Source: Niastella koreensis GR20-10
GTDB taxonomy: Bacteria > Bacteroidota > Bacteroidia > Chitinophagales > Chitinophagaceae
Direction of reading: 5' to 3'
NCBI RefSeq assembly: GCF_000246855.1
Contig: NC_016609.1
Coordinates: forward strand, 8,444,744 to 8,508,743
Length of the DNA: 64,000 nucleotides
Position 1 is the first letter of the stretch; each line of letters starts with the position of its first letter. The notes under the pieces are model-generated. The model searched no databases. It was given only the letters and a program-made list of their open reading frames with translations, and had not been told where the DNA came from. The position numbers were made by a program, and so were the translations under genes. Positions 1 through 64,000 of this stretch are shown here, piece by piece.

Positions 1-44
1 ACGCTTTAGTAAGGTATGGTTACCCTTAACCCCGTTCCCCTGAT

Positions 45-240
45 AGTTAATTTCACCTTGTTTTCAGTTGAAAACAATACTCTACCAACCGGAAAGGCCC
101 CGTTTTCAGTTAGAAACGGTGCGCTACCAACTGAAAACACCCCTTTTTCAGTTAGAAATGGTATGCTATCAACTGAAAACACCCCGTTTTCAGTTATAAA
201 CAGGCCGGAATAAACTGAAAACGCACCGTTTTCAGTTATA
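45..240. repeat. Tandem 42-bp repeat array with internal hairpins
   Basis: Five units repeat at a strict 42-bp period. In the last three the arms AACTGAAAAC and GTTTTCAGTT (or a one-base variant) are separated by a 5-base loop, at 129-153, 171-195 and 213-237; earlier units at 87-111 and 45-69 are more degenerate. Each intact unit is a 10-bp-stem hairpin. Because 42 is a multiple of three, both strands stay open and give 14-residue repeated peptides (65 aa on +, 93 aa on -), which I read as a by-product and not a gene. The rest of 1-426 shows nothing I can name. Confidence 0.85.
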
Positions 241-426
241 AGTTTATACCCAGGCTTCCCCATTCTGAGGCTTCTGTTATCCACCATGGCAGGGCTTTTT
301 GACTTTCTTTTACTAACTTTCGCCGGGAATTATTGTTTCTTAATACAGAAAGGCGCTAACCAGACCAATTACAGGCACATATAACCCTTTGGTCATATTT
401 TTGCTCTACCCCTAGATGTGCAGCAT

Positions 427-2631
427 ATGAGGATACATATACCAATTATTACGATCTGTTTACTTATTTGGCAATCGAATCTTGCGCAAACTTCATATCC
501 TATAAAGGTGCCAATGGAGCGTGAGCTCTGGCATAACAATATCGATAAGCAGCAGAAGAAGGCCGTTCAATTTGTAAATCAGGGCAAAATTTCACCAGAT
601 ACCACCGTTAGCCTGCAAATTATGGATGCCCTCATCCGGGGTGTGGATGACCTGGAGAACCAGATTGAAATGGATTCTACCCTCAACGGCAATGGAAAGA
701 TCAAATACCTACGCAGCATCGACTACCTGTTACAAAACTATTTTTCGAATCTCAACCGGCGCGATTTTCCCGCTTCGCTGGCCCCGGCGCTTATAAAGGC
801 GTTTGGCCAGTGTATGGAGCTGGATAAACAACATAAAAGTTTTGGCCCCGTTATAGAAAGCAACGACTATGGCGTTGATAAAATGCTGATAGAATCGCTC
901 AAATATTCAGAAGATAACCCAGGCATGGCAGGCGCTCGCATTGTATTAATGCAAAAGTACCTGACCTTGCACCCGGACCAGATCATGTCTGAACTGGCTA
1001 AAAATCCCAACGCTTATTTTGCCGATAGCTTAATAAAAGTGGCGGTGAGTACCGACATCTCGAAGGTATACGATTACGCCCAGGCCAATAATAAATTGGG
1101 CGATCGTATCCGCCATCACAGCGATTCAACCGTACAACTGATTGCACGTATTGCCACCAGCAAAAGCGGCCAGTTATACTTTCCATTTCTGGATAACCTG
1201 ATGCGGGGGAAAATTACCCTGAAGGCTATTGATAGTGTGAAGGAGAACGACCTGGGCTATTACCGGTTGCTGGTAAAAACCAGGATAGAATATGTTGAAA
1301 GGTCATTACCACCTTATAATGACACCGCCAATCAATTGCAGACCTTAACGGAAATGATGAAGCGTAAGGCGAATCAATATTTTATTCGCGAAATAAATGC
1401 GCTGCATACCAGTCCCAGTGATAATATTCGTTTTCGCAGGCTCGATGGGTTAAGTGCACAGGAGCTATATTACCTGGCGGTTTTGGGCGAAGATGAAATT
1501 TATACTTCCAGTTACACCCGTGGGGTGTATCCCCGCATTTGGCAGGCCATGGCCAAACCACGGGCCGACAGTTTGATCATGAGCGTGCATGCCGACTTTT
1601 TCAGAAAGTTTATTAAAATGGCAGCCGGTTATAACGAACTGACCGACTTTTTGGGTAAAATGGATAAACAGAATGCCGAAACCCTGATGAAGGCGTTTGT
1701 GATAGGCCTGGAAAAACCGCGTAAAATAAACGACCTCGAAGATGCGGTTGACGTGGCTGACTCCTACAGCAGCATCATGGATAAAAACAAGGAGCTGGCT
1801 GATTTTATATTGAATGAGGTAAATGTTAGCTATACTAAAAATGTACAGGAGAACAATAAACGCGGGATGGTAATATATAACCTGCTGCGCATATTGTTTG
1901 AATCGGCCGATACCACCAAAAAAGTTGATCTGTCAGCATTATTGGGCATTCCGTCTATTTATGGTAAAGATTACAGCAACCTTACCGACGACAGCGGCCG
2001 CGTAATTCAACAGGTGTTCTTTTACGGTGATGAAGATAAAGACGGCCAGACCTCGTACCAGAACTTTATGAGTATGTTCCGGGGTAAACCGGGCTGGCGT
2101 GTTGATGAAAGAAAGGCCGAATGGGCTTCCATTACATCTACCAAAGGCAAACCCGTATGGATCTTTGCCAATAAACCATTGTATGGGGAAGATGACCCGG
2201 ATGATAAGGCCCAGGATAAACTGATCGAATATCTGCGGGAACGTAAATTAGAGCCCACTGTAGTGATCCATCGCGGACATAGCTATCACCTGTCAACAAC
2301 CATCCAAAAGCTGCCGTCAAGCGCCCGTATCATTGTACTGGGGTCCTGCGGTGGATATAATAACCTGAACGAAGTATTAACCGCCTGTCCCGATGCACAC
2401 ATCGTTTCTTCCAAACAGGTAGGTACCAAAAGAGTAAATGAACCTATTTTACAGGCCATCAATGAGCGGTTGCTGGTGGGGCATAATATCGACTGGATAA
2501 CTATGTGGCGTGAGCTGAAAAAGAAATTCGCAACAGGCGATGCCAAGGAAATGTTCGACGATTATATTCCTCCATATAAAAATCTCGGCGCTATTTTCAT
2601 TAAGGCTTACCGCAAATCCATGGGAGAGTAA
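427..2631 (+). CDS. Secreted protein with caspase/gingipain-like C-terminal motif
   Basis: A 734-residue protein with an N-terminal signal peptide (hydrophobic ICLLIW, cut after NLAQ). The ATG at 427 is preferred over an in-frame GTG at 418. Most of the chain is helical and unrecognised. The last 130 residues look like an alpha/beta domain: a strand ending in HRGHSYH (His615 and His618) is followed about 25 residues later by a strand ending in LGSCGG (Cys641). A His-Gly-His turn after one strand and a Cys after the next is the arrangement of clan CD peptidases (caspase, gingipain, CHAT). That assignment is inference from motif spacing; the spacing is short for caspases and nearer that of gingipains. 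It lies 56 bp upstream of an ABC exporter and may be cotranscribed with it. Confidence 0.75.
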   Translation: MRIHIPIITICLLIWQSNLAQTSYPIKVPMERELWHNNIDKQQKKAVQFVNQGKISPDTTVSLQIMDALIRGVDDLENQIEMDSTLNGNGKIKYLRSIDYLLQNYFSNLNRRDFPASLAPALIKAFGQCMELDKQHKSFGPVIESNDYGVDKMLIESLKYSEDNPGMAGARIVLMQKYLTLHPDQIMSELAKNPNAYFADSLIKVAVSTDISKVYDYAQANNKLGDRIRHHSDSTVQLIARIATSKSGQLYFPFLDNLMRGKITLKAIDSVKENDLGYYRLLVKTRIEYVERSLPPYNDTANQLQTLTEMMKRKANQYFIREINALHTSPSDNIRFRRLDGLSAQELYYLAVLGEDEIYTSSYTRGVYPRIWQAMAKPRADSLIMSVHADFFRKFIKMAAGYNELTDFLGKMDKQNAETLMKAFVIGLEKPRKINDLEDAVDVADSYSSIMDKNKELADFILNEVNVSYTKNVQENNKRGMVIYNLLRILFESADTTKKVDLSALLGIPSIYGKDYSNLTDDSGRVIQQVFFYGDEDKDGQTSYQNFMSMFRGKPGWRVDERKAEWASITSTKGKPVWIFANKPLYGEDDPDDKAQDKLIEYLRERKLEPTVVIHRGHSYHLSTTIQKLPSSARIIVLGSCGGYNNLNEVLTACPDAHIVSSKQVGTKRVNEPILQAINERLLVGHNIDWITMWRELKKKFATGDAKEMFDDYIPPYKNLGAIFIKAYRKSMGE

Positions 2632-2687
2632 GGTTTGTAGTTTAACACTACAACCACAAACTAATATCTTAATTTTGCAAACTCGTT

Positions 2688-4508
2688 ATGGCGGAAAAAA
2701 GCAAGGGGAAGATCATATTCGATTTAAGTTTACTGAAACGGGTATTTCAGTATGCAAAGCCCTATAAAAGAAAATTTATCCTTTCTGTAATAATGGCTAT
2801 CCTGTTGGCCATTGTATCACCTATACGGCCGTGGCTTATCCAGATCACTATCAATGACTACATTCACAAGGGTGTTACCGGCGATAAGGCGGTAAAATTA
2901 TCGATGGAGCAGGTGATCATCTGGGTCACCATTATCCAGATTGGTTTGTTGTTACTGGAAACAGCCTTCCGGTTTTACTTTTCTTATTTAACTGCCTGGT
3001 TAGGACAAACCGTAGTAAAAGACCTGCGGGTGAACGTTTATCGCAAAATTCTGGGGTTGAACCTTTCGCAGTTCGACACTACACCTATTGGTACTTTAAC
3101 TACCCGCACCATCAATGATATTGAGGCCATTAACGATATTTTTTCGGATGGCTTAATTCCCATCATCGCCGATCTGTTGTCGATCATCGCGGTGCTGATC
3201 TTTATGTTTTTTGTTGACTGGCGGCTTACGCTGATCAGCCTGGCTTCGTTCCCCATCTTAATAGTAGCCACTTATTTATTTAAGGAAAGCGTGAACAAGT
3301 CGTTCATCAGGGTGCGTAATGCGGTGGCTAACCTCAATGCCTTTGTACAGGAACACATTACCGGAATGGCCATTGTGCAGGCGTTTGCAGCGGAAGATAA
3401 AGAGTTCAATAAGTTTAAAGCTATAAATAAAGAACACCGCAACGCCAACATCAACGCCATCTTTGCCTATTCGGTGTTTTTTCCCGTGGTAGAAATTGTG
3501 TTGGCGGTAGGTACCGGTTTAATGGTGTGGTGGGCTGCCACCCATGCATTGGGTATTTATAGTACAGATGAAGTGGCGGGCCGGTTATTGATAGGGAAAA
3601 TGTTTTCTTTTTTCCTGTGTTTGAACCTGCTGTTCCGCCCGTTGCGGGTAATAGCCGATAAGTTCAACGTGTTGCAAATGGGGATGGTGGCCAGTGAACG
3701 GGTGTTCAAGGTGCTGGATAATGAAGATATGATTACTACCGAAGGTAGCTTTGACCCTGACATGGTAAAAGGAAAGATCGCTTTTGAGCAGGTATCCTTC
3801 GCCTATGTTGGCGACAGGTATGTGCTGAAGGACATCTCCTTCGAAGTGAAGCCAGGCGATACAGTAGCCATTGTAGGGCATACCGGAAGCGGTAAAACAT
3901 CCATCATCAGCCTGCTGAACAGGCTGTACCATATAAAGCATGGCGCTATTAAAATAGATGATGTAAAGATTGAAGATTTTAAGCTGGATGCATTACGCCG
4001 CCAGATTGGGGTGGTGTTGCAGGATGTGTTCCTGTTTTCGGGTTCTGTGCTGGATAACATCACTTTACGTAATCCTGCCATTACCAGGGAACAGGTGGTT
4101 GCAGCTGCCAAAATGATTGATATGCATGATTTTATCATGCAACTGCCAGGCGGGTATGATTACAACGTAATGGAAAGAGGCGGCAGCCTGTCGCTGGGAC
4201 AGCGCCAGCTGTTGTCATTTATCAGGGCCTTGCTGTACAACCCTTCTATATTGATATTGGACGAAGCCACTTCTTCGGTAGACACTGAAAGTGAGTTACT
4301 TATTCAAAAAGCGATCGATAAACTGATTGCTGGCCGCACCTCCATAGTGATTGCCCACCGGTTGTCGACCATTCGCAAGGCAAGCAAGATCATTGTGCTT
4401 GATAAAGGCGAGGTAAAGGAAATGGGTACGCACGACGAATTGATCGCGCTTCAGGGTTTCTACTATAAGCTGCACCAAATGCAGTTCGATAAGCATATTC
4501 CGGCTTAA
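2688..4508 (+). CDS. MsbA-type ABC transporter, fused membrane and ATPase domains
   Basis: A 606-residue half-transporter that would work as a homodimer in the inner membrane. The first 320 residues carry six predicted membrane helices of the ABC type-1 exporter fold. The ATPase domain shows Walker A GHTGSGKT near residue 397, the signature LSLGQRQ near 503, Walker B ILILDEATSSVD near 520 and the switch His in IAHRLS. Family members export lipids, drugs or peptides; the substrate cannot be read from sequence. MsbA itself exports lipid A core, but Bacteroidota have several such exporters, so I give no symbol. Confidence 0.93.
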   Translation: MAEKSKGKIIFDLSLLKRVFQYAKPYKRKFILSVIMAILLAIVSPIRPWLIQITINDYIHKGVTGDKAVKLSMEQVIIWVTIIQIGLLLLETAFRFYFSYLTAWLGQTVVKDLRVNVYRKILGLNLSQFDTTPIGTLTTRTINDIEAINDIFSDGLIPIIADLLSIIAVLIFMFFVDWRLTLISLASFPILIVATYLFKESVNKSFIRVRNAVANLNAFVQEHITGMAIVQAFAAEDKEFNKFKAINKEHRNANINAIFAYSVFFPVVEIVLAVGTGLMVWWAATHALGIYSTDEVAGRLLIGKMFSFFLCLNLLFRPLRVIADKFNVLQMGMVASERVFKVLDNEDMITTEGSFDPDMVKGKIAFEQVSFAYVGDRYVLKDISFEVKPGDTVAIVGHTGSGKTSIISLLNRLYHIKHGAIKIDDVKIEDFKLDALRRQIGVVLQDVFLFSGSVLDNITLRNPAITREQVVAAAKMIDMHDFIMQLPGGYDYNVMERGGSLSLGQRQLLSFIRALLYNPSILILDEATSSVDTESELLIQKAIDKLIAGRTSIVIAHRLSTIRKASKIIVLDKGEVKEMGTHDELIALQGFYYKLHQMQFDKHIPA

Positions 4509-4700
4509 TAGTAAGTTATTAGTTATTAAAATTTTTAATATCATATTTGTTTTGCGGGAATGTTAATTTCGTTTACTTTCATTTCCGATAAGAAAATATG
4601 TAAAATTATTTAATATAAATAGCCTGCCCTTTAGCCTCAATCAATTGCCATCTGGTAATAAATACTTTCATATCGCGTTCGTTTTTGCCTTTTGCATACT

Positions 4701-4708
4701 TATCTTTG
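4701..4708 (+). promoter_or_regulatory. Candidate -7 box for the atp operon
   Basis: TATCTTTG matches the Bacteroidota -7 consensus TAnnTTTG and lies 20 bases before the atpB ATG, which would give a very short leader. An upstream TTTTTG at 4682 is closer than the usual 19-21 bases, so the -33 element is weak. Confidence 0.5.
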
Positions 4709-4728
4709 CGCAAAATTTATAAACAGGT

Positions 4729-5898
4729 ATGCTGGTCAGAAGCGTCAAATCCTTATTGGTAGCGGTTTTCAGCCTGAGTATTGTCATTTCTCCTTTATTG
4801 GTAAAAGCCGAAGGCGGAGGAGCTCCCAAGGAAGAAAAGTTAAATCCTGCCAAACTTATAATTGAACACGTTTCTGATGGTCATGAATTTCATTTTGTAA
4901 CTATTGGAAATAATCCGGTGTCTATTTCATTACCGGTTATTTTATACTCACCAGAAAAAGGGTTCACTGCGTTTATGTCGTCTGCCTTCCATCACGGAAC
5001 TGAAGCCCATGAAGGATATGTGTGGATCACTGAAGAATATATGAAGGAACATCCTGAGGTGGAAGAACAAAAAGACGAGCAGGGAAAAGAACTGTTCAAG
5101 AACGATAAGATATATGCATTGGATGCGGAAGGCAAACCAAGTCTTACTGCTACAGTATATGACTTCTCTTTAACCCGTAATACCACGCAAATGCTGATAT
5201 CAGTAATATTACTGATATGGGTTATGAGCAGCATAGCTAAAAAATATAAAAAAGGTATTGGCGAAACAAGCGCACCCAAGGGTTTCCAGAATGCGCTGGA
5301 GCCTATTATCACCTTCGTTAGAGATGATGTAGGTAAAGCCAACCTGGGACACAGCTACGAAAAGTACACACCGTTCCTGTTGAGTGTTTTCTTCTTCATA
5401 CTTATTAATAACCTGATTGGTTTGATCCCCGGATCAGCAAACGTAACCGGTAACATTGGCTTTACTGCCATGCTGGGTATCGTTGCCTTCCTGGTTATTA
5501 TGTTCAGCACCAACAAACATTACTGGGGCCATATTTTCAATCCTCCGGTGCCTGGTGGAGTAAAACCCATTCTGATCCCGGTGGAAATTCTGGGTATTTT
5601 CACCAAGCCTTTCGCCCTCATTATCCGTCTTTTCGCGAACATGATCTCTGGTCACGTAATTATATTAGCCTTCATTTGTTTGATTTTCATTTTTGGCGCC
5701 ATGAATACGGCACTGGGATGGGGCACTTCACCCTTCTTCATTCTGCTGGCGGTATTCATTTACGTAATTGAGATCCTGGTTGCGTTCTTACAGGCTTACA
5801 TTTTCGCCAACCTGGCTGCCGTGTTTATTGGTCAGGCTTTTGAAAATGGACATGACCATGAAGATGTGCCCGGACATCATGATCCGGTAGTTATCTAA
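4729..5898 (+). CDS. atpB: ATP synthase F0 subunit a
   Basis: Subunit a forms the proton half-channels beside the c-ring. At 389 residues it is over 100 longer than the E. coli protein because of an N-terminal extension: a signal peptide ending near LLVKAEG, then about 130 periplasmic residues with several His-containing stretches. Such an extension is usual in Bacteroidota. The catalytic Arg is Arg300 in FALIIRLFANM, in the conserved helix followed by SGHVI. The His-rich C-terminus (GHDHED, PGHHD) is notable but common in this phylum. It is the first gene of atpBEFHA. Confidence 0.97.
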   Translation: MLVRSVKSLLVAVFSLSIVISPLLVKAEGGGAPKEEKLNPAKLIIEHVSDGHEFHFVTIGNNPVSISLPVILYSPEKGFTAFMSSAFHHGTEAHEGYVWITEEYMKEHPEVEEQKDEQGKELFKNDKIYALDAEGKPSLTATVYDFSLTRNTTQMLISVILLIWVMSSIAKKYKKGIGETSAPKGFQNALEPIITFVRDDVGKANLGHSYEKYTPFLLSVFFFILINNLIGLIPGSANVTGNIGFTAMLGIVAFLVIMFSTNKHYWGHIFNPPVPGGVKPILIPVEILGIFTKPFALIIRLFANMISGHVIILAFICLIFIFGAMNTALGWGTSPFFILLAVFIYVIEILVAFLQAYIFANLAAVFIGQAFENGHDHEDVPGHHDPVVI

Positions 5899-6180
<282 letters not shown>

Positions 6181-6285
6181 TAGGTTCGCACGTAAAAAAA
6201 TGTACTGCATTCAATGCAAAGGGCGGCGAATGCAGTATTTTTCTCTGAAAGCAAAAGCAAACAATACCATAAATATTTAATTACA

Positions 6286-6780
6286 ATGGAATTACTTACC
6301 CCCGGATTAGGCTTTTTTGTGTGGAATCTTATTGCGTTTTTGATCCTGTTGATCATTTTAAGAAAGACTGCCTGGAAGCCTATTTTGAAATCGCTGAAAT
6401 CGCGTGAAACCGGTATTGCCGAATCATTGGCTACTGCCGAAAGGGTAAAAGCTGAAATGGCGCAGTTGAAAAGTGAGAACGAAGCGCTGCTGGCCAAAGC
6501 CCGTGAAGAAAGAGCCCAGTTGCTGAAAGAGGCGCGTGATACAAAAGACCGTATTATTAACGAAGCCAAAGAACAGGCTAAAATAGAAGCTAACAAGATC
6601 ATTGCTGATGCAGGTGCTGCCATTCAACAACAGAAAATGGCTGCTTTAACTGATGTGAAGAACCAGGTAGGTACGCTGGTAATTGAGGTAGCTGAAAAAG
6701 TGTTGCGTCGTGAACTGACCGACAAATCACAGCAGGAAAAGTACATCAAGCAACTGGCTGAAGAAGTAAAACTTAATTAG
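6286..6780 (+). CDS. atpF: ATP synthase F0 subunit b
   Basis: A 164-residue peripheral stalk subunit: one N-terminal membrane helix (GFFVWNLIAFLILLIIL), then a long charged coiled coil rich in Ala, Glu and Lys that reaches up to the delta subunit. The reading frame is open upstream to 6214, but ATG 6286 gives the normal N-terminus MELLTPGLGFFVWN, so the longer form is rejected. The 105 bases between atpE and this start contain no separate gene. Confidence 0.96.
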   Translation: MELLTPGLGFFVWNLIAFLILLIILRKTAWKPILKSLKSRETGIAESLATAERVKAEMAQLKSENEALLAKAREERAQLLKEARDTKDRIINEAKEQAKIEANKIIADAGAAIQQQKMAALTDVKNQVGTLVIEVAEKVLRRELTDKSQQEKYIKQLAEEVKLN

Positions 6781-6950
6781 ATAATGTGATAATTCGATAA
6801 TGTGATAATGAATACAGCTTTCATTCGCACAGTATTGGATTCACACGGTAATATAAAAGTTTTAAATATCGCGAAGTGTGCTAATCGTTGGAGGTCTCGT
6901 AAATAGAGTCATTATCACATTATCACATTAGCAAATTATCACATTAACAT
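6781..6950 (+). repeat. Long inverted repeat in the atpF-atpH spacer
   Basis: The 170-bp spacer splits the operon between F0 and F1 genes. GATAATGTGATAATG at 6796-6810 is exactly complementary to 6910-6924, and further partial copies (ATAATGTGATAATT, AATTATCACATTA) flank both arms, so the transcript can fold into a long stem with a loop of about 100 bases. The same TAATGTGATAA word recurs at 53979-54009. Confidence 0.85.
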
Positions 6951-7514
6951 ATGCCAAACCCTCGTTTAGCAGCGCGTTACGCAAAAAGTTTGATTGACCT
7001 GGCCAATGAACGGAGCCAATTGGAACCCGTGTATCAGGATATGCTGTTTTTGCAATTACTTTGCAAAGAAAGCCGTGAATTTTTAGTGCTGTTGCGTAGC
7101 CCGGTTGTAAAGGCCGATAAAAAAGTGGCTATTGTTGAAGCAGTTACCAAAGGTAAAATAAGCGAGCTCACTACCATTTTCAACCGCCTGTTGATTAACA
7201 AAGGCCGTGAATCGAACCTGCCCGAGGTTATTACTTCTTTTATTGATCAGTACAAACAGCAGAAAGGCATTCATACCGTTAAGCTCACTACTGCAGCTCC
7301 TGTTACCGAAGAGATGAAAAAACTGATCATCGGCCAGGTGCAAAAGCAAACGAATATGACGAACATCGACCTGAAAGCCTCAGTAAATGAAGAGCTCATT
7401 GGCGGTTTCGTACTGGAAATTGGCGATCAGCTGATTGATGCCAGCGTTGCGTACGATCTGAACAAGATCAAATCGCAATTCATGAACAATGACTTTATTT
7501 ATAAGATTAGATAG
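6951..7514 (+). CDS. atpH: ATP synthase F1 subunit delta
   Basis: A 187-residue subunit linking the F1 head to the peripheral stalk. The start MPNPRLAARYAKSLIDLA is characteristic of the family, and the C-terminal part has the expected motif GGFVLEIGDQLIDASVAYDL. It follows atpF after a structured 170-bp spacer and precedes atpA by 33 bases. Confidence 0.95.
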   Translation: MPNPRLAARYAKSLIDLANERSQLEPVYQDMLFLQLLCKESREFLVLLRSPVVKADKKVAIVEAVTKGKISELTTIFNRLLINKGRESNLPEVITSFIDQYKQQKGIHTVKLTTAAPVTEEMKKLIIGQVQKQTNMTNIDLKASVNEELIGGFVLEIGDQLIDASVAYDLNKIKSQFMNNDFIYKIR

Positions 7515-7547
7515 TTATAACACACAAAAAATCATAAACGGTTATAT

Positions 7548-9128
7548 ATGGTAGAGATAAAACCCGATGAGATATCTGCGATATTGCGTCAGCAATTGAG
7601 CAACTTTAACGCAGCTGCCGACCTGGAAGAAGTGGGTACTGTTTTACAGGTGGGTGATGGTATTGCCCGCGTATACGGTTTGAACAATGTACGTGCCGGT
7701 GAACTGGTTGAGTTTGAGAATGGCGTACGTGCAATTGCATTGAACCTGGAAGAAGACAACGTGGGTGTGGTATTGATGGGAGAAAGCGGCGATATTAAAG
7801 AAGGCGCTAAAGTACGCCGTACCGGTAAGATCGCGTCTATTAACGTAGGCGACGGCATGCTGGGCCGGGTGGTAAACACATTGGGCGAAGCAATTGATGG
7901 TAAAGGCCCCATCGCCGGCGACAAATACGAAATGCCCCTGGAGCGTAAAGCCCCTGGTGTAATTTATCGTGAACCGGTAAAAGAGCCGCTGCAAACAGGT
8001 TTGAAAGCGATTGACGCGATGATTCCCATCGGCCGCGGACAACGTGAGCTGATCATCGGTGACCGCCAAACCGGTAAAACAGCGATCGCTATCGATACCA
8101 TCATTAATCAGAAAGAATTTTACGCTGCCGGTAAACCGGTATATTGTATATACGTTGCCATCGGTCAAAAAGCATCTACCATCGCTGGTGTGATGAAGAC
8201 CCTGGAAGACAACGGCGCTATGGCTTATACAACCATCGTTGCGGCTTCAGCTGCTGATCCTGCTCCGTTGCAGTTCTATGCGCCTTTCGCCGGTGCTGCT
8301 ATCGGTGAGTTCTTCCGCGATACCGGACGTCCTGCCCTGATCATTTATGATGATCTGTCTAAACAGGCGGTAGCTTACCGTGAGGTATCTCTGTTGCTTC
8401 GTCGTCCGCCAGGCCGTGAAGCTTATCCTGGTGACGTATTCTACCTGCACAGCCGTTTACTGGAGCGTGCTGCGAAAGTTATCAGTGATGACGGCGTGGC
8501 AAAGAACATGAACGATTTGCCCGAATCAATAAAGCACCTGGTAAAAGGTGGTGGTTCATTAACTGCCTTACCAATCATTGAAACACAAGCGGGTGACGTA
8601 TCTGCTTACATTCCTACCAACGTGATCTCTATCACCGATGGTCAGATCTTCCTGGAGTCGAACCTGTTCAACGCGGGTATTCGTCCTGCCATCAACGTAG
8701 GTATCTCTGTAAGCCGTGTGGGTGGTAACGCGCAGATCAAATCAATGAAAAAGGTGGCTGGTACCTTAAAGCTCGACCAGGCGCTGTACCGTGAAATGGA
8801 GGCCTTCTCTAAATTCGGTGGCGACCTCGATCCTGCTACTAAACTGGTAATTGATAAAGGCGCCCGTAACGTGGAGATCCTGAAACAAGCCCAGTATTCA
8901 CCATTCGCAGTAGAAAAACAGGTAGCTATCATTTACCTGGGTACACAAGGTTTGCTGCGTGAAGTACCTGTGAAGAAAATGAAAGAGTTTGAAGAACACT
9001 TCCTGATGGAAATGGAAAACAAAATGGCTGATATATTAGGCGAGTTCAAAAAAGGTAACTTACCTGATGATGGTATTAAGAAAATGGTTAATCTGGCTAA
9101 CACCCTGATTCCTCAGTACAAGGCATAA
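7548..9128 (+). CDS. atpA: ATP synthase F1 subunit alpha
   Basis: A 526-residue non-catalytic nucleotide-binding subunit of the F1 hexamer. The P-loop GDRQTGKT is at residues 171-178, almost the same position as in E. coli, followed by the typical [13 protein letters not shown] and the arginine-finger region [12 protein letters not shown]-like segment (here [10 protein letters not shown]). Full length. It is the last gene of this cluster: a terminator begins 25 bases downstream and atpG does not follow. The beta and epsilon genes are also outside the window. Confidence 0.98.
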
Positions 9129-9153
9129 CACATATAGTTGTACGATATATAAG

Positions 9154-9186
9154 AGCCACCTCATTATTGGGGTGGCTTTTTTTTTT
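9154..9186 (+). terminator. Terminator after atpA
   Basis: Arms AGCCACC and GGTGGCT around a 10-base loop, followed directly by a run of nine or more T. Confidence 0.9.
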
Positions 9187-9204
9187 CGAAGTGATTGAGA
9201 GGGG

Positions 9205-9440
9205 GGGAAGAGGCAGGTTGACAAGTTGACCAGTTGACGGGGTAACCAGGAAATTGATAGAGTTGATAGCGTTGACAGCGTTGATAAGGGAATACAGAAT
9301 ATCGGTAAAAGCCTAAAGGTTAAAGGCTAAAGCCAAAACCCGGAAGTGTATCTGCTTTCTGCTTTTAGCTTTTGGCTTTCTGCTTGCGGCTTGCAGCTTG
9401 TGGCTTGGAGCTTACAGCAGTATTCCCACTGCCTACTGCC
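9205..9440 (+). repeat. Composite dispersed repeat, copy A
   Basis: It starts with an array of GTTGAC/GTTGAT words at 8-9 bp spacing (about 9218-9288), followed by a conserved module (GGAATACAGAAT, AAAGCCTAAAGGTTAAAGG, AGTGTATCTGCTTT, AAGC-rich words, CAGCAGTATTCCCA) from 9281 to 9440. Copies B (35580-35790) and C (39113-39400, inverted) share the same order of parts. Copy A is the most diverged, with an extra CTTTTAGCTTTTGG segment. Confidence 0.85.
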
Positions 9441-10090
9441 TTTTCTTGTCTGCCGTTTGCCGGTTACCGTTGTTTTCCCTGCGTAAAAAAAATTGCAAAA
9501 AAGTAATATTACTATTGCATAATCAAAATTCAGTTTAGATATTTGTATCCGATCAGAAGCACTGATCAACTATCTCACCCAATCTCCTGTCAGAACCGTA
9601 CCGATACTTCGGACTTTATTCTCCAAATTTTCCGTGAAAACTACCAATAAGAATTTCCTGTTCTCCTGTGATTTACTTTATTCCGGTCCCTTAAAAACGA
9701 ATCTGTACAAACATGTACCTTTTGAAACACATATGTATTGGAGTTAATTCAGTGATCGATCAACCGATTGTTGCACTGGTTCCTGCTACTTCTGCATGTT
9801 TGTCCTCATTTACTCCAGGGGCCTCAATAACAGCCAGCAACGGCATTACAAATTCAAACAACAACCGGCATTTAGCATTATTGTGCCTATAAATACCCAA
9901 CGGGGAAGGTGCCAAAAACGTATTATAATAGCGGGGCGCAGTATGGAAATTGTGGAAGAGAACAAAAAGAAGATTGTAAATCAACGAGGTAAGGAATTGT
10001 GATGCAACGGATTGCATTGAAAATGTGTAATAAGTGTTATGTATAAAAGTACCCTGTTTGATGAGCTCGGATCGTGCAATGGAAACAGAT
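9441..10090. other. Gene-free stretch downstream of the atp operon
   Basis: About 650 bases in which I see no convincing gene, promoter or RNA structure. The open frames here (80 aa on - at 9327-9569, 68 aa on + at 9796-10002) have no recognisable sequence and partly overlap repeat A. Confidence 0.6.
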
Positions 10091-10147
10091 TAAAGAGTTT
10101 ATTTTAAAGGGTACGATCAACAACACCGTCCCGTTTCTACGGGAGGG
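10091..10147 (+). repeat. 57-bp direct repeat, unit 1
   Basis: The unit begins TAAAGAGTTTATTTTAAAGG, continues GTACGATCAACAAC and ends with a hairpin TCCCGT-TTCT-ACGGGA and GGG. Units 2 and 3 match at all but a few positions. It ends about 580 bases before the T9SS gene at 10726. Confidence 0.9.
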
Positions 10148-10307
10148 TTCTTTTCAAAAAGCTTTCAATTCCTATCAGAATACCCCAGTCTGAATTCAAT
10201 TATCTGAAGCATCATTTACAGATGCTGTAGTTTAACCACTGTAGTTTTTACAGATTATTCCTGATTGCAACATATCACTGCTTTGCGCAAAAGCCTGGCA
10301 GCTTATA

Positions 10308-10364
10308 TAAAGATTTTATTTTAAAGGGTACGATCAACAACACCGTCCCGTTTCTACGGGAGGG
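10308..10364 (+). repeat. 57-bp direct repeat, unit 2
   Basis: Differs from unit 1 at a single base in the AT-rich 5' part. Start-to-start distance from unit 1 is 217 bp. The flanking sequences are unrelated, so the 57-bp block itself is the conserved entity. Confidence 0.9.
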
Positions 10365-10397
10365 AATTTTTTAAAAGATCAGGTACCAAAAAGACAT

Positions 10398-10454
10398 TAA
10401 AGATTTTATTTTAAAGGGTACGATCAACAACGCCGTCCCGTTTCTACGGGATGG
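10398..10454 (+). repeat. 57-bp direct repeat, unit 3
   Basis: Ninety bases after unit 2. It differs by an A-to-G change before CCGTCCCG and a G-to-T change after the hairpin; the hairpin stem is unchanged. Confidence 0.9.
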
Positions 10455-10725
10455 TTTATTTTAAAACCCTTTCTGCACTATTCTCCCCAGTTATAGCCTT
10501 ACAGAAATCCCGTTTCCTTTCTTTAGCTCCGATATCATTTATACCTGAGCAATCAGGGTTAGTTACACTACCTGGCAGGAACACCTGCTTATTTGCACTG
10601 TTTTACCTTCTATGTGTTTAGAACGATAACACAACAGCCGCCTGCATATAACCGGTTGCTGACTGTATTGTCGCATAAATTTTATTGTGCGCCCGCGATG
10701 GCGCCCTATACCGTAACAATTTAAA

Positions 10726-12051
10726 ATGTATGTGATGAGCAAATTTTACCTCAAACTCACAAAGAAAGATTATTGGCTAATCACCCTGATGGCTGTAACA
10801 GTGTTGCTATCGCTGCCGGTAGCTTTACAGGCGCAGGGCCTTGAATTCAGGAATGGAAAGCGGATCTCGGGCAATGACGGCGACGATGGCGCAATATATA
10901 AGTTTGCCGGTGTTGCAAAAGATGTTGATGGCTATATTAAGATCAATGGGCGCTCGCATTCAGGCGTTAAACTAACCAATATCGACCTGGATAACACCGG
11001 TTGGGACAAGGCTTTTCAACCCCAGATCGAATACAAAAACAAATCGGCTAACGGCGGTGAAAAAGACTGGTGGATGGAATTCGAGATCTCCTTTCTTTCT
11101 GCAAAAAATAATACCCCGGTTGCCATTTCAAGTATGGACCTTACCGCCATCGATATAGACGGCGATGATAAACACATTAACGAATGGGTATCGTTGTACA
11201 GCCTGGATTCCTATACTACCGAACGCCGTACTTCGCTGTCGGTATCAGACCTGCTCGAAAATATCTTAAGTGTGTTAACGCTTACGGGTAAAAAATTTTC
11301 CGGGCCGGTTACCCAGTATGATAATATCGATACCACCGCCACCAAAGTAATGGCAACCGCCAAGTACACCAATAAAAGCAAGTTTAAGATCAGGGCAGGG
11401 GGGCACAGTACCGACAATGATATTGCAACCGAACGCCAGTATTCATTCTGGTTCAAATCATTTAATTATGCTGCACCGGTACAAAGCTCATTACCGGTAC
11501 TGCTTAATTCGTTTACCGCAAAAAAGAACGGCAGCCGGGTGGTATTGAACTGGAGCACAGATATGGAGAAGGATTTCAGCCATTTTGTAGTGCAAAAAAG
11601 CGGGGATGGAAAAGACTATACCGATGCCAGTGTGCTGTTCACTGATGGCAACAGCAGCATTCACCGGGAATACTCCTTTAAGGACGACCTGAAAAATACA
11701 GGTTCCGGGCTTGTTTTTTACCGCCTTAAAATGGTTGACCTGGATGGTAATTATAAGTTGTCTGACGTGCGGATCATAAAGTTAACGGAGGATAATGCAG
11801 CCCAAAGCATAACTGTGTATCCCAACCCGGTGGTAAGCGACCTCAGGATAACCCTGGCCGGCAGCTGGCAGGATAAAGCGGTGCACATCCAGGTGCTGAA
11901 CGCGAATGGAACCAGCGTGGTACAGTTCGACAGACCGGGGGCGGGCCAGACAGAAAGCATAAACGTCAATAATTTGAAGCCGGGGCTGTATGTGGTCAGC
12001 GTGTCGAACGGAACGGAATTGGCCCTGCAAAGGTTTATAAAAGCGAAATAA
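10726..12051 (+). CDS. Secreted protein with type IX sorting domain
   Basis: 441 residues. The N-terminus has a signal peptide ending VALQAQG. Residues 20-250 are a beta-rich region with Asp/Gly-rich loops (NDGDDGA, DIDGDD) of unknown function. A segment from about 265 to 350 (PVLLNSFTAKKNGSRVVLNW) resembles the Ig/fibronectin-like linker that often precedes sorting domains. The last 75 residues are a Por/T9SS type A sorting domain (ITVYPNPV, NLKPGLYVVSVSNG). The protein should be exported through the outer membrane and anchored or released. ATG 10735 is an equally possible start. Confidence 0.88.
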   Translation: MYVMSKFYLKLTKKDYWLITLMAVTVLLSLPVALQAQGLEFRNGKRISGNDGDDGAIYKFAGVAKDVDGYIKINGRSHSGVKLTNIDLDNTGWDKAFQPQIEYKNKSANGGEKDWWMEFEISFLSAKNNTPVAISSMDLTAIDIDGDDKHINEWVSLYSLDSYTTERRTSLSVSDLLENILSVLTLTGKKFSGPVTQYDNIDTTATKVMATAKYTNKSKFKIRAGGHSTDNDIATERQYSFWFKSFNYAAPVQSSLPVLLNSFTAKKNGSRVVLNWSTDMEKDFSHFVVQKSGDGKDYTDASVLFTDGNSSIHREYSFKDDLKNTGSGLVFYRLKMVDLDGNYKLSDVRIIKLTEDNAAQSITVYPNPVVSDLRITLAGSWQDKAVHIQVLNANGTSVVQFDRPGAGQTESINVNNLKPGLYVVSVSNGTELALQRFIKAK

Positions 12052-12102
12052 GCGTAGTTGGAGCCGGAGCAGCCGGAATAAAATTAAGTTACCACAAAAA
12101 AG

Positions 12103-12130
12103 AAGCCCTCCCGATGCATCGGGAGGGCTT
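12103..12130. terminator. Shared terminator of convergent T9SS genes
   Basis: A perfect 28-bp palindrome with 14-base arms (AAGCCCTCCCGATG and its complement). A-run on the left and T-run on the right, between the gene ending at 12051 and the one ending at 12157, so it probably works in both directions. Confidence 0.92.
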
Positions 12131-12156
12131 TATATTATTAAGTCTTCTAAACTTTA

Positions 12157-14529
12157 TTAGTTCTTCAACAATTTCTTCGTGAAGAGCTGATCTTTACCAG
12201 CTTTCACATCAAGCATATACATACCTTTTGTAAGTCCGGCCGGTATGCGAATGCTGAGCGAATGGCTTCCGATGCCCAATTGTTCAGTAGAGCTGTAAAC
12301 CTGTCTTCCTGCAAAATCCAGTAAACGGATATTAACTGTTTCAGCAGTTTTCAATCTGATCTGAATGTTGAGATCTCTTTCAAATGGATTAGGTAATGCT
12401 TCCACATCCAGGTCGTTAAGGTTCAACAGGATAACACCAGAATAATTGACGTTACCACCTTTTTGATTAACCTTCAGGCGATAATAACGCGTGGTTGAGA
12501 AAGTATGGTCTGCATCAGTGAACTGGTAGCTATTGGCAATATTGGTATTACCCTTGGCTGGCACAGTACCAGCTTTGGTGAATACACTACCGTTCTCTGA
12601 GTATTCTACATCGTAAGTAGCAACACCTTCATCTCCATTTATTGTCCAGTTTAAAACTGACCGTTGTTCCTGCAGGCTGCCTTTAAATTTCAGGCTCATC
12701 AAAGGCAATACACCATCTGAGAAGAAGCAGGTAGGTGTTTGACCAATGTTGGTGGGATCGCTTGAGTTAACAAACATTACGTTACCATCTGCATCGAGCA
12801 GGGAGATCTTAGACTGGTTACAAACCTGTTTGTTAGGCTCAGTTTTAACCCGGAAGGTTACCACCGCTGCGTTTGCCGCTGTAGGAAGGATGATACCTGC
12901 CTGCTGACCTGCTGTGTTTACCAGCTTACCATTGGGGCTGCCGGTAACTGCATAAGGCATTACACCGGCTACATCCGCTACAGAAACACCATTCAGTTTT
13001 GTTGTACCGGCAATGTAGGTAGTGGATGGTGGAATATAGTCATACATATAAACACCCGCCGCGTTGATGTTACCGATGTTGGTTACAGTGATCTTATATT
13101 CAACTGTGTCACCGCCATTGATGATACCATCACCATCTATATCGGTATAAGTTTTATCGGCAATGATAGAGCTTGCCAGTGCCGGAAATCCGCAAGAGGA
13201 GTAGTCACCACTGGTAAACACGTTCGTTTGGGAAGCATTGATTTTGGCAGCCTGCATGGTTTGCAGATTGAGTTTGTAAACATCATGGTAGGCTCCATTG
13301 ATATATACGTTCCCATTGGCGTCGATAGCCAGCGACTGCGAGGTACCCGGGAAGGGGCTTACCGCACCCATGAAGGTGGCTACCCGGGTGGTTGGGTCTA
13401 CCTTGTACATGTTACTACTATTGGCAATCAGGTATAATTTACCCGAGCCATCGGCAAAAAGGTCACCCCCGCCTTCACTAAGCACGTCTTTAGAGCCGTT
13501 TACCGATGCATTTGAGAGGGTTCCCAGGGAAGTAATGGTTGGTACGTTACCGGGGCCAATGCTGAAACGAACCAGGTCTTTCGCATTGGAGGTTAACGCA
13601 TAGAATTTACCATCAGATCCTTTACCCATACGGTTGATATTATAACCAGAGCTGGTGTTCGTTTCCAATGGATAACCTGTACATCTGTAAATTACATCAT
13701 CATCAATATCATAATAACAAAGCGGGTCTGCATTGGTAGTATTATTGATAAAGTAGATCCTGTTGGAGTCTCTGTCATAGGCAATGGCTGCACAACCATC
13801 CAGTAACTCAATTTTGGTTCCACCGCCGCTTGCACCCGGACGTTTAATGGTAGCACCTGTAAATGCATCCTTTTGAGGAGTACCAGGGGTTGGTCCTATT
13901 GCAAGGTCAGGTCCGCCAGTACCATTTGTGATATCTACAGTTCTGAAATAACTGTGATAGTTGCTGTTATCGGATGCATCGACCGGGGTAACCTGGTAAA
14001 CCACATTACAGGCAGCATCCATAGTGATGGCCGTGTATACTGTGTTGGTAGCCTGAATGGTTGAAACTGCATTCTGGGTGGCGTCGATGGTAGCGTTATT
14101 GAAAACGTTTCCACCGTTGGAGCTAACCTTTACCTGGAAAACGATGGTAGCTGTTACATTCGGTGCCAGAATACCACTGCCATAGGTGGGCGATTTAATT
14201 AAACCACCAGCTCCTGAGTAGGGCATTTTGCCACTGACGTCAGCTACAGCCGCCCCATTCAAGGTGGTAGAACCAGTTATATACGTTACACCCGCAGGGA
14301 TGTTATCATATAACTTGGATGAAACAAAGTTTGTGGAAGTAAGATTCTTTACCGTGATGGTATAGATCAATATGTTTCCCATTGATGCTGTAGTACCATC
14401 TCCACCGGTAGAAAAGTTACTTACAGTTTTAACAAACTGTAAGACTGCCTGGGCCTGCGTATGTGTCTTAAAGCCCAGCAGCAATAAGACAAAGAGCATG
14501 GCCTTCAAAGGGTAGAATTTAAAGCTCAT
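12157..14529 (-). CDS. Large T9SS cargo protein with two DUF11 domains
   Basis: 790 residues from ATG 14529; the frame continues to a GTG at 14571, but the ATG start places the signal peptide (LFVLLLLGF, cut near TQAQA) correctly. Order of parts: DUF11-type repeat at about 30-155 (VKTVSNFSTGG, YDNIPAGVTYITGSTTLNG), a central region at 180-440 with short repeating strands resembling a beta-propeller (YDRDSNRIYFINN, ADGSGKLYLIANS), a second DUF11 domain at 450-600 (DIDGDGIINGGDTVEYKITVTNIG), a linker beta-sandwich and a C-terminal T9SS sorting domain. DUF11 domains are extracellular adhesin-like modules. Likely a surface or secreted protein; the ligand is unknown. Confidence 0.9.
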   Translation of the reverse strand: MSFKFYPLKAMLFVLLLLGFKTHTQAQAVLQFVKTVSNFSTGGDGTTASMGNILIYTITVKNLTSTNFVSSKLYDNIPAGVTYITGSTTLNGAAVADVSGKMPYSGAGGLIKSPTYGSGILAPNVTATIVFQVKVSSNGGNVFNNATIDATQNAVSTIQATNTVYTAITMDAACNVVYQVTPVDASDNSNYHSYFRTVDITNGTGGPDLAIGPTPGTPQKDAFTGATIKRPGASGGGTKIELLDGCAAIAYDRDSNRIYFINNTTNADPLCYYDIDDDVIYRCTGYPLETNTSSGYNINRMGKGSDGKFYALTSNAKDLVRFSIGPGNVPTITSLGTLSNASVNGSKDVLSEGGGDLFADGSGKLYLIANSSNMYKVDPTTRVATFMGAVSPFPGTSQSLAIDANGNVYINGAYHDVYKLNLQTMQAAKINASQTNVFTSGDYSSCGFPALASSIIADKTYTDIDGDGIINGGDTVEYKITVTNIGNINAAGVYMYDYIPPSTTYIAGTTKLNGVSVADVAGVMPYAVTGSPNGKLVNTAGQQAGIILPTAANAAVVTFRVKTEPNKQVCNQSKISLLDADGNVMFVNSSDPTNIGQTPTCFFSDGVLPLMSLKFKGSLQEQRSVLNWTINGDEGVATYDVEYSENGSVFTKAGTVPAKGNTNIANSYQFTDADHTFSTTRYYRLKVNQKGGNVNYSGVILLNLNDLDVEALPNPFERDLNIQIRLKTAETVNIRLLDFAGRQVYSSTEQLGIGSHSLSIRIPAGLTKGMYMLDVKAGKDQLFTKKLLKN

Positions 14530-15294
14530 AGGTTCCGGATTTACACATGAAAGTTTTCGAATTAAATTCACGTCATAACCAAGAAACAGGCCTCGTACTG
14601 CTTCATAAGTTATAACCTATTAAACGGTTTATTTTGCGATTTAGTTGTTACTCATTTAGTTTCATTTTGCCGCTGTTTTTAAATTGTTATCTATAGTAAA
14701 TGTATCAATCAGCTCGTCTTCAGTTCAGTCAATAATTATCCTTTTAATTCAATGGGTATTAAATAAGCACTGGTTCTTACGCCACTAATTTGTTTAATAA
14801 AGTGATTACATCCGGGAAAACTTTTGAAAACAGGAAGGAAAGAAGCAAATAAAAATGAGGGGCTGGTTAAACAGGTATACATTACCCGCAACCATAGGGG
14901 TGATTGTACCTGCAGGGCATTGTTACCTATTAAGGTAACCGGGCGGTTAAATGCATCTAAACGAATAGACGCTTGTAAAGGAGTTTCGATCCTTTTCATA
15001 GTTTTCAAGACGGATATAACATTTAACGGCTAAGGTTGACAATTTTAGCCAATCGTACAACGCAAAAGCCACACGGATATTTTACAGGAAAACACGTACC
15101 CTTTTTAGACTTGACATATTATATTTATGTTTATTGTAAAATATCATATGAATCAATTTACAACGAATTATGTAAAAAATAACTGTTTTGTAAATTTGAT
15201 GCAATATACTATCAATCAGCCAAATAACATAAAACAGCCTGCATTCTCTATTTTGGACAATTGTGGAAAAGTAATAAAAAATAATTTGGTTTAT
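14530..15294. other. Gene-free divergent spacer
   Basis: About 760 bases between two divergent genes. The part from 15110 to 15335 is strongly AT-rich, as expected for a promoter region. Open frames of 69-96 aa here have biased AT-driven composition and no recognisable features; I do not call them. Confidence 0.55.
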
Positions 15295-15314
15295 AACGTA
15301 AACCAGTTTACGTT
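15295..15314 (+). promoter_or_regulatory. Palindromic operator candidate before TonB receptor gene
   Basis: AACGTAAAC, two bases, GTTTACGTT: a 20-bp palindrome ending 21 bases before the receptor ATG. Its position is where a repressor would block transcription or translation initiation. No regulator gene lies directly beside it. Confidence 0.55.
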
Positions 15315-15335
15315 TGAGTATAAATTAAACCACCC

Positions 15336-17606
15336 ATGCTACCGCTTTTGCCGCTGCTTATTTTGCTCTTATCCTTTTTGGCCGGGTCAGCACAAACTGT
15401 TGTTTCCGGAAAAGTAAAAGATGGAAAAGGCCGTCCTGTTCAGGGAGCCAGTATTTCTTTAAAAGATACCTACGATGGCGCTACTACCGATTCCCTGGGC
15501 GCCTTTCATTTTAAAACCACTGAAAAGGGCGAGCAGGTATTGCTGGCCACCTCCATTGGCTTTAAACTACAGGAACAAAAAATAACCCTTTCGGGCGCCA
15601 CCATGCATTTTGACATTGTATTGAAACAGGAGCCTAACGAATTAACCGCAGTAACCATTACCGCCGGCTCCTTTGAAGCCAGCGATACAAAACGTACCAC
15701 CGTTTTAAACTCAATTGATATTGTTACCACCGCCAGTGCCAATGCCGACATAACCAGCGCCATAAAAACCCTGCCCGGTGCACAACAGGTAGGGGAGAGT
15801 GAAGGATTATTTGTTCGGGGTGGTACAGCCCAGGAAACAAAGGTTTTTATTGATGGAACCCTGGTGAATAATTTCTTTTTCAGCAGTGTGCCCGATATAG
15901 CCCAGCGCGGCCGGTTCTCGCCATTTATTTTTAAAGGCACTGTTTTCAGTTCCGGCGGTTATTCTGCTTTATATGGCCAGGCGCTTTCTGCTGCCCTGAT
16001 CCTGGAATCGGTTGACCTGCCCGATAAGTCTTCTGCCAGCCTGGGCATTTCTACTGTAGGGGTGAACGGAGGCTTTCAGAAATTGTCGAAGAACAAAAAT
16101 GCCAGCTGGGGCGTGAATTACAACTATACCAACCTGGCCGCTTATTTTGCCGTGATTAAACAACGCCCCGATAACTTTAAAATCCCGGAATTTCATAACG
16201 GGGAAGCTAACTTCCGCATAAAGACTTCCAAAACCGGGATGCTGAAATTTTATGGATATTTCAATTATAACCAGTTGGGTTTACGCCGGCCCGATATCGA
16301 TTCCGTTGAATTAAAAAATGCTTTCAAGCTCACTAACTTCAACGTGTATGGTAATTTATCGTGGAAAGAAAAGCTGGGCAAAAAATGGCACCTGTACATG
16401 GGCGCTTCATACAGCAACAATACCGATAAAATCGGGAATGAATTGCAGGACCAGCAAAACGTTCCGGTAGTCATGCACCTGGAGCCCTACGACACCAAGA
16501 GCTTTCATGTAAGGTCCTACGGGGAACTGGCACAGATAAAAACAGTGTTTGAAAGACGCCTGTACGGGTTAAGCGCCATTCGTTTTGGTGGCGAGTATAT
16601 GTATTTTAACGATAAGAATAACTACACCAACCAATACGTTACAAACGGCATTACAGCCGCCACTGATAATTTCAAAGCTGCTTTTGCCGAAGCGGATATT
16701 TATTTGACCAACGACCTGGCGGCTAAATTCGGCGGTCGTGTTGAACACAGTTCCCTGCTGGATAAAGCCAATATAGTTCCCCGGATTTCACTGGCCTATA
16801 GAGTTGGTAATAAGGCCCAGGCTTCGCTGGCCTATGGCATATTCTATCAAAAGCCCGAAAAGGATTATTACCTGCGCGGCTATGCCTACAATAACCTGTT
16901 ATATACAAAAGCCACGCATTACATTGCCAACTATCAGCGGGTAAGCAGGGACTATACCTTACGTATTGAAGGCTATTATAAGAAATACCAGAACCTGGTA
17001 AAAACCTATGGCACCAGTAACGCAGGCATTATCGATAGCGTGGCTACCAGCGGGTATGGCGAGGCCAAAGGGATCGAGCTCTTCTGGCGTGATCGCAAAA
17101 CATTGAAGAATGTTGACTACTGGTTTTCTTATTCATACCTCGATACCAAAAGAGATTACCTGAACTATCCGTATGCCATTCAACCCAATTTTGCGGCTAA
17201 CCATACGGCCAGTTTGGTGGTGAAAAAGTTTGTTACCAAAATAAAGACCCAGTTTAATGGCTCCTATACATTTGCAACCGGCCGCCCTTATTATAACATC
17301 CGGTACAGCAGCGTTTCAGGTAAGTACCAGATTGCCGACCAGGGAAAAACCATATCTTACAACAACCTGAGCTTTAGTGTTAATTACCTGCCTACTATCG
17401 GTAATGCTAAATCAAAAAACTTTACAGTATGGGTTTTCTCAGTAAACAATGTGCTGGGCACCAACCAGGTTTATGGTTATAATTATTCATTCAACGGTTT
17501 GCGAAAAGATCCTATTTTGCCAACAGCCCGGCGGTTTTACTTTGTGGGTTGTTTCCTGAGTTTTGGTGTTGACAGAAGCGAAGATGTCATTAACAGTAAT
17601 TTATAA
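15336..17606 (+). CDS. TonB-dependent outer membrane receptor
   Basis: 756 residues. Signal peptide (LLPLLILLLSFLAGSAQ), then a carboxypeptidase-regulatory-like domain at about 20-100 (VSGKVKDGKGRPVQGASISL), a plug domain at about 115-230 (SAIKTLPGAQQVGESEGLFVRGG-type signature, which marks TonB receptors) and a 22-strand-type barrel to the end. It is on the short side for a SusC-like protein and has no SusD partner next to it, so it is more likely a stand-alone receptor, for example for iron complexes or cofactors. It heads a probable operon with the two small genes downstream (gaps 44 and 53 bases). Confidence 0.93.
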   Translation: MLPLLPLLILLLSFLAGSAQTVVSGKVKDGKGRPVQGASISLKDTYDGATTDSLGAFHFKTTEKGEQVLLATSIGFKLQEQKITLSGATMHFDIVLKQEPNELTAVTITAGSFEASDTKRTTVLNSIDIVTTASANADITSAIKTLPGAQQVGESEGLFVRGGTAQETKVFIDGTLVNNFFFSSVPDIAQRGRFSPFIFKGTVFSSGGYSALYGQALSAALILESVDLPDKSSASLGISTVGVNGGFQKLSKNKNASWGVNYNYTNLAAYFAVIKQRPDNFKIPEFHNGEANFRIKTSKTGMLKFYGYFNYNQLGLRRPDIDSVELKNAFKLTNFNVYGNLSWKEKLGKKWHLYMGASYSNNTDKIGNELQDQQNVPVVMHLEPYDTKSFHVRSYGELAQIKTVFERRLYGLSAIRFGGEYMYFNDKNNYTNQYVTNGITAATDNFKAAFAEADIYLTNDLAAKFGGRVEHSSLLDKANIVPRISLAYRVGNKAQASLAYGIFYQKPEKDYYLRGYAYNNLLYTKATHYIANYQRVSRDYTLRIEGYYKKYQNLVKTYGTSNAGIIDSVATSGYGEAKGIELFWRDRKTLKNVDYWFSYSYLDTKRDYLNYPYAIQPNFAANHTASLVVKKFVTKIKTQFNGSYTFATGRPYYNIRYSSVSGKYQIADQGKTISYNNLSFSVNYLPTIGNAKSKNFTVWVFSVNNVLGTNQVYGYNYSFNGLRKDPILPTARRFYFVGCFLSFGVDRSEDVINSNL

Positions 17607-17650
17607 CAGCAACATTTAACTAATTATAATAAACCGTAAACACCAGTCAC

Positions 17651-17938
17651 ATGGAAAATGAAAAAGACCCACAATTGTGGAAAATAGCCAAACGCAGGGT
17701 TGGGTTTAAATATAACCTGATAGCATATCTTGGCATGAACTGTTTCTTTTGGGGCATATGGCTCTTTACCGGCTCCAATAATGGTTATGGAGGATTCCCC
17801 TGGCCAATATGGCCAATGTTTGGATGGGGAATTGGCGTGTTGTATCAATTTTTCGATGCATACGTTTTTACAAAAAACGGCAGCAGTGTAGAACGGGAAT
17901 ATGAAAAATTGAAACGGCAGCAAGGAAATTTTCAATAA
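17651..17938 (+). CDS. 2TM domain-containing small membrane protein
   Basis: 95 residues with two hydrophobic helices (YNLIAYLGMNCFFWGIWLF and the segment WPIWPMFGWGIGVLYQFF) and a charged C-terminal tail (EREYEKLKRQ). This matches the Bacteroidota 2TM domain family, whose members are small proteins or N-terminal modules of LytTR-type histidine kinases. Function unknown. It follows the TonB receptor closely. Confidence 0.88.
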   Translation: MENEKDPQLWKIAKRRVGFKYNLIAYLGMNCFFWGIWLFTGSNNGYGGFPWPIWPMFGWGIGVLYQFFDAYVFTKNGSSVEREYEKLKRQQGNFQ

Positions 17939-17991
17939 CAGCAACGCCAACAGGCAAATAGAAAACACAATAAAAAATAAAATCAACCACC

Positions 17992-18630
17992 ATGAAGCAA
18001 TTGTTTTTTATCCTCCTTTCGATTGTGATCGTATCCCAGGGGATAGCGCAAAGTGAAAAATTTACCAAGGCAATGACCTCCACCATTGCAACTTTTGATT
18101 CAGCTAAAACAGCCGACGACATGCTGGCCTCGTCAGCCGCTTTTGAACGGATTGGCGATGCAGAAAAAACACAGTGGCTCCCTTATTACTATGCCTCGTT
18201 AAGCCAGGTTCTTTATGCTTTCATGAAGAACGACATGACCCAGACCGATGCATATGCTAATAAAGCCAATGACCTGCTGAAAAAAGCCGATGCTTTACAA
18301 CCTAATAATTCTGAAATAAGCTGTGTTAAGTCAATGATCGCTACCCTGCATTTGATTGTTAACCCACAGAACCGCTGGCAGGAATATGGACCGGTATTGC
18401 AGACAGAACTGGACAATGCTAAAAAGCAGGACCCTACCAATCCCAGGCCTTACTATTTACAGGGACAAAACCTGCGCAATACCCCTGAACAGTTTGGTGG
18501 TGGTTGCGCTACAGCCAAACCATTGCTGGAAGAAGCGCTGAAAAAGTATGACGCTTTCAAACCTGCTTCCGCTCTTGCTCCGCATTGGGGTAAAGGACAG
18601 GCAGAAAAAACACTTTCTACTTGCCAATAA
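17992..18630 (+). CDS. Periplasmic TPR-like protein
   Basis: 212 residues with a signal peptide (LFFILLSIVIVSQGIAQ). The mature part is all-helical with TPR-like pairs (ADKANDLLKKADALQPNNSE-like pattern around residues 80-105 and DPTNPRPYYLQGQN near 145-158). Two Cys near the end (GGGCATAKP and LSTCQ) and one in ISCVKS could form a disulfide. Probably an operon member with the TonB receptor; a terminator follows at once. Confidence 0.8.
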   Translation: MKQLFFILLSIVIVSQGIAQSEKFTKAMTSTIATFDSAKTADDMLASSAAFERIGDAEKTQWLPYYYASLSQVLYAFMKNDMTQTDAYANKANDLLKKADALQPNNSEISCVKSMIATLHLIVNPQNRWQEYGPVLQTELDNAKKQDPTNPRPYYLQGQNLRNTPEQFGGGCATAKPLLEEALKKYDAFKPASALAPHWGKGQAEKTLSTCQ

Positions 18631-18637
18631 CAAGAAT

Positions 18638-18680
18638 TGTCCACGTACGGCGTCGAATGTTGTGCGTGGACATTTTCCTT
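18638..18680 (+). terminator. Terminator after the receptor operon
   Basis: Arms TGTCCACG (18638-18645) and CGTGGACA (18665-18672), followed by TTTTCCTTTTT. Confidence 0.85.
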
Positions 18681-18699
18681 TTTAACAGGTAATATTTAT

Positions 18700-19296
18700 A
18701 TGGAAAAAGAAACCAGTTTTTCGCACGCTGATAGTTTAGCGCTTATTGAATCCATGATCAATAAAGCAACCAACCGTTTTAATGAGGACGGTTTTTTGTA
18801 TTTGTTATGGGGTTGGGTAGTGCTGTTTTGCAGTGTAACGGAATTCTTTTTATTACGTATACAGTTTGAAAAGCATTACCTGGTTTGGACACTTACCTGG
18901 GCTGCGGTTATCTACCAGATCTTTTTTCTGCGTAAGAAACGGCAGCGGCAACGGGTGCGTACCTATACCGATGAAATTGTAAAATACGTATGGATCACAT
19001 TTATAATAATCATGTTCCTGTCGGGTGTTTTGATAAGCACAATCCAGGGCAGGGAATATTATAAATTAATTGATCCCATGTTTTTAATTATTTATGGTAT
19101 GCCTACTTTTTTGTCCGGCATCATTTTGCGGTTTAAACCGTTGGTGTGGGGTGGCATTGGTTGCTGGGGGCTGTCGTTATTGACCACGGTAATCCCTGTT
19201 GAATATCATTTGCTGCTGGTGTCTGCGGCCATGATAATAGCCTGGATAACTCCCGGGTATTTATTAAGGCTGAAATTTAAAAAGGCAAATCCTTAA
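18700..19296 (+). CDS. Uncharacterised membrane protein, partner of HTH regulator
   Basis: 198 residues from ATG 18700. The frame is open back to 18637, but that stretch is the upstream terminator hairpin, which decides the start. About five hydrophobic helices after a short soluble N-terminus (SHADSLALIESMINKATNRF). In Bacteroidota a membrane protein of this kind is often followed by a small winged-helix regulator, as it is here 13 bases downstream; the pair may sense an envelope signal, but this is inference. Confidence 0.82.
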   Translation: MEKETSFSHADSLALIESMINKATNRFNEDGFLYLLWGWVVLFCSVTEFFLLRIQFEKHYLVWTLTWAAVIYQIFFLRKKRQRQRVRTYTDEIVKYVWITFIIIMFLSGVLISTIQGREYYKLIDPMFLIIYGMPTFLSGIILRFKPLVWGGIGCWGLSLLTTVIPVEYHLLLVSAAMIIAWITPGYLLRLKFKKANP

Positions 19297-19309
19297 TAAG
19301 GCGATTGCT

Positions 19310-19603
19310 ATGGAGTTTAAAGATCTGGATCCGATTTTACATTCCCAACTGCGGTTGGCGGTTGTTTCCCTTCTCATTAGTGTGAAGGAGGCAGAGTTTA
19401 CGTTCATTCGTGAAAAAACGAATGCCACTGCCGGCAACCTGAGTGTGCAGATAAATAAGCTGAAAGAAGTGGGGTATATAGAAGTAATAAAACAATTCAA
19501 GGACAACTATCCGCAAACCATTTGTAAAATAACCCCTGCGGGCGTGGCTGCCTTTGAAGAGTATGTAAAGAACCTGCAGTCGTACCTGGGCGTAAATAAA
19601 TAA
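19310..19603 (+). CDS. Winged-helix transcriptional regulator (HTH_34 type)
   Basis: 97 residues, essentially one winged-helix DNA-binding domain. The start MEFKDLDPILHSQLRLAVVS, the recognition-helix region NATAGNLSVQINKLKEVGYI and the wing (TICKITPAGVAAFEEYV) match the short MarR/ArsR-like regulators of PF13601. No sensor domain. Cotranscribed with the membrane protein upstream. Confidence 0.92.
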   Translation: MEFKDLDPILHSQLRLAVVSLLISVKEAEFTFIREKTNATAGNLSVQINKLKEVGYIEVIKQFKDNYPQTICKITPAGVAAFEEYVKNLQSYLGVNK

Positions 19604-19604
19604 C

Positions 19605-19632
19605 CCCCACTTTTAGTAAAAGCAGGGGTTTC
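19605..19632. terminator. Terminator between convergent genes
   Basis: Arms CCCCACTTTTA and TAAAAGCAGGGG form a long stem with a tiny loop between the regulator (ends 19603) and the minus-strand gene ending at 19652. There is only a short T-run on the plus side. Confidence 0.65.
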
Positions 19633-19651
19633 CTTACCTGTGAAACTACAA

Positions 19652-21064
19652 TTATTCTTTAATCAGTTTTACCAGCATCCGCTCTTTACTGTTAACAGAT
19701 ACATCCAACGTATAAGCTCCGGGCTGCAAATTGCGGCTTCCTTCCATAATAAAATTACTGGCGCCTGCATCGGCTTTCGAGGTTTTATTCATCACAATGG
19801 CGCCATCGGCGTTCAGGATCTTCAACGCTACAAAGCTGCTTTCATTCAATTGCGTAGTCACTGAAATATCTTTTTTGGCCGGATTAGGCGTAACGCTCAT
19901 CATTTTCACCGTAGGTGTATTATACACCCGCACAACCAGTAACCGACTGGTAGCCACCTTACCTGCATCATCAACCTGTTTCAGGCGATAATAGAGGTCT
20001 TTTTTCAATGCCTTGTTCTTGCCCACCTCATCGTCGAACGAATACACTTTCCTGGTAGCAGAAGTGCCCTGTGATTTTACGGTGCCGGCAGTGATCCATT
20101 TGTGGCCATCGAGGCTTCTTTCAATTTCAAACCGGTCGTTGTTATACTCATAACCCGTTGCCCATTTTAATTCCACCTGTCCGCCATCGTTATAAAGCCC
20201 GGCAAAATCGCTCAGGCTAACCGCCTCTTCGGGAAAGTCGAGTTTAACGGTGGCATCCTGTGAGCACAGGCGGCCATAGCCATTGTCGCAAACTTTATAG
20301 GTAAAGGTGGTAGAATGGCCGGTGAATCCGGGATTGGGAATAAACGTGAAGCTGCCATCGCCATGCATGGTTACTTTGCCATCCTGCGAATTAGTGATGA
20401 GATAAGCATTCAGCCGGTCGTTGTCGGCATCACGGTCGTTTATGGTAACCAGCCCGGTTGCGGTATGATTGGGCAGGCCGCTGATATCATCATTTACTGC
20501 CACAGGCGACGTGTTGCAACCTTCAGCATAATGCTGGGGAGCTGAAACATTCAGTTGATCTATGGCAATACGGGTGGCGCCGCCAATACCCTGGTAGTTC
20601 AGGTATAGTTTATAAATACCTGGTTGCAAGTGGGAGAAAGTTTTGTTGTAGTTTTTGATAGCCAGCGCTGTGGGGGCACATTCAAAACTATCCAACTGGG
20701 TTACATTAATATTGTTGGGATCGGTTAAAAACACTTTTAACCACCGGCGGGTGCCTTTTTCAAAAGCCAGGTTGAATTGGTAATTAAAAGAAACCGTGAT
20801 GTTATCAGTAATATCAAGCGACGGGGTATAAATGCCCGTTCGTTGATTGGTGCTGATGGCGCTACCGGGAACCAGCCAGCCGTCCGTTTCGGTATTGAAG
20901 CCGGTGATCTCGAAATTTGGTAACGTCCAGCAATGACTTTGTAAGTATCCTTTAACCTGGTTTAGGGCAACACCGTTGCGGGTGTTGAAATTTTCAGTAA
21001 CCTGTGCGTTCATGCCGGTAACCAGCATACAGGTCACTATCTGTAAGCAAATAATGCGCTTCAT
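19652..21064 (-). CDS. T9SS cargo protein with cadherin-like Ig domain
   Basis: 470 residues. A signal peptide (cut near MNAQV) is followed by a jelly-roll-like region (residues 25-170) with DITDNITVSFNYQFN. An Ig/cadherin-like module with the hallmark PVAVNDD and DRDADNDRL, GSFTFIPNPGFTG spans 180-275. A fibronectin-like linker and a C-terminal T9SS sorting domain (VTPNPAKKDISV, NLQPGAYTLDV) complete it. Likely an exported adhesin-like protein. It is the third T9SS cargo within 11 kb. Confidence 0.88.
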   Translation of the reverse strand: MKRIICLQIVTCMLVTGMNAQVTENFNTRNGVALNQVKGYLQSHCWTLPNFEITGFNTETDGWLVPGSAISTNQRTGIYTPSLDITDNITVSFNYQFNLAFEKGTRRWLKVFLTDPNNINVTQLDSFECAPTALAIKNYNKTFSHLQPGIYKLYLNYQGIGGATRIAIDQLNVSAPQHYAEGCNTSPVAVNDDISGLPNHTATGLVTINDRDADNDRLNAYLITNSQDGKVTMHGDGSFTFIPNPGFTGHSTTFTYKVCDNGYGRLCSQDATVKLDFPEEAVSLSDFAGLYNDGGQVELKWATGYEYNNDRFEIERSLDGHKWITAGTVKSQGTSATRKVYSFDDEVGKNKALKKDLYYRLKQVDDAGKVATSRLLVVRVYNTPTVKMMSVTPNPAKKDISVTTQLNESSFVALKILNADGAIVMNKTSKADAGASNFIMEGSRNLQPGAYTLDVSVNSKERMLVKLIKE

Positions 21065-21534
21065 TTTGTACTGTTTCAGCGTTTAGAAATAAATACGCCA
21101 GGGCAGGATGGGTTAAGATCCGTCATGGGTATTCAAAGGCAAATGCATTCTTAAAGGATACAGACGATCATGGGAGGGTAGCACGAATTATGTGGAGATT
21201 ACGTAGGAATTGGAGATAGATATAGTAAAAATGCAGAAATCTGGTAATATTAAAACCGGCGACTGGTAATTCCGAACTCTGCTATCATTCAAATAGTCAG
21301 CGGCTTATGTAGATATTTGGAATTTTTTGCAGGAAGAATTTAGGTGTCCTGCGGGTTACGGAATTACAGAGGATGTTAGGAGGAACCTTACAAATGTAAC
21401 TAACGGTTTTGTCTTTTGCAATAGAGATCCCATAAAAATATATTTTGGTTAAATCGGTCTTAATAATAGCAGGCAGTTCTTATATTTTTCTGGTTGAACC
21501 ATTTAGGGTAGTAATTTGTACATCTTAGTAACGT
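21065..21534. other. Gene-free divergent spacer
   Basis: 470 bases upstream of both the T9SS gene (minus) and the ABC transporter (plus). I find no gene and no strong promoter match. TAATTTG at about 21510 is one base short of the -7 consensus. Confidence 0.5.
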
Positions 21535-22470
21535 ATGTCTGCAATTATAAAAGTTAACAATTTAAGTAAGCAATATCGCGAAGTGAATGCGGTAAATGAC
21601 ATTTCATTTACCGTGAACACAGGTGATATTTATGGTTTCCTGGGCCAGAACGGCGCCGGAAAGTCCACCACTATTCGCATGCTGCTTACCCTTATTGCAC
21701 CAACAGCCGGCACCATTGAATTGCTAGGTAAAAATTTACATGCCAATCGTAAAGAAGTGTTGCAGCAGGTAGGCGCTGTTATTGAAAAGCCCGATCTGTA
21801 TAAATACCTGACGGGTTATGAAAATCTGTCCCTGTTTGCCAGAATGAGTGGGGTAAAGATTACCCAAAAAAAGCTTACTGAACAGCTGGAGCAGGTAGGG
21901 CTCACCGAACGGGCGCATAGTAAAGTGCGTACCTATTCTCAGGGAATGAAACAGCGTTTGGGAATTGCCATTGCACTTATTCACGATCCAAAGCTGATCA
22001 TACTCGACGAGCCCACCAATGGATTAGATCCTCAGGGTATAGCCGATATTCGTAATTTGATCCTGCATTTAAGCCGGCACCAGGGAAAAACCATTTTGGT
22101 TTCTTCGCACCTGTTGCACGAAATAGAACTGATAGCCAACCGCATGCTCATCATTGATAAAGGCAAAAAAATAATGGAAGGAACTGTTGCCGAACTGGTT
22201 GATCCCGCACGCACCATGGTGCACCTGGAAGTAACCAATCCGCAGCAGGTAGTAGCCTGGTTACAAAGCAGCCGCTGGAACACCTGTTTGCAGGAGCAGA
22301 ATAAGTCTGTGATCCTTTTACAAATGAACAAGCAGCAAGTGCCCGAATTAACTGCCGACCTGGTAAAGGCCGGGGCCAATATTATGTCCCTGCAGCCACA
22401 GAATTCACTGGAATCGTATTTTCTGTCATTAACAACCGAAAACCGGCATGTGGACACTTTTACAAATTGA
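21535..22470 (+). CDS. ABC transporter ATP-binding protein (ABC-2 type)
   Basis: 311 residues. Walker A GQNGAGKST at residues 37-45, signature YSQGMKQR, Walker B LIILDEPTNGLDP and the switch VSSHLLHE are all present. The C-terminal 80 residues form the regulatory tail usual in DrrA/BcrA-type subunits. It pairs with the permease encoded next, which overlaps it by 23 bases. Substrate unknown; drug, lipid or gliding-related export are all possible for this family. Confidence 0.93.
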   Translation: MSAIIKVNNLSKQYREVNAVNDISFTVNTGDIYGFLGQNGAGKSTTIRMLLTLIAPTAGTIELLGKNLHANRKEVLQQVGAVIEKPDLYKYLTGYENLSLFARMSGVKITQKKLTEQLEQVGLTERAHSKVRTYSQGMKQRLGIAIALIHDPKLIILDEPTNGLDPQGIADIRNLILHLSRHQGKTILVSSHLLHEIELIANRMLIIDKGKKIMEGTVAELVDPARTMVHLEVTNPQQVVAWLQSSRWNTCLQEQNKSVILLQMNKQQVPELTADLVKAGANIMSLQPQNSLESYFLSLTTENRHVDTFTN

Positions 22471-23320
22471 GCTTTTCAAAATATTTAAACGTCCCCGTAC
22501 TTACATTGCCTTTGTTGCCATTGCCGCTATTGTGGTTTTAATACAGTTGGCATTGTACCTCGATGGTAAAACCTATGTGAACTTTATGCTGCAAAGCATA
22601 GAGCGGTTTAATGTGGAAGGTAAGATCCTGAACGGGTATTTTGCCTGTTATTTAATTCTGCAAACCCTGCTCATACATGTGCCCCTGCTGATTGCGCTGG
22701 TTGGTGGAGATATGATAGCCGGCGAAGCCAATATGGGTACCCTGCGTTTGCTCATTAGCAAACCCATTAACCGGCGTACCTTGTTGATTAGTAAATTCCT
22801 GGCTTCTACTATTTATACTTTGCTGCTCCTGGTGTGGATGGCGATCTTTTCGCTGCTGATGTCGTTGATAATATTTGGTTCGGGTGATCTGATAGTATTT
22901 CAAAGCCAGGTTATTATTCAAATTCCGCGGTCAGATGTATTCTGGCGTTATCTCGCTGCCTTTGGGTTTGCGGCTATTGCCATGACAACCGTGGCTGCCC
23001 TGTCGTTCTTACTCTCATTGTTTGCAGAGAACTCTATCGGGCCCATTGTGGCGGCCATGAGCGTGGTAATTGTTTGTACCATTCTCACTACGATGGACCT
23101 GCCTTTATTCGTTTCAATGAAACCTTATTTGTTCACCTCGCATATGTTGGGTTGGAAAGGCTTTTTTGACATCAGGGCAGCGGCCGATGGGAGTGCAGAA
23201 ATCGGCAGTATACAAAACCTGCCGGCAATATTGAAGTCTGCTGCAATACTGGTAGTCCATATTATTGGCTTTGTAGGGGCTGCGATTTTAATATTCAGGA
23301 AGAAAGATATATTGTCATAA
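22448..23320 (+). CDS. ABC-2 type transporter permease
   Basis: 290 residues with six hydrophobic segments in the ABC-2 permease pattern: an N-terminal LQIELFKIFKRPRTYIAF, then paired helices and the typical GDMIAGEANMGTLRLLISKP cytoplasmic motif before helix 3. The start overlaps the end of the ATPase gene, which implies translational coupling. It converges on the histidine kinase with only 11 bases between stops. Confidence 0.92.
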   Translation: MWTLLQIELFKIFKRPRTYIAFVAIAAIVVLIQLALYLDGKTYVNFMLQSIERFNVEGKILNGYFACYLILQTLLIHVPLLIALVGGDMIAGEANMGTLRLLISKPINRRTLLISKFLASTIYTLLLLVWMAIFSLLMSLIIFGSGDLIVFQSQVIIQIPRSDVFWRYLAAFGFAAIAMTTVAALSFLLSLFAENSIGPIVAAMSVVIVCTILTTMDLPLFVSMKPYLFTSHMLGWKGFFDIRAAADGSAEIGSIQNLPAILKSAAILVVHIIGFVGAAILIFRKKDILS

Positions 23321-23331
23321 ACCTTGTTCTC

Positions 23332-25320
23332 CTAATCTGCTATAGTAAAATGGAAGGTGCTTCCTTTACCAACCTCAGATTCCACCCAGATCTTCCCGCC
23401 ATGCAGTTCCACTATTTTTTTACAGTGCGCCAGCCCTATGCCTGATCCTTCATATACCGAGCGGTTGTGCAGCCGCTGGAAAATAATGAAGATGCGCTGC
23501 TGGTATTGTTTATCTATGCCAATGCCATTGTCGCGGATTTGAAAATGCCAGTAACCGGTTTGCTTGGCAGTAGTTATCTCGATATGCGGAGCAATGCCTG
23601 GTTGCTGAAATTTAATGGAGTTGCTGATCAGGTTTTGAAATAAGAGTTTTAATTCTGTGGCAAATGCATTTACTACCGGCAGCGGCCCGGCTACAATCTC
23701 TGCCTGATTTTCCTTGATCACTTTGGTAAGATCGGCCAGCACTTCTGCCAGCGCCAGGTTGCAGTTAACCGGTTCAAATTGTTTTTCGCGGCCAATACGT
23801 GAATAGTCAAGCAGGTCTTTGATCAACGTCTTCATTCTGTCTGAAGCCTGAATCACATAGTCGATATAACGGTCGGCATGCTCATCTAACCGGCCATGAT
23901 ATTGTTTACGCAACAGTTCTACAAAGCTGGATGTAGTGCGTAATGGTTCCTGCAGATCGTGTGAGGCTACATAAGCAAACTGTTCCAGCTCTTTATTCTT
24001 GATCTCCAGCTCGGCAGTTCGTTTTTGTACTTTTTTCTCCAGGGTAACATTGGCTTCCCTGATTTCTTTTTCCATTCGTTTCTTTTCTGAAATATCCCGA
24101 ATGGCAGCAGTTACCAGTAAACCTTCTTCAGTTTCGAGCGGACTTATACTCATTTCTATCGGAAACTCTTCGCCGTTCTTTCGCCGGCCCAACACTTCAA
24201 GCCCTATATCCGTTGACCGTACACCGGGAATATCATGGATCGATTTGGGTTGTTCCTGTTGTGTGGACCGGAAGCGTTCGGGCAACAGGAGCTCCATATT
24301 AGCTCCTATCAGTTCGTCTTTTTGATAGCCGAAAATATTTTCGCATTGTTTGTTTACCAGGGTGATGTTGCCTTTTTCGTCCATGATCACAATTGCATCA
24401 GGCGCCGATTCCAGCAGTCCTTTGAATTTTTGTTGCGCCTGCTCAATATCGTGCATACTTCGATGCAGCTCTTCCGCCATGCTGTTGAAATTATTGGCCA
24501 GAATGCCAATTTCATCTTTTGAAAATGCTTTTGCCTTGCGGCTGAAGTCATTTTTAGCAACGGCTTTGGCCGACTGCAGGATTTCGTTCAATCCTTTTTG
24601 AATATTGCGGCTTACTATAATGGCCAGTGTTAAACCGGTTATTTCAACGGAAAGCGCAATCAGGAATAATAACCGCAATACCAGGTTTTCGAGCCAGCGC
24701 GATCCTTCCCCCAGGGTATAAGAAAACTCATCTTCCAGTACCGTTAGCCGGGCGTTCAGGGGATCTATTGACTGAACAATGGCGCTGATCTTTTCGGGTG
24801 AGGGATTGGGTAAGTTTATTTCATTGTGTAATTGCTCACTAATGGGAATAAACTCTCTTACCGACAAGTCGGCTGCTGCCCATGCTTTGATGGCTTTGTT
24901 AATGTAATAAATACGGTTGAAGCGGGTAAACAGTTTTATCATCCCATCCACATCGTCTTTGTGGTTGCGGCCTTCAATAAAACCCTCCCTGGCAATTGCC
25001 ATGTCTGGTTTTGCTTTATTCAGTTCTATAAGGGTTTTGTGATCACCTCCGGAAACCTTCATAAATTCCTTGAACTTCTGATAATCGGCTTCATTATGTG
25101 TGCGGCTGTACCGTAACAACTGGTACATGGCGTCTTTTTGCGCTTTTGACCAAAGGCCTTCGCCGCTTACATAAGCCCGTACAGCCGAAAGGGTATTTAT
25201 AGAAAAGATCAGTGCCCCCAGTTCTATAGCAATCAGGGTAGCCATAATGCCAACAGTAAAGTATAACTTTTTGGCAATGGATACGTTTCTAAACCATTTG
25301 GACAGCGAAACACCCTTCAT
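23332..25320 (-). CDS. Membrane PAS-domain sensor histidine kinase
   Basis: 662 residues. Helix 1 at about 17-40 and helix 2 at about 212-236 bracket a periplasmic sensor region resembling CHASE3/MCP-type four-helix domains. A HAMP domain (VSRNIQKGLNEI) and a PAS domain at about 300-420 (APDAIVIMDEKGNI, NIFGYQKDELIG) follow. The HisKA domain has phospho-acceptor His454 in ASHDLQEPLR, the phytochrome-like subtype. The ATPase has N box LISNSIKFQ, G1 DNGIGI and G2 GSGIGLAHC. There is no response regulator beside it, so its partner must be elsewhere; the orphan regulator at 52.7 kb is a possibility only. Confidence 0.93.
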   Translation of the reverse strand: MKGVSLSKWFRNVSIAKKLYFTVGIMATLIAIELGALIFSINTLSAVRAYVSGEGLWSKAQKDAMYQLLRYSRTHNEADYQKFKEFMKVSGGDHKTLIELNKAKPDMAIAREGFIEGRNHKDDVDGMIKLFTRFNRIYYINKAIKAWAAADLSVREFIPISEQLHNEINLPNPSPEKISAIVQSIDPLNARLTVLEDEFSYTLGEGSRWLENLVLRLLFLIALSVEITGLTLAIIVSRNIQKGLNEILQSAKAVAKNDFSRKAKAFSKDEIGILANNFNSMAEELHRSMHDIEQAQQKFKGLLESAPDAIVIMDEKGNITLVNKQCENIFGYQKDELIGANMELLLPERFRSTQQEQPKSIHDIPGVRSTDIGLEVLGRRKNGEEFPIEMSISPLETEEGLLVTAAIRDISEKKRMEKEIREANVTLEKKVQKRTAELEIKNKELEQFAYVASHDLQEPLRTTSSFVELLRKQYHGRLDEHADRYIDYVIQASDRMKTLIKDLLDYSRIGREKQFEPVNCNLALAEVLADLTKVIKENQAEIVAGPLPVVNAFATELKLLFQNLISNSIKFQQPGIAPHIEITTAKQTGYWHFQIRDNGIGIDKQYQQRIFIIFQRLHNRSVYEGSGIGLAHCKKIVELHGGKIWVESEVGKGSTFHFTIAD

Positions 25321-25480
25321 TATAATTTCTTGTTTTTATTACCCGTATTGTGATTGGTTGAACGATAGCCTGGGAATACTTTTTTGCTACTAAACGGGCC
25401 CCGGCAGCGAAGCAGGCTGCCGGTGAAGGGAAGGTAAGTAAAATTTTTTAGGATTGCCGGTTAGCCTGCTATAAAAAAAG

Positions 25481-25500
25481 CCCCGACGGTACCGTCGGGG
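25481..25500. terminator. Terminator of the oxidoreductase operon
   Basis: A perfect 20-bp palindrome, CCCCGACGGT and its complement, preceded on the plus strand by an A-run. On the minus strand this gives a GC stem followed by TTTTTTT, as needed for the gene ending at 25523. Confidence 0.9.
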
Positions 25501-25522
25501 TGTAAATGATTGTTGGTTTTAT

Positions 25523-26878
25523 TTAAAATCCATACCTGGTTACACCGGGTATGGCAACCGGATAGTAACCTTCATTATTTGGCAATACCGGCGGTGGGGC
25601 ATTGAAGTCGTACGTTTGGGGGTGAAGATCCAAACCTGAGTTCAGGGCTTTATCCCACTCCACTACCTGGCCGGTATACGTAGCCAGGCGGCCAAGAATA
25701 GATGTCATGGAACTGTGGGCGCCATTTTCAGCATCGGCAAATTTGTATTCACCTTTGGCAATAGCCGCAAACAACTCATCGTGTTCGGTTTGGTATGGGT
25801 TGTTCTCGTTTTTATTATCAAACTGGTATAAGACTTTGCCTTTAAGGTCAACGATGTTGGCAGCGCCGCACTGGATCTTTCCTTTCGTGCCTATCAGCAG
25901 TTCATCCACCTTGCTCATAGTACCGGGAATATGGCGGCACTGGCTGTTTAGCACAGACCCATCTGCATACGTGAATTCAACATAGTGGTGGTCGAATATT
26001 TCGCCATTGTCTTTTCCTTTGCGTACCTGGCGGCCACCCATGCCCTGGGCTTTTACGGGATGGCCTTCCTTGAACCAGTTTATTACATCGAGGTTATGAA
26101 TATGCTGTTCGCAAATATGATCGCCGCATAGCCACACAAAATAATACCAGTTACGCATCTGGTACTCCATTTCGGTTTGGCCGTTCTGGCGTGGGCGCAC
26201 CCAAACGCCGTCATTGTTCCACCAGGCTTGTGCGGAGGTAATATCGCCAATCAGGTTCTTCCGTTTGAATAATTCGCGGTAGGAGTACTGGTAGTGACGT
26301 TGCAGTCCAACTACTACGTTTAATTTTTTCTGTTTGGCTGTTGCTGCCGCATCCAGTACCCGCTTGATGCCGGCAGGGTCTGTGGCTACCGGTTTTTCCA
26401 TGAACACGTGTTTACCCTGTTTGATCGCTTCTTCAAAGTGAATGGGTCGGAAACCGGGCGGTGTGGCCAGGATCACTACATCGGCCAGGGCAATAGCTTT
26501 TTTATAGGCGTCAAAACCTGTGAATTTTCTTTCTTCAGGCACATCTATCCGTTCCGCTATATTCACCCCGCCATTGTCTTTGGCGTTTGCCGGGTCTGTT
26601 AAACGTTTATGGGCTCTGTCTAAATTATCACGGAAAGCATCGGCCATGGCAATCAGCTTTACGTTTTGTTTGCTAAGCAGCGCTTGCTGGGCAGCGCCGG
26701 TTCCCCGGCCACCACAACCGATCAGCGCTATTTTTATGGTATCTTCTGCCCCGGAAAAATAATTGGCTTTTGAAAGAAATGGTGCAGCAAGTAATCCACC
26801 AGCCAGAACGGTAGATTGTTTTACAAACCGGCGGCGTGAAGAGGCAAGGTTGTTAGATTGTTCGGTGCTCATTTGCAT
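25523..26878 (-). CDS. Exported Gfo/Idh/MocA-family oxidoreductase
   Basis: 451 residues. The N-terminus has a twin-arginine type signal (SSRRRFVKQSTVLAGGLLAAPF), so the folded, cofactor-loaded enzyme is probably sent to the periplasm. The Rossmann motif is IALIGCGGRGTG, and FMEKPVATDPAG is the EKP motif typical of this family, whose Lys is catalytic. Members oxidise or reduce sugars and inositols with NAD(P). Long length and Tat signal are usual for Bacteroidota versions. It is 24 bases downstream of the SUMF1-like gene and divergent from a sugar isomerase-like gene. Confidence 0.92.
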   Translation of the reverse strand: MQMSTEQSNNLASSRRRFVKQSTVLAGGLLAAPFLSKANYFSGAEDTIKIALIGCGGRGTGAAQQALLSKQNVKLIAMADAFRDNLDRAHKRLTDPANAKDNGGVNIAERIDVPEERKFTGFDAYKKAIALADVVILATPPGFRPIHFEEAIKQGKHVFMEKPVATDPAGIKRVLDAAATAKQKKLNVVVGLQRHYQYSYRELFKRKNLIGDITSAQAWWNNDGVWVRPRQNGQTEMEYQMRNWYYFVWLCGDHICEQHIHNLDVINWFKEGHPVKAQGMGGRQVRKGKDNGEIFDHHYVEFTYADGSVLNSQCRHIPGTMSKVDELLIGTKGKIQCGAANIVDLKGKVLYQFDNKNENNPYQTEHDELFAAIAKGEYKFADAENGAHSSMTSILGRLATYTGQVVEWDKALNSGLDLHPQTYDFNAPPPVLPNNEGYYPVAIPGVTRYGF

Positions 26879-26902
26879 CAGTTTTAGTAGTACAAAATCG
26901 GG

Positions 26903-27859
26903 TTACTGGTGACAATATTTTTTATAAAAAGCCTCCGCTTCTTCAGCGGTGGGCGCTTTCGCCGGGCGAACGATCCTGAACCCAACAGCCATGGCATCGG
27001 TTAGCCACCATTTGCTTTTGGGCATTTGCGGATCGCGTTTATTCCAGGCTGCATCGGATGGCTGGCGGCTGGCGCAACGCAATGCATCAGGTTTGTCAAG
27101 GTAACCGCCACCGCGTACAGCGCGTGGGTAGGTTTCCGTTGGTGTTATCATAGGATTGGCAGGCGCATCGCCAATAGCGGTGAAATAATCATCTTTATAT
27201 TGATCAAGCGTCCATTCAGCCACATTCCCCAGCATATCATACAAGCCCCAGGCGTTTGGTTTTTTCTGTCCGGTTTTCTGGTATTTCTTATTGCTGTTAT
27301 CGGCAAACCAGGCATAATCTTTCAGCTGTTTCGCATCGTTGCCAAAAAAGTAAGTACCGGTACTGCCGGCCCTGCAGGCATATTCCCATTCAGCTTCGGT
27401 TGGCAGCCGGTAAAAAACGCCGGTTTTATTATACAACCAGCGGCAGTACATCATAGCCGTGTATTGAGACATGCTGTTAACCGGAAAGCCACCCTGTTTG
27501 CCCATACCCCAGCTAAGATCGATGTACTGCGGTGTGGGCCGCGTAACCGCATCTACTTCGGTTTCGCGTGGCGTATTTTCATCGTTGAAGAACAATAAAA
27601 ATTCATCGTAGGTCACTTCTCTGGCGCCCATCCAGAAAGCATCGAGCTGAACTTTTTTTGCCGGCCCCTCTGTTGTCTTACGGCCTGCTTCAGTTGCGGG
27701 GCTGCCCATGCTGAAAATGCCGGCTTGTACGGGCACCATGCTGAACGATACGGAACTGCCGGGAATATTTTGATCGTACGGCGCAAATGCATTGGAACTT
27801 TGTGCTATCACGGTAGCACTTGCAAATAAAAATGATATTACAAATTGTATTGATCTCAC
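26903..27859 (-). CDS. SUMF1/formylglycine-generating-enzyme-like secreted protein
   Basis: 318 residues with a signal peptide (FVISFLFASATVIAQ). The FGE-sulfatase fold is marked by FSMGSPATEAGR, FWMGAREVTYDEFLLF, YRLPTEAEWEYACRAG, NAWGLYDMLGNVAEW and the C-terminal VGFRIVRPA. The fold includes true sulfatase-activating enzymes and many binding or gliding-associated relatives. No sulfatase is nearby and the copper-site Cys pair of true enzymes is not evident, so I do not claim sulfatase activation. It is the first gene of a two-gene operon with the oxidoreductase. Confidence 0.9.
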   Translation of the reverse strand: MRSIQFVISFLFASATVIAQSSNAFAPYDQNIPGSSVSFSMVPVQAGIFSMGSPATEAGRKTTEGPAKKVQLDAFWMGAREVTYDEFLLFFNDENTPRETEVDAVTRPTPQYIDLSWGMGKQGGFPVNSMSQYTAMMYCRWLYNKTGVFYRLPTEAEWEYACRAGSTGTYFFGNDAKQLKDYAWFADNSNKKYQKTGQKKPNAWGLYDMLGNVAEWTLDQYKDDYFTAIGDAPANPMITPTETYPRAVRGGGYLDKPDALRCASRQPSDAAWNKRDPQMPKSKWWLTDAMAVGFRIVRPAKAPTAEEAEAFYKKYCHQ

Positions 27860-27936
27860 AGGTGTTCTTTTAATGAAGGAAATGGAAATTAAGAAATTAA
27901 ATCATTCCATCTATACCAGCATCCGGATTAGTTTTA

Positions 27937-27950
27937 TGTAAACGTTTGCA
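27937..27950. promoter_or_regulatory. LacI-family-type operator candidate
   Basis: TGTAAACGTTTGCA is a near-perfect palindrome with the central CG and AAACGTTT core recognised by LacI/CcpA-family repressors. It lies in the 287-bp divergent spacer, 78 bases from one start and 187 from the other, in a position to control both carbohydrate-type operons. No LacI-type gene is in the window. Confidence 0.6.
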
Positions 27951-27977
27951 ATACGGCTTCAGGCCATCGCGGCCAGG

Positions 27978-28004
27978 TTGCATTTGCCCGGAGTGCTACC
28001 TTTG
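27978..28004 (+). promoter_or_regulatory. Candidate promoter for the sugar isomerase-like gene
   Basis: TACCTTTG (27997-28004) matches the -7 consensus exactly. A TTG at 27978 lies 16 bases upstream, a little close for the -33 element. The leader to ATG 28147 would be about 135 bases. Confidence 0.5.
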
Positions 28005-28146
28005 TATTTGCTTGCAGCTCTCCTATATGTCGTTTAACGATCATAAAACCCTAAACCCTTGGCAGCAGATTATTTTTTGTTTTCTCAATGAATGTCGGTG
28101 TTGCTAAATATTATTATCCATAAATTTAAATCCTAAACTGCACTAT

Positions 28147-29079
28147 ATGAAAAGACGGAACTTTCTGCAACAGCTTTCGCTGACTGGCGCTTCATTACTA
28201 ACTGCTTCTGCTGCCGGTGCAGCTGCTACTGCTTCCCGTCAGCAGCCAATACCCACTGCAGATAAACCTTTCAACTTAAATTATGCTACCCATGATGGCA
28301 TGTTTAAAAACAGTGCAGGCGCCGATTTTATTGACCAGATAAAATTTGCGTATGACCATGGGTTTCGTTCTATCGAAGACAATGGCATGATGGCCCGCAC
28401 GCCCGAGCAGCAAAAGAAAATTGGCGACACCCTGCAAAAGCTGGGTATGAATATGGGCGTTTTTGTAGTTACTTCAGATAACTGGCATTGGAAAACATCC
28501 CTTACTACAGGTAAACAGGAGTGGATAGGTAAAATGATGAGTGATTGTAAGACCGCAGTAGAAGTAGCCAAACGCTGCGGCGCCAAATGGATGACGGTAG
28601 TGCCAGGTAACTATGAAAGATCACTGTCGACCGAATTGCAGACCGCCAACGTAATTGCCGCCCTGCGCCAGGCAAGCGCCGTACTGGAACCACATGGACT
28701 GGTAATGGTGCTGGAAATGCTGAGCGACAATCCCGACCTGTTCCTGCGCCACTCCGACCAGGGTTATATGATCTGCAAAGCGGTGAACAGCCCTGCCTGC
28801 AAAATGCTGTTCGATATGTATCATATGCAACGCAACGAAGGCGATATCATCAACAACCTCGACAGGTGGTGGGAAGAGATCGGTTACCTGCAAATAGGTG
28901 ATAACCCGGGCAGAAAGGAACCTGGTACCGGCGAAATGAACTATAAGAACATCTTCAAACACATACATGAAAAAGGCTATAAGGGAATACTGGGTATGGA
29001 GCATGGGATTTCGCAAACAGGGCAGGAGGGAGAAACGGCGCTGATAAAAGCCTATCGCGATGCCGACAGCTTTCTGTAA
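28147..29079 (+). CDS. Sugar phosphate isomerase/epimerase-like TIM barrel, exported
   Basis: 310 residues. It begins MKRRNFLQQLSLTGASLL, a twin-arginine style signal, so it probably acts outside the cytoplasm. The rest is an AP-endonuclease-2/xylose-isomerase-like barrel: GFRSIEDNGM, VVPGNYER, GLVMVLEML, LFDMYHMQRNEGD (metal ligands) and KGILGMEHG. It resembles hydroxypyruvate isomerase proteins. Together with the divergent oxidoreductase this suggests modification of a sugar or sugar acid at the cell surface; the substrate is not readable from sequence. Confidence 0.9.
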   Translation: MKRRNFLQQLSLTGASLLTASAAGAAATASRQQPIPTADKPFNLNYATHDGMFKNSAGADFIDQIKFAYDHGFRSIEDNGMMARTPEQQKKIGDTLQKLGMNMGVFVVTSDNWHWKTSLTTGKQEWIGKMMSDCKTAVEVAKRCGAKWMTVVPGNYERSLSTELQTANVIAALRQASAVLEPHGLVMVLEMLSDNPDLFLRHSDQGYMICKAVNSPACKMLFDMYHMQRNEGDIINNLDRWWEEIGYLQIGDNPGRKEPGTGEMNYKNIFKHIHEKGYKGILGMEHGISQTGQEGETALIKAYRDADSFL

Positions 29080-29101
29080 GTCTTCGTTAAATGTGGGTTT
29101 A

Positions 29102-29135
29102 TTTGTGTCCGGCAGAAGCGCGTGTGCTAAATTTG
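29102..29135 (+). promoter_or_regulatory. Promoter for the LolA-like gene
   Basis: TTTG at 29102, 22 bases, then TAAATTTG at 29128-29135: a good Bacteroidota promoter. The expected start of transcription falls at or just beside the ATG at 29140, so the mRNA is leaderless or uses the ATG at 29155. Confidence 0.65.
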
Positions 29136-29139
29136 TAGC

Positions 29140-29853
29140 ATGAATATTTGGGGTATGAAAATATCGGTTCCCGCATTTCTGCTGTTGTTCTTATTGCCAG
29201 GTTTTGTAAGCCGGGCCCAGGATGCCAATGACCTTATAAAAAAAGTAAAAGATAAACTGGGGCTTGTTAATGATTACGAGGCGGAAGGGGTAATGAAAAC
29301 CGATGTGGCGTTTATGAAAGTGCCCGAATCGAAAGTGACCATCTACTATAAAAAGCCCGATAAGTTCAAGATTAAAAAACAGGACGGAATTTCTATTGTG
29401 CCCAAGGGTGGCGGCAATATTAACCTGGCCGCTTTATTTGAAGGAAATAATTATACCGCCGTACCGGCCGGAAAGGGTACTGTTAATAATGAACCGGTGA
29501 CCATTGTAAAATTGTTGCCATTGGATGAAAAGAGTGACGTAGTAGTTTCAACGCTGTACATCGATGAGAAGGAAGCGCTTGTAAAGAAGGCCATTATTAC
29601 CACCCGCGAAAACGGCACCTATGAAATGGAAATGCAATATGGAAAATACGCCGGCAAAGGCTTGCCGGATACCATCTCCTTTTTATTTACCACCAGGGAT
29701 TACAAACTACCCAAAGGCCTTGCTTTTGACTATGATACAGGCGGGCAACAACCCAAAACCACTACGGCCACAGGTACCCAAAAAGGTAAAATACAGATCT
29801 CTTATACCAGTTATACGATCAATAAAGGTTTAGCAAACGACCTCTTCAAATAA
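29140..29853 (+). CDS. LolA/MucB-like outer-membrane lipoprotein-sorting-type protein
   Basis: 237 residues with a signal peptide ending SRAQD. The mature region begins ANDLIKKVKDKLG and continues as an antiparallel sheet (YYKKPDKFKIKKQ, TLYIDEKEALVKKA, YEMEMQYGKY) of the LolA/LppX-like fold. Such proteins bind acyl chains in a half-barrel; the exact cargo is unknown. ATG 29155 (MKISVPAFL) is an alternative start favoured by the promoter position, leaving 232 residues. It follows the sugar isomerase-like gene by 60 bases but has its own promoter. Confidence 0.85.
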   Translation: MNIWGMKISVPAFLLLFLLPGFVSRAQDANDLIKKVKDKLGLVNDYEAEGVMKTDVAFMKVPESKVTIYYKKPDKFKIKKQDGISIVPKGGGNINLAALFEGNNYTAVPAGKGTVNNEPVTIVKLLPLDEKSDVVVSTLYIDEKEALVKKAIITTRENGTYEMEMQYGKYAGKGLPDTISFLFTTRDYKLPKGLAFDYDTGGQQPKTTTATGTQKGKIQISYTSYTINKGLANDLFK

Positions 29854-30050
29854 CGCAGCAGCATGAATGGCTTAGGTGTGTATTGATTAACATCAAGTAG
29901 TTGATTTTTTATTAAATTCAGTTGGATGATAATCAACCTGTTGATGAATAAGTGCATTTCTTTATTACACTTTACGGGAAATAATATATTCATCAGATGC
30001 GTTATATAAGCGCATTATAATTGTTGAAAGTACACCCGAAAACTGAAAAC

Positions 30051-30194
30051 ATGTCTTTATTCCTGCGTTTCTTCAAATTACGTTTCACCTACCGGACAAT
30101 CTTTGCAATCGAGAATGAGTGCTGTTTTGATAAGAAACAGGAGCTGTTGGTGGTTAAAGACAGGGGTTACCAGGTGGCGCTCCAAAATATTTAA
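30051..30194 (+). CDS. Possible 47-residue small protein
   Basis: ATG 30051 to TAA 30194. The peptide has a basic, aromatic start (MSLFLRFFKLRFTYR) and a charged second half (KKQELLVVKDRGYQVALQNI). Composition looks protein-like rather than random, and an A-rich stretch precedes the ATG as in local genes. I know no family for it. It sits in an otherwise gene-free spacer just upstream of a repeat array. Confidence 0.35.
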   Translation: MSLFLRFFKLRFTYRTIFAIENECCFDKKQELLVVKDRGYQVALQNI

Positions 30195-30289
30195 TAAGCC
30201 TTTCTTTTACTGCTCACGGCAACGTGGGGGATATCCTGTATTTGGCATGATATAGCCGGTATTTTATCGCTATACGCAAAATTTTCCTT

Positions 30290-30470
30290 GAACCTTAACT
30301 TATGCGTCGGTTGCTCTGATGTGTAACCTCGTTTATTAAACCTTAGCTTGTGCTTTTGCATGGAGTGGTTGCCCGTACCCGGGCAGCACACTTCGTAAAC
30401 CTTAACCTATACTTTTTGTGAAATGAAATAGTTGCAATGACTGGCATCTTATTTCATAAACCTTAGCCTT
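30290..30470. repeat. Array of about 60-bp hairpin-plus-AAACCTTARC repeats
   Basis: AACCTTAAC or AAACCTTAGC occurs at 30290, 30338, 30397 and 30458, spaced 48, 59 and 61 bases. The intervals carry different hairpins: GTGGTTGCCCG with CGGGCAGCAC at 30365-30389 (one bulge) and TGAAATA with TATTTCA at 30424-30456. So the box is conserved while the hairpin keeps its shape but not its sequence. Confidence 0.7.
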
Positions 30471-30488
30471 CTTGTCCTATCTAAATAA

Positions 30489-30520
30489 AAAAATCCTCCC
30501 TTTAGTTTGGGAGGATTTTA
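30489..30520. terminator. Terminator of pdxA
   Basis: Arms AAAATCCTCCC and GGGAGGATTTT around an 8-base loop, with A and T runs on both sides, 20 bases past the pdxA stop. Confidence 0.88.
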
Positions 30521-30540
30521 GTTTTATATAATGCAGTTGA

Positions 30541-31641
30541 TTATTCTTCGTTGGGATCTATTTCAATTTTTTCATCCTCTACATTAGCCAGGATTGCCGG
30601 TGTTACTTTCTTCACCGGGTTGCGATGGCTTTCAGCATAAGTACTGCGGCGCTCGATGATATCGATACATTCAAATATAGCTGTTAAGAAAGAAGTATGA
30701 TCGGCTTTGTTCTTGCCTGCAATATCAAAGGCAGTGCCGTGGTCGGGTGAGGTACGAACGGCTGGCAAACCAGCGGTATAATTCACGCCTTCACCAATGG
30801 CCAGCGATTTAAATGGAATCAAACCCTGGTCGTGGTACATAGCCAGTACGGCATCGAACTTTTCATACTGACGGCGGGCGAAAAATGCGTCAGCACTGTA
30901 AGGGCCCATGGCCAGCATAAAATGACGGGCGTCTTTAATAGCCGGTTTAATAATTTCTTCTTCTTCCCGGCCAATCAGTCCCTCATCACCGGCATGGGGG
31001 TTAAGGCCCAGTACGGCTACCTTGGGTTTATCAATACCAAAATCTTTGATCAGCGAATTATTGATGATATTCAGTTTTGACAGAATGTTTTCCCGGGTTA
31101 CGTATTTGGCGGCTTCATTAATCGGCACGTGCTCGCTCAGCAAACCTACCCTGAAATTGCCGGCTACCATCAGCATAGCAACATCCTGTACACCGAAAAT
31201 GTGTTTTAAATATGGGGTGTGGCCGGTATAATTGAATTCCTGGCTGTGGGTGTTCTTTTTATGAATAGGGGCGGTAACCAAACCGTTGATCTTGCCTTCT
31301 TTCAGTGCCTGTGCCGCAACGGTGAGCGACTTGATGGCGTATTTGCCGCCTATGTCGGATAATTGCCCCGGGGTAATGCCCACCTCTTCCTCCCAGCAGT
31401 TGAAAATATTGATCTGTTTATAGTTAACGCGGTTCAGTTCTTTAATGCTTTGATAGCTGAAATTGATGTCGGGTACCGATTTGCGGTAAAAATTGATCAC
31501 TTTATTGGAAGCGAAGATTACAGGAGTGCAAAGTTCCAGCAAACGATGGTCGTTAAGGGTTTTTATAACCAGTTCTGTCCCAATACCGTTCAAATCACCA
31601 ATTGAAATGCCTATAATAGGTTTTTGTTGTTGTGCGTTCAT
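30541..31641 (-). CDS. pdxA: 4-hydroxythreonine-4-phosphate dehydrogenase
   Basis: 366 residues. It oxidises 4-phospho-hydroxy-L-threonine in the DXP-dependent pyridoxal phosphate pathway. Family motifs are complete: GDLNGIGTELVIKTL at the start, the metal/substrate His in TAPIHKKNTH, MYHDQGLIPFK and SPDHGTAFDIAGK. Slightly longer than the E. coli enzyme because of a charged C-terminal tail (VEDEKIEIDPNEE). In many bacteria pdxA is cotranscribed with rsmA; here they are divergent and 1.2 kb apart. Confidence 0.96.
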   Translation of the reverse strand: MNAQQQKPIIGISIGDLNGIGTELVIKTLNDHRLLELCTPVIFASNKVINFYRKSVPDINFSYQSIKELNRVNYKQINIFNCWEEEVGITPGQLSDIGGKYAIKSLTVAAQALKEGKINGLVTAPIHKKNTHSQEFNYTGHTPYLKHIFGVQDVAMLMVAGNFRVGLLSEHVPINEAAKYVTRENILSKLNIINNSLIKDFGIDKPKVAVLGLNPHAGDEGLIGREEEEIIKPAIKDARHFMLAMGPYSADAFFARRQYEKFDAVLAMYHDQGLIPFKSLAIGEGVNYTAGLPAVRTSPDHGTAFDIAGKNKADHTSFLTAIFECIDIIERRSTYAESHRNPVKKVTPAILANVEDEKIEIDPNEE

Positions 31642-32110
31642 TGTGAGTTTACTATTGTAGCGGCTAATTTACGATATAATGTTCAAGGAGTAAGTTTTAA
31701 GCTGAAAGCGCCCTTTTTAGGCCGTAATCTGGTTTTTTCGGTTCAAAATAAGGGCTTTTCCGTACCCCGCCGGGGTGGGAAAGCAATTAGTCCGAAATTG
31801 TGCTAAGTATTTATCCTATTGCACTGTCATATAATGTTTTATAACTTGGATGCGATCGAAACAGGCAGGTATGGCCTCCGGAACCAGTGAACAGCATTTT
31901 CTTACAGAATTACCTGCCGGAAGTGATTGGTTTGAACAGTACAGATGTGTTTGTTATACGTTTTCGTGTAACTATGAGCGTTTAACCGTTAGTATTAGAA
32001 TAATTCGTCATAGCCCGACTATCTGTTATTGGTAAGTGTTTATTTTAGGTTTGCAGCACCAATAAAAGTTTGAAAGGCTCGTTTATAATTTGCCCTAGCA
32101 ATCCGTATTT
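31642..32110. other. Spacer between pdxA and a secreted hypothetical
   Basis: No gene that I can support. TAGGTTTG at 32046-32053 matches the -7 consensus and may serve the gene at 32111. An open frame at 31850-32035 (61 aa, Cys-rich) is unconvincing. Confidence 0.5.
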
Positions 32111-32536
32111 ATGAAAAACACCCTATTGGCTGTGTTGGCTATCTCATTCTATAATGAGAGCCAGGCACAGAGCGTTGCCCCACATTCATCCGGGTATGTA
32201 AAATACCAGGAAGCAATTCCCAATCAATCTATTGATAAAGGAGCTAAGAAGGTCAATCCTTTTAGGGATGGTATTGCCAGTACAGACAAACTCACCAACG
32301 ATATTTCAGCCATTAATAAAATGGCTGATGGAACCGCCAGCTCTGATAAACTGGCCGATATACTGTTGCATTCACTGGACAATTTTGATAGTTTGAGCAG
32401 AACCGGTAAACCGGAGTTTCGTGTTGTGCCTGCTGGCCTGTATACCTATGCCGGCTATATGCAGCAACGGATATTGAACGGGCCACTGTCAAAACCCAGG
32501 ACCATTACCACAAAAAAATCAGGATGGTTATTATAA
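32111..32536 (+). CDS. Small secreted hypothetical protein
   Basis: 141 residues with a short signal peptide (LLAVLAISF, cut near SQAQS). The middle contains an imperfect internal repeat: FRDGIASTDKLTNDI and MADGTASSDKLADIL, about 21 residues apart. The end is basic. I do not recognise a family. A terminator follows at 32568. Confidence 0.65.
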   Translation: MKNTLLAVLAISFYNESQAQSVAPHSSGYVKYQEAIPNQSIDKGAKKVNPFRDGIASTDKLTNDISAINKMADGTASSDKLADILLHSLDNFDSLSRTGKPEFRVVPAGLYTYAGYMQQRILNGPLSKPRTITTKKSGWLL

Positions 32537-32567
32537 GTTGACTAAGGTTTTAGTTTCATGCGGATCG

Positions 32568-32617
32568 AGAGGTACGGTTTCATTCATTCCTGAATGGTAG
32601 AACCCTACCTCTTTTTT
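32568..32617 (+). terminator. Terminator after the secreted hypothetical
   Basis: Outer arms AGAGGTA and TACCTCT, with an inner ATTCATT/AATG-type stem, followed by TTTTTTATT. Confidence 0.8.
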
Positions 32618-32754
32618 ATTGGCAAAAGGCAAAGGGCAAAGGCTGCGACGCGGCAATCGTGAAACGGCAAACATGAAAGAGTTCCTGAAATCGTAGGATT
32701 TCTGAAAAATAGCGAGACATACTCACTACTGACCACTCACCACTCACTTTCCGG

Positions 32755-32824
32755 ATCCTTTATCAACTCTGTCAACACTGTCAACTCCCAGTCAACCTGT
32801 CAACTTGTTAACCCGTCAACTCTT
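32755..32824 (-). repeat. GTTGAC-word array upstream of rsmA
   Basis: Seven or more GTCAAC/ATCAAC words at 8-12 bp spacing, in the same orientation as in repeat copy C, run right up to the rsmA promoter. The preceding bases (32620-32700) hold GGCAAAAGGCAAAGGGCAAA and CGGCAA words also found beside other copies. The AAGC-rich half of the composite repeat is absent here. Confidence 0.75.
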
Positions 32825-32838
32825 CTTACCTTCGCAAC

Positions 32839-33591
32839 GTGTATACACTAAAAAAATCGCTGGGACAGCATTTTCTGAAAGATGAGAATGTTTGTCATAA
32901 GATAGTACAGGCGCTGCAGGAGCATACCTTTCAACGGTTGTTGGAAGTAGGACCGGGTGGAGGTGCTTTAACCAAGTATTTGTTGCAACTACCCGGTATT
33001 GAGTTCAAATGTGTGGAGGTGGATGATGAAAAAGTAACCTGGCTATTAAAGACGTATCCGGCACTTCAATCAAAGATCATTCACCAGGATTTTTTGACCA
33101 TTGACCAGCCGTATAGCGAGCCCTTTACGGTGGTTGGCAATTTCCCCTACAATATTTCTTCCCAGATCTTATTCAAGGTACTTGAATGGAAAGGAAGCGT
33201 GCAGGGAGTGGTAGGCATGTTCCAGAAAGAAGTGGCCCAGCGGGTGGCGGCCCGCGAAGGCAATAAAGTATACGGCATCTTAAGTGTGCTGGTACAGGCT
33301 TTCTTTGATGTGGAGTATTTGTTTGAAGTGTCTGAAAGCGCATTCAACCCGCCACCAAAGGTAAAAAGTGCCGTGATACGGTTAACGCCCCGGCAAACCA
33401 TTCCGGAGATGAAGAGTGAGCGTTCGTTTTTTGTACTGGTGAAAACTGCTTTTAACCAGCGGCGTAAAACCTTACGTAATGCTGTTAAAAGCTTATACAC
33501 ACCCGAAGCATTACAAGACCCCATATTCGATAAAAGGGCCGAACAACTGACTGTAAATGATTTTGCGCGGCTTACTTTTTCCATGAAATAA
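32839..33591 (+). CDS. rsmA: 16S rRNA adenine dimethyltransferase
   Basis: 250 residues, GTG start. It dimethylates A1518 and A1519 in the 3' hairpin of 16S rRNA, a late step of small-subunit assembly. Seen: N-terminus KKSLGQHFLKDENV, SAM-binding LLEVGPGGGALTKYL, catalytic NFPYNISSQI, and the C-terminal rRNA-binding region with FNQRRKTLRNAVKSL. TACCTTCG a few bases before the GTG resembles a -7 box, so the leader would be very short. The next gene follows after 21 bases. Confidence 0.97.
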   Translation: MYTLKKSLGQHFLKDENVCHKIVQALQEHTFQRLLEVGPGGGALTKYLLQLPGIEFKCVEVDDEKVTWLLKTYPALQSKIIHQDFLTIDQPYSEPFTVVGNFPYNISSQILFKVLEWKGSVQGVVGMFQKEVAQRVAAREGNKVYGILSVLVQAFFDVEYLFEVSESAFNPPPKVKSAVIRLTPRQTIPEMKSERSFFVLVKTAFNQRRKTLRNAVKSLYTPEALQDPIFDKRAEQLTVNDFARLTFSMK

Positions 33592-33612
33592 GACCCAACA
33601 AGAAGGATAAGA

Positions 33613-34536
33613 ATGAAGAATGTAATTATCACTGCCAAAGTGCACAACTGGCTTATTGAGCAGTTAGAGAAAAAAGGATATACCGTTCAGTTTGTTCCGG
33701 CAGTTACCTATGAAGAACTGTTGGATACTATACAGGAAGCAGAAGGTTTAATTGTTACTACCCGCCTTAAGATTGATAAACCCATGCTTGACCGGGCTGG
33801 TAAATTAAAATGGATCGGCCGCCTGGGCAGCGGGATGGAGCTGATCGATGTTAGTTATGCGGAAAGCAAAGGAATAAAATGTGTAAGTAGCCCTGAAGGT
33901 AACCGCAATGCCGTTGCAGAACATATGCTGGGTATGTTGCTGAGCCTGATGAACAAGATGAACAGCAGCATGCAGGAGATCAGGGAAGGCAAATGGATCC
34001 GTGATGCCAACCGGGGTATAGAACTTACCGGGAAAACAGTGGGCATTATCGGGTTCGGTAATACCGGAAGCGCTTTTGCCAAATTGCTTTCCTCGTTCGA
34101 TGTTACGGTGCTGGCCTGTGATAAATATAAACATGACTTTGCTAAAAGTTTTGTGCGCGAAGCCAACTTTGAACAGATTGCCCGTTATGCCGATGTGGTG
34201 AGTATGCACCTGCCGCTCACAGATGAAACTTTTCATTATGCCAATGATGCGTTTTTTAACGCCTTGGAACGCAAGCCGTTTTTTTTAAATGCGTCACGCG
34301 GTAAGGTTCAGGATACAGGGGCCATTATCAGGGCGCTTCAAAATGGCAAAATAGCCGGCGCCGGTTTGGATGTGCTCGAAAATGAAAAACTGGAAACTTA
34401 TACGGATGCCCAAAAAAGCGAACTGGACTGGTTGTTGCAACAGCCCAATGTGTTAATTACACCCCACACTGCAGGGTACAGTCATGAAGCCTTTCTTAAA
34501 ATGGCAACCGTGGTGGTTGAGAAATTAGGGATTTAG
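33613..34536 (+). CDS. D-2-hydroxyacid dehydrogenase (phosphoglycerate dehydrogenase-like)
   Basis: 307 residues. The NAD-binding motif is [14 protein letters not shown]. Catalytic residues of the family are visible: Arg in [13 protein letters not shown], the Glu in [10 protein letters not shown] and the His in [12 protein letters not shown]. It lacks the C-terminal ACT domain of long SerA, so it is the short type; the natural substrate may be 3-phosphoglycerate or another 2-hydroxy acid. Cotranscribed with rsmA, a neighbour relation common in Bacteroidota. Confidence 0.9.
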
Positions 34537-34580
34537 TTAAAAAATAGAACCGGGTGGCCTAATCATTCTGAAAAAAAGTT

Positions 34581-34588
34581 TATTTTTG
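34581..34588 (+). promoter_or_regulatory. Candidate -7 box upstream of greA
   Basis: TATTTTTG fits TAnnTTTG. Transcription would start near 34595, before the hairpin at 34604, giving greA a leader with a terminator-like structure. There is no good -33 element. Confidence 0.4.
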
Positions 34589-34603
34589 TTTCATACAGTA
34601 GTG

Positions 34604-34638
34604 CAACGCTTCAGCCCTGAGGCGTTGTTCTTTTTTTC
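34604..34638 (+). terminator. Terminator-like hairpin before greA
   Basis: CAACGC and GCGTTG enclose an inner TCAG/CTGA stem, 11 pairs in all counting a T-G, followed by TTCTTTTTTT. It ends the dehydrogenase transcript and, if the box at 34581 is a promoter, also lies in the greA leader. Confidence 0.85.
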
Positions 34639-34690
34639 TGTTTATAGTAGTAGAGCACCATTTTAGATGGTTTAAAATAAGGAGGTTATT

Positions 34691-35164
34691 ATGAGTAGTG
34701 TTTTATATGTAACAAAAGAAACGCTCGAGCAAATGAAAGAGGAGTTAGTGCGGATGCGTACAGTAGATCGCCCGGCTGCAGCCAGGGCTATTGCTGAAGC
34801 ACGTGAGAAAGGTGACTTGAAAGAAAATGCAGAGTATGATGCTGCGAAGGAAGCCCAGGGCATACTGGAGGCCAAACTAAAAAAACTGGAAAATGACATT
34901 GCCAGTGTGCGTATATTGGATACTGAAAATGTAGATACCAGTAAAGTATCTATTCTTACCAAAGTGACCATCCTCAATCTTGTTACCAAGAAGAAGATCA
35001 CCTATACCATTGTTTCTGAAAAAGAAGCCGACCTGAAGCAGGGCAAAATCTCTGTGACCTCTCCCATAGGTCAGGGCCTGCTTGGTAAAGTGGTAGGCGA
35101 TGTGGCCGAAGTAACGGTGCCCGCCGGTGTACTCAAATTCCAGATAGAAGAAATTACCGTTTAA
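34691..35164 (+). CDS. greA: Transcription elongation factor GreA
   Basis: 157 residues. GreA enters the RNA polymerase secondary channel and stimulates transcript cleavage in backtracked complexes. The coiled-coil N-terminus (ETLEQMKEELVRMRT) carries the acidic tip in GDLKENAEYDAAKE, and the C-terminal FKBP-like domain ends in SPIGQGLLGKVVGD. A textbook Shine-Dalgarno AAGGAGG at 34679-34685 stands 5 bases before the ATG, which is rare in this window and phylum. Confidence 0.97.
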   Translation: MSSVLYVTKETLEQMKEELVRMRTVDRPAAARAIAEAREKGDLKENAEYDAAKEAQGILEAKLKKLENDIASVRILDTENVDTSKVSILTKVTILNLVTKKKITYTIVSEKEADLKQGKISVTSPIGQGLLGKVVGDVAEVTVPAGVLKFQIEEITV

Positions 35165-35181
35165 GCAAAATCTACCGGGCT

Positions 35182-35571
35182 ATGACTATTTTTTCAAAGA
35201 TCATTGCCGGTGACATTCCGGCTTACAAGATTGCAGAAAACGATCAGTTTTTCGCCTTCCTTGATATTTTTCCTTTGGTAGAAGGACATGTGCTGATTGT
35301 GCCCAAGCTGGAAATCGACAAGTTTTTTGATGTGCCCGATGTTTATTTAAGCTCCATATTGGTATTTGCCAAACCTATCGCAAAAGCTATTGAAAAAGCC
35401 TTTCCCTGTAACCGGGTGGGGTTGTCGGTAGTTGGCCTTGAGGTGCCGCATGCCCATTTGCACCTGGTGCCTATTAATGGAATAGATGACCTGAATTTTA
35501 CCAGGGGGAAATTGAAGCTGTCAGCTGAACAGTTAAAAGCAGCGCAGGAGAAGATACTGGCTAATTTATAG
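35182..35571 (+). CDS. HIT-family nucleotide hydrolase
   Basis: 129 residues, beginning MTIFSKIIAGDIPAYKIAEND as is typical. The histidine triad appears as HAHLHLVPI; its central His forms the nucleotidyl intermediate in this superfamily. Members cleave nucleotide phosphoramidates or dinucleotides. It is 17 bases after greA and almost certainly in the same operon, an order common in Bacteroidota. Confidence 0.95.
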   Translation: MTIFSKIIAGDIPAYKIAENDQFFAFLDIFPLVEGHVLIVPKLEIDKFFDVPDVYLSSILVFAKPIAKAIEKAFPCNRVGLSVVGLEVPHAHLHLVPINGIDDLNFTRGKLKLSAEQLKAAQEKILANL

Positions 35572-35579
35572 GGTTAATT

Positions 35580-35790
35580 CGTTGACGGGGAGTTGATCGT
35601 TGATAAGGTTGACAGAGTTGATAAAGGAATACAGAATACCGGTAAAAGCCTAAAGGTTAAAGGCTAAAGCCAAAACCTGGAAGTGTATCTGCTTTTGGCT
35701 TGCAGCTTGTGGCTTGGAGCTTACAGCAGTATTCCCATTGCCTACTGAATCCCGATCACTATCGGGAGCCTGCTGCCTTTTCTTGTTTAC
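35580..35790 (+). repeat. Composite dispersed repeat, copy B
   Basis: Begins with GTTGAC/GTTGAT words (35581-35620), then the conserved module. From 35616 to 35766 every base matches the reverse complement of copy C (39149-39306), apart from one extra 7-base GCAGCTT unit in C. It contains a hairpin CCCGAT-CACT-ATCGGG at its outer end. It lies between two convergent genes. Confidence 0.92.
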
Positions 35791-35795
35791 CGTCT

Positions 35796-36368
35796 TCACT
35801 TCAACTTCACTCTACCCGGATTTTTGTTAATAAACTCCTCCCATCCTTTTAATTTCTTCCCGGCTGCCTTAAGCAGTGAATTGTCCTGGAAGTGATGGCA
35901 AACCGCCACCGCCAGGGCATCGGACGCATCCAGGTATTTTATATCGGTATTATGTTGAATGTTTAAAATGCGTTGCAGCATTTGCCACACCTGTTCTTTT
36001 CCCGCATTACCGTTACCGGTAATGGATTGCTTTATTTTTTTGGGTGAATATTCAACCACATCCAGGCCGGCATTCATGGCGGCAGCAATGGCAACGCCCT
36101 GGGCCCGGCCCAATTTCAGCATACTTTGCACGTTCTTCCCGAAAAACGGCGCCTCAATGGCAAAATTTACAGGCTTATATTGTTTAATTAGCTCGCTTAC
36201 CTTTTGGTGAATAAGCTGCAGGCGCTCATAATTGTCTTTCCGGGCATTTAATTTCAATGTGCTCATCTCCAGCAGTTTTATGGTTTGCCCGGAAACAACA
36301 ATTAAGCTATACCCCATGAACAAGGTTCCGGGGTCAATGCCAAGAATTATTTTAGAAGGTGTTTGCAA
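35796..36368 (-). CDS. ruvC: Holliday junction endonuclease RuvC
   Basis: 190 residues. It cuts Holliday junctions during recombination, with RuvAB. Acidic catalytic residues are in ILGIDPGTLFMGYS (Asp), FAIEAPFF (Glu) and YLDASDALAVAVCHH (two Asp). FFGKNVQSMLKLGRAQGVA is the DNA-contact helix. The C-terminus is slightly extended. ruvB is 15 kb away on the other strand; ruvA is not in the window. Confidence 0.96.
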   Translation of the reverse strand: MQTPSKIILGIDPGTLFMGYSLIVVSGQTIKLLEMSTLKLNARKDNYERLQLIHQKVSELIKQYKPVNFAIEAPFFGKNVQSMLKLGRAQGVAIAAAMNAGLDVVEYSPKKIKQSITGNGNAGKEQVWQMLQRILNIQHNTDIKYLDASDALAVAVCHHFQDNSLLKAAGKKLKGWEEFINKNPGRVKLK

Positions 36369-36406
36369 GGAGCCTTGGGATTGGATTACTTTGTGAACTT
36401 ATTTTG

Positions 36407-37402
36407 GTGACGTTGAACAAAAATATCAAAATTCTTCTCAACTATGTGGTAGGACCGCTGGTGTTTTGCGTGCTTTGCTGGTCAATTTACCAGCAATTGA
36501 TGAAGCAGCAGAACTGGCAGGGATCATTACAGCAAACCTGGCAGGCAATAACCGGCCCGCAAGCCTGGAAATTTTGGTTAACGGTCATACTCATCTTTGC
36601 AAACTATGGGTTGGAAGCCCGTAAATGGCAGGTTGTGGTAAAGCAGGTGCAACCTTCCTCGTTTGTACAGGCGTGCAAAGCTGTGTTTACCGGAACAACT
36701 TTAGCATTTTTTACACCCAACCGCATAGGGGAATACATGGGTCGCATATTATATCTGGGTGAAGGCAAACGAATACAGGCAATTTCGCTTACTATTGTAT
36801 GCAGTATGGCGCAGCTGCTGGTTACGTGGGTTGCAGGAATTGGCGGAATTTTATATTTGATGACCTATGCCAATACAGAATTGCTTCATACGTTTGCAGG
36901 GCCCTGGATGAAGATGGTGTTATGTTTTACAGCAGGTGCTGCTATAGTTTTAACATTATTTTATTTTCGTTTAGCAGGCCTGGTGAGATGGATAGAGAAG
37001 ATCCGCTGGTTACAGAAACCGGTTGCTTATATAAGAGTTTTAGAAAGTCTTAACGCAACTATTTTAATTCAGGTTTTGTCTTTATCTGTACTTAGATACA
37101 GCGTTTTTTTAGGACAATATTACCTGCTGTTCAATGTGTTTGAGGTGCATATAACTGCTACACAGGTTGCTGGCGCCGTAAGTGTAATGTTCCTGGTTCT
37201 TTCAATAATACCGTCTATAGCTGTTATTACCGATCTGGGGGTGCGATGGAAAGTCGGCATTGAAGTGGTACAACTTTTTGATAGTAATATTTCCGGAATT
37301 TTAGCAACCTCCCTGGCAGTATGGATCATAAACCTGGTAGTACCGGCGTTGATAGGGAGTTTGCTGATTTTAGGCATGAAAGTGTTTAATAATAGAAAAT
37401 AA
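36407..37402 (+). CDS. Lysylphosphatidylglycerol synthase-type membrane protein (UPF0104)
   Basis: 331 residues from GTG 36407 (VTLNKNIKILLNYVVG); TTG 36413 is also possible. The frame extends to 36359, but that would overlap the divergent ruvC start. Seven or eight hydrophobic helices with motifs FANYGLEARKWQ, FTGTTLAFFTPNRIGEYMGR and TDLGVRWK match the flippase-like domain family related to MprF. It lacks the synthase domain. The role is probably lipid or glycoconjugate transport; substrate unknown. Confidence 0.88.
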   Translation: MTLNKNIKILLNYVVGPLVFCVLCWSIYQQLMKQQNWQGSLQQTWQAITGPQAWKFWLTVILIFANYGLEARKWQVVVKQVQPSSFVQACKAVFTGTTLAFFTPNRIGEYMGRILYLGEGKRIQAISLTIVCSMAQLLVTWVAGIGGILYLMTYANTELLHTFAGPWMKMVLCFTAGAAIVLTLFYFRLAGLVRWIEKIRWLQKPVAYIRVLESLNATILIQVLSLSVLRYSVFLGQYYLLFNVFEVHITATQVAGAVSVMFLVLSIIPSIAVITDLGVRWKVGIEVVQLFDSNISGILATSLAVWIINLVVPALIGSLLILGMKVFNNRK

Positions 37403-37455
37403 TGCACCGGCCCGGACGTCAACCTTATTAATTGGATTTAATTGAATAGCGTTAC

Positions 37456-38250
37456 ATGAAAGCAAACCGACCACTCGTCTTCCTGCTGCTTATAATTGTT
37501 AGTTTTCCGCTGAGAGCCGGGGATGGCTTTTGTGACATTCGTAACTCCGCTTTTAATGCTGGCGAGCAGATAACTTTGAAAGTATTCTATACAGTAGTGG
37601 GCGCCTATTTGGGGGCAGGTGAGGCTACCTTTAATACCACGCTTGAAAGAGTAAATGGTAAGCCTGTTTATCATATTGTAGGTGATGGCAAAAGCTATCC
37701 TTTCTACGATAACTTTTTTAAGGTCCGCGATAAATATGAAACCTACATAGATACTGCCACCCTGCAGCCATACCGCTTTATTCGTAATATCTATGAAGGC
37801 GGATATAAGAAATTTGAGAATGTAACCTTTAATAAAACCACCAACTCTGCCGTAACCAACCAGGGGGTATATAAAGTGCCTGAATGTGTACAGGATGTGC
37901 TGAGTGCCGTATATTATTCCCGCAACATTGATTTTGGCAAATTAAAGGTGAACGATAAGATCAATTTCTCCCTATTCCTTGATAATGAGGTATATGAAAT
38001 GTATATCCGGTACCTGGGCAAGGAAACCATTAAAACTAAATATGGGAAGTTCCGTGCAATAAAATTCAAACCGTTGCTCATTAAAGGCACCATGTTTGAA
38101 GGTGGGGAGAAAATGACGGTTTGGGTAAGTGACGACAGAAACCATATTCCCGTTCGCATCGAAAGCCCCATTTCGGTTGGCAGCGTAAAGATCGATATGA
38201 TCAGCTACCGCAACCTGCGCTATCCCCTGACTTCTCTCGTAAGCCTGTAA
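37456..38250 (+). CDS. DUF3108 domain periplasmic protein
   Basis: 264 residues with a signal peptide (LVFLLLIIVSFPLRAG). The mature chain is beta-rich and matches DUF3108: FNAGEQITLKVFYTVVGAYLG at the start, VPECVQDVLSAVYYSRN in the middle, KFRAIKFKPLLIKGTMF and MTVWVSDDRNHIPVRIES near the end. Homologues are common in Bacteroidota and of unknown function, perhaps envelope-related. It is 53 bases after the UPF0104 gene. Confidence 0.9.
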   Translation: MKANRPLVFLLLIIVSFPLRAGDGFCDIRNSAFNAGEQITLKVFYTVVGAYLGAGEATFNTTLERVNGKPVYHIVGDGKSYPFYDNFFKVRDKYETYIDTATLQPYRFIRNIYEGGYKKFENVTFNKTTNSAVTNQGVYKVPECVQDVLSAVYYSRNIDFGKLKVNDKINFSLFLDNEVYEMYIRYLGKETIKTKYGKFRAIKFKPLLIKGTMFEGGEKMTVWVSDDRNHIPVRIESPISVGSVKIDMISYRNLRYPLTSLVSL

Positions 38251-38423
38251 TCAGGTTTTCTTTTATAAAAATCATTAAATCAAAGAGCTGTCACTGCTGA
38301 TCGGCATGCCATTCAAGCCGCTCTTCCTGTTTGGCATTAAGCGAACCTCATCAACAACAACAATACAAAAGTACAATCAGAATAGACCCGATCCCGGAAA
38401 ATGGAATGGGCTTCGCCCAAACA

Positions 38424-38538
38424 TGGGACGAGCTTCGGAGAAATCTGGGACGAATAACATGCGCTATAGGAAGCAGCCGTCTTTTCCGGGACGAAGCTTA
38501 AATAAAACTGGGACGAACCACAACAATACCTGGGACGA
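38424..38538 (+). repeat. Phased array of five GGGACGA boxes
   Basis: TGGGACGA (once CGGGACGA) at 38424, 38446, 38487, 38509 and 38531. Distances are 22, 41, 22 and 22 bases, close to two or four helical turns, so all boxes face nearly the same side of the helix. The bases between boxes are not conserved. Confidence 0.85.
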
Positions 38539-38591
38539 ACGACAATTGTAAAGCAGGAACTGCCGTAAAAAAGTATAAAAAATGGCTAAAC

Positions 38592-38675
38592 CATGTGTCA
38601 ACCATGTGTGAAACATGTGTGCTTCATTGGTGAAGTATGCAATTTGACACAAGGTTCACACATGCTCCACACATG
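38592..38675. repeat. Helically phased CATGTGT boxes, three direct and two inverted
   Basis: CATGTGT at 38592, 38603 and 38614 with an exact 11-bp period; its complement ACACATG at 38658 and 38669, again 11 bp apart. A small hairpin CTTCA-TTGG-TGAAG lies at 38622-38635 between the two groups. The outer boxes extend to ACCATGTGT and ACACATGGT. Confidence 0.9.
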
Positions 38676-38959
38676 GTATACCCTATTTAAGATCCAGCTT
38701 CACAAAAGAACGGGCACCTGAAAATCTTCATTATCGAAAATGTTGCAAAAATCGACAACTGCAGGAATTTTCGAAATGTGAAATGATCCTCACATCGGTT
38801 TTCAATCGCGCAATAACTACACGGAGACAGAAATTTAAAAATGGTCGATTTATGGATTTTGAAAAATCAGGCACATCAAAATCTTTAAAAACCAAAAAAT
38901 GCCGGTTTTTGGATAATGGGACCGGATTTTGCTAACATATGTTTGTATTAGTTAAAAAT

Positions 38960-39028
38960 ATCATGTATTTGCCATGATAAGTAATGATCAACCAAAACGA
39001 CAAATACGACTATAGCGACAAATACGAC
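38960..39028. repeat. Hairpin plus CGACAAATACGAC direct repeat
   Basis: TATCATG and CATGATA around a 7-base loop (38960-38980), then CGACAAATACGAC at 38998-39010 and again at 39016-39028 (period 18), ending in the palindrome GACATGTC. No gene found around it. Confidence 0.75.
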
Positions 39029-39112
39029 ATGTCATATTTTTTCGCATATACTTCAATATTTGATAACGGTAACCATTATGGACAACCTAATTTTTGAACG
39101 CTGGTAGTGATG

Positions 39113-39400
39113 GAAACGGCAAACGGTAAACATGAAAGGCAGTAGGCGCCCGATAGTGATCGGGATTCAGTAGGCAATGGGAATACTGCTGTAAGCTCCA
39201 AGCCACAAGCTGCAAGCTGCAAGCCAAAAGCAGATACACTTCCAGGTTTTGGCTTTAGCCTTTAACCTTTAGGCTTTTACCGGTATTCTGTATTCCTTTA
39301 TCAACTCAGTCAACCTTATCAACGCTGTCAACTCCCCCGTCAACCCGTCAACATGTTAACCGGTCAACCTGTGACCTTTATCAATTCTATCAACTTTTAG
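39113..39400 (-). repeat. Composite dispersed repeat, copy C (inverted)
   Basis: Inverted relative to copies A and B. It holds the conserved module at 39149-39306 and then an array of at least eight GTCAAC/ATCAAC words up to about 39392, ending at the stop of the metallo-hydrolase gene. Words CGGCAAACGG and GTAAACATGAAA precede it. Confidence 0.92.
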
Positions 39401-39401
39401 A

Positions 39402-40241
39402 TTACAATTCTTCTAACTTAAACAAATCTTTATGCCTTACCCCTTTCTCCGTTTGTTGTAAAGAACAACATTCATTTACCGGGTCGTGCTCAAAAAATAA
39501 AATGTAATTGTTGGCTATGGCTTCGGTAAGGAATTGCTTTTTTTCAAGCAGTGTAGTTAATGGAAACATGTCGTAGGCCATCACGTAAGGAATGGGCAGG
39601 TGAGCAACTGCCGGCAACAGATCGGCTGCATATACAATGGTTTGTCCTTTATAGCTGATCTGGGGCAGCATCATGGCTTCGGTATGGCCATAGGCAAACC
39701 GTACTTTCATGGTATCGGAAAAATCGATGCCATCAGTAGGTTCAACAAATTTTAATTGTCCGCTTTCCTGGATGGGTAAAATATTTTCTTTTAAGAAGCT
39801 GGCCTTCTCGCGGTCGTTGGGAACGGTAGCCGCTTCCCAATGCCGTAAGTTGCTCCAGTAAGTGGCGTTTTTAAAAGCAGGAAGCAGTTTATTGCCCGAA
39901 CGAACGATGCTGCCGCCGCAGTGATCAAAATGAAGGTGCGTGAGAAATACATCAGTTATATCATCGGGCATAAAGCCATATTTTGCCAGCGACTTGTTTA
40001 ATGTATCATCGCCGTTCAAATAGTAGTGGCCCAGGAATTTGGCATCCTGTTTATCGCCAATACCATTATCAATTAATATCAGCCGGTTTTCTTCCTGTAT
40101 AAGCAGGCTGCGCATGGCCCAGTTGCACAGGTTGTTGTCATCGGCCGGGTTCAGTTTATTCCAGATCGATTTGGGAACAACGCCAAACATAGCACCACCA
40201 TCTAATCTAAAATAACCGGTATTAATTGAATAGAGATTCAT
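39402..40241 (-). CDS. MBL-fold metallo-hydrolase
   Basis: 279 residues with the zinc-binding signature HLHFDHCGG, further ligands in GHTEAM and VYAADLLP, and a His near the end (FFEHDP). The layout (IDNGIGDKQDAKF, a downstream DTMKVRFAYGHTEAMMLP) resembles the lactonase/quorum-quenching-like and AttM-like subgroups, but the family has many activities and I do not assign a substrate. Its 3' end abuts the GTCAAC array of repeat C. Confidence 0.92.
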   Translation of the reverse strand: MNLYSINTGYFRLDGGAMFGVVPKSIWNKLNPADDNNLCNWAMRSLLIQEENRLILIDNGIGDKQDAKFLGHYYLNGDDTLNKSLAKYGFMPDDITDVFLTHLHFDHCGGSIVRSGNKLLPAFKNATYWSNLRHWEAATVPNDREKASFLKENILPIQESGQLKFVEPTDGIDFSDTMKVRFAYGHTEAMMLPQISYKGQTIVYAADLLPAVAHLPIPYVMAYDMFPLTTLLEKKQFLTEAIANNYILFFEHDPVNECCSLQQTEKGVRHKDLFKLEEL

Positions 40242-40316
40242 GATTTTGATTTGTTAGTTGAGTACAATTTGCGTTCCGGTTTTTGCCTTGCGCGTTCGGC
40301 GTTAAGCGTTTAGCCT

Positions 40317-41681
40317 TCAGCCTTCCGCTTTCTGCGTTAAGCGTTTTGCTTTCCTCATGGTGAAGCCCAGCCAAACAAAACCCAGCATAAAAAATACCAT
40401 CAGGGCAAGAACCGAGTTACGCATGCCGCCAAATTTAATGGTTTGTTCTTCAATAAAAGCAAACGTGAACATGCCCATTACGAGGGCTATCTTTTCGGTA
40501 ACATCATAAAAGCTGAAGAAAGAAGCGGTATCTTTTGTATCGGGCATCAGGTTGGAGTAGGTTGACCGGCTCAGCGACTGAATACCGCCCATTACCAGCC
40601 CCACAGTAGCGCCCAGGATGTAAAATTGAATATCGGTATAGATATAGTAAGCGCCAATACAGACGCCGATCCATACCAGCACACAAGCCATCAGGGTTTG
40701 AATATTGCCAAACTTCTCAGAAGCCCGTGAAATAATAATAGCGCCGGGAATGGCCACCAGCTGAATGATCATGATGGTGATAATAAGCTTGTCTATAGGC
40801 AGGTGAAGTTCCTTGGCGCCAAACTGGGTAGCTGCCAGAAACACAGTTTGAATACCGGCGCTGTACCAGAAGAAAGAAACCAGGAACAATTTGAGTACCG
40901 GCATTTGCTTTAGCTGGCTCCATACTTTCTTTAATTCAAGAAAGCCATTGGAAAATACGTTCTTACGTTCGTGCCGCTCTTTTACTGTGCTAATGGGCAG
41001 GTAACGGAAAGAGATCTGGGCAAATCCAAACCACCATAAACCCACCAGTACAAACGAAATGCGCGGGGGCATAAAGTTGGCCTCAAAAGGGGTGTTGAAC
41101 CCAAATTTGCCTGGAAGGAACACCACAATAAAACACAGGATCTGTAAAATAACACTGCCAATATATCCCCAGGTATAGCCTCTTGCGCTGATGCGGTCGC
41201 GCAAACGGGGTGGCACCAGGTCGGGCAGAAAGGAATTATAAAACACCAGACTGGCCCAAAAACCAATACAGGCAAGCACCATACAAAATATGCCGATGTT
41301 AAGGCTTGTAGAAGAGAGCCGGTTTACATTTTCAGACACATATTCCGGTGCAAAGAAATACAACAGGCAACAGAAAATGGACCCCATGGTGCAGAAGAAG
41401 CGCATGAAGTTCCGTTTGTTGCCGCGGTAATCGGCAATAGAAGTAAGTATAGGCGACATAAAGGCAACAACAATGAATGCTGCGCCCAATGCATAATTAT
41501 ACAAAGCGGTATTCACAAACTTCCGGCCCAGGAATTCTACCTCATTATCGGGTAACCTGTTTTTGGTGATGGCTTCATAATAAGCCGGAAAGATGGTAGA
41601 TGTAATGACAAGGTTATAAGCAGAATTAGCCCAGTCGTACATACACCAGGCGTTAACTACTTTTCTAGGTGCTATTTGCAT
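40317..41681 (-). CDS. UMF1-family MFS transporter
   Basis: 454 residues with about twelve membrane helices. The start VVNAWCMYDWANSAYNLVITSTIFPAY-type motif is diagnostic of the UMF1/Atg22-like family. FYNSFLPDLVPPRLRDRISARGYTWGYIGS is the second family hallmark. Substrates are unproven in bacteria; eukaryotic relatives export amino acids from vacuoles. The last residues (KRLTQKAEG) are encoded within a repeat-like word, GCGTTAAGCGTTTTGC, that recurs next to the gene. 36 bases downstream of uppP. Confidence 0.92.
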   Translation of the reverse strand: MQIAPRKVVNAWCMYDWANSAYNLVITSTIFPAYYEAITKNRLPDNEVEFLGRKFVNTALYNYALGAAFIVVAFMSPILTSIADYRGNKRNFMRFFCTMGSIFCCLLYFFAPEYVSENVNRLSSTSLNIGIFCMVLACIGFWASLVFYNSFLPDLVPPRLRDRISARGYTWGYIGSVILQILCFIVVFLPGKFGFNTPFEANFMPPRISFVLVGLWWFGFAQISFRYLPISTVKERHERKNVFSNGFLELKKVWSQLKQMPVLKLFLVSFFWYSAGIQTVFLAATQFGAKELHLPIDKLIITIMIIQLVAIPGAIIISRASEKFGNIQTLMACVLVWIGVCIGAYYIYTDIQFYILGATVGLVMGGIQSLSRSTYSNLMPDTKDTASFFSFYDVTEKIALVMGMFTFAFIEEQTIKFGGMRNSVLALMVFFMLGFVWLGFTMRKAKRLTQKAEG

Positions 41682-41717
41682 AACAATTAGCTTGGGTTTA
41701 TTTAGGGGGTAGGTTTT

Positions 41718-42518
41718 TTATTTTCCAATAACACCTGTATAAAACAGAATTATCAATGCTAATCCTACTATAATACGGTACCAGCCAAACAGGCGGAAAC
41801 CATGTTTCTGCAAATAGGTAATAAAGAATTTGATGGCCAGAATGGCAACAACAAACGCAATAGCGCAACCTAACAACAGCATGCTCATATTGCCGCTATG
41901 AGTGAGTACCTCCGGATTGGTTTTATACATTTTGTACAGGCTGTAAACTGTTGCCGCCAGCATGGTAGGCACAGCCAGAAAGAAGGAGAATTCTGCGGCC
42001 AGGCGGCGGCTTAATTTCTGCTGCATACCGCCAATGATGGTAGCGGCGCTTCTGCTTAAACCGGGAAATAAGATAGACAGCACCTGGTAACAACCAATGA
42101 TAAAACCCTTTTTAATGGTGATGCTATCTTCCCTGTCTATGGTTGGTTTTTGAAACCATTTATCAACAAACAACAGTACAAAGCCACCCAGCAACATAAT
42201 AATGGCAATAACCATTGGGGTTTCCAGCATTCTGTCGATGTGGCTTTTAAACAGCGCGCCAAAAACAAGCGCTGGTATAATAGCAATGATGAGCTTTATA
42301 TAGAATGAGATCTTTTTAAAATCGAAGAATTTACGCCAGTACAATACAACAACCGATAAAATAGCACCGAACTGTATTACAATTTCAAACAGTTCAACAA
42401 AGGGGCCATGATCGCCCATGATGGCGGAGGCAATGGCCATGTGCCCGGTTGAAGAAATGGGTAAGAATTCTGTAATGCCTTCTATGATGGCGATGATGAT
42501 GGCGTGTAACGTGCTCAT
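41718..42518 (-). CDS. uppP: Undecaprenyl-diphosphatase
   Basis: 266 residues, multi-pass membrane enzyme that dephosphorylates undecaprenyl pyrophosphate to recycle the peptidoglycan lipid carrier; also called BacA for bacitracin resistance. Both signature regions are intact: IEGITEFLPISSTGHMAIAS near the start and FPGLSRSAATIIGGM in the middle. The cluster ftsX-DUF3098-uppP is a conserved Bacteroidota arrangement linking cell division with wall synthesis. Confidence 0.96.
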   Translation of the reverse strand: MSTLHAIIIAIIEGITEFLPISSTGHMAIASAIMGDHGPFVELFEIVIQFGAILSVVVLYWRKFFDFKKISFYIKLIIAIIPALVFGALFKSHIDRMLETPMVIAIIMLLGGFVLLFVDKWFQKPTIDREDSITIKKGFIIGCYQVLSILFPGLSRSAATIIGGMQQKLSRRLAAEFSFFLAVPTMLAATVYSLYKMYKTNPEVLTHSGNMSMLLLGCAIAFVVAILAIKFFITYLQKHGFRLFGWYRIIVGLALIILFYTGVIGK

Positions 42519-42627
42519 TTCCTGAATTTATAAATATTAAATAGCAAGTATATAAATAAAAGAAGCGATACCTTTACAGCATCGCCCTTATAACGTAGTG
42601 TTAACTTAGCTTAAAAACATTAATGTG

Positions 42628-42885
42628 TCAGCTATTCTTCGGCTTTTTAAAGATGGCATACACCTCAACGCCCAATCCCAGTAAAATAAGAATGGGAGCG
42701 ATGGTGATACGACGAACGCTGTATACTTCATTTTCTTTAAAAATATTAGGGTCATCGCTTTTACCGCCGGCCATCAGAATAATGCCAAGGGCTACCAGGA
42801 TAATACCTGCGATCATCCAGGTGTAATTCTCTTTGGTAAACAGGCTGGTGGCAGGGGCTGCTGGTTTTTTTGTTTCCTTATTCAT
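42628..42885 (-). CDS. DUF3098 small membrane protein
   Basis: 85 residues from ATG 42885 (MNKETKKPAAPATSLF); the open frame runs further up to 42930 but the short start fits the family. Two helices (WMIAGIILVALGIILMAG and APILILLGLGVEVYAIF) with the conserved GGKSDDPNIFKENEVYSV between them identify DUF3098. Its place between ftsX and uppP is typical, which suggests a role at the division site; that role is unknown. Confidence 0.93.
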   Translation of the reverse strand: MNKETKKPAAPATSLFTKENYTWMIAGIILVALGIILMAGGKSDDPNIFKENEVYSVRRITIAPILILLGLGVEVYAIFKKPKNS

Positions 42886-42929
42886 TGGGCCAATTATTAG
42901 GTGCGCAATATAGGCAATTTTAATGCTCA

Positions 42930-43030
42930 ACGCTCAACGCTTAACGATGCCTTCCGAAACAAGTTCTTCCCGAAAATTTCCGAACGGCCCAACTTTCGGG
43001 ATCCGGCCTTCAGCGATTCACGTTCAGCGT
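42930..43030. repeat. Short repeat words between ftsX and DUF3098 gene
   Basis: GCTCAACGCTCAACGCTTAACG, cut here to its theme of CTCAACG words, followed by CCGAAAATTTCCGAACGG and GATTCACGTTCAGCG. The words resemble those at 40285-40345 and near repeat copies, but no full module is present. Confidence 0.5.
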
Positions 43031-43031
43031 A

Positions 43032-43907
43032 TTAATAGAGCTCGTCCAGTTTCATTTTCAGGTATTTTACCACGCTGCGGTAGGTACTGAACAGCGTAAT
43101 ACTGATCCCCAGCACAATCAGGAAGGCAAACAGGATGATTACCTTGCCGTTATCGCGCAGGTCGCTCAGGTAAGGCAGGAAATATTCCGATAACATCATA
43201 AGCCCGTAAATGAGGAAAATAGCTATCAGGGCGGCAATAAGGCCATTCAAAACCGCGCGCATGGTCAGCGGCCGGGCTATAAAACCCCGGGTAGCGCCCA
43301 CCATTTGCATGGTTTTTATCAGAAAGCGATTGCTGAACATGGCCAGCCGGATGGTATTATCAATAAGTACAATAGACAGAATGCAGAACAGGGCGGCCAG
43401 GGCTGCAAATGAAATCAGCCCCACCCGAACCGAAGACCCCATTTTTTCCACCACAAACGCGGGATACTTTACGCTTTCAACCACCAGTTGCCGTTGTTCC
43501 AGGTCGGCTTTAATGGCAGCGATGGTATCCTTTTGCACGTACATGTTTTTGAGGTTAAAATCAATGGAGGCGGGCAGCGGGTTCTCATCCAGCAGTTCCT
43601 GGAAGTCGTTTTCGCCTTTGGCCATCCACTGCTTTTTGGCAGCTTCCTTATCGATGTATTCGGTGGTTTTGGTGTAGGGGCGCGATTTAATGTATTGCAT
43701 CAGGGTATCCACATCTGCCTGGGTAGCGCTTCTGCGCAGGTATACCTGTAGTTTGATGTCTTCTTTCAGCTCTTCGGTGTAGCGGCTGGCGTTCAATAAC
43801 AGCCATCCGAAAACGCCTACAAAAAAAAGAACAATGGTAACCCCTAAAATAGCCATGGAGTAAGATGGTTTGGAACGCTTGGCCGATGCTTTTCCGAATT
43901 GCGCCAT
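43032..43907 (-). CDS. ftsX: Cell division ABC permease FtsX
   Basis: 291 residues. FtsX with FtsE activates septal peptidoglycan hydrolysis. Features: N-terminal cytoplasmic tail and helix (SMAILGVTIVLFFVGVFGWLL), an extracellular domain of about 110 residues starting RYTEELKEDIKLQVYLR, then three helices with VLIDNTIRLAMFSNRFLIKTMQMVGATRGFI, the conserved FtsX loop. ftsE is not adjacent, as usual in Bacteroidota. Confidence 0.95.
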   Translation of the reverse strand: MAQFGKASAKRSKPSYSMAILGVTIVLFFVGVFGWLLLNASRYTEELKEDIKLQVYLRRSATQADVDTLMQYIKSRPYTKTTEYIDKEAAKKQWMAKGENDFQELLDENPLPASIDFNLKNMYVQKDTIAAIKADLEQRQLVVESVKYPAFVVEKMGSSVRVGLISFAALAALFCILSIVLIDNTIRLAMFSNRFLIKTMQMVGATRGFIARPLTMRAVLNGLIAALIAIFLIYGLMMLSEYFLPYLSDLRDNGKVIILFAFLIVLGISITLFSTYRSVVKYLKMKLDELY

Positions 43908-44240
43908 GAATAATTGTTTTTGAAGGGATAATAATGCCTTAAAAGAGCGGCAAAAATAACGGTTTTATCCCGGTAAAACGGTTATTATCCGTATTTTTGA
44001 CCTCCTTCTTAACGATTGAGACAATATAAAAATTTCAGGCCAGGATGACTTTTTAACGTTTCCTCAACGTTTGATTGTCAGGGAGAAAGGTAAAAATACA
44101 AGCTGTAAGCCCTAAGCTTTAAGCTATAAGCTGAACCGGTTTTTTGTTTTGTATTTGCTTACGGCTTATAGCTAACAGCTTAAGGCTTTATGATCGTAAA
44201 GAGAAAAATCAACACTAAAATCTAAGAACTAACGACTAAT
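43908..44240. repeat. Structured divergent spacer between ftsX and leuS
   Basis: No gene. At 43955-43994 AATAACGGTTTTA is followed by a nearly complementary TAAAACGGTTATT. At 44100-44188 the words AAGCTGTAAGCCCTAAGC and TTTAAGCTATAAGC face GCTTACGGCTTATAGC and TAACAGCTTAAGGCTT, forming a long imperfect hairpin. These AAGC words belong to the same theme as the dispersed repeats. Confidence 0.65.
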
Positions 44241-47012
44241 ATGGAATACAACTTCAGGGATATAGAAAAAAAATGGCAGGCACAATGGAAAGCATCAGGC
44301 GCCTACAAAGTGAGCAATGATTCCCCGAAACCAAAGTTTTATGTACTCGATATGTTTCCCTACCCAAGTGGCGTGGGGCTGCATGTTGGCCATCCGCTGG
44401 GCTATATTGCCAGCGATATTTACAGCCGCTTTAAACGATTAAAAGGGTTCAACGTACTGCACCCGATGGGGTACGATGCTTTTGGCCTGCCCGCCGAGCA
44501 GTATGCTATTGATCATGGTGTGCATCCTGCTGTGAGCACCGATCAGAACATCGGCAATTTTCGCCGTCAGCTCGATAATATTGGTTTTTGTTTCGACTGG
44601 GACAGGGAGTTCCGTACCAGCGATCCACAATACTACAAATGGACACAATGGATCTTCCTGCAGTTATTCCACAGTTTCTATAACCGCAAAACAAAGAAGG
44701 CCGATCACATCAACAACCTGGTAAAAGCTTTTGAAAAAGAAGGCAATGCCACGCATGAAATTCCCCACGATAAATACCAGATTGCCAAAACCGGCAAACG
44801 GGTATTCACGGCAGCGGAATGGGCTGCCTTTAATGAAAAAGAACAGCAGGATATTTTGATGGAATACCGCCTGGCTTATTGCGGCTACGGCGAAGTGAAC
44901 TGGTGCGAAGCATTGGGTACCGTACTGGCCAACGACGAAGTGGTGAATGGAGTAAGTGAAAGAGGTGGTTACCCGGTTGTAAAGAAAAAATTACGGCAAT
45001 GGTACCTGCGTATTACAGAGTACGCCGATCGTTTGCTGGAAGGCCTTGACCGCATCGAATTCAGTGAATCGATGAAGGAAATGCAAACCAACTGGATTGG
45101 CAAGAGCTATGGCGCAGAGATCACTTTCGATATTCAGGGTAACAGCGATAAGCTCACCGTATATACCACCCGTCCCGATACCATTTTTGGTGTAGATTTT
45201 ATGGTGATAGCACCTGAGCACGCCCTTATAAAAAACATTACCTCCAGTGAGCAACAGCAGGCTGTAGAGGAATATGTTGAGTATGTACAAAGCCGCAGCG
45301 AACGCGAGCGTATGGCCGAGAAAAAGATCAGCGGGGTATTTACCGGGGCGTACGCTATCAATCCGTTCAATGGCAGCTCAATTCCTATTTGGATCAGTGA
45401 ATATGTATTGGCTGGTTATGGAACCGGCGCTATTATGGCCGTTCCCTGTGGTGATGAACGCGATCATAAATTCGCCAATCATTTCAATATCCCCATTACC
45501 AATATCATTGGCAGTGCATACGACGGTAAAGAAGCCAATGCTACCAAGGATGCCAAACTGGAAAATTCAGATTTCCTGAATGGCATGGTAATGCGCAACG
45601 CCATGGAAGTGGTGATCCAGAAAATTGAAGAAATGGGTATCGGTGTGCGTAAGGTGAATTTCAGAATGCGTGATGCTGCCTTCAGCCGTCAGCGGTATTG
45701 GGGCGAACCATTCCCCATTAAATGGAAGCATGGCATTGCTTATCCTTTGCCGGAAAATGAATTGCCACTGGAATTACCCCATGTGGAAAGTTATAAACCT
45801 GGTCCGGAAGGCGAGGGGCCGTTGGCCAATATCCCTGCCTGGACAAGCCGCGACCTGGAAACCAACACCATGCCCGGTTACGCCGGCAGCAGCTGGTACT
45901 TCCTGCGCTATATGGACCCACATAACGAAGCGGAGTTTTGCAGCCGCAAAGCGAGTGATTACTGGGGCCAGGTTGACCTGTACATTGGTGGTACCGAACA
46001 CGCCGTAGGGCATTTGTTGTACAGCCGTATGTGGACGAAAGCCCTGTACGATTTAGGGTTTATTGGTCATGATGAGCCGTATAAAAAACTCGTAAACCAG
46101 GGAATGATCCAGGGGAGCAGCCGTTTTGTATACCGGATCCATGGCACCAACAAATATGTATCATTAGGACTGAAAGACCAATACCAAACCGATGCCATTC
46201 ACGTGGATGTTAACATCGTAGATGGTGTTGAACTGGATGTGGAGGCTTTTAAAAAATGGCGCTCAGATTACGAATCTGCAGAGTTCATCCTGGAAGATGG
46301 AAAATACATCTGTGGAACCGAGGTGGAGAAAATGAGTAAGCGCCTGTATAATACCGTGAACCCCGATGATGTGGTGAATAAATACGGCGCCGATACCTTC
46401 CGCATGTATGAAATGTTCCTGGGACCGGTTGAACAAAGCAAACCCTGGGAAACAAAGGGTATTGAAGGAACGCACCGCTTTTTGAAAAAACTGTGGCGTT
46501 TGTTCTATGATGAAACAAAAGGAAAGGTTTGGACCGAAGAAAAGGCTACGCCGGCTGAATTAAAAGTATTGCACAAAACCATCAAGAAAATTGAAGAAGA
46601 TACCGAAAGATTCTCCTTCAATACCGGGGTGAGCGCCTTCATGGTGTGTGTGAATGAATTGATAGATTTGAAGTGTAATAAAAAAGAAATACTGGAGAAT
46701 TTACTGATCATACTTACGCCGTATGCGCCACATGTGAGCGAAGAACTGTGGCATTTGTTAGGCAACAGCAACAGTATACTGGATGCGGCATTCCCTAAAG
46801 TGAACGAAAGCTACCTGGTAGAAAGCAGTAAAGAGTATCCGATCTCCGTAAACGGAAAGCTGCGCACCACCATCACCATCTCACTCGATGCAACACAGGA
46901 AGAAGTAGAGAAGATTGCACTGGGTAATGAAATTGTTCAGAAGTGGATGGAAGGCAAGCCCCACAAAAAGATTATTTATGTGAAGGGCAAGATGGTGAAT
47001 GTAGTTGTGTAA
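44241..47012 (+). CDS. leuS: Leucyl-tRNA synthetase
   Basis: 923 residues, class I synthetase charging tRNA-Leu. HIGH motif as HVGH in YPSGVGLHVGHPLGY; KMSKS motif as EKMSKR at about residue 696; the CP1 editing domain carries TTRPDTIFGVDFMV and GYGTGAIMAVPCGDERDHKFA. About 60 residues longer than E. coli LeuS: there is extra sequence at about 155-215 and the leucine-specific insertion before KMSKR is long (IHVDVNIVDGVELDVEAF). Both are usual in Bacteroidota. Confidence 0.98.
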   Translation: MEYNFRDIEKKWQAQWKASGAYKVSNDSPKPKFYVLDMFPYPSGVGLHVGHPLGYIASDIYSRFKRLKGFNVLHPMGYDAFGLPAEQYAIDHGVHPAVSTDQNIGNFRRQLDNIGFCFDWDREFRTSDPQYYKWTQWIFLQLFHSFYNRKTKKADHINNLVKAFEKEGNATHEIPHDKYQIAKTGKRVFTAAEWAAFNEKEQQDILMEYRLAYCGYGEVNWCEALGTVLANDEVVNGVSERGGYPVVKKKLRQWYLRITEYADRLLEGLDRIEFSESMKEMQTNWIGKSYGAEITFDIQGNSDKLTVYTTRPDTIFGVDFMVIAPEHALIKNITSSEQQQAVEEYVEYVQSRSERERMAEKKISGVFTGAYAINPFNGSSIPIWISEYVLAGYGTGAIMAVPCGDERDHKFANHFNIPITNIIGSAYDGKEANATKDAKLENSDFLNGMVMRNAMEVVIQKIEEMGIGVRKVNFRMRDAAFSRQRYWGEPFPIKWKHGIAYPLPENELPLELPHVESYKPGPEGEGPLANIPAWTSRDLETNTMPGYAGSSWYFLRYMDPHNEAEFCSRKASDYWGQVDLYIGGTEHAVGHLLYSRMWTKALYDLGFIGHDEPYKKLVNQGMIQGSSRFVYRIHGTNKYVSLGLKDQYQTDAIHVDVNIVDGVELDVEAFKKWRSDYESAEFILEDGKYICGTEVEKMSKRLYNTVNPDDVVNKYGADTFRMYEMFLGPVEQSKPWETKGIEGTHRFLKKLWRLFYDETKGKVWTEEKATPAELKVLHKTIKKIEEDTERFSFNTGVSAFMVCVNELIDLKCNKKEILENLLIILTPYAPHVSEELWHLLGNSNSILDAAFPKVNESYLVESSKEYPISVNGKLRTTITISLDATQEEVEKIALGNEIVQKWMEGKPHKKIIYVKGKMVNVVV

Positions 47013-47042
47013 TCAATAGACAACAGGCAATAAACAATAAGC

Positions 47043-47075
47043 AAGGGCTCGCGATCTGCGAGCCCTTGAAGTTTT
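47043..47075 (+). terminator. Terminator of leuS with outer inverted repeat
   Basis: AAGGGCTCGC and GCGAGCCCTT with a 5-base loop, then GAAGTTTTT. The hairpin is nested inside a larger inverted pair: CAATAGACAA (47014-47023) and TTGTCTATTG (47089-47098). Confidence 0.9.
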
Positions 47076-47092
47076 TGCCAATTGATAATTGT

Positions 47093-48145
47093 CTATTGCC
47101 TATTGGTTTTCTTCTTCTGTTTAATAAACCTGATCAACGCGCTGCTGTTTTCAGTACTCTCCAAACGCGCTTCGTAACGTTTGCCATCAACAATGGCTAC
47201 CATTAACGAAGTATTGGGTGGAATGGTACCCAGGTTTTCAGCCACCATCACCATTTCATTGTCTTCAGAAAGATCATTTACCGCAATGGTCATAGAGTAA
47301 GGTTTGTTGTTCAACCGTACGTGCTCGAAAAGCAATTTATCATTCAGGTATACGGCGATAGAATCGCCATCCACAACGGCGTTATCATAAAAACGTAGTT
47401 CAATACTATCACCGGCAACAGGAATAACCGTGGCCAGTTTCTTTTCCCGGTTGGAATATTTCTGCTCATTAGTAGTAGCGGGCGTTGGTGTTTTCTTAAC
47501 AACAATTGGAGGCGCAGAAACAGCAATAGCAGGCTTGTCTTTCTGTATTGGTTTAACCGTAGAGCTTTGATAGGTGCTTTCAGTAATTTCTTTTTCTTCA
47601 GGCAATTCGTTTTTTGCCAGGTGCATCCGCGCAATGCTATCGATGATGTCGGGATCATTAGCGCCGTAGATATAATTCTCAATTACAAAATCCCACTCAT
47701 CGTGAAACCCTGAAGAATTGATCTTTTGGAGCGCAACGGTTCCCTTGGGTTTGTTCCGGTTATCGCGTTCGGTACTTTCACCATCCAGCATCATGGTCTT
47801 CTCACCGGGGCAATTAAAATCTGCTACTGATAATAATGCTTCTTTATCGCCGCCACCAAACAGGTTGCCGGAGAGCCGGTCTTCGAGCATGGCATCGTCC
47901 CACCACACCACGCTGTTATTGTTGGGATCGAAGTAGCCCTTCACCGCATAACGAATATAATTACTACGCGAAGTGTAGTAGTATGAGGTGCCCAACAGGC
48001 TGTCACCTTTTTTAATGAGTTTTAATTCGGTGTGGGCCGAACCGATCTTGCCTTTCCAGGCGCCCGTAATGGTTTGAGCCTGGCTGGCAATAGAAAAGAA
48101 ACTACAAAACAGCAGACCCAAAAGCAGTTCAATACGTGTTTTCAA
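47093..48145 (-). CDS. Secreted two-domain hypothetical protein
   Basis: 350 residues with a signal peptide (LLLGLLFCSFFSIASQAQ). The first 150 residues look like a lipocalin-type barrel (TITGAWKGKIGS, then WWDDAMLEDRLSG). A Pro/Thr/Lys-rich linker at about 190-235 leads to a C-terminal beta-sandwich (DSIELRFYDNAVVDGDSIAVYLND, EHVRLNN) often seen at the end of secreted Bacteroidota proteins. Its stop codon lies inside the inverted repeat around the leuS terminator. Function unknown. Confidence 0.8.
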   Translation of the reverse strand: MKTRIELLLGLLFCSFFSIASQAQTITGAWKGKIGSAHTELKLIKKGDSLLGTSYYYTSRSNYIRYAVKGYFDPNNNSVVWWDDAMLEDRLSGNLFGGGDKEALLSVADFNCPGEKTMMLDGESTERDNRNKPKGTVALQKINSSGFHDEWDFVIENYIYGANDPDIIDSIARMHLAKNELPEEKEITESTYQSSTVKPIQKDKPAIAVSAPPIVVKKTPTPATTNEQKYSNREKKLATVIPVAGDSIELRFYDNAVVDGDSIAVYLNDKLLFEHVRLNNKPYSMTIAVNDLSEDNEMVMVAENLGTIPPNTSLMVAIVDGKRYEARLESTENSSALIRFIKQKKKTNRQ

Positions 48146-48334
48146 GGCAATTGATTTAGCTGTGAATGTTTAAAACGCCCCTGGATACGGTAATATTTTA
48201 CCGGGATTTTCATTTAACGATTTCACTAGGAATTCCTGGGCGTTGATCCTGAACCCTTTTGAAGGAGTCAGGATTTCCTGCGTTCCGTTTAAACTAATCT
48301 TTTTTCCTGGCTGTTTTATTAGGAAATTAGCAAT

Positions 48335-48901
48335 ATGGCACATCCAAATATAGCGTTGGTGGAAGGCCTGCGAAAAGCGGTCGCCGGCCTGGTAAATGGC
48401 AATTATTATGCCTGGGGACATCATGGCGCCTGTAATTGCGGACATTTATTACAGGCAACAACGAATTTGACAAAAGAAGAGATTGTTACTTATGCCCATA
48501 CAGGTAATGGAGAGTGGACTGAATTAGCCCAGGAAACCTGTTCGGTCAGTGATGCACCAATTAATTTGTTATTAAAAAAGCTGCAAGATCTGGGACTCAC
48601 GCCTACGGATATTCATAATTTAGAATACCTCGAGGACCGTGACGTATTGAACCGGTTACCCGGCGGCTTTAGATGGCTGAAGCGAAATGTGCGTGAGCAT
48701 GTGGTGCTGTACTTTGAAACGATGGCAACTATGCTGGAAGAAAAATTGCTCAATGATATTGAGATTAATTACAGCGCGCTATTTAATTCTTCTTTACATC
48801 CTCCTGGTCTCCGGTTTCCATATACTCATTCCGATCTTTTTTATAGTTCATCAAAATGGTATAAGATACAATCGAAACTGCCAGTACCAAATAAAATATA
48901 A
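48335..48901 (+). CDS. Conserved hypothetical protein with CNCG motif
   Basis: 188 residues, cytoplasmic. It begins MAHPNIALVEGLRKAVAGL and has a His/Cys-rich motif WGHHGACNCGHLLQ at about residues 27-40 that could bind metal. The central part is helical. I recognise it as a type of Bacteroidota hypothetical but not its function. The last 40 residues (from about YSALFNSSLHPPG) are antisense to a small membrane protein gene and may be a run-through extension after loss of an earlier stop. Confidence 0.72.
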   Translation: MAHPNIALVEGLRKAVAGLVNGNYYAWGHHGACNCGHLLQATTNLTKEEIVTYAHTGNGEWTELAQETCSVSDAPINLLLKKLQDLGLTPTDIHNLEYLEDRDVLNRLPGGFRWLKRNVREHVVLYFETMATMLEEKLLNDIEINYSALFNSSLHPPGLRFPYTHSDLFYSSSKWYKIQSKLPVPNKI

Positions 48902-48926
48902 TCGTCCACGTATTCATACCCTTCAT
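48783..48926 (-). CDS. 47-residue single-pass membrane protein
   Basis: ATG 48926 to TAA 48783. The peptide starts MKGMNTWTIIFYLVLAVSIV, forms one clean membrane helix to about residue 26 and ends in a hydrophilic, charged tail (NYKKDRNEYMETGDQEDVKK), an inside/outside charge pattern expected for a real membrane protein. An internal ATG at residue 4 is possible. It overlaps the plus-strand gene end by 119 bases. No family is recognised. An AT-rich stretch suits a promoter upstream. Confidence 0.6.
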   Translation of the reverse strand: MKGMNTWTIIFYLVLAVSIVSYTILMNYKKDRNEYMETGDQEDVKKN

Positions 48927-49127
48927 TGTTTTATATAATTAGTCAGAAATTATGCCATTTTATAATTTGTGTTGAAAAGTTGGCTAAACTAAATAGATGT
49001 TTGTATCGCTTCAAGTGCTACTAATTGATTATTAAGGAGATGTTGTATATTAGCAAACAGGCTTGCCTGAAATTAAAAATTGCTTTAAAGAAACCTGATT
49101 ATTAGCGTATTATAATTCTATCAACCA

Positions 49128-49838
49128 TTGGAAGCAGCTACATTTGAAAATATCATCCGTAAATATCAATATACATTTCACCGGGTAGTGGATTTTATAC
49201 CGGGAAAAGATCAGTTACTCCCCCTGGATTTTACCCAACAGAATACCGGACTCACACCGGAAATACTTGGTGATGAGCATGTTTTCAGCAGTTATATTCA
49301 GCAGAAATTGAAAGCCGCCAACTCCCGGTATGGCATAGGTGGTTATGCAGAACACCGCACTATCTATAGCATCAGTCCTGTGTTTAATGGTGCCCAGCCG
49401 GGGGAAGAACCTCGCCGCCTCCATTTAGGTGTTGATATATGGGGGCCGGCCGGAACTAAAGTGTATGCCTTTATGGGTGGCATGATACACAGCCTGGCAT
49501 TTAATGAACAATTTGGCGATTATGGTGCAACGTTAATTCTGCTGCATCAATTAGATGGATTTCCCTTTTATACCCTCTACGGCCATTTAAGCGCGCGCGA
49601 TATTCAAACGCTCTCTGCAGGGCAGTATGTTTCCATTGGTCAAACCATTGGGCATTTTGGTGAGCTGAATGAGAACGGTCACTGGCCGCCACACCTGCAT
49701 TTTCAGATTATCCTCGATATGGAATTGAAAGAAGGTGATTATCCCGGCGTATGCAAATACTCCGAGCGTGAAAAGTACCTGGCTAATTGCCCCGATCCGG
49801 ATTTGATTTTGCAGTTGAACCGGTATCTCAAAACATAA
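49128..49838 (+). CDS. M23-family peptidase-like protein
   Basis: 236 residues. The peptidase M23 (lysostaphin-like) zinc motifs are all there: HLGVDIW (HxxxD), YGHL and HLHFQ. No signal peptide is visible, so the protein may be cytoplasmic or exported unusually. There is no ATG: the first possible start is TTG 49128 (MEAATFENIIRKYQ). M23 domains cleave peptidoglycan peptides; a cytoplasmic one may act on other substrates. The last residues end in DLILQLNRYLKT. Confidence 0.88.
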   Translation: MEAATFENIIRKYQYTFHRVVDFIPGKDQLLPLDFTQQNTGLTPEILGDEHVFSSYIQQKLKAANSRYGIGGYAEHRTIYSISPVFNGAQPGEEPRRLHLGVDIWGPAGTKVYAFMGGMIHSLAFNEQFGDYGATLILLHQLDGFPFYTLYGHLSARDIQTLSAGQYVSIGQTIGHFGELNENGHWPPHLHFQIILDMELKEGDYPGVCKYSEREKYLANCPDPDLILQLNRYLKT

Positions 49839-49912
49839 TTCTTTATAGCAATAAACGGGTTGATATAAGCCTTCGCAAATAGCAATTTTGTGTTACAATA
49901 AAATTATGCGTT

Positions 49913-50407
49913 ATGCGAAAGTTTAAAATTGTTCCCCTGTCAAAAGAGTATGCTGCTCAAATAAGATCAACCGGAACAGATTCATTTGGTTATGCAGTTA
50001 TTGAACAGATAGCTACCGGGTTGGGGCCATGCCGGGTTTCATTAAAACCGTTCAAAAAAGGAATTGATACAAGGCTGCTGATAAGTCATAGTCCTTTTGA
50101 TATTGAAAATCCTTATAATCAGCCAGGACCTGTTTTTATTAATAAAGAAGAAGTAGAAGAGTATACCGATATACATCGGTTCCCGCCCGAAATAAAGGCC
50201 AATAAGAAAAGCTTTCCCTTAACATTGATTGGCTATAGCAAAGAACAGCTGATGGTATATACACAGCAGGTAGGCAATGATGATGTGGATGAGCTGATCC
50301 CGAATTTATTTGACCTGCATCCCGAAATTGATTACCTGCATGCGCGTAATGCGCAGGCTTGTTGTTACATCTGTAAAATTGAACGGGTATCAGCGCCTGC
50401 GCTATAA
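49913..50407 (+). CDS. DUF1203 protein
   Basis: 164 residues. Motifs GPCRVSLKPFKKGIDTRLLISHSPF and PGPVFIN, then YLHARNAQACCYICKIER at the end, match DUF1203. The two adjacent Cys plus one more near the C-terminus may be functional. Function unknown. Its last 6 bases overlap the convergent gene. Confidence 0.88.
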   Translation: MRKFKIVPLSKEYAAQIRSTGTDSFGYAVIEQIATGLGPCRVSLKPFKKGIDTRLLISHSPFDIENPYNQPGPVFINKEEVEEYTDIHRFPPEIKANKKSFPLTLIGYSKEQLMVYTQQVGNDDVDELIPNLFDLHPEIDYLHARNAQACCYICKIERVSAPAL

Positions 50408-50686
50408 CATGGCTTTTACCAGTTCTTCCCATTCCTGCTCGAGGCTAAAACCGGGCATGCGCTGGCCAGCCCTGGTGTACCAGTAATTCGCATTCCAGAC
50501 ATCACCTTCCTTGCGATGCAGGTACGCATGGATCCAGGCGGCAGATTTATCTTCTACATCCTGAATGAGGGTATGCGCATGCTCCCAATCGCCTTTGGCA
50601 TCGTGCCATAACGATTGAAGATACACGCTGCTGTTGGGCGGAGGTGTATTGGTAGTGAGGCTTTGTTGAAAAGTGTCGAAGTTCAT
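50402..50686 (-). CDS. Conserved small hypothetical protein
   Basis: 94 residues with a highly recognisable core: LWHDAKGDWEHAHTLIQD, then WIHAYLHRKEGDVWNANYW and YTRAG. This small helical family is widespread and uncharacterised. It overlaps the end of the DUF1203 gene by 6 bases in convergent orientation and lies 19 bases downstream of the NADP-binding protein gene, probably in one operon. Confidence 0.85.
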   Translation of the reverse strand: MNFDTFQQSLTTNTPPPNSSVYLQSLWHDAKGDWEHAHTLIQDVEDKSAAWIHAYLHRKEGDVWNANYWYTRAGQRMPGFSLEQEWEELVKAML

Positions 50687-50705
50687 TTGATAAAGATACT
50701 AAACT

Positions 50706-51353
50706 TTACACCTTCAGCAGCCTGAAGGCATGCGTCCATTGGTTTTGTAAAAAGCCGGGAATACACCACAGGATGCACAATGGTTCAATGGCCCGGGCAG
50801 CGGTGGCAACGCCCATGTCTGCCGTTTCCCAGCCAAAGGCCGTTAAAATATCCGTCACGGTTTTTTTAGCATTGGCGTCGTTGCCACAAATGAACATGGT
50901 AGGCGGGCCATTCTTTACAGTGGGTTTGTACATTTGGTAACTACCTACACTGTTAAACGCTTTTACCATTCTGGCTTGTGGGATCTGTTTTTGTAACCGC
51001 TCAAATAACGATTCGTTCAGGTCGGTAAAAAACGACAACACGCCGTCTTTTGGTGCGCCGGCTGCAATGGGATTGGTAGTATCGATCAGGATCTTATCGT
51101 TGAAGTGCGAGGTGCCTGATAGCTTGATGGCAACTTCTGCTGCAGAACCGGCAACGGCCAGTATCAGGATGTCGCCAAACTGGGCGGTTACGCCAAAGGT
51201 GCCGCATTGCCCTTTGGGATTAGCCTCCTTCCATTTTTTTACTTCTTCCTTGCCGGGGTTACGGGTACCCAGCATAACTTCATATCCTTCGGCTAAAAAA
51301 GCGGTGCCTAAAGTTTGGCCAACTATGCCTGAGCCAATAATACCTACTTTCAT
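50706..51353 (-). CDS. NADPH-dependent F420 reductase-like oxidoreductase
   Basis: 215 residues. Begins MKVGIIGSGIVGQTLGTAF with the GxGxxG dinucleotide motif, and LGTRNPGKEEV where NADP-preferring enzymes have Arg. Continues ILAVAGSAAEVAIKL, DTTNPIAAG and KAFNSVG, all characteristic of the F420-dependent NADP reductase-like group (PF03807). Bacteroidota do not usually make F420, so the true partner is unknown. Confidence 0.88.
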   Translation of the reverse strand: MKVGIIGSGIVGQTLGTAFLAEGYEVMLGTRNPGKEEVKKWKEANPKGQCGTFGVTAQFGDILILAVAGSAAEVAIKLSGTSHFNDKILIDTTNPIAAGAPKDGVLSFFTDLNESLFERLQKQIPQARMVKAFNSVGSYQMYKPTVKNGPPTMFICGNDANAKKTVTDILTAFGWETADMGVATAARAIEPLCILWCIPGFLQNQWTHAFRLLKV

Positions 51354-51460
51354 TGTGCTGATTTTATATAGATGATGTAGTATAAAAATGATGGGGTACT
51401 AAAACCTGGCGTCGTATTAAGTTAGTGAATTTTGTGATTACCTGGTTTACTGGCTTACAT

Positions 51461-51468
51461 TACATTTG
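51461..51468 (+). promoter_or_regulatory. Candidate -7 box for ruvB
   Basis: TACATTTG fits the consensus and is 16 bases before ATG 51485. It lies inside the longer open frame, so it supports the short ruvB start. Confidence 0.5.
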
Positions 51469-51484
51469 CGTAGTTTTACAAAGC

Positions 51485-52519
51485 ATGTCTAATCCGAACT
51501 TAAATAACAATAAAGAAACGCTTACTGCGGCGGATAAGGAGTTTGAAAATAATATCCGCCCCCGGGAAATAAACGATTTTTCGGGGCAGGGGCAGATCAT
51601 CAATAACCTCACCATTTTTATTAAAGCGGCTAAAATGCGCGGGGAAGCCCTGGACCATATCCTGTTCCATGGCCCGCCCGGTTTGGGTAAAACCACGCTG
51701 AGCCGCATTGTGGCCAACGAACTGGGGGTGAACATTAAGGAAACGAGCGGGCCGGTAATTGAAAAGCCTGGCGACCTGGCAGGGTTACTCACCAACCTGG
51801 AACCGCGGGATGTGCTGTTTATAGATGAAATTCACCGCCTGAGCACCGTGGTGGAGGAATACCTGTATGCGGCTATGGAGGATTACCGCATCGATATTAT
51901 GATCGACAGCGGCCCTAATGCCCGCAGCATACAACTAACCCTAAACCCCTTTACCCTGGTGGGGGCCACTACCCGCAGTGGTTTGCTGACGGCACCTTTA
52001 CTGTCGCGTTTTGCCATTAAACAACGCCTGGAATATTATACTGCCGATACATTGCAGAAAATTGTTTCGCGTTCTGCCGGTATCCTCGGAACTAAAATAA
52101 CCTCCGATGCAGCCGGTGAAATTGCCCGGCGCAGCCGGGGCACACCCCGTATTGCCAATGGCCTGTTACGCCGGATGCGCGATTTTGCGATGGTGCTTGG
52201 TAATGGCGTTATTGACCTGGGAATAACCCAACATGGGTTAAAGGCTTTGAATGTTGATGAACATGGCCTCGATGAAATGGACAACCGCATTCTGCTGACG
52301 ATCATCGACAAATTTAAAGGCGGACCGGTTGGTATCACTACCATTGCTACGGCAGTTGGGGAAGAAACCGGTACACTGGAAGAAGTATATGAACCCTTTC
52401 TGATCCAGGAAGGATTTATAAAACGTACCCCCCGTGGCCGTGAGGCTACGCATAAGGCCTATGCCCATTTGGGCAGAATAGCGCCGGGAGCCGGAGGAAT
52501 AAATACCTTATTTGACTAG
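51485..52519 (+). CDS. ruvB: Holliday junction branch migration ATPase RuvB
   Basis: 344 residues from ATG 51485 ([11 protein letters not shown]). The frame is open from 51425 but that extension ([12 protein letters not shown]) is unlike the family. RuvB drives branch migration as a hexameric AAA+ ring with RuvA. Seen: [18 protein letters not shown] (Walker A), [10 protein letters not shown] (Walker B), sensor 1 [16 protein letters not shown], Arg finger in [12 protein letters not shown], sensor 2 [13 protein letters not shown] and the winged helix at the end. Confidence 0.97.
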
Positions 52520-52605
52520 AAGACAGCTGCAAGCCACAAGCAGTAAGCTTCAGGCAATACACCGCTGCGCGGAAAGAATACAGCTGCATGCTTAAAGTCA
52601 ATAAA

Positions 52606-52642
52606 AAACGCTGAGTGTTTTACATACTCAGCGTTTAGTTTT
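52606..52642. terminator. Terminator between ruvB and the regulator gene
   Basis: Arms AAACGCTGAGT and ACTCAGCGTTT around a 9-base loop, followed by AGTTTTTT. An A-run on the left makes it usable in both directions. Confidence 0.9.
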
Positions 52643-52709
52643 TTATATGTTTACCCGGAAACCGGGAACCGGTGACCTGCAACAGTTGGTTAATACCTTA
52701 TTGCTTCAC

Positions 52710-53411
52710 TTAAGCAACCGGCACCACCAGTCTGAATCCATTACCGTGAATGTTCACGATCTCAATGCTGTCATCGTCTTTCAGATACTTGCGCAATTTG
52801 GCAATATACACGTCCATACTACGGCCATTGAAATAAGTATCGCTGCCCCAGATCTTTTTAAGGGCCTGTTCACGAGGCAACAGGTCGTTCATGTGCTCGC
52901 AAAGCATTTTCAGCAACTCATTTTCTTTAGGCGATAAAGTTTGTGTTTTACCGCTGTGGCTCAACTCGCGCAATTTGGGATTGAAGTGATAATCACCCAG
53001 GTCGTATTCTTTATTCTCCTGTTCTTTATTCACTTCTTCATTCCTTTTCAGAATGGCTTTAATTTTCAGCAACAAAACCTCGCTATCGAATGGTTTTGTG
53101 ATGTAATCGTCGGCGCCGAGTTTGTAACCCTGAATGATGTCTTCCTTCATGGTTTTGGCGCTTAAGAAGAATAATGGAATATCAGGGTCCACATCGCGGA
53201 TCTCTTCCGCCAGGGTGAATCCATCCATGTGTGGCATCATTATATCAAGCAGGCACAGATCAAATCTTTCGCGTTGAAAAGCGGCAAGGCCAAGGCGACC
53301 GTCACGTTCCAGCGTCACATCAAAGTCATTTAATTCCAGATAATTCTTCAGCACCATTCCTAAGTTCTGGTCGTCCTCGCATAATAAAATTTTGGGTTTC
53401 TTTCCTTCCAT
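52710..53411 (-). CDS. OmpR-family response regulator (RprY-like)
   Basis: 233 residues. Receiver domain at 5-125 with acidic pocket ED13D14, phospho-acceptor Asp56 in LCLLDIMMPHMDG and the conserved Lys in GADDYITKPF. The DNA-binding winged helix covers about 138-230 (LSPKENELLKMLCEH, IWGSDTYFNGRSMDVYIAKLRKYL, IHGNGFRLVV). No kinase gene is adjacent. Divergent from the GroES-like gene across 185 bp. Confidence 0.95.
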   Translation of the reverse strand: MEGKKPKILLCEDDQNLGMVLKNYLELNDFDVTLERDGRLGLAAFQRERFDLCLLDIMMPHMDGFTLAEEIRDVDPDIPLFFLSAKTMKEDIIQGYKLGADDYITKPFDSEVLLLKIKAILKRNEEVNKEQENKEYDLGDYHFNPKLRELSHSGKTQTLSPKENELLKMLCEHMNDLLPREQALKKIWGSDTYFNGRSMDVYIAKLRKYLKDDDSIEIVNIHGNGFRLVVPVA

Positions 53412-53596
53412 TGTGATGTAGATTTAGTTCGATAGTGTAAATAAAGTTAAATCATTTGCTATATCCGGCAATATCCGCGTAATTATTTGTTAATAATCCC
53501 GTGTCAGCCTTTATCTATCCGCTGGTTGGCGGATGAATGGCAAATAACATGTATGAACCGTTAATTGGTTAATTTTACGCTTTTAATAAAGGTCGT

Positions 53597-53968
53597 ATGC
53601 GTTTGACAACTGATAACAAATTCAAAAAGCTTATTGTCATTGGTGACAGAGTATTAATCCGTCCCGCTAAACCAAATGAACGTACAGAAACCGGTTTATA
53701 CCTGCCGCCCGGGGTGGGGGAGCGCGAAAAAGTACAGCAGGGCTATGTAATTAAGACTGGTCCAGGATATGCCATTCCCATGCCAGTTGAGGAAGAAAGC
53801 TGGAAAAGCAGCGAAGAACAGGTAAAATATGTTCCATTGCAGGTAAAGGAGGGTGATCTGGCTATCTTTTTACTAAGCGGCGCCACCGAAGTGCTGTACG
53901 AAAACGATAAGTATTATATCGTTCCGCAAAGCGCTATTTTGATGCTGGAACGGGAAGAAGACATGTAA
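53597..53968 (+). CDS. GroES-like co-chaperone protein
   Basis: 123 residues. The chaperonin-10 fold is visible in VIGDRVLIRPAKPNERTETGLYLPPG, VIKTGPGYAIP and GATEVLYENDKYYIVPQSAIL. It is longer than GroES (about 95), with an acidic insertion, EEESWKSSEEQVKY, after the mobile-loop region, and groEL is not adjacent. It is the divergent Bacteroidota Cpn10 type; whether it binds GroEL is unproven. Confidence 0.9.
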   Translation: MRLTTDNKFKKLIVIGDRVLIRPAKPNERTETGLYLPPGVGEREKVQQGYVIKTGPGYAIPMPVEEESWKSSEEQVKYVPLQVKEGDLAIFLLSGATEVLYENDKYYIVPQSAILMLEREEDM

Positions 53969-53978
53969 AACCAATTAG

Positions 53979-54009
53979 CTAATGTGATAACTGGCTAATG
54001 TGATAATGG
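53979..54009 (+). repeat. TAATGTGATAA tandem word
   Basis: CTAATGTGATAACTGG followed by CTAATGTGATAATGGG, 16-base period. The same word builds the arms of the inverted repeat between atpF and atpH. Confidence 0.7.
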
Positions 54010-54047
54010 GGCCTGTTCGCCGCAGGCGAACAGGCCTATTTGTTTTT
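54010..54047 (+). terminator. Terminator of the GroES-like gene
   Basis: GGCCTGTTCGCC and GGCGAACAGGCC with a 3-base loop, followed by TATTTGTTTTTA. Confidence 0.9.
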
Positions 54048-54090
54048 ATATGTTTATTTTCAATACATTAGACTGTTCATTTGCAATAGC

Positions 54091-54120
54091 TTGTCTATTG
54101 CCGGTAAACCTGTATCTTTC
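54091..54120 (+). promoter_or_regulatory. Promoter for the HerA-like ATPase
   Basis: TTG at 54091, 19 bases, then TATCTTTC at 54113-54120, one mismatch to the -7 consensus. ATG 54138 follows 18 bases later. Confidence 0.6.
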
Positions 54121-54137
54121 TGCCATAAATTTTAGAT

Positions 54138-55700
54138 ATGGCAAATAAGGATGCATTTGTTCAGTCGGTAAAAGATAACTACACGTTTAAAGGAGAATCA
54201 TTTCGAATAGGTACGGCTGTATTGGGTGAGGGGGTGCTTGCCGGAACAGATGTATATCTGCCATTGAAAACAATGAACCGGCATGGACTGATCGCCGGCG
54301 CCACCGGTACCGGAAAAACCAAAACCCTGCAGTTGATTGCAGAGGCTTTAAGCGATGCCAGTGTGCCCGTGTTGTTGATGGATATTAAGGGCGACCTAAG
54401 TGGCATTGCCGCTGCCGGTACAGAAAATAACAATATCAAAGACCGCCTGGCAAAGATCGGGGGCGAATATAAACCTGCCGCTTTCCCTGTTGAGCTGATG
54501 ACCCTGAGTAACGAAAAGGGGGTACGCCTGCGTGCAACGGTAAGCGAGTTTGGTCCCATTTTATTATCGAAGATCCTTGACCTGAACGATACCCAGGAAG
54601 GCATTGTTGCCCTCATCTTCAAGTATTGCGATGATAACAAAATGCCCCTGCTCGATCTGAAAGATTTTGTAAAGGTAGTACAGTATGTAAGCAACGAAGG
54701 CAAGAAGGAAATAGAGCAGACATATGGTAAGATCGCTACCACCAGTACCGGCACCATTCTGCGTAAAGTAATAGAACTGCAACAACAGGGCGCGGATCAT
54801 TTCTTTGGCGAGCCCTCCTTTGAAATTGACGATCTGATGCGCATTGGGGATGATGGCCGCGGTATTATAAGCGTATTGCGTGTTACCGATATGCAGAACA
54901 GGCCTAAATTGTTCTCCACCTTTATGCTGCAAATGCTGGCCGAACTGTACGCTACGCTGCCTGAAGCGGGTGATATGGACAAACCCAAACTGGTGATGTT
55001 CATCGATGAAGCCCATCTGGTATTCCAGGAAGCTACCGACGCTTTGTTACAACAAATAGAGACCATCATAAAACTCATCCGCTCAAAAGGAGTAGGTATC
55101 TTCTTTTGTACGCAAAACCCGCAGGATGTTCCCGCTGCTATCTTAAGTCAGCTGGGGTTAAAGGTGCAGCATGCCTTGCGTGCATTCACTGCAGCCGACA
55201 GAAAGACAATTAAACAGGCTGCTGAAAATTATCCCGAAACTGAGTATTATAAAACTGATGATTTGCTTACCCAACTGGGTATAGGTGAGGCGCTGGTTAC
55301 CGCCCTGAACGAAAAAGGGATTCCCACGCCATTGGTGCACACCATGCTGGTACCGCCCCGTTCACGGATGGATGTATTAACAAACGCAGAGATCGATACC
55401 CTGGTTAATCAATCCAAACTGGTGAAGAAATACGCCAATGACGAAGACCGGGAAAGCGCCTGTGAAATATTAACGGCAAAACTTAACGAAGCCGCTGAAA
55501 AATCAGCGCAACAATCGGCCGAAAAGCCAGCCAAAGGCTCGAAGAAAGAAGAAAAATCAACATTGGAAAAAGTATTGGAAAGTTCAGTTACCAAACAAAT
55601 AGGACGCACCGCTGCCAATGTTATTACCCGCAGTTTGTTGGGCGCATTAGGATTGGGTGGGAAGAGTTCGTCACGCAAAAAAACAAATAGCTGGTTTTAA
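54138..55700 (+). CDS. HerA-like helicase-domain ATPase (DUF853)
   Basis: 520 residues of the FtsK/HerA superfamily. Walker A is GATGTGKTKT at about residue 54, Walker B is VMFIDEAHLVFQEA and a sensor motif follows in FFCTQNPQDVP. The DUF853 signature includes LPLKTMNRHGLIAG and MDIKGDLSG. The E. coli relative is YjgR; cellular role unknown. The C-terminus has a Lys/Glu/Ser-rich segment (AEKPAKGSKKEEKS) before a final Gly/Ser-rich tail. Confidence 0.93.
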   Translation: MANKDAFVQSVKDNYTFKGESFRIGTAVLGEGVLAGTDVYLPLKTMNRHGLIAGATGTGKTKTLQLIAEALSDASVPVLLMDIKGDLSGIAAAGTENNNIKDRLAKIGGEYKPAAFPVELMTLSNEKGVRLRATVSEFGPILLSKILDLNDTQEGIVALIFKYCDDNKMPLLDLKDFVKVVQYVSNEGKKEIEQTYGKIATTSTGTILRKVIELQQQGADHFFGEPSFEIDDLMRIGDDGRGIISVLRVTDMQNRPKLFSTFMLQMLAELYATLPEAGDMDKPKLVMFIDEAHLVFQEATDALLQQIETIIKLIRSKGVGIFFCTQNPQDVPAAILSQLGLKVQHALRAFTAADRKTIKQAAENYPETEYYKTDDLLTQLGIGEALVTALNEKGIPTPLVHTMLVPPRSRMDVLTNAEIDTLVNQSKLVKKYANDEDRESACEILTAKLNEAAEKSAQQSAEKPAKGSKKEEKSTLEKVLESSVTKQIGRTAANVITRSLLGALGLGGKSSSRKKTNSWF

Positions 55701-55811
55701 CAAGGCCTGTTTGCAGCAATCATAACCGTATCTTCTATTGTTACACATGTCCCAACCAAAATGTCATGGTGCATGACCAGGGTTTTTATTCTTTAACCTA
55801 AAATAACAATT

Positions 55812-56366
55812 ATGAAGAAATCACTTTTATTGGTTGCCGCAACTGCTATTTTGTTTGCGGCCTGTGAATCCAATGCCCACAAAACGGCTGAAGGCGGAAC
55901 CGAAAGTAAGATGAACGACTCTACCGCTGCTCCTAAGGAAAGCAAATCGGAACGTAACAAAAAAGCGGTGATGGCCAGTTATGAGGCCATGAATTCGCAT
56001 AATGTAGGTGAAGCGCTGAAGTATTGCACCGCTGATGTCGTTGATTATGGTGATGGCAGCATGCCGCCGGTTAAAGGACGGGACAGTATTACTAAAATGA
56101 TCAATGGGTGGATGACCGCTTTTCCGGATAATAAAGCCAGCGATGTAAAGTATGTAGCCGACGGCGATTGGGTAATGGTTTGGGGCGAGCAAACAGGCAC
56201 CTGGAAAGGTGATTTCATGGGAATGAAGGCGACCAACAAATCGTATAAGTTAAAGGATGTTGATATCTTCAAACTCAACGATGAAGGTCAAATAATTGAG
56301 CACTACAATGTGCAATCGCCCAACACCATGATGATGCAGATAGGGATGCATATGCCAAAGAAATAA
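55812..56366 (+). CDS. Lipoprotein with SnoaL/NTF2-like domain
   Basis: 184 residues. The signal peptide ends in the lipobox LFAAC, with lipidation at Cys18. A low-complexity charged linker (residues 20-50) leads to an NTF2-like domain of the SnoaL/ester-cyclase type: RNKKAVMASYEAMNSHNVGEALKYCTAD-type start, FPDNKASDVKYVADGDWVMVWGEQTGT and a final KLNDEGQIIEHYN. Likely a surface or periplasm-facing lipoprotein, ligand unknown. Confidence 0.88.
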   Translation: MKKSLLLVAATAILFAACESNAHKTAEGGTESKMNDSTAAPKESKSERNKKAVMASYEAMNSHNVGEALKYCTADVVDYGDGSMPPVKGRDSITKMINGWMTAFPDNKASDVKYVADGDWVMVWGEQTGTWKGDFMGMKATNKSYKLKDVDIFKLNDEGQIIEHYNVQSPNTMMMQIGMHMPKK

Positions 56367-56387
56367 AGTGAGAGAAAATTTATACAG

Positions 56388-56414
56388 GTCCGGCGGTAAC
56401 ACGCCGGACTTTTT
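56388..56414. terminator. Terminator between lipoprotein gene and recQ
   Basis: GTCCGGCG and CGCCGGAC with a 6-base loop, then TTTTTATTT, just before the recQ stop on the other strand. Confidence 0.88.
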
Positions 56415-56416
56415 AT

Positions 56417-58318
56417 TTAAGCCGGTTTTACATAACCTCCCTTGTCTATGTAGATCTTGTTTTCACTTTGCAGGAAGTCGAGCACTTTATAAAGCTTGTC
56501 TTTTTTTATGCCGGGTAATTGTTGGGGTAATACTTCACTAAGTACAGCCTGCTGGCGAATGATGGTGAATACCGATTGCGTTATGCTATTAAATTCATCA
56601 GCAGAAAGCTCATGGTCTTTTTGCTTCAGGCAATTGTCGCAAATACTACAGGGTTTTGTTTTGTCATCGCCAAAATAAGTTGCAATGAATTGACTGCGGC
56701 ATTGTTTACCCGCATGAATATAGTCCAGCATCTTGTTGATGCGTTCAATAAACTGCTGCTTTCTTTTATCATAGGCCGCCATATTGAAGCGCAGGGTTTC
56801 TGCCCTTACCCGGTTCAGCAAAAGATACAGTTGCGGACTATCTTTTTTAGGGATGTATTCGATAATAGCATTGGCGTGCAGTCGTACCAGATCAGGTATA
56901 ACATCTGCTTCTTCCCGGCGCAACAAATAAGCGATGCTTTTTTCATGAATGCTAACCGGCATATCGAAAATACCTTCGTAAGTACGTAGCAATGTTTTTA
57001 TAACCGGCTCCAGTTTGGGGTTATCAATCTCAAACTGGTATAGCCAGCTTTTATTGGTTACAAACTGAATGCGCGAGGGTAAAAAGATCTGTTCGCTATA
57101 TGAAACCCAGCCTTCCTGTTCCAATGCTTTTATGGCATAGATGGCCAGGTACATATCTATCCTGAATTTTTTTACAAAATCAGTGAAATCGAAGTTATAG
57201 TAATTACCTTCTCCGGAACCGCCTGGAATTTGCAGGTAGTTCATCATGGCTTCATACACCATGCGAATGTTGTCGAGGGTGGGGAAGCGGATCCCGGGTA
57301 ATTTTAAAAGCTCATCCAGTTCTTTGTGATCATACAATAATACAGCGTATGATTTCTTTTCATCGCGCCCGGCACGACCAGCTTCCTGGTAATAGTTCTC
57401 CAGGCAATCGGGCACATCGGCATGAATTACTACCCGTACATCGGGTTTGTCGATGCCCATGCCAAAGGCATTGGTGCAAACGATGGTGCGAACCGTATTA
57501 TTGATCCAGGAAGCCTGTTTGCGCATCCGTTCTTCCTGCTGCAGACCTGCGTGATAAAAGTCGGCAGTAATGCCATGCATGTTCAGCAGATCGCTGATCT
57601 CTTTGGTACGTTTGCGGCTTTTACAATACACAATACTGCTGCCTTTTACTTTCTGCAGGATCTCAGTGATCTTGTTGATCTTTGAGTCAACGGTAAATAC
57701 GCTGTATGATAAATTCGGCCGTTCAAACGAGCGGCTGAAGATAGATGGATCTTTAAACAGCAATTTCTCGCAAATATCTTTTTGTACTGCCGGGGTAGCA
57801 GAAGCCGTAAGCGCCAGAATGGGAACGCCAGGCAGTTCTTCACGCAAAGCGGCAATACGTAAGTATGGAGGTCTGAAATCGTACCCCCATTGCGAAATAC
57901 AATGTGCTTCATCAACTGCTATCAGGTTAACATCAAGTGCAGGGAGGTATTCCTTGAACAAGGTAGTTTCTAACCGTTCGGGTGAAACGTATAAGAATTT
58001 GCAATTGCTGCTGGTAGCCAGCTTCAGGATGTTGATCACTTCCTTGCGGCTCATGCCTGAATAAATAGCAAAGGCAGTAATGCTTTTTTTCTTCAAATTA
58101 TCAACCTGGTCTTTCATCAGGGCAATCAGCGGACTAATCACCAGGCATAATCCTTCCTTTACCATCGCCGGCACCTGAAAGCAAATAGATTTACCACCAC
58201 CGGTTGGCATTAAGGCGAGGGTGTCTTTGCCGTTCAGCACCGCTGCAATTATATCCTCTTGAAGCGGACGGAAATTTGAATGGCCCCAGTACTCTTTAAG
58301 AATCTGATGGATATTCAT
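56417..58318 (-). CDS. RecQ-family ATP-dependent DNA helicase
   Basis: 633 residues, 3'-5' helicase for recombination and repair. Walker A MPTGGGKSICFQVPA near residue 40, DEAH box VDEAHCISQWGYDFRP, motif VI YQEAGRAGRDEKKS. The zinc-binding cysteines are in GKQCRSQ and CSICDNC. The C-terminal winged-helix region is shortened relative to E. coli RecQ and an HRDC domain is not evident, so it is the shorter RecQ type. I avoid the bare symbol because Bacteroidota often carry two paralogues. Confidence 0.94.
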   Translation of the reverse strand: MNIHQILKEYWGHSNFRPLQEDIIAAVLNGKDTLALMPTGGGKSICFQVPAMVKEGLCLVISPLIALMKDQVDNLKKKSITAFAIYSGMSRKEVINILKLATSSNCKFLYVSPERLETTLFKEYLPALDVNLIAVDEAHCISQWGYDFRPPYLRIAALREELPGVPILALTASATPAVQKDICEKLLFKDPSIFSRSFERPNLSYSVFTVDSKINKITEILQKVKGSSIVYCKSRKRTKEISDLLNMHGITADFYHAGLQQEERMRKQASWINNTVRTIVCTNAFGMGIDKPDVRVVIHADVPDCLENYYQEAGRAGRDEKKSYAVLLYDHKELDELLKLPGIRFPTLDNIRMVYEAMMNYLQIPGGSGEGNYYNFDFTDFVKKFRIDMYLAIYAIKALEQEGWVSYSEQIFLPSRIQFVTNKSWLYQFEIDNPKLEPVIKTLLRTYEGIFDMPVSIHEKSIAYLLRREEADVIPDLVRLHANAIIEYIPKKDSPQLYLLLNRVRAETLRFNMAAYDKRKQQFIERINKMLDYIHAGKQCRSQFIATYFGDDKTKPCSICDNCLKQKDHELSADEFNSITQSVFTIIRQQAVLSEVLPQQLPGIKKDKLYKVLDFLQSENKIYIDKGGYVKPA

Positions 58319-58373
58319 CGTTTAGTGTAGTAATTGTGGTACAGAGATGCTTGTCGTGAAATTGCTACGCATA

Positions 58374-58547
58374 CTAAAACAGCGGTTCCATAGTACGCCT
58401 GATTTCTGTAAACCTTTCTAACGTCAAGTATTTAAGATCAACAACAGCTTCAAATGCCGAGTCAACTTCAACCACAGAGCTTCTCGCTACTTCATAGAAT
58501 CGTTTTCTTTCCGCTGGTGACTTTCTCGCGGCGCCTTCTTTGCCGTT
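58374..58547 (-). pseudogene. C-terminal remnant of a four-helix-bundle (S23-type) protein
   Basis: Reading on the minus strand from 58547 to the stop at 58374 gives NGKEGAARKSPAERKRFY, continuing EVARSSVVEVDSAFEAVVDL and ending RTMEPLF. This matches the last two helices of the four-helix-bundle/23S-intervening-sequence family (TIGR02436), whose members carry NIAEGAARKS followed by RFY and a long helix. The N-terminal half is missing: a stop lies directly upstream, within the words CGGCAAACGTGAAACGGCAAA-like (split here) that belong to the dispersed repeats. No start codon is available. Confidence 0.75.
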
Positions 58548-58577
58548 TCACGTTTGCCGAAAGGCCACTTAACCTCC

Positions 58578-60704
58578 TCAAGCCACTTTCTTAACAAATA
58601 ACCGAACAGAATTAGCAGCCAACACCACATCACTCAATCCCATTACCAACGCACCAAAAGTGGGTGTGAGCAAGCCAAATGCGGCAACCGGAATAGCAAT
58701 GATATTGTAAATAAATGCCCAGAAAAGATTTTGTTTGATAGTAAGGAACGTATGACGGCCCAGGCCCAGCGCAAGGGGCAGGTTTTTAATACCGCTGTTC
58801 ATCAGCACTACATCCGCCGTTTGCATGGCTATTTGCGATGCCTCGCTCAATGAAATACCGATGGTGGCTTTTGCCAGTGCAGGCGCATCATTAATACCAT
58901 CACCCACCATTGCGGTAGGACCTTGTAAGGTGAGGTCTTCAATGACAGCCATTTTTTCTTCGGGCTTTTTTTCTGCTATCACTTCATCGATACCCAGCAA
59001 GTTTGCCAGCTGACGGCATTTGACCAGGCGATCGCCGCTTAACAGAATAGTGCGGATATCGCGATGACGAAGATATTGTACTATAGAAATCGCTTCAGGG
59101 CGTACTTCATCTCTTACATCAATCGTGCCGAGTAGTTGCCCATTCCTGATAATATAAATGTTGTGTGAATCGTCGGTGGTTAATGCCATGGCAGTTTCAA
59201 ACGAACCTGCTATATACTGATCGCCGGCTGCAGTAGTGGCAATCATGCCAATACCTTTTTTCTCTTCTATTTTGGCCCAACGAATGGCATCTTTTCGTTT
59301 CCAGCTAAGGGTTATACACTGAGCAATTGGATGGTTGGAATATTTCTCCAACGAAAAAGCAATGTGCTTGAATTCTTCAATGGTGATGGAATCTGTTTCC
59401 AGCCGGTAATCAGATACCTCAAAACGGCCTGTAGTAAGCGTACCGGTTTTATCAAATACCACTTGTTTAATGGTCCTGAAGAGTTCAAGGCTTTTGGCAT
59501 TGCGGAACAATACCCCGTTTTTGGCGGCTCTGCCCAGCCCCACGGCAATGGCGGCAGGCGTGGCCAGTCCCATGGCGCAGGGGCAGGCAATTACCAGAAT
59601 GGCAATGCTGCGCATCAGGGCGACGGTGAAATCATGAAGTATAAGGTAGTTTGCCACAAAGGCAACTACGGCAATAGCCAATACCAGTGGAACGAAGATG
59701 GCGCTGATCTTATCGGCCAGTTGTTGAACCGGTGGCTTTTCGCTTTGCGCCTGTTTTACCAGGTTGATGATATTGGAAAGCACTGAGTCTTTGGCTTCGG
59801 CGGTAACCTGGGCGCGCAGAATGCCATCCACTACAATGCTGCCCCCAATCAGTTTGTCTTTCCCTTTTTTATGAATGGGCGAACTTTCGCCGGTGATAAT
59901 AGCTTCGTTTATGGTTGCCTCACCCGATAATATTTTACAATCAACCGGAACCTGTTCGCCACTTTTAATGAGAATTAAATCTCCCGAACGGAGTTGGGTA
60001 TTCTCCATAGGGAAAATGATCTCCTGGTGATTTTCATCAAAGGCGATCATATTGGCCATCATTTTTTGTGATCTGGCCAGGCTGTTCAGGGCCCGTTGGG
60101 TAGATTTTATAGAAGCATCTTCCAGAAAATTACCCAGGAACACCAGGGTAATAATAGAAGCAGCGGTTTCGAAGAACAGGTATTGCGGGCCCAGGTTCAT
60201 GATGGCCCCGGTTAAGCTATATACAAATGCAGATGTAGCTCCAATAGTCACCAGCACATTCATATTGGGCATGCGGTTGCGGATGCTTTTTATGGCGCTG
60301 CGGCCAAAAAAGTCCATCCCCACAATGTAAACAGGTAAACAAAGACCCAGCTGCACCCAGGGGTTCATCAATAAGTGAATATGCACCCACTTGTCGAGCA
60401 TATGCAGCATCAGCGGCAGGGTAAAGATGAGGCAAAATAAAAAGCGCTGTTTGTGGGATGTAAATAATCGTTTGCGCTTTGGGGCGCCGGGCTGTTCTTC
60501 ATTTTGAACGGTATAACCCAGCGATTCTATGCCTTTGATGAGCTGTTGTTCATTTTTGCCATTTTTGTCAAAACTCACTTCACCCCCCATCAGGTTTACC
60601 TTCACGTTTTCAAGCCCTTCGGCGGTGAGGTATTGCTGAACGGTCAGCGCGCAATTTGAACAGGTCATGCCATCTACTTTCCAATTCACTTTATTCATGT
60701 TCAT
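58578..60704 (-). CDS. Copper-type heavy-metal P1B-ATPase
   Basis: 708 residues from ATG 60704 (MNMNKVNWKVDGMTC); a longer start at 60728 is possible. One HMA domain with GMTCSNC; eight helices; TGES in IITGESSP; the metal site IACPCAMGLATP; the phosphorylated Asp in FDKTGTLTTG; SNHPIAQ (HP motif) and MVGDGINDAPALA. The CPC motif points to Cu(I), possibly Ag(I). No metal regulator is adjacent. Bacteroidota use such pumps for copper export or cytochrome oxidase assembly. Confidence 0.95.
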   Translation of the reverse strand: MNMNKVNWKVDGMTCSNCALTVQQYLTAEGLENVKVNLMGGEVSFDKNGKNEQQLIKGIESLGYTVQNEEQPGAPKRKRLFTSHKQRFLFCLIFTLPLMLHMLDKWVHIHLLMNPWVQLGLCLPVYIVGMDFFGRSAIKSIRNRMPNMNVLVTIGATSAFVYSLTGAIMNLGPQYLFFETAASIITLVFLGNFLEDASIKSTQRALNSLARSQKMMANMIAFDENHQEIIFPMENTQLRSGDLILIKSGEQVPVDCKILSGEATINEAIITGESSPIHKKGKDKLIGGSIVVDGILRAQVTAEAKDSVLSNIINLVKQAQSEKPPVQQLADKISAIFVPLVLAIAVVAFVANYLILHDFTVALMRSIAILVIACPCAMGLATPAAIAVGLGRAAKNGVLFRNAKSLELFRTIKQVVFDKTGTLTTGRFEVSDYRLETDSITIEEFKHIAFSLEKYSNHPIAQCITLSWKRKDAIRWAKIEEKKGIGMIATTAAGDQYIAGSFETAMALTTDDSHNIYIIRNGQLLGTIDVRDEVRPEAISIVQYLRHRDIRTILLSGDRLVKCRQLANLLGIDEVIAEKKPEEKMAVIEDLTLQGPTAMVGDGINDAPALAKATIGISLSEASQIAMQTADVVLMNSGIKNLPLALGLGRHTFLTIKQNLFWAFIYNIIAIPVAAFGLLTPTFGALVMGLSDVVLAANSVRLFVKKVA

Positions 60705-60825
60705 CCATGGGGTTGAGTGTATTTGCAAATTTACCGCTCAATAACCTTAATTCCCGGCATTATGGCAATATTATGTACACTGGGTTGCAATTTTAACTTA
60801 AATCTGTCGTTCCGCCCCTGGCCTT

Positions 60826-60833
60826 TATCTTTG
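60826..60833 (+). promoter_or_regulatory. Candidate -7 box for tsaE
   Basis: TATCTTTG, perfect -7 consensus, 7 bases before the ATG at 60841. The transcript would be leaderless or nearly so. A -33 match is not clear. Confidence 0.5.
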
Positions 60834-60840
60834 CGTAGTT

Positions 60841-61254
60841 ATGCAGCTGCAATCTACATTAAATAACATCCGGCAAACGGCCCATAAATTCTGGGAACTT
60901 ATTGATGGGCGTAAGGTGATTGCCTTTTACGGCGATATGGGCGCCGGCAAAACCACCCTTATTCACGCTTTATGCGATGAAAAAGGGGTGACAAGTACGG
61001 TTGGAAGCCCTACTTTTTCCATTATCAATGAATATAAATATCCCGGCGGCCGGATATTTCATATCGACCTGTACCGGTTGAAAGATGAGGACGAGGCTGT
61101 GCGGGCGGGGGTGGAAGACTGCCTGTATTCAGGGGATCTTTGTCTGGTAGAATGGCCGGCCCGGGCTGAAGGCATCTTTCCCGAGGACACGGCAAGGGTA
61201 GAAATTCAGGTGACGGACCCACATACGAGAATCATCCATATTTCAGGGGTTTGA
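60841..61254 (+). CDS. tsaE: tRNA threonylcarbamoyladenosine biosynthesis ATPase TsaE
   Basis: 137 residues. TsaE is the P-loop ATPase of the TsaBDE complex that makes t6A at position 37 of ANN-decoding tRNAs. Seen: FYGDMGAGKTTLIHALC (Walker A), STVGSPTFSIINEY (switch region) and IFHIDLYRLKDEDE, with LVEWPARAEG near the end. ATG 60841 is the only sensible start. The alanine dehydrogenase gene follows 80 bases later, an order usual in Bacteroidota. Confidence 0.96.
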   Translation: MQLQSTLNNIRQTAHKFWELIDGRKVIAFYGDMGAGKTTLIHALCDEKGVTSTVGSPTFSIINEYKYPGGRIFHIDLYRLKDEDEAVRAGVEDCLYSGDLCLVEWPARAEGIFPEDTARVEIQVTDPHTRIIHISGV

Positions 61255-61334
61255 CCCCTGGTTCGGCCATCCGACTTCCGATTTAATTTGTAACTTGTGG
61301 CCCCGATAATGGGGGTAAAATCATTTACTGCTAC

Positions 61335-62549
61335 ATGTCCCAGCAAAAGCCGATCATCAGCACTTCTTTTAGTTACGAAACGCTTCAGGAAACTCTGGAT
61401 ATAAAACCCAAGGGGTCGGAGTTGCACATTGGAATACCTAAAGAAACTGCCTTCCAGGAGAACCGGATTGCACTGACCCCCGATGCAGTGGGCGTGTTGG
61501 TGAGCAACGGGCATAATGTAGTAATTGAACACAATGCCGGGGAGGCCGCCCATTTTCGCGACCGCGATTATAGCGAGGCCGGTGCTAAGATCGTATATGA
61601 AAAAGCACAGGTGTATAAAGCGCCAATTCTGGTAAAAAGCGCCCCGGTGGTAGAAGAAGACCTGCCGCACCTGCAGATGAACCAGGTGATCATTTCCCCC
61701 ATCCATTTGTCGGCCATGAAGGCTGAGTTTCTGCAGAAGATGATGGAAAAGCGCATTACTGCCATCTCATTTGAAAATTTAAAGGACGATAGCGATAGTT
61801 TACCCATTGTTCGCAGCATGAGCGAAATAGCCGGCAGTGCGGTAATGCTTATTGCAGCCCAATACCTCGGTTCGGCCAACCATGGCAAGGGGGTGTTGCT
61901 GGGTGGTATTTCGGGTATTCCGCCTACCAAGGTGATTATCCTGGGGGCAGGTATTGTGGGTGAATTTGCTGCCCGTGCCGCATTGGCCCTGGGCGCCTCA
62001 GTAAAAGTATTCGACAATAGCGTATACCGGTTAAAACGGTTACAGAATAATATTGGTCAGCGTATGTGGACTTCTGTAATAGAACCCCGCATTCTGGCCA
62101 AACAATTAAAGACCTGTGAAGTGGCCGTAGGGGCCCTGGGTTCGCAAAGCGGCCGCACCCCGGTTGTGGTTAGCGAAGAAATGGTAAGCAATATGCGACC
62201 CGGTAGTGTAATCATTGATGTTAGTATAGACCGTGGTGGTTGTTTTGAAACCTCTGAGATAACCGGTCATGAACAACCGATCTTCATGAAGTACGGTGTT
62301 ATTCATTATTGTGTGCCCAACATCCCATCGGGCTTTGCACGCACCGCATCACAGGCCATCAGTAATGTATTGATGCCTTTGTTGCTGGAAGCAGGCGAGG
62401 AAGGTGGTTTTGAAAACCTCGTATGGCACAAAGTCCACCTGCGCAGTGGTATTTATCTATTCAAAGGCGCGCTCACTAATTTCCACTTAAGCCAGCGCTT
62501 CGATTTAAAGTATACCGATCTTAATCTGCTGATTGCTAGCCAGCGTTAG
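61335..62549 (+). CDS. ald: Alanine dehydrogenase
   Basis: 404 residues of the AlaDH/PNT family; it interconverts L-alanine and pyruvate with NAD(H), linking nitrogen and carbon metabolism. The N-terminal domain begins LHIGIPKETAFQENRIALTP (substrate Arg and Lys sites); HGKGVLLGGISGIPPTKVIILGAGIVGEF holds the Rossmann fold (shown in parts), and VIIDVSIDRGGCFETS and the C-terminal NIPSGFARTAS follow. About 30 residues longer than the B. subtilis enzyme at the N-terminus, as in other Bacteroidota. Confidence 0.93.
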   Translation: MSQQKPIISTSFSYETLQETLDIKPKGSELHIGIPKETAFQENRIALTPDAVGVLVSNGHNVVIEHNAGEAAHFRDRDYSEAGAKIVYEKAQVYKAPILVKSAPVVEEDLPHLQMNQVIISPIHLSAMKAEFLQKMMEKRITAISFENLKDDSDSLPIVRSMSEIAGSAVMLIAAQYLGSANHGKGVLLGGISGIPPTKVIILGAGIVGEFAARAALALGASVKVFDNSVYRLKRLQNNIGQRMWTSVIEPRILAKQLKTCEVAVGALGSQSGRTPVVVSEEMVSNMRPGSVIIDVSIDRGGCFETSEITGHEQPIFMKYGVIHYCVPNIPSGFARTASQAISNVLMPLLLEAGEEGGFENLVWHKVHLRSGIYLFKGALTNFHLSQRFDLKYTDLNLLIASQR

Positions 62550-62560
62550 AAAGGTTGCAT

Positions 62561-62584
62561 AGGATATAAAATATATTTTATCCT
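62561..62584 (+). terminator. Possible terminator after ald
   Basis: AGGATA and TATCCT around an AT-rich core that is itself self-complementary. No strong T-run follows, so weak. Confidence 0.45.
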
Positions 62585-62689
62585 GTTGTAACAATATTTT
62601 CATGCATATATGCGATAATGTATACCAGCATGTAAAATGCAGGCACGGCATTGAATGATGTTTTATTTCTTTTAATAATGTGCCAGACA

Positions 62690-62720
62690 TTTGACTTTCC
62701 GGAGTTTCAGATTACTTTTG
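62690..62720 (+). promoter_or_regulatory. Consensus Bacteroidota promoter for the right-edge gene
   Basis: TTTG at 62690-62693, exactly 19 bases, TACTTTTG at 62713-62720: a full consensus match. The transcript should start near 62727, leaving a leader of about 115 bases. Confidence 0.75.
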
Positions 62721-62757
62721 TGAATTCCCCCGATTAACAATTGCGGCCTGCTTAACA

Positions 62758-62804
62758 AGAAAACGTTTGCTATTCGTAATAAAAGAACGTTTTGCACGTT
62801 TTCT
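62758..62804 (+). promoter_or_regulatory. Leader hairpin candidate
   Basis: AGAAAACGT (62758-62766) and ACGTTTTCT (62796-62804) are perfectly complementary across a 29-base loop, in the untranslated leader of the next gene. Confidence 0.5.
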
Positions 62805-62842
62805 ATGGCCCAAAAGTTGCTAATTGGACTCAAATACCTGTT

Positions 62843-64000
62843 ATGAAGACAAGGCCCTATTTGTTGATAGTACTCAGTATCTTGGTTAGTAAAACTACCA
62901 TCTTTGCGCAAGTAACTGTCCCACCTATTTCCGGTTGGGATCTGGATGAAAAAAGCGGTAGCTACACGTTGAAACCTGCAAAGGCTGCAAGCGTTGAAGG
63001 CAAAGAATTCTTCTATGAAATTATGCCCATTGCAAAAAATGACGGGCAGCCAATTGAACAATGGTTTAGTACTGCCATTGATAAGGATATAACAACATCA
63101 GGTTTTGTTATACCTGCTACCGGCAAAAAGAACATTACTACTAATCAAACAATTATTTCGCTCTCTACAGAATTAACCGATAAGAAAGGAAAAGCCTGGT
63201 ATGTAACCTATGTTGCTTACGAGGTAGGAGAGGGCGATACCCGCATGGCGCGTGTAATGTGTTCACCCGATGTGAAATATTATGCAAACAACATGCGTCC
63301 TGTTGCTGAGCATTTTGGTAACCTGAACAGGCTGGATGCTACTGCTTCAGCTTCTGGTAAATTTGCCAAAAATAACAGCACACGTGCCAAACAGGAAACA
63401 AAAACGCCTGTCAACTCTGCTCAAAGTGAAGTCATCCCTGAAAAAGGGTTGAAAACACAGGAAATAAATGGTATTCTTATCCATCTTGAGTATAACACCA
63501 ATGCCGATGGCAAAATGGTGCGTATTTATAAACCTTACCTGGTCTTGAATGATGGTTCAATTTACAGCGAACCTGTTATTAGCCCATATAGCCTGGATGT
63601 AGCAGCATCAAAAGCAAAGGAGCCCAAGAAATGGGGAACCTGGAAGTTGAAAAACGGTTCATTCATGGTTGAGTGGACGTCTACCAACGAAACAGAAAAA
63701 TGGTTCAAGAACTGGTTCTGGGCTACACCTTCTCAAAAAGATGAGAAACTGGATGGTTCATTCATGACTGTAAATGGTACAGAAAATGGCAATGTAAAAA
63801 GCAGCGAAAAAGCTTATACTTCCAAGTTTATCTTCTTCAATAAAGATGGCCAGTTTACCTTAACCGGTGGCGATGGCGCCACAGTACCTGCATCTGAATA
63901 CAAAAAATATAACGAAGCCGGAACTTATACCCTCAATGATTATTCGATGGAACTGCATTTTAATAACGGTACCGTTATTCGCCGCATGTTCTATTTTTAC
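62843..64000 (+). CDS. Secreted hypothetical protein, cut by window end
   Basis: ATG 62843 opens a frame that runs without a stop to the last base (386 codons). Signal peptide: MKTRPYLLIVLSILVSKTTI, cut after FAQ. The mature part repeatedly shows short beta strands and Trp-rich turns (ISGWDLDEKSGSY, KAWYVTYVAYEVGEGD, WGTWKLKNGSFMVEW, WFKNWFW). A Ser/Thr/Lys-rich linker lies at about residues 175-205. The last part (GGDGATVPASEYKKYNEAG, YSMELHFNNGTVI) resembles the lipocalin-like ending seen in secreted Bacteroidota proteins. I do not recognise a named family; the C-terminus is outside the window. Confidence 0.85.
   Translation, partial: MKTRPYLLIVLSILVSKTTIFAQVTVPPISGWDLDEKSGSYTLKPAKAASVEGKEFFYEIMPIAKNDGQPIEQWFSTAIDKDITTSGFVIPATGKKNITTNQTIISLSTELTDKKGKAWYVTYVAYEVGEGDTRMARVMCSPDVKYYANNMRPVAEHFGNLNRLDATASASGKFAKNNSTRAKQETKTPVNSAQSEVIPEKGLKTQEINGILIHLEYNTNADGKMVRIYKPYLVLNDGSIYSEPVISPYSLDVAASKAKEPKKWGTWKLKNGSFMVEWTSTNETEKWFKNWFWATPSQKDEKLDGSFMTVNGTENGNVKSSEKAYTSKFIFFNKDGQFTLTGGDGATVPASEYKKYNEAGTYTLNDYSMELHFNNGTVIRRMFYFY

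What the first reader, a model, noticed from the sequence alone, without database searches (positions are those of the whole stretch)
38592..38675. Helically phased CATGTGT boxes between convergent genes
Three direct CATGTGT boxes at exactly 11-bp steps and two inverted copies, also 11 bp apart, face each other across a small hairpin. The flanking genes (DUF3108 protein, ends 38250; metallo-hydrolase, ends 39402) both point into the spacer, so promoter control is an unlikely explanation. Regular same-face spacing suggests cooperative protein binding, such as a chromosome-organising, partition-like or replication-control site, or an unrecognised RNA gene.
Basis: partly seen in the sequence, partly recalled or inferred. 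Interest (0 to 1): 0.7.

Follow-up and report, generated by a model that had tools for sequence, protein, structure and literature searches.

The report
Dispersed promoter with helically phased arrays
The regularly spaced repeats between two genes of a soil bacterium look like the far end of a small promoter cassette that recurs in this and related species, with rows of probable protein-binding sites at exact DNA-turn distances; it appears to be an undescribed regulatory repeat rather than a partition site.

Summary
The boxes are real. Genome-wide, all 15 same-strand CATGTGT pairs within 30 bp lie in five loci, at 11- or 22-bp steps. The finding is an inverted array of 4 x 11 bp, a 9-bp centre and 4 x 11 bp (97 bp), aligned without internal gaps at 30 loci of five genomes of the genus; here the last unit is eroded. 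It is the far end of a larger cassette. To its left, up to six GGGACGR boxes 22 bp apart, in two triplets, stand on a fixed grid from a leftward Bacteroidetes -7 box (TAnnTTTG). That box lies 37-38 bp from the array in 28 of the 29 arrays I examined; 1 of 46 such octamers in the window carries the grid. The window copy duplicates the upstream region of a LytTR regulator gene, where arrays are conserved (77-84%) and spacers less (49-61%). Here that gene is missing: an orphan promoter pointing at the end of DUF3108. I infer cooperative protein binding at a promoter that spreads like a MITE; LytTR is the leading, unproven binder. A partition site and a conserved RNA hairpin are not supported.

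The parts
37456..38250 (+). Left neighbour, DUF3108 protein, points into the spacer
   Evidence: ORF; PF11306 E 3.7e-52
38291..38365 (-). Block 1: sequence conserved at the LytTR locus of 6 species, downstream of the leftward promoter (leader of the unknown gene there in 5 of them); no gene follows it here
   Evidence: Alignments; identity 0.89 among four orthologs, 0.78 for the window copy
38366..38373 (-). Leftward promoter -7 box TACTTTTG (Bacteroidetes TAnnTTTG); predicted transcription start about 38361 (inferred)
   Evidence: consensus and its -12 to -5 position from PMC9723704 (passages)
38403..38409 (+). B box 1, degenerate (GGAATGG), on the grid at offset 37
   Evidence: Found with the looser rule; more than one mismatch, so not listed
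38425..38431 (+). B box 2 GGGACGA, grid offset 59
38447..38453 (+). B box 3 GGGACGA, grid offset 81
38488..38494 (+). B box 4 GGGACGA, grid offset 122
38510..38516 (+). B box 5 GGGACGA, grid offset 144
38532..38538 (+). B box 6 GGGACGA, grid offset 166
38591..38634 (+). A array, left arm: four 11-bp units CCATGTGTCAA, CCATGTGTGAA, ACATGTGTGCT, TCATTGGTGAA
   Evidence: Sequence; unit alignment
38635..38643 (.). 9-bp centre of the A array
38644..38676 (-). A array, right arm: three inverted 11-bp units TTGACACAAGG, TTCACACATGC, TCCACACATGG
38677..38687 (-). Position of the fourth right unit, eroded in this copy (TATACCCTATT)
   Evidence: Sequence, compared with the other rows
39402..40241 (-). 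Right neighbour, metallo-beta-lactamase-fold protein, points into the spacer
   Evidence: ORF; PF00753 E 3.4e-14

Best explanation
The CATGTGT boxes are the upstream end of a dispersed promoter cassette. From left to right on the + strand it holds a leader, a leftward -7 box, up to six 22-bp-phased B boxes in two triplets, and an 11-bp-phased inverted A array. Shown: the geometry, its recurrence in species of one genus, and stronger conservation of the arrays than of the spacers at the LytTR locus. Inferred: one or two regulators bind the boxes cooperatively on one face of the helix, the B triplets (about -42 to -177) activating or gating the promoter and the A array (from about -230 here) extending or closing the complex. 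A stand-alone LytTR-domain protein encoded beside the presumed ancestral copy is the leading candidate for the B boxes. The cassette has multiplied within species like a non-autonomous mobile repeat. The window copy is a duplicate of the region upstream of the LytTR gene, without the genes, and now fires, if it fires, antisense into DUF3108.
For: Grid: CAAANNTA lies 37 or 38 bp from the first B box in 27 of 29 arrays and at 38 bp in a 28th, L266; the miss is L188 of G004. The 28 come from seven genomes. The octamer's density is 0.0004 per base. Boxes with at most one mismatch cluster at offsets 37/38 (23 of 28), 59-61, 81-83, 122-124, 144-146 and 165-167. A grid scan of the DUF3108-MBL spacers found such a promoter, reversed, in G007 and G004, and of 46 -7-like octamers in the window only the one at 38366 carries the grid. 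Conservation at four LytTR-locus orthologs: block 1 0.89, B 0.80 and 0.77, A 0.84; spacers 0.49, 0.49, 0.61, LytTR side 0.56. Length: no internal gap over 97 columns at 30 loci; only the window row ends early, at the edge of my slice. Coupling: A and B have the same relative orientation at 18 of 19 loci with both. Homology: window 38306-38664 (38291-38677 for G007) aligns at 72-79% with the LytTR locus of G000, G006, G009 and G007; the LytTR protein has PF04397 at 1.3e-18. Known LytTR sites are 9-bp direct repeats 11-13 bp apart just upstream of -35, with conserved spacing and poorly conserved sequence (PMC6193735, passages).
Against: No transcription or binding data. Eleven of 31 A arrays have no adjoining B array and no promoter at a fixed distance, so the A array is separable and its part in transcription is unproved. 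Units R3 and R4 are no better conserved in the box than in the gap (0.76/0.78 and 0.77/0.82). Of 28 cassettes the nearest downstream ORF is sense in 16 and antisense in 12, by a crude ORF rule. LytTR link: G005 has 8 B-pair matches and G004 three A arrays without that ortholog; four outgroup genomes with A arrays have best matches of 35-39% identity. In G003 the LytTR gene remains while its A array has decayed to 0.38, and in G008 the second B array has fallen to 0.35. The -33 element is not evident by eye. The window's own first B box is degenerate, and right of the A array it shows no homology (0.26). The copies share ancestry, so 28 of 29 are not independent events.
Confidence: 0.55

Rival explanations
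1. Ordinary non-autonomous mobile repeat (MITE or REP-like): the arrays are only ends or filler of a selfish element, and box conservation reflects recent copying.
For: Dispersed, intergenic, 3-10 A arrays per carrying genome; centre variants shared by six of nine G007 copies and by about six of ten G009 copies, seen by eye; gene contexts of 31 loci are mixed: 7 convergent, 14 co-directional, 9 divergent, 1 undetermined; not found in the same spacer of relatives.
Against: Arrays are better conserved than spacers between orthologous LytTR loci, where recent copying is not needed; promoter grid shared by seven genomes. No target duplication or transposase was shown or searched for.
Confidence: 0.25
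2. Binding sites of a chromosome-organising or partition protein.
For: Helical phasing; all five copies of this genome lie between -1.27 and +1.18 Mb of the ORF that I read as dnaA.
Against: In G007 dnaA is at 1.96 Mb of C1 (2.75 Mb), which holds 1 of 9 copies, 1.69 Mb away; in G004 (3 copies), G006 (3) and G009 (10) no copy shares the dnaA contig, which says less because those assemblies are in pieces. Exact paired boxes are in only 5 of 10 genomes of the genus. Most arrays are tied to a promoter grid.
Confidence: 0.05
3. Structured RNA or RNA gene: the inverted array acts as a long hairpin in a transcript.
For: Strong fold of this copy, z -4.2 as RNA; a promoter in the spacer; block 1 highly conserved downstream of it.
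Against: 44-pair helix: 71.9% of cells paired against 71.6% in shuffles, covariation score reached by 72 of 500 shuffles; the A array lies upstream of the promoter, outside the predicted transcript; no Rfam match at gathering in the window and only chance-level ones in 361 bases of the LytTR locus.
Confidence: 0.1
4. A-array part only: operator of the rightward LytTR promoter, so in the window it is a relic with no function.
For: At the LytTR locus the array ends about 66-113 bp before the LytTR start in five species; the window copy has lost unit R4 and block 1 has drifted to 0.78.
Against: Eleven A-only copies have no TAnnTTTG at a constant distance on either side.
Confidence: 0.15

Closest known systems
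BrickBuilt MITE of Porphyromonas gingivalis (PMC4596501; abstract and passages)
   Same: Bacteroidetes, intergenic, 19 copies, tandem direct repeats of about two helical turns (23 nt), promoters in leader and tail segments
   Different: BrickBuilt has contiguous repeats of variable number and terminal inverted repeats; here spacing is fixed relative to a -7 box, there is an added 11-bp inverted array, and no terminal repeats or target duplications were shown. No sequence comparison with BrickBuilt was run.
LytTR-regulated promoters of LRS systems (PMC6193735; passages)
   Same: Direct repeats about 20-22 bp apart just upstream of the promoter, beside the gene of a LytTR regulator
   Different: Up to six boxes in two triplets instead of one pair; no membrane partner was looked for; box sequence unlike the listed ones; cassettes also occur in G005, where this LytTR ortholog was not found
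BldC direct-repeat sites (PMC5859096; passages)
   Same: Works like: head-to-tail cooperative binding on direct repeats about one helical turn apart, in varying number
   Different: Different, AT-rich sites; no BldC gene was looked for here
REP elements with GTAG or CGTC tags (PMC3733652; passages)
   Same: Dispersed extragenic palindromes
   Different: Those are 20-40 bp with stems of 5-13 bp; this is a 97-bp phased array, often with a promoter grid
TAACTGA heptamer repeats (PMC4679880; abstract and outline)
   Same: Intergenic heptamer direct repeats, also found in some Bacteroidetes
   Different: Different heptamer, mostly just upstream of start codons in the main species and proposed to act on translation

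Membership tests
MITE (BrickBuilt type) | Dispersed, intergenic, multiple copies | tested here: met
   30 loci with paired boxes in five genomes; the 31 model hits lie between the larger ORFs, two of them overlapping 108-aa ORFs of doubtful status
MITE (BrickBuilt type) | Terminal inverted repeats and target-site duplication | tested here: inconclusive
   Outer TAAACC...GGTTTA seen by eye in some copies; no empty site with a duplication was resolved
MITE (BrickBuilt type) | Matching transposase in the genome | not tested
   No search was made for a transposase with these ends
LytTR-controlled promoter | Direct repeats separated by 11-13 bp just upstream of the promoter | tested here: met
   22-bp period (9 + 13) and first box about -42 to -48; rule from PMC6193735
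LytTR-controlled promoter | Cognate LytTR gene present wherever the sites are | tested here: not met
   G005 has B pairs and G004 has A arrays; neither shows this ortholog
LytTR-controlled promoter | Protein binds the repeats | not testable with these tools
   Needs a binding assay
Partition or organising site | Clustered near the replication origin in carrying species | tested here: not met
   Holds in this genome; not in G007, 1 of 9 copies on the 2.75-Mb dnaA contig
Structured RNA | Compensatory pair changes across relatives | tested here: not met
   30 sequences: five measures, reached by 54 to 146 of 500 shuffles
REP (GTAG/CGTC) | 20-40 bp palindrome with the tag at one end | tested here: not met
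   97-bp element of 11-bp units; size rule from PMC3733652

The most novel reading that the evidence does not exclude
A genus-wide regulatory system in which a portable promoter, with up to six operator boxes at fixed helical positions and often an 11-bp-phased inverted array upstream, is copied around the chromosome and fires outward irrespective of gene direction, so that one multimeric regulator controls many orphan and antisense transcripts. The sequence of the 11-bp unit may change between species while the architecture stays.
Probability: 0.25. Interest if true: 0.8.

Novelty: new variant of a known kind. Interest (0 to 1): 0.6.

Why it matters
Repeats carrying a promoter are known, but a dispersed promoter whose operator boxes are kept on one grid (two triplets of 22 bp, 41-42 bp apart) across species would be a clean test case for cooperative helical-phase activation. 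It also suggests how a regulator beside its ancestral promoter could gain a set of targets by copying the promoter rather than by evolving sites. And it warns against reading the spacer between convergent genes as free of promoters.

Tried and rejected
Partition site: not upheld on copy positions in G007. RNA hairpin: not the conserved feature; RNAalifold on the same alignment gave 13 pairs, none with a double change. Rfam: 0 matches in the window at gathering; two chance-level matches, E 5.3 and 8, in 361 bases of the LytTR locus. Mobile records: no match of window 38306-38700 in plasmids or phages at E 1e-5 and none of the 21-base pattern in viral contigs. Distribution: that pattern gave 21 stretches in genome contigs, 17 Niastella, 2 Flavihumibacter, 1 Paraflavitalea, 1 Pedobacter; the tool warns that the window's own genome may be left out. 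No trace of the LytTR gene or its neighbour in the window (best E 3.6). A-only copies: no promoter at a constant distance. LytTR as sole binder: not upheld. Block 1 as a coding leader or RNA fold: looked at by eye only; no claim is made. Literature: nine searches showed no paper on this family; the held library has open-licence papers only.

Limits of the calls. One search scored at most 4 first-look candidates per genome and one search scored 40 of 309, so their counts are lower bounds; searches scored every candidate. The 29 arrays were chosen by me: 18 at loci found through the A array, 10 through the B pattern (one of them, L256, also has an A array), and the G003 LytTR locus; four places without a fetched locus were left out. 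Errors: searches (term too short; structure of wrong length) were not repeated; the script stopped after its main table and the left units, and the right units were computed; one search failed and was rerun as with a looser box rule (up to 3 mismatches per pair).

Full report
What was given and what is there. The finding describes CATGTGT boxes at 38592-38675 between two convergent genes. The boxes and their 11-bp steps are exact and the two genes are as named. The genome holding the window is one contig of 9,033,684 bp, the size printed for Niastella koreensis GR20-10 in PMC3751351 (passages).

Chance. The heptamer is not enriched in the window (8 found, 8.2 expected). The phasing is. Over the whole genome, CATGTGT-N(0-30)-CATGTGT has 15 matches, all in five loci and all with 11- or 22-bp steps; the reversed control has none. 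With exact 11-bp spacing, 5 of 10 genomes of the genus have matches and the control is zero in all ten. With two mismatches allowed the pattern is no longer clean: 46 matches against 26 for the control. A self-match scan of the window over lags 4 to 30 puts lag 11 at 24 of 33 or more only at 38566-38634 and lag 22 only at 38398-38453 and 38485-38546. Lags 7, 8, 14 and 28 also pass 25 of 33 somewhere; they were not followed.

The A array. One search gives 30 loci: 5 in G000, 3 in G004, 3 in G006, 9 in G007, 10 in G009. A profile search of the fetched loci recovered these and a diverged copy in G008, 31 in all. The 30 loci align with no internal gap over 97 columns: four 11-bp units (CCATGTGTSAA type), a 9-bp centre, four inverted units. 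The window copy has its fourth inverted unit eroded. Box against gap conservation per unit is 0.96/0.82, 1.00/0.86, 0.97/0.70, 0.84/0.72 in the left arm and 0.99/0.97, 0.93/0.82, 0.76/0.78, 0.77/0.82 in the right arm, centre 0.64: the outer two right units do not favour the box. Pairing of the arms is not what is conserved: 71.9% of cells pair against 71.6% in shuffles, and 72 of 500 shuffles reach the covariation score. Outgroup records of Flavihumibacter, Paraflavitalea and Pedobacter show the same or nearly the same 11-bp unit in different numbers.

The larger unit. A search with the left flank found one further copy in this genome, at 8697292-8697582, beside the A array there. Among 147 other genomes searched, G006, G009 and G007 gave a full-length match, G003 a match without most of the A array, G008 two pieces, G004 and G082 the array part only (at most four candidates scored per genome). 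At these loci the unit lies upstream of a stand-alone LytTR-domain gene (PF04397, E 1.3e-18). On the other side, in G000, G006, G007, G008 and G009, is a divergent gene for a protein of about 190 aa with no Pfam or NCBIfam match at E 0.001; in G003 another gene stands there. The LytTR ortholog is in 6 of 10 genomes: G000, G003, G006, G007, G008, G009. In four orthologs (G000, G006, G007, G009) the intergenic identities are: block 1 0.89, B arrays 0.80 and 0.77, A array 0.84; between them 0.49, 0.49, 0.61 and, on the LytTR side, 0.56. In G003 the A array has decayed (0.38) while B stays at 0.74-0.77; in G008 the second B array has decayed (0.35) and A is diverged (0.60). The window copy has block 1 0.78, B 0.82 and 0.75, A 0.75, spacers 0.53, 0.56 and 0.65, and right of the A array 0.26, so its homology ends there. 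No remnant of either gene was found in the window. The DUF3108-MBL spacer of other species shows no match to window 38291-38690 better than E 0.2: complete spacers of G001, G002, G004, G005 and G009, the G003 spacer from the end of DUF3108, and the 1.5 kb next to MBL in G006, G007 and G008. So the window copy is best read as a lineage-specific duplicate.

The promoter grid. In 29 B arrays that I chose (see limits in Tried and rejected), CAAANNTA, which is TAnnTTTG on the other strand, lies 37 or 38 bp left of the first box in 27 and at 38 bp in a 28th whose weak first box one search had skipped (L266); L188 of G004 has none. The octamer occurs at 0.0004 per base in the same loci. Boxes with at most one mismatch fall at 37/38 (23 of 28 cassettes), 59-61, 81-83, 122-124, 144-146 and 165-167 from it, in G000, G003, G005, G006, G007, G008 and G009; not every cassette has all six. 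Eighteen of the 29 were reached through their A array and so were not selected for B spacing. TAnnTTTG is the -7 box of the Bacteroidetes housekeeping promoter and lies at -12 to -5 (PMC9723704, passages). So the first box is near -45. In the window the -7 box is 38366-38373 on the minus strand and the predicted start is about 38361. Of 46 such octamers in the window, this is the only one with two or more grid boxes. The same scan found reversed grid promoters with five boxes each in the DUF3108-MBL spacers of G007 and G004; they were not used to define the grid, though I had seen box-like sequence there by eye.

What the cassettes point at. Nearest downstream ORFs are sense in 16 and antisense in 12 of 28 cassettes, by a crude ORF rule. 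Contexts of the 31 A arrays are 7 convergent, 14 co-directional, 9 divergent (5 of them LytTR loci) and 1 undetermined. Several cassettes share a leader with GTTCTTTGACAT or near forms; its likeness to a boxA antitermination signal is recalled, not tested. Centre variants are shared within species (six of nine G007 copies, about six of ten G009 copies, by eye), so copies multiplied within species or were homogenised there. A and B lie in the same relative orientation at 18 of 19 loci with both; the exception is the G009 locus seen as L202 and L256. Eleven A arrays stand without an adjoining B array or a fixed promoter, so the A array is separable.

Mechanism. Exact spacing at one and two helical turns, conservation of arrays over spacers, lack of pair covariation and a fixed distance from a -7 box point to proteins bound side by side on one face of the DNA upstream of RNA polymerase. 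LytTR regulators bind 9-bp direct repeats 11-13 bp apart next to their own promoter, with spacing kept and sequence free (PMC6193735, passages), which fits the B array and its place beside a LytTR gene. Against LytTR as the only binder: G005 has cassettes and G004 has A arrays without that ortholog, and four outgroup genomes with A arrays have at best 35-39% matches; a fifth was not held. BldC shows that direct repeats a helical turn apart can hold a cooperative head-to-tail filament (PMC5859096, passages), a model for how the A array could work, not a claim of membership.

Verdict. The reading as a phased protein-binding site is partly supported. The argument against a promoter fails, because a promoter element is inside the spacer. 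Partition and organisation are not supported: copies are within 1.3 Mb of the ORF read as dnaA here, but not in G007. The nearest published kind I met is a Bacteroidetes MITE with repeats and promoters (BrickBuilt, PMC4596501, abstract and passages), from which this differs by its fixed grid. No transcription or binding data were available, and the copies are related by descent, so the statistics count sites and not independent events.

Noticed in passing
window 38995-39076: Four CGAC boxes at about 9-bp steps (AACGACAAATACGACTATAGCGACAAATACGACA), then TAACGGTAACC about 35 bases on, aligned in the DUF3108-MBL spacer of 9 of the 10 genus genomes (the tenth, G003, shows a similar stretch by eye). 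A conserved element between convergent genes, unexplained.
   Followed up: partly
window 39103-39397: Dispersed repeats (AAGCTGCAAG and GTCAAC-type arrays): of 53 matches of the query 38676-39401 in this genome, all but the self match fall in this part (40 of 309 candidates scored).
   Followed up: no
L140:6455-6600 and window 38291-38365: Block 1, the leader of the unknown gene beside LytTR, is the best conserved part of the spacer (0.89, still 0.88-0.90 in G003 and G008); by eye it can form nested stems. Possible regulatory RNA.
   Followed up: partly
L240, L150 and other B-array loci of G005 and G007: Other 11-bp-phased arrays with different units (for example GAGGACCCAWW) lie near B arrays where the CATGTGT array is missing; seen by eye.
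   Followed up: no
L229:5048 region (Pedobacter panaciterrae): An 11-bp array with a nearly perfect inverted copy and flanking TTCTTCTTC...GAAGAAGAA, apparently just after a stop codon (by eye).
   Followed up: no
L190 and L196: The A array lies between what look, by first residues and length, like the same two genes in G006 and G007, but in opposite orientation relative to them.
   Followed up: no
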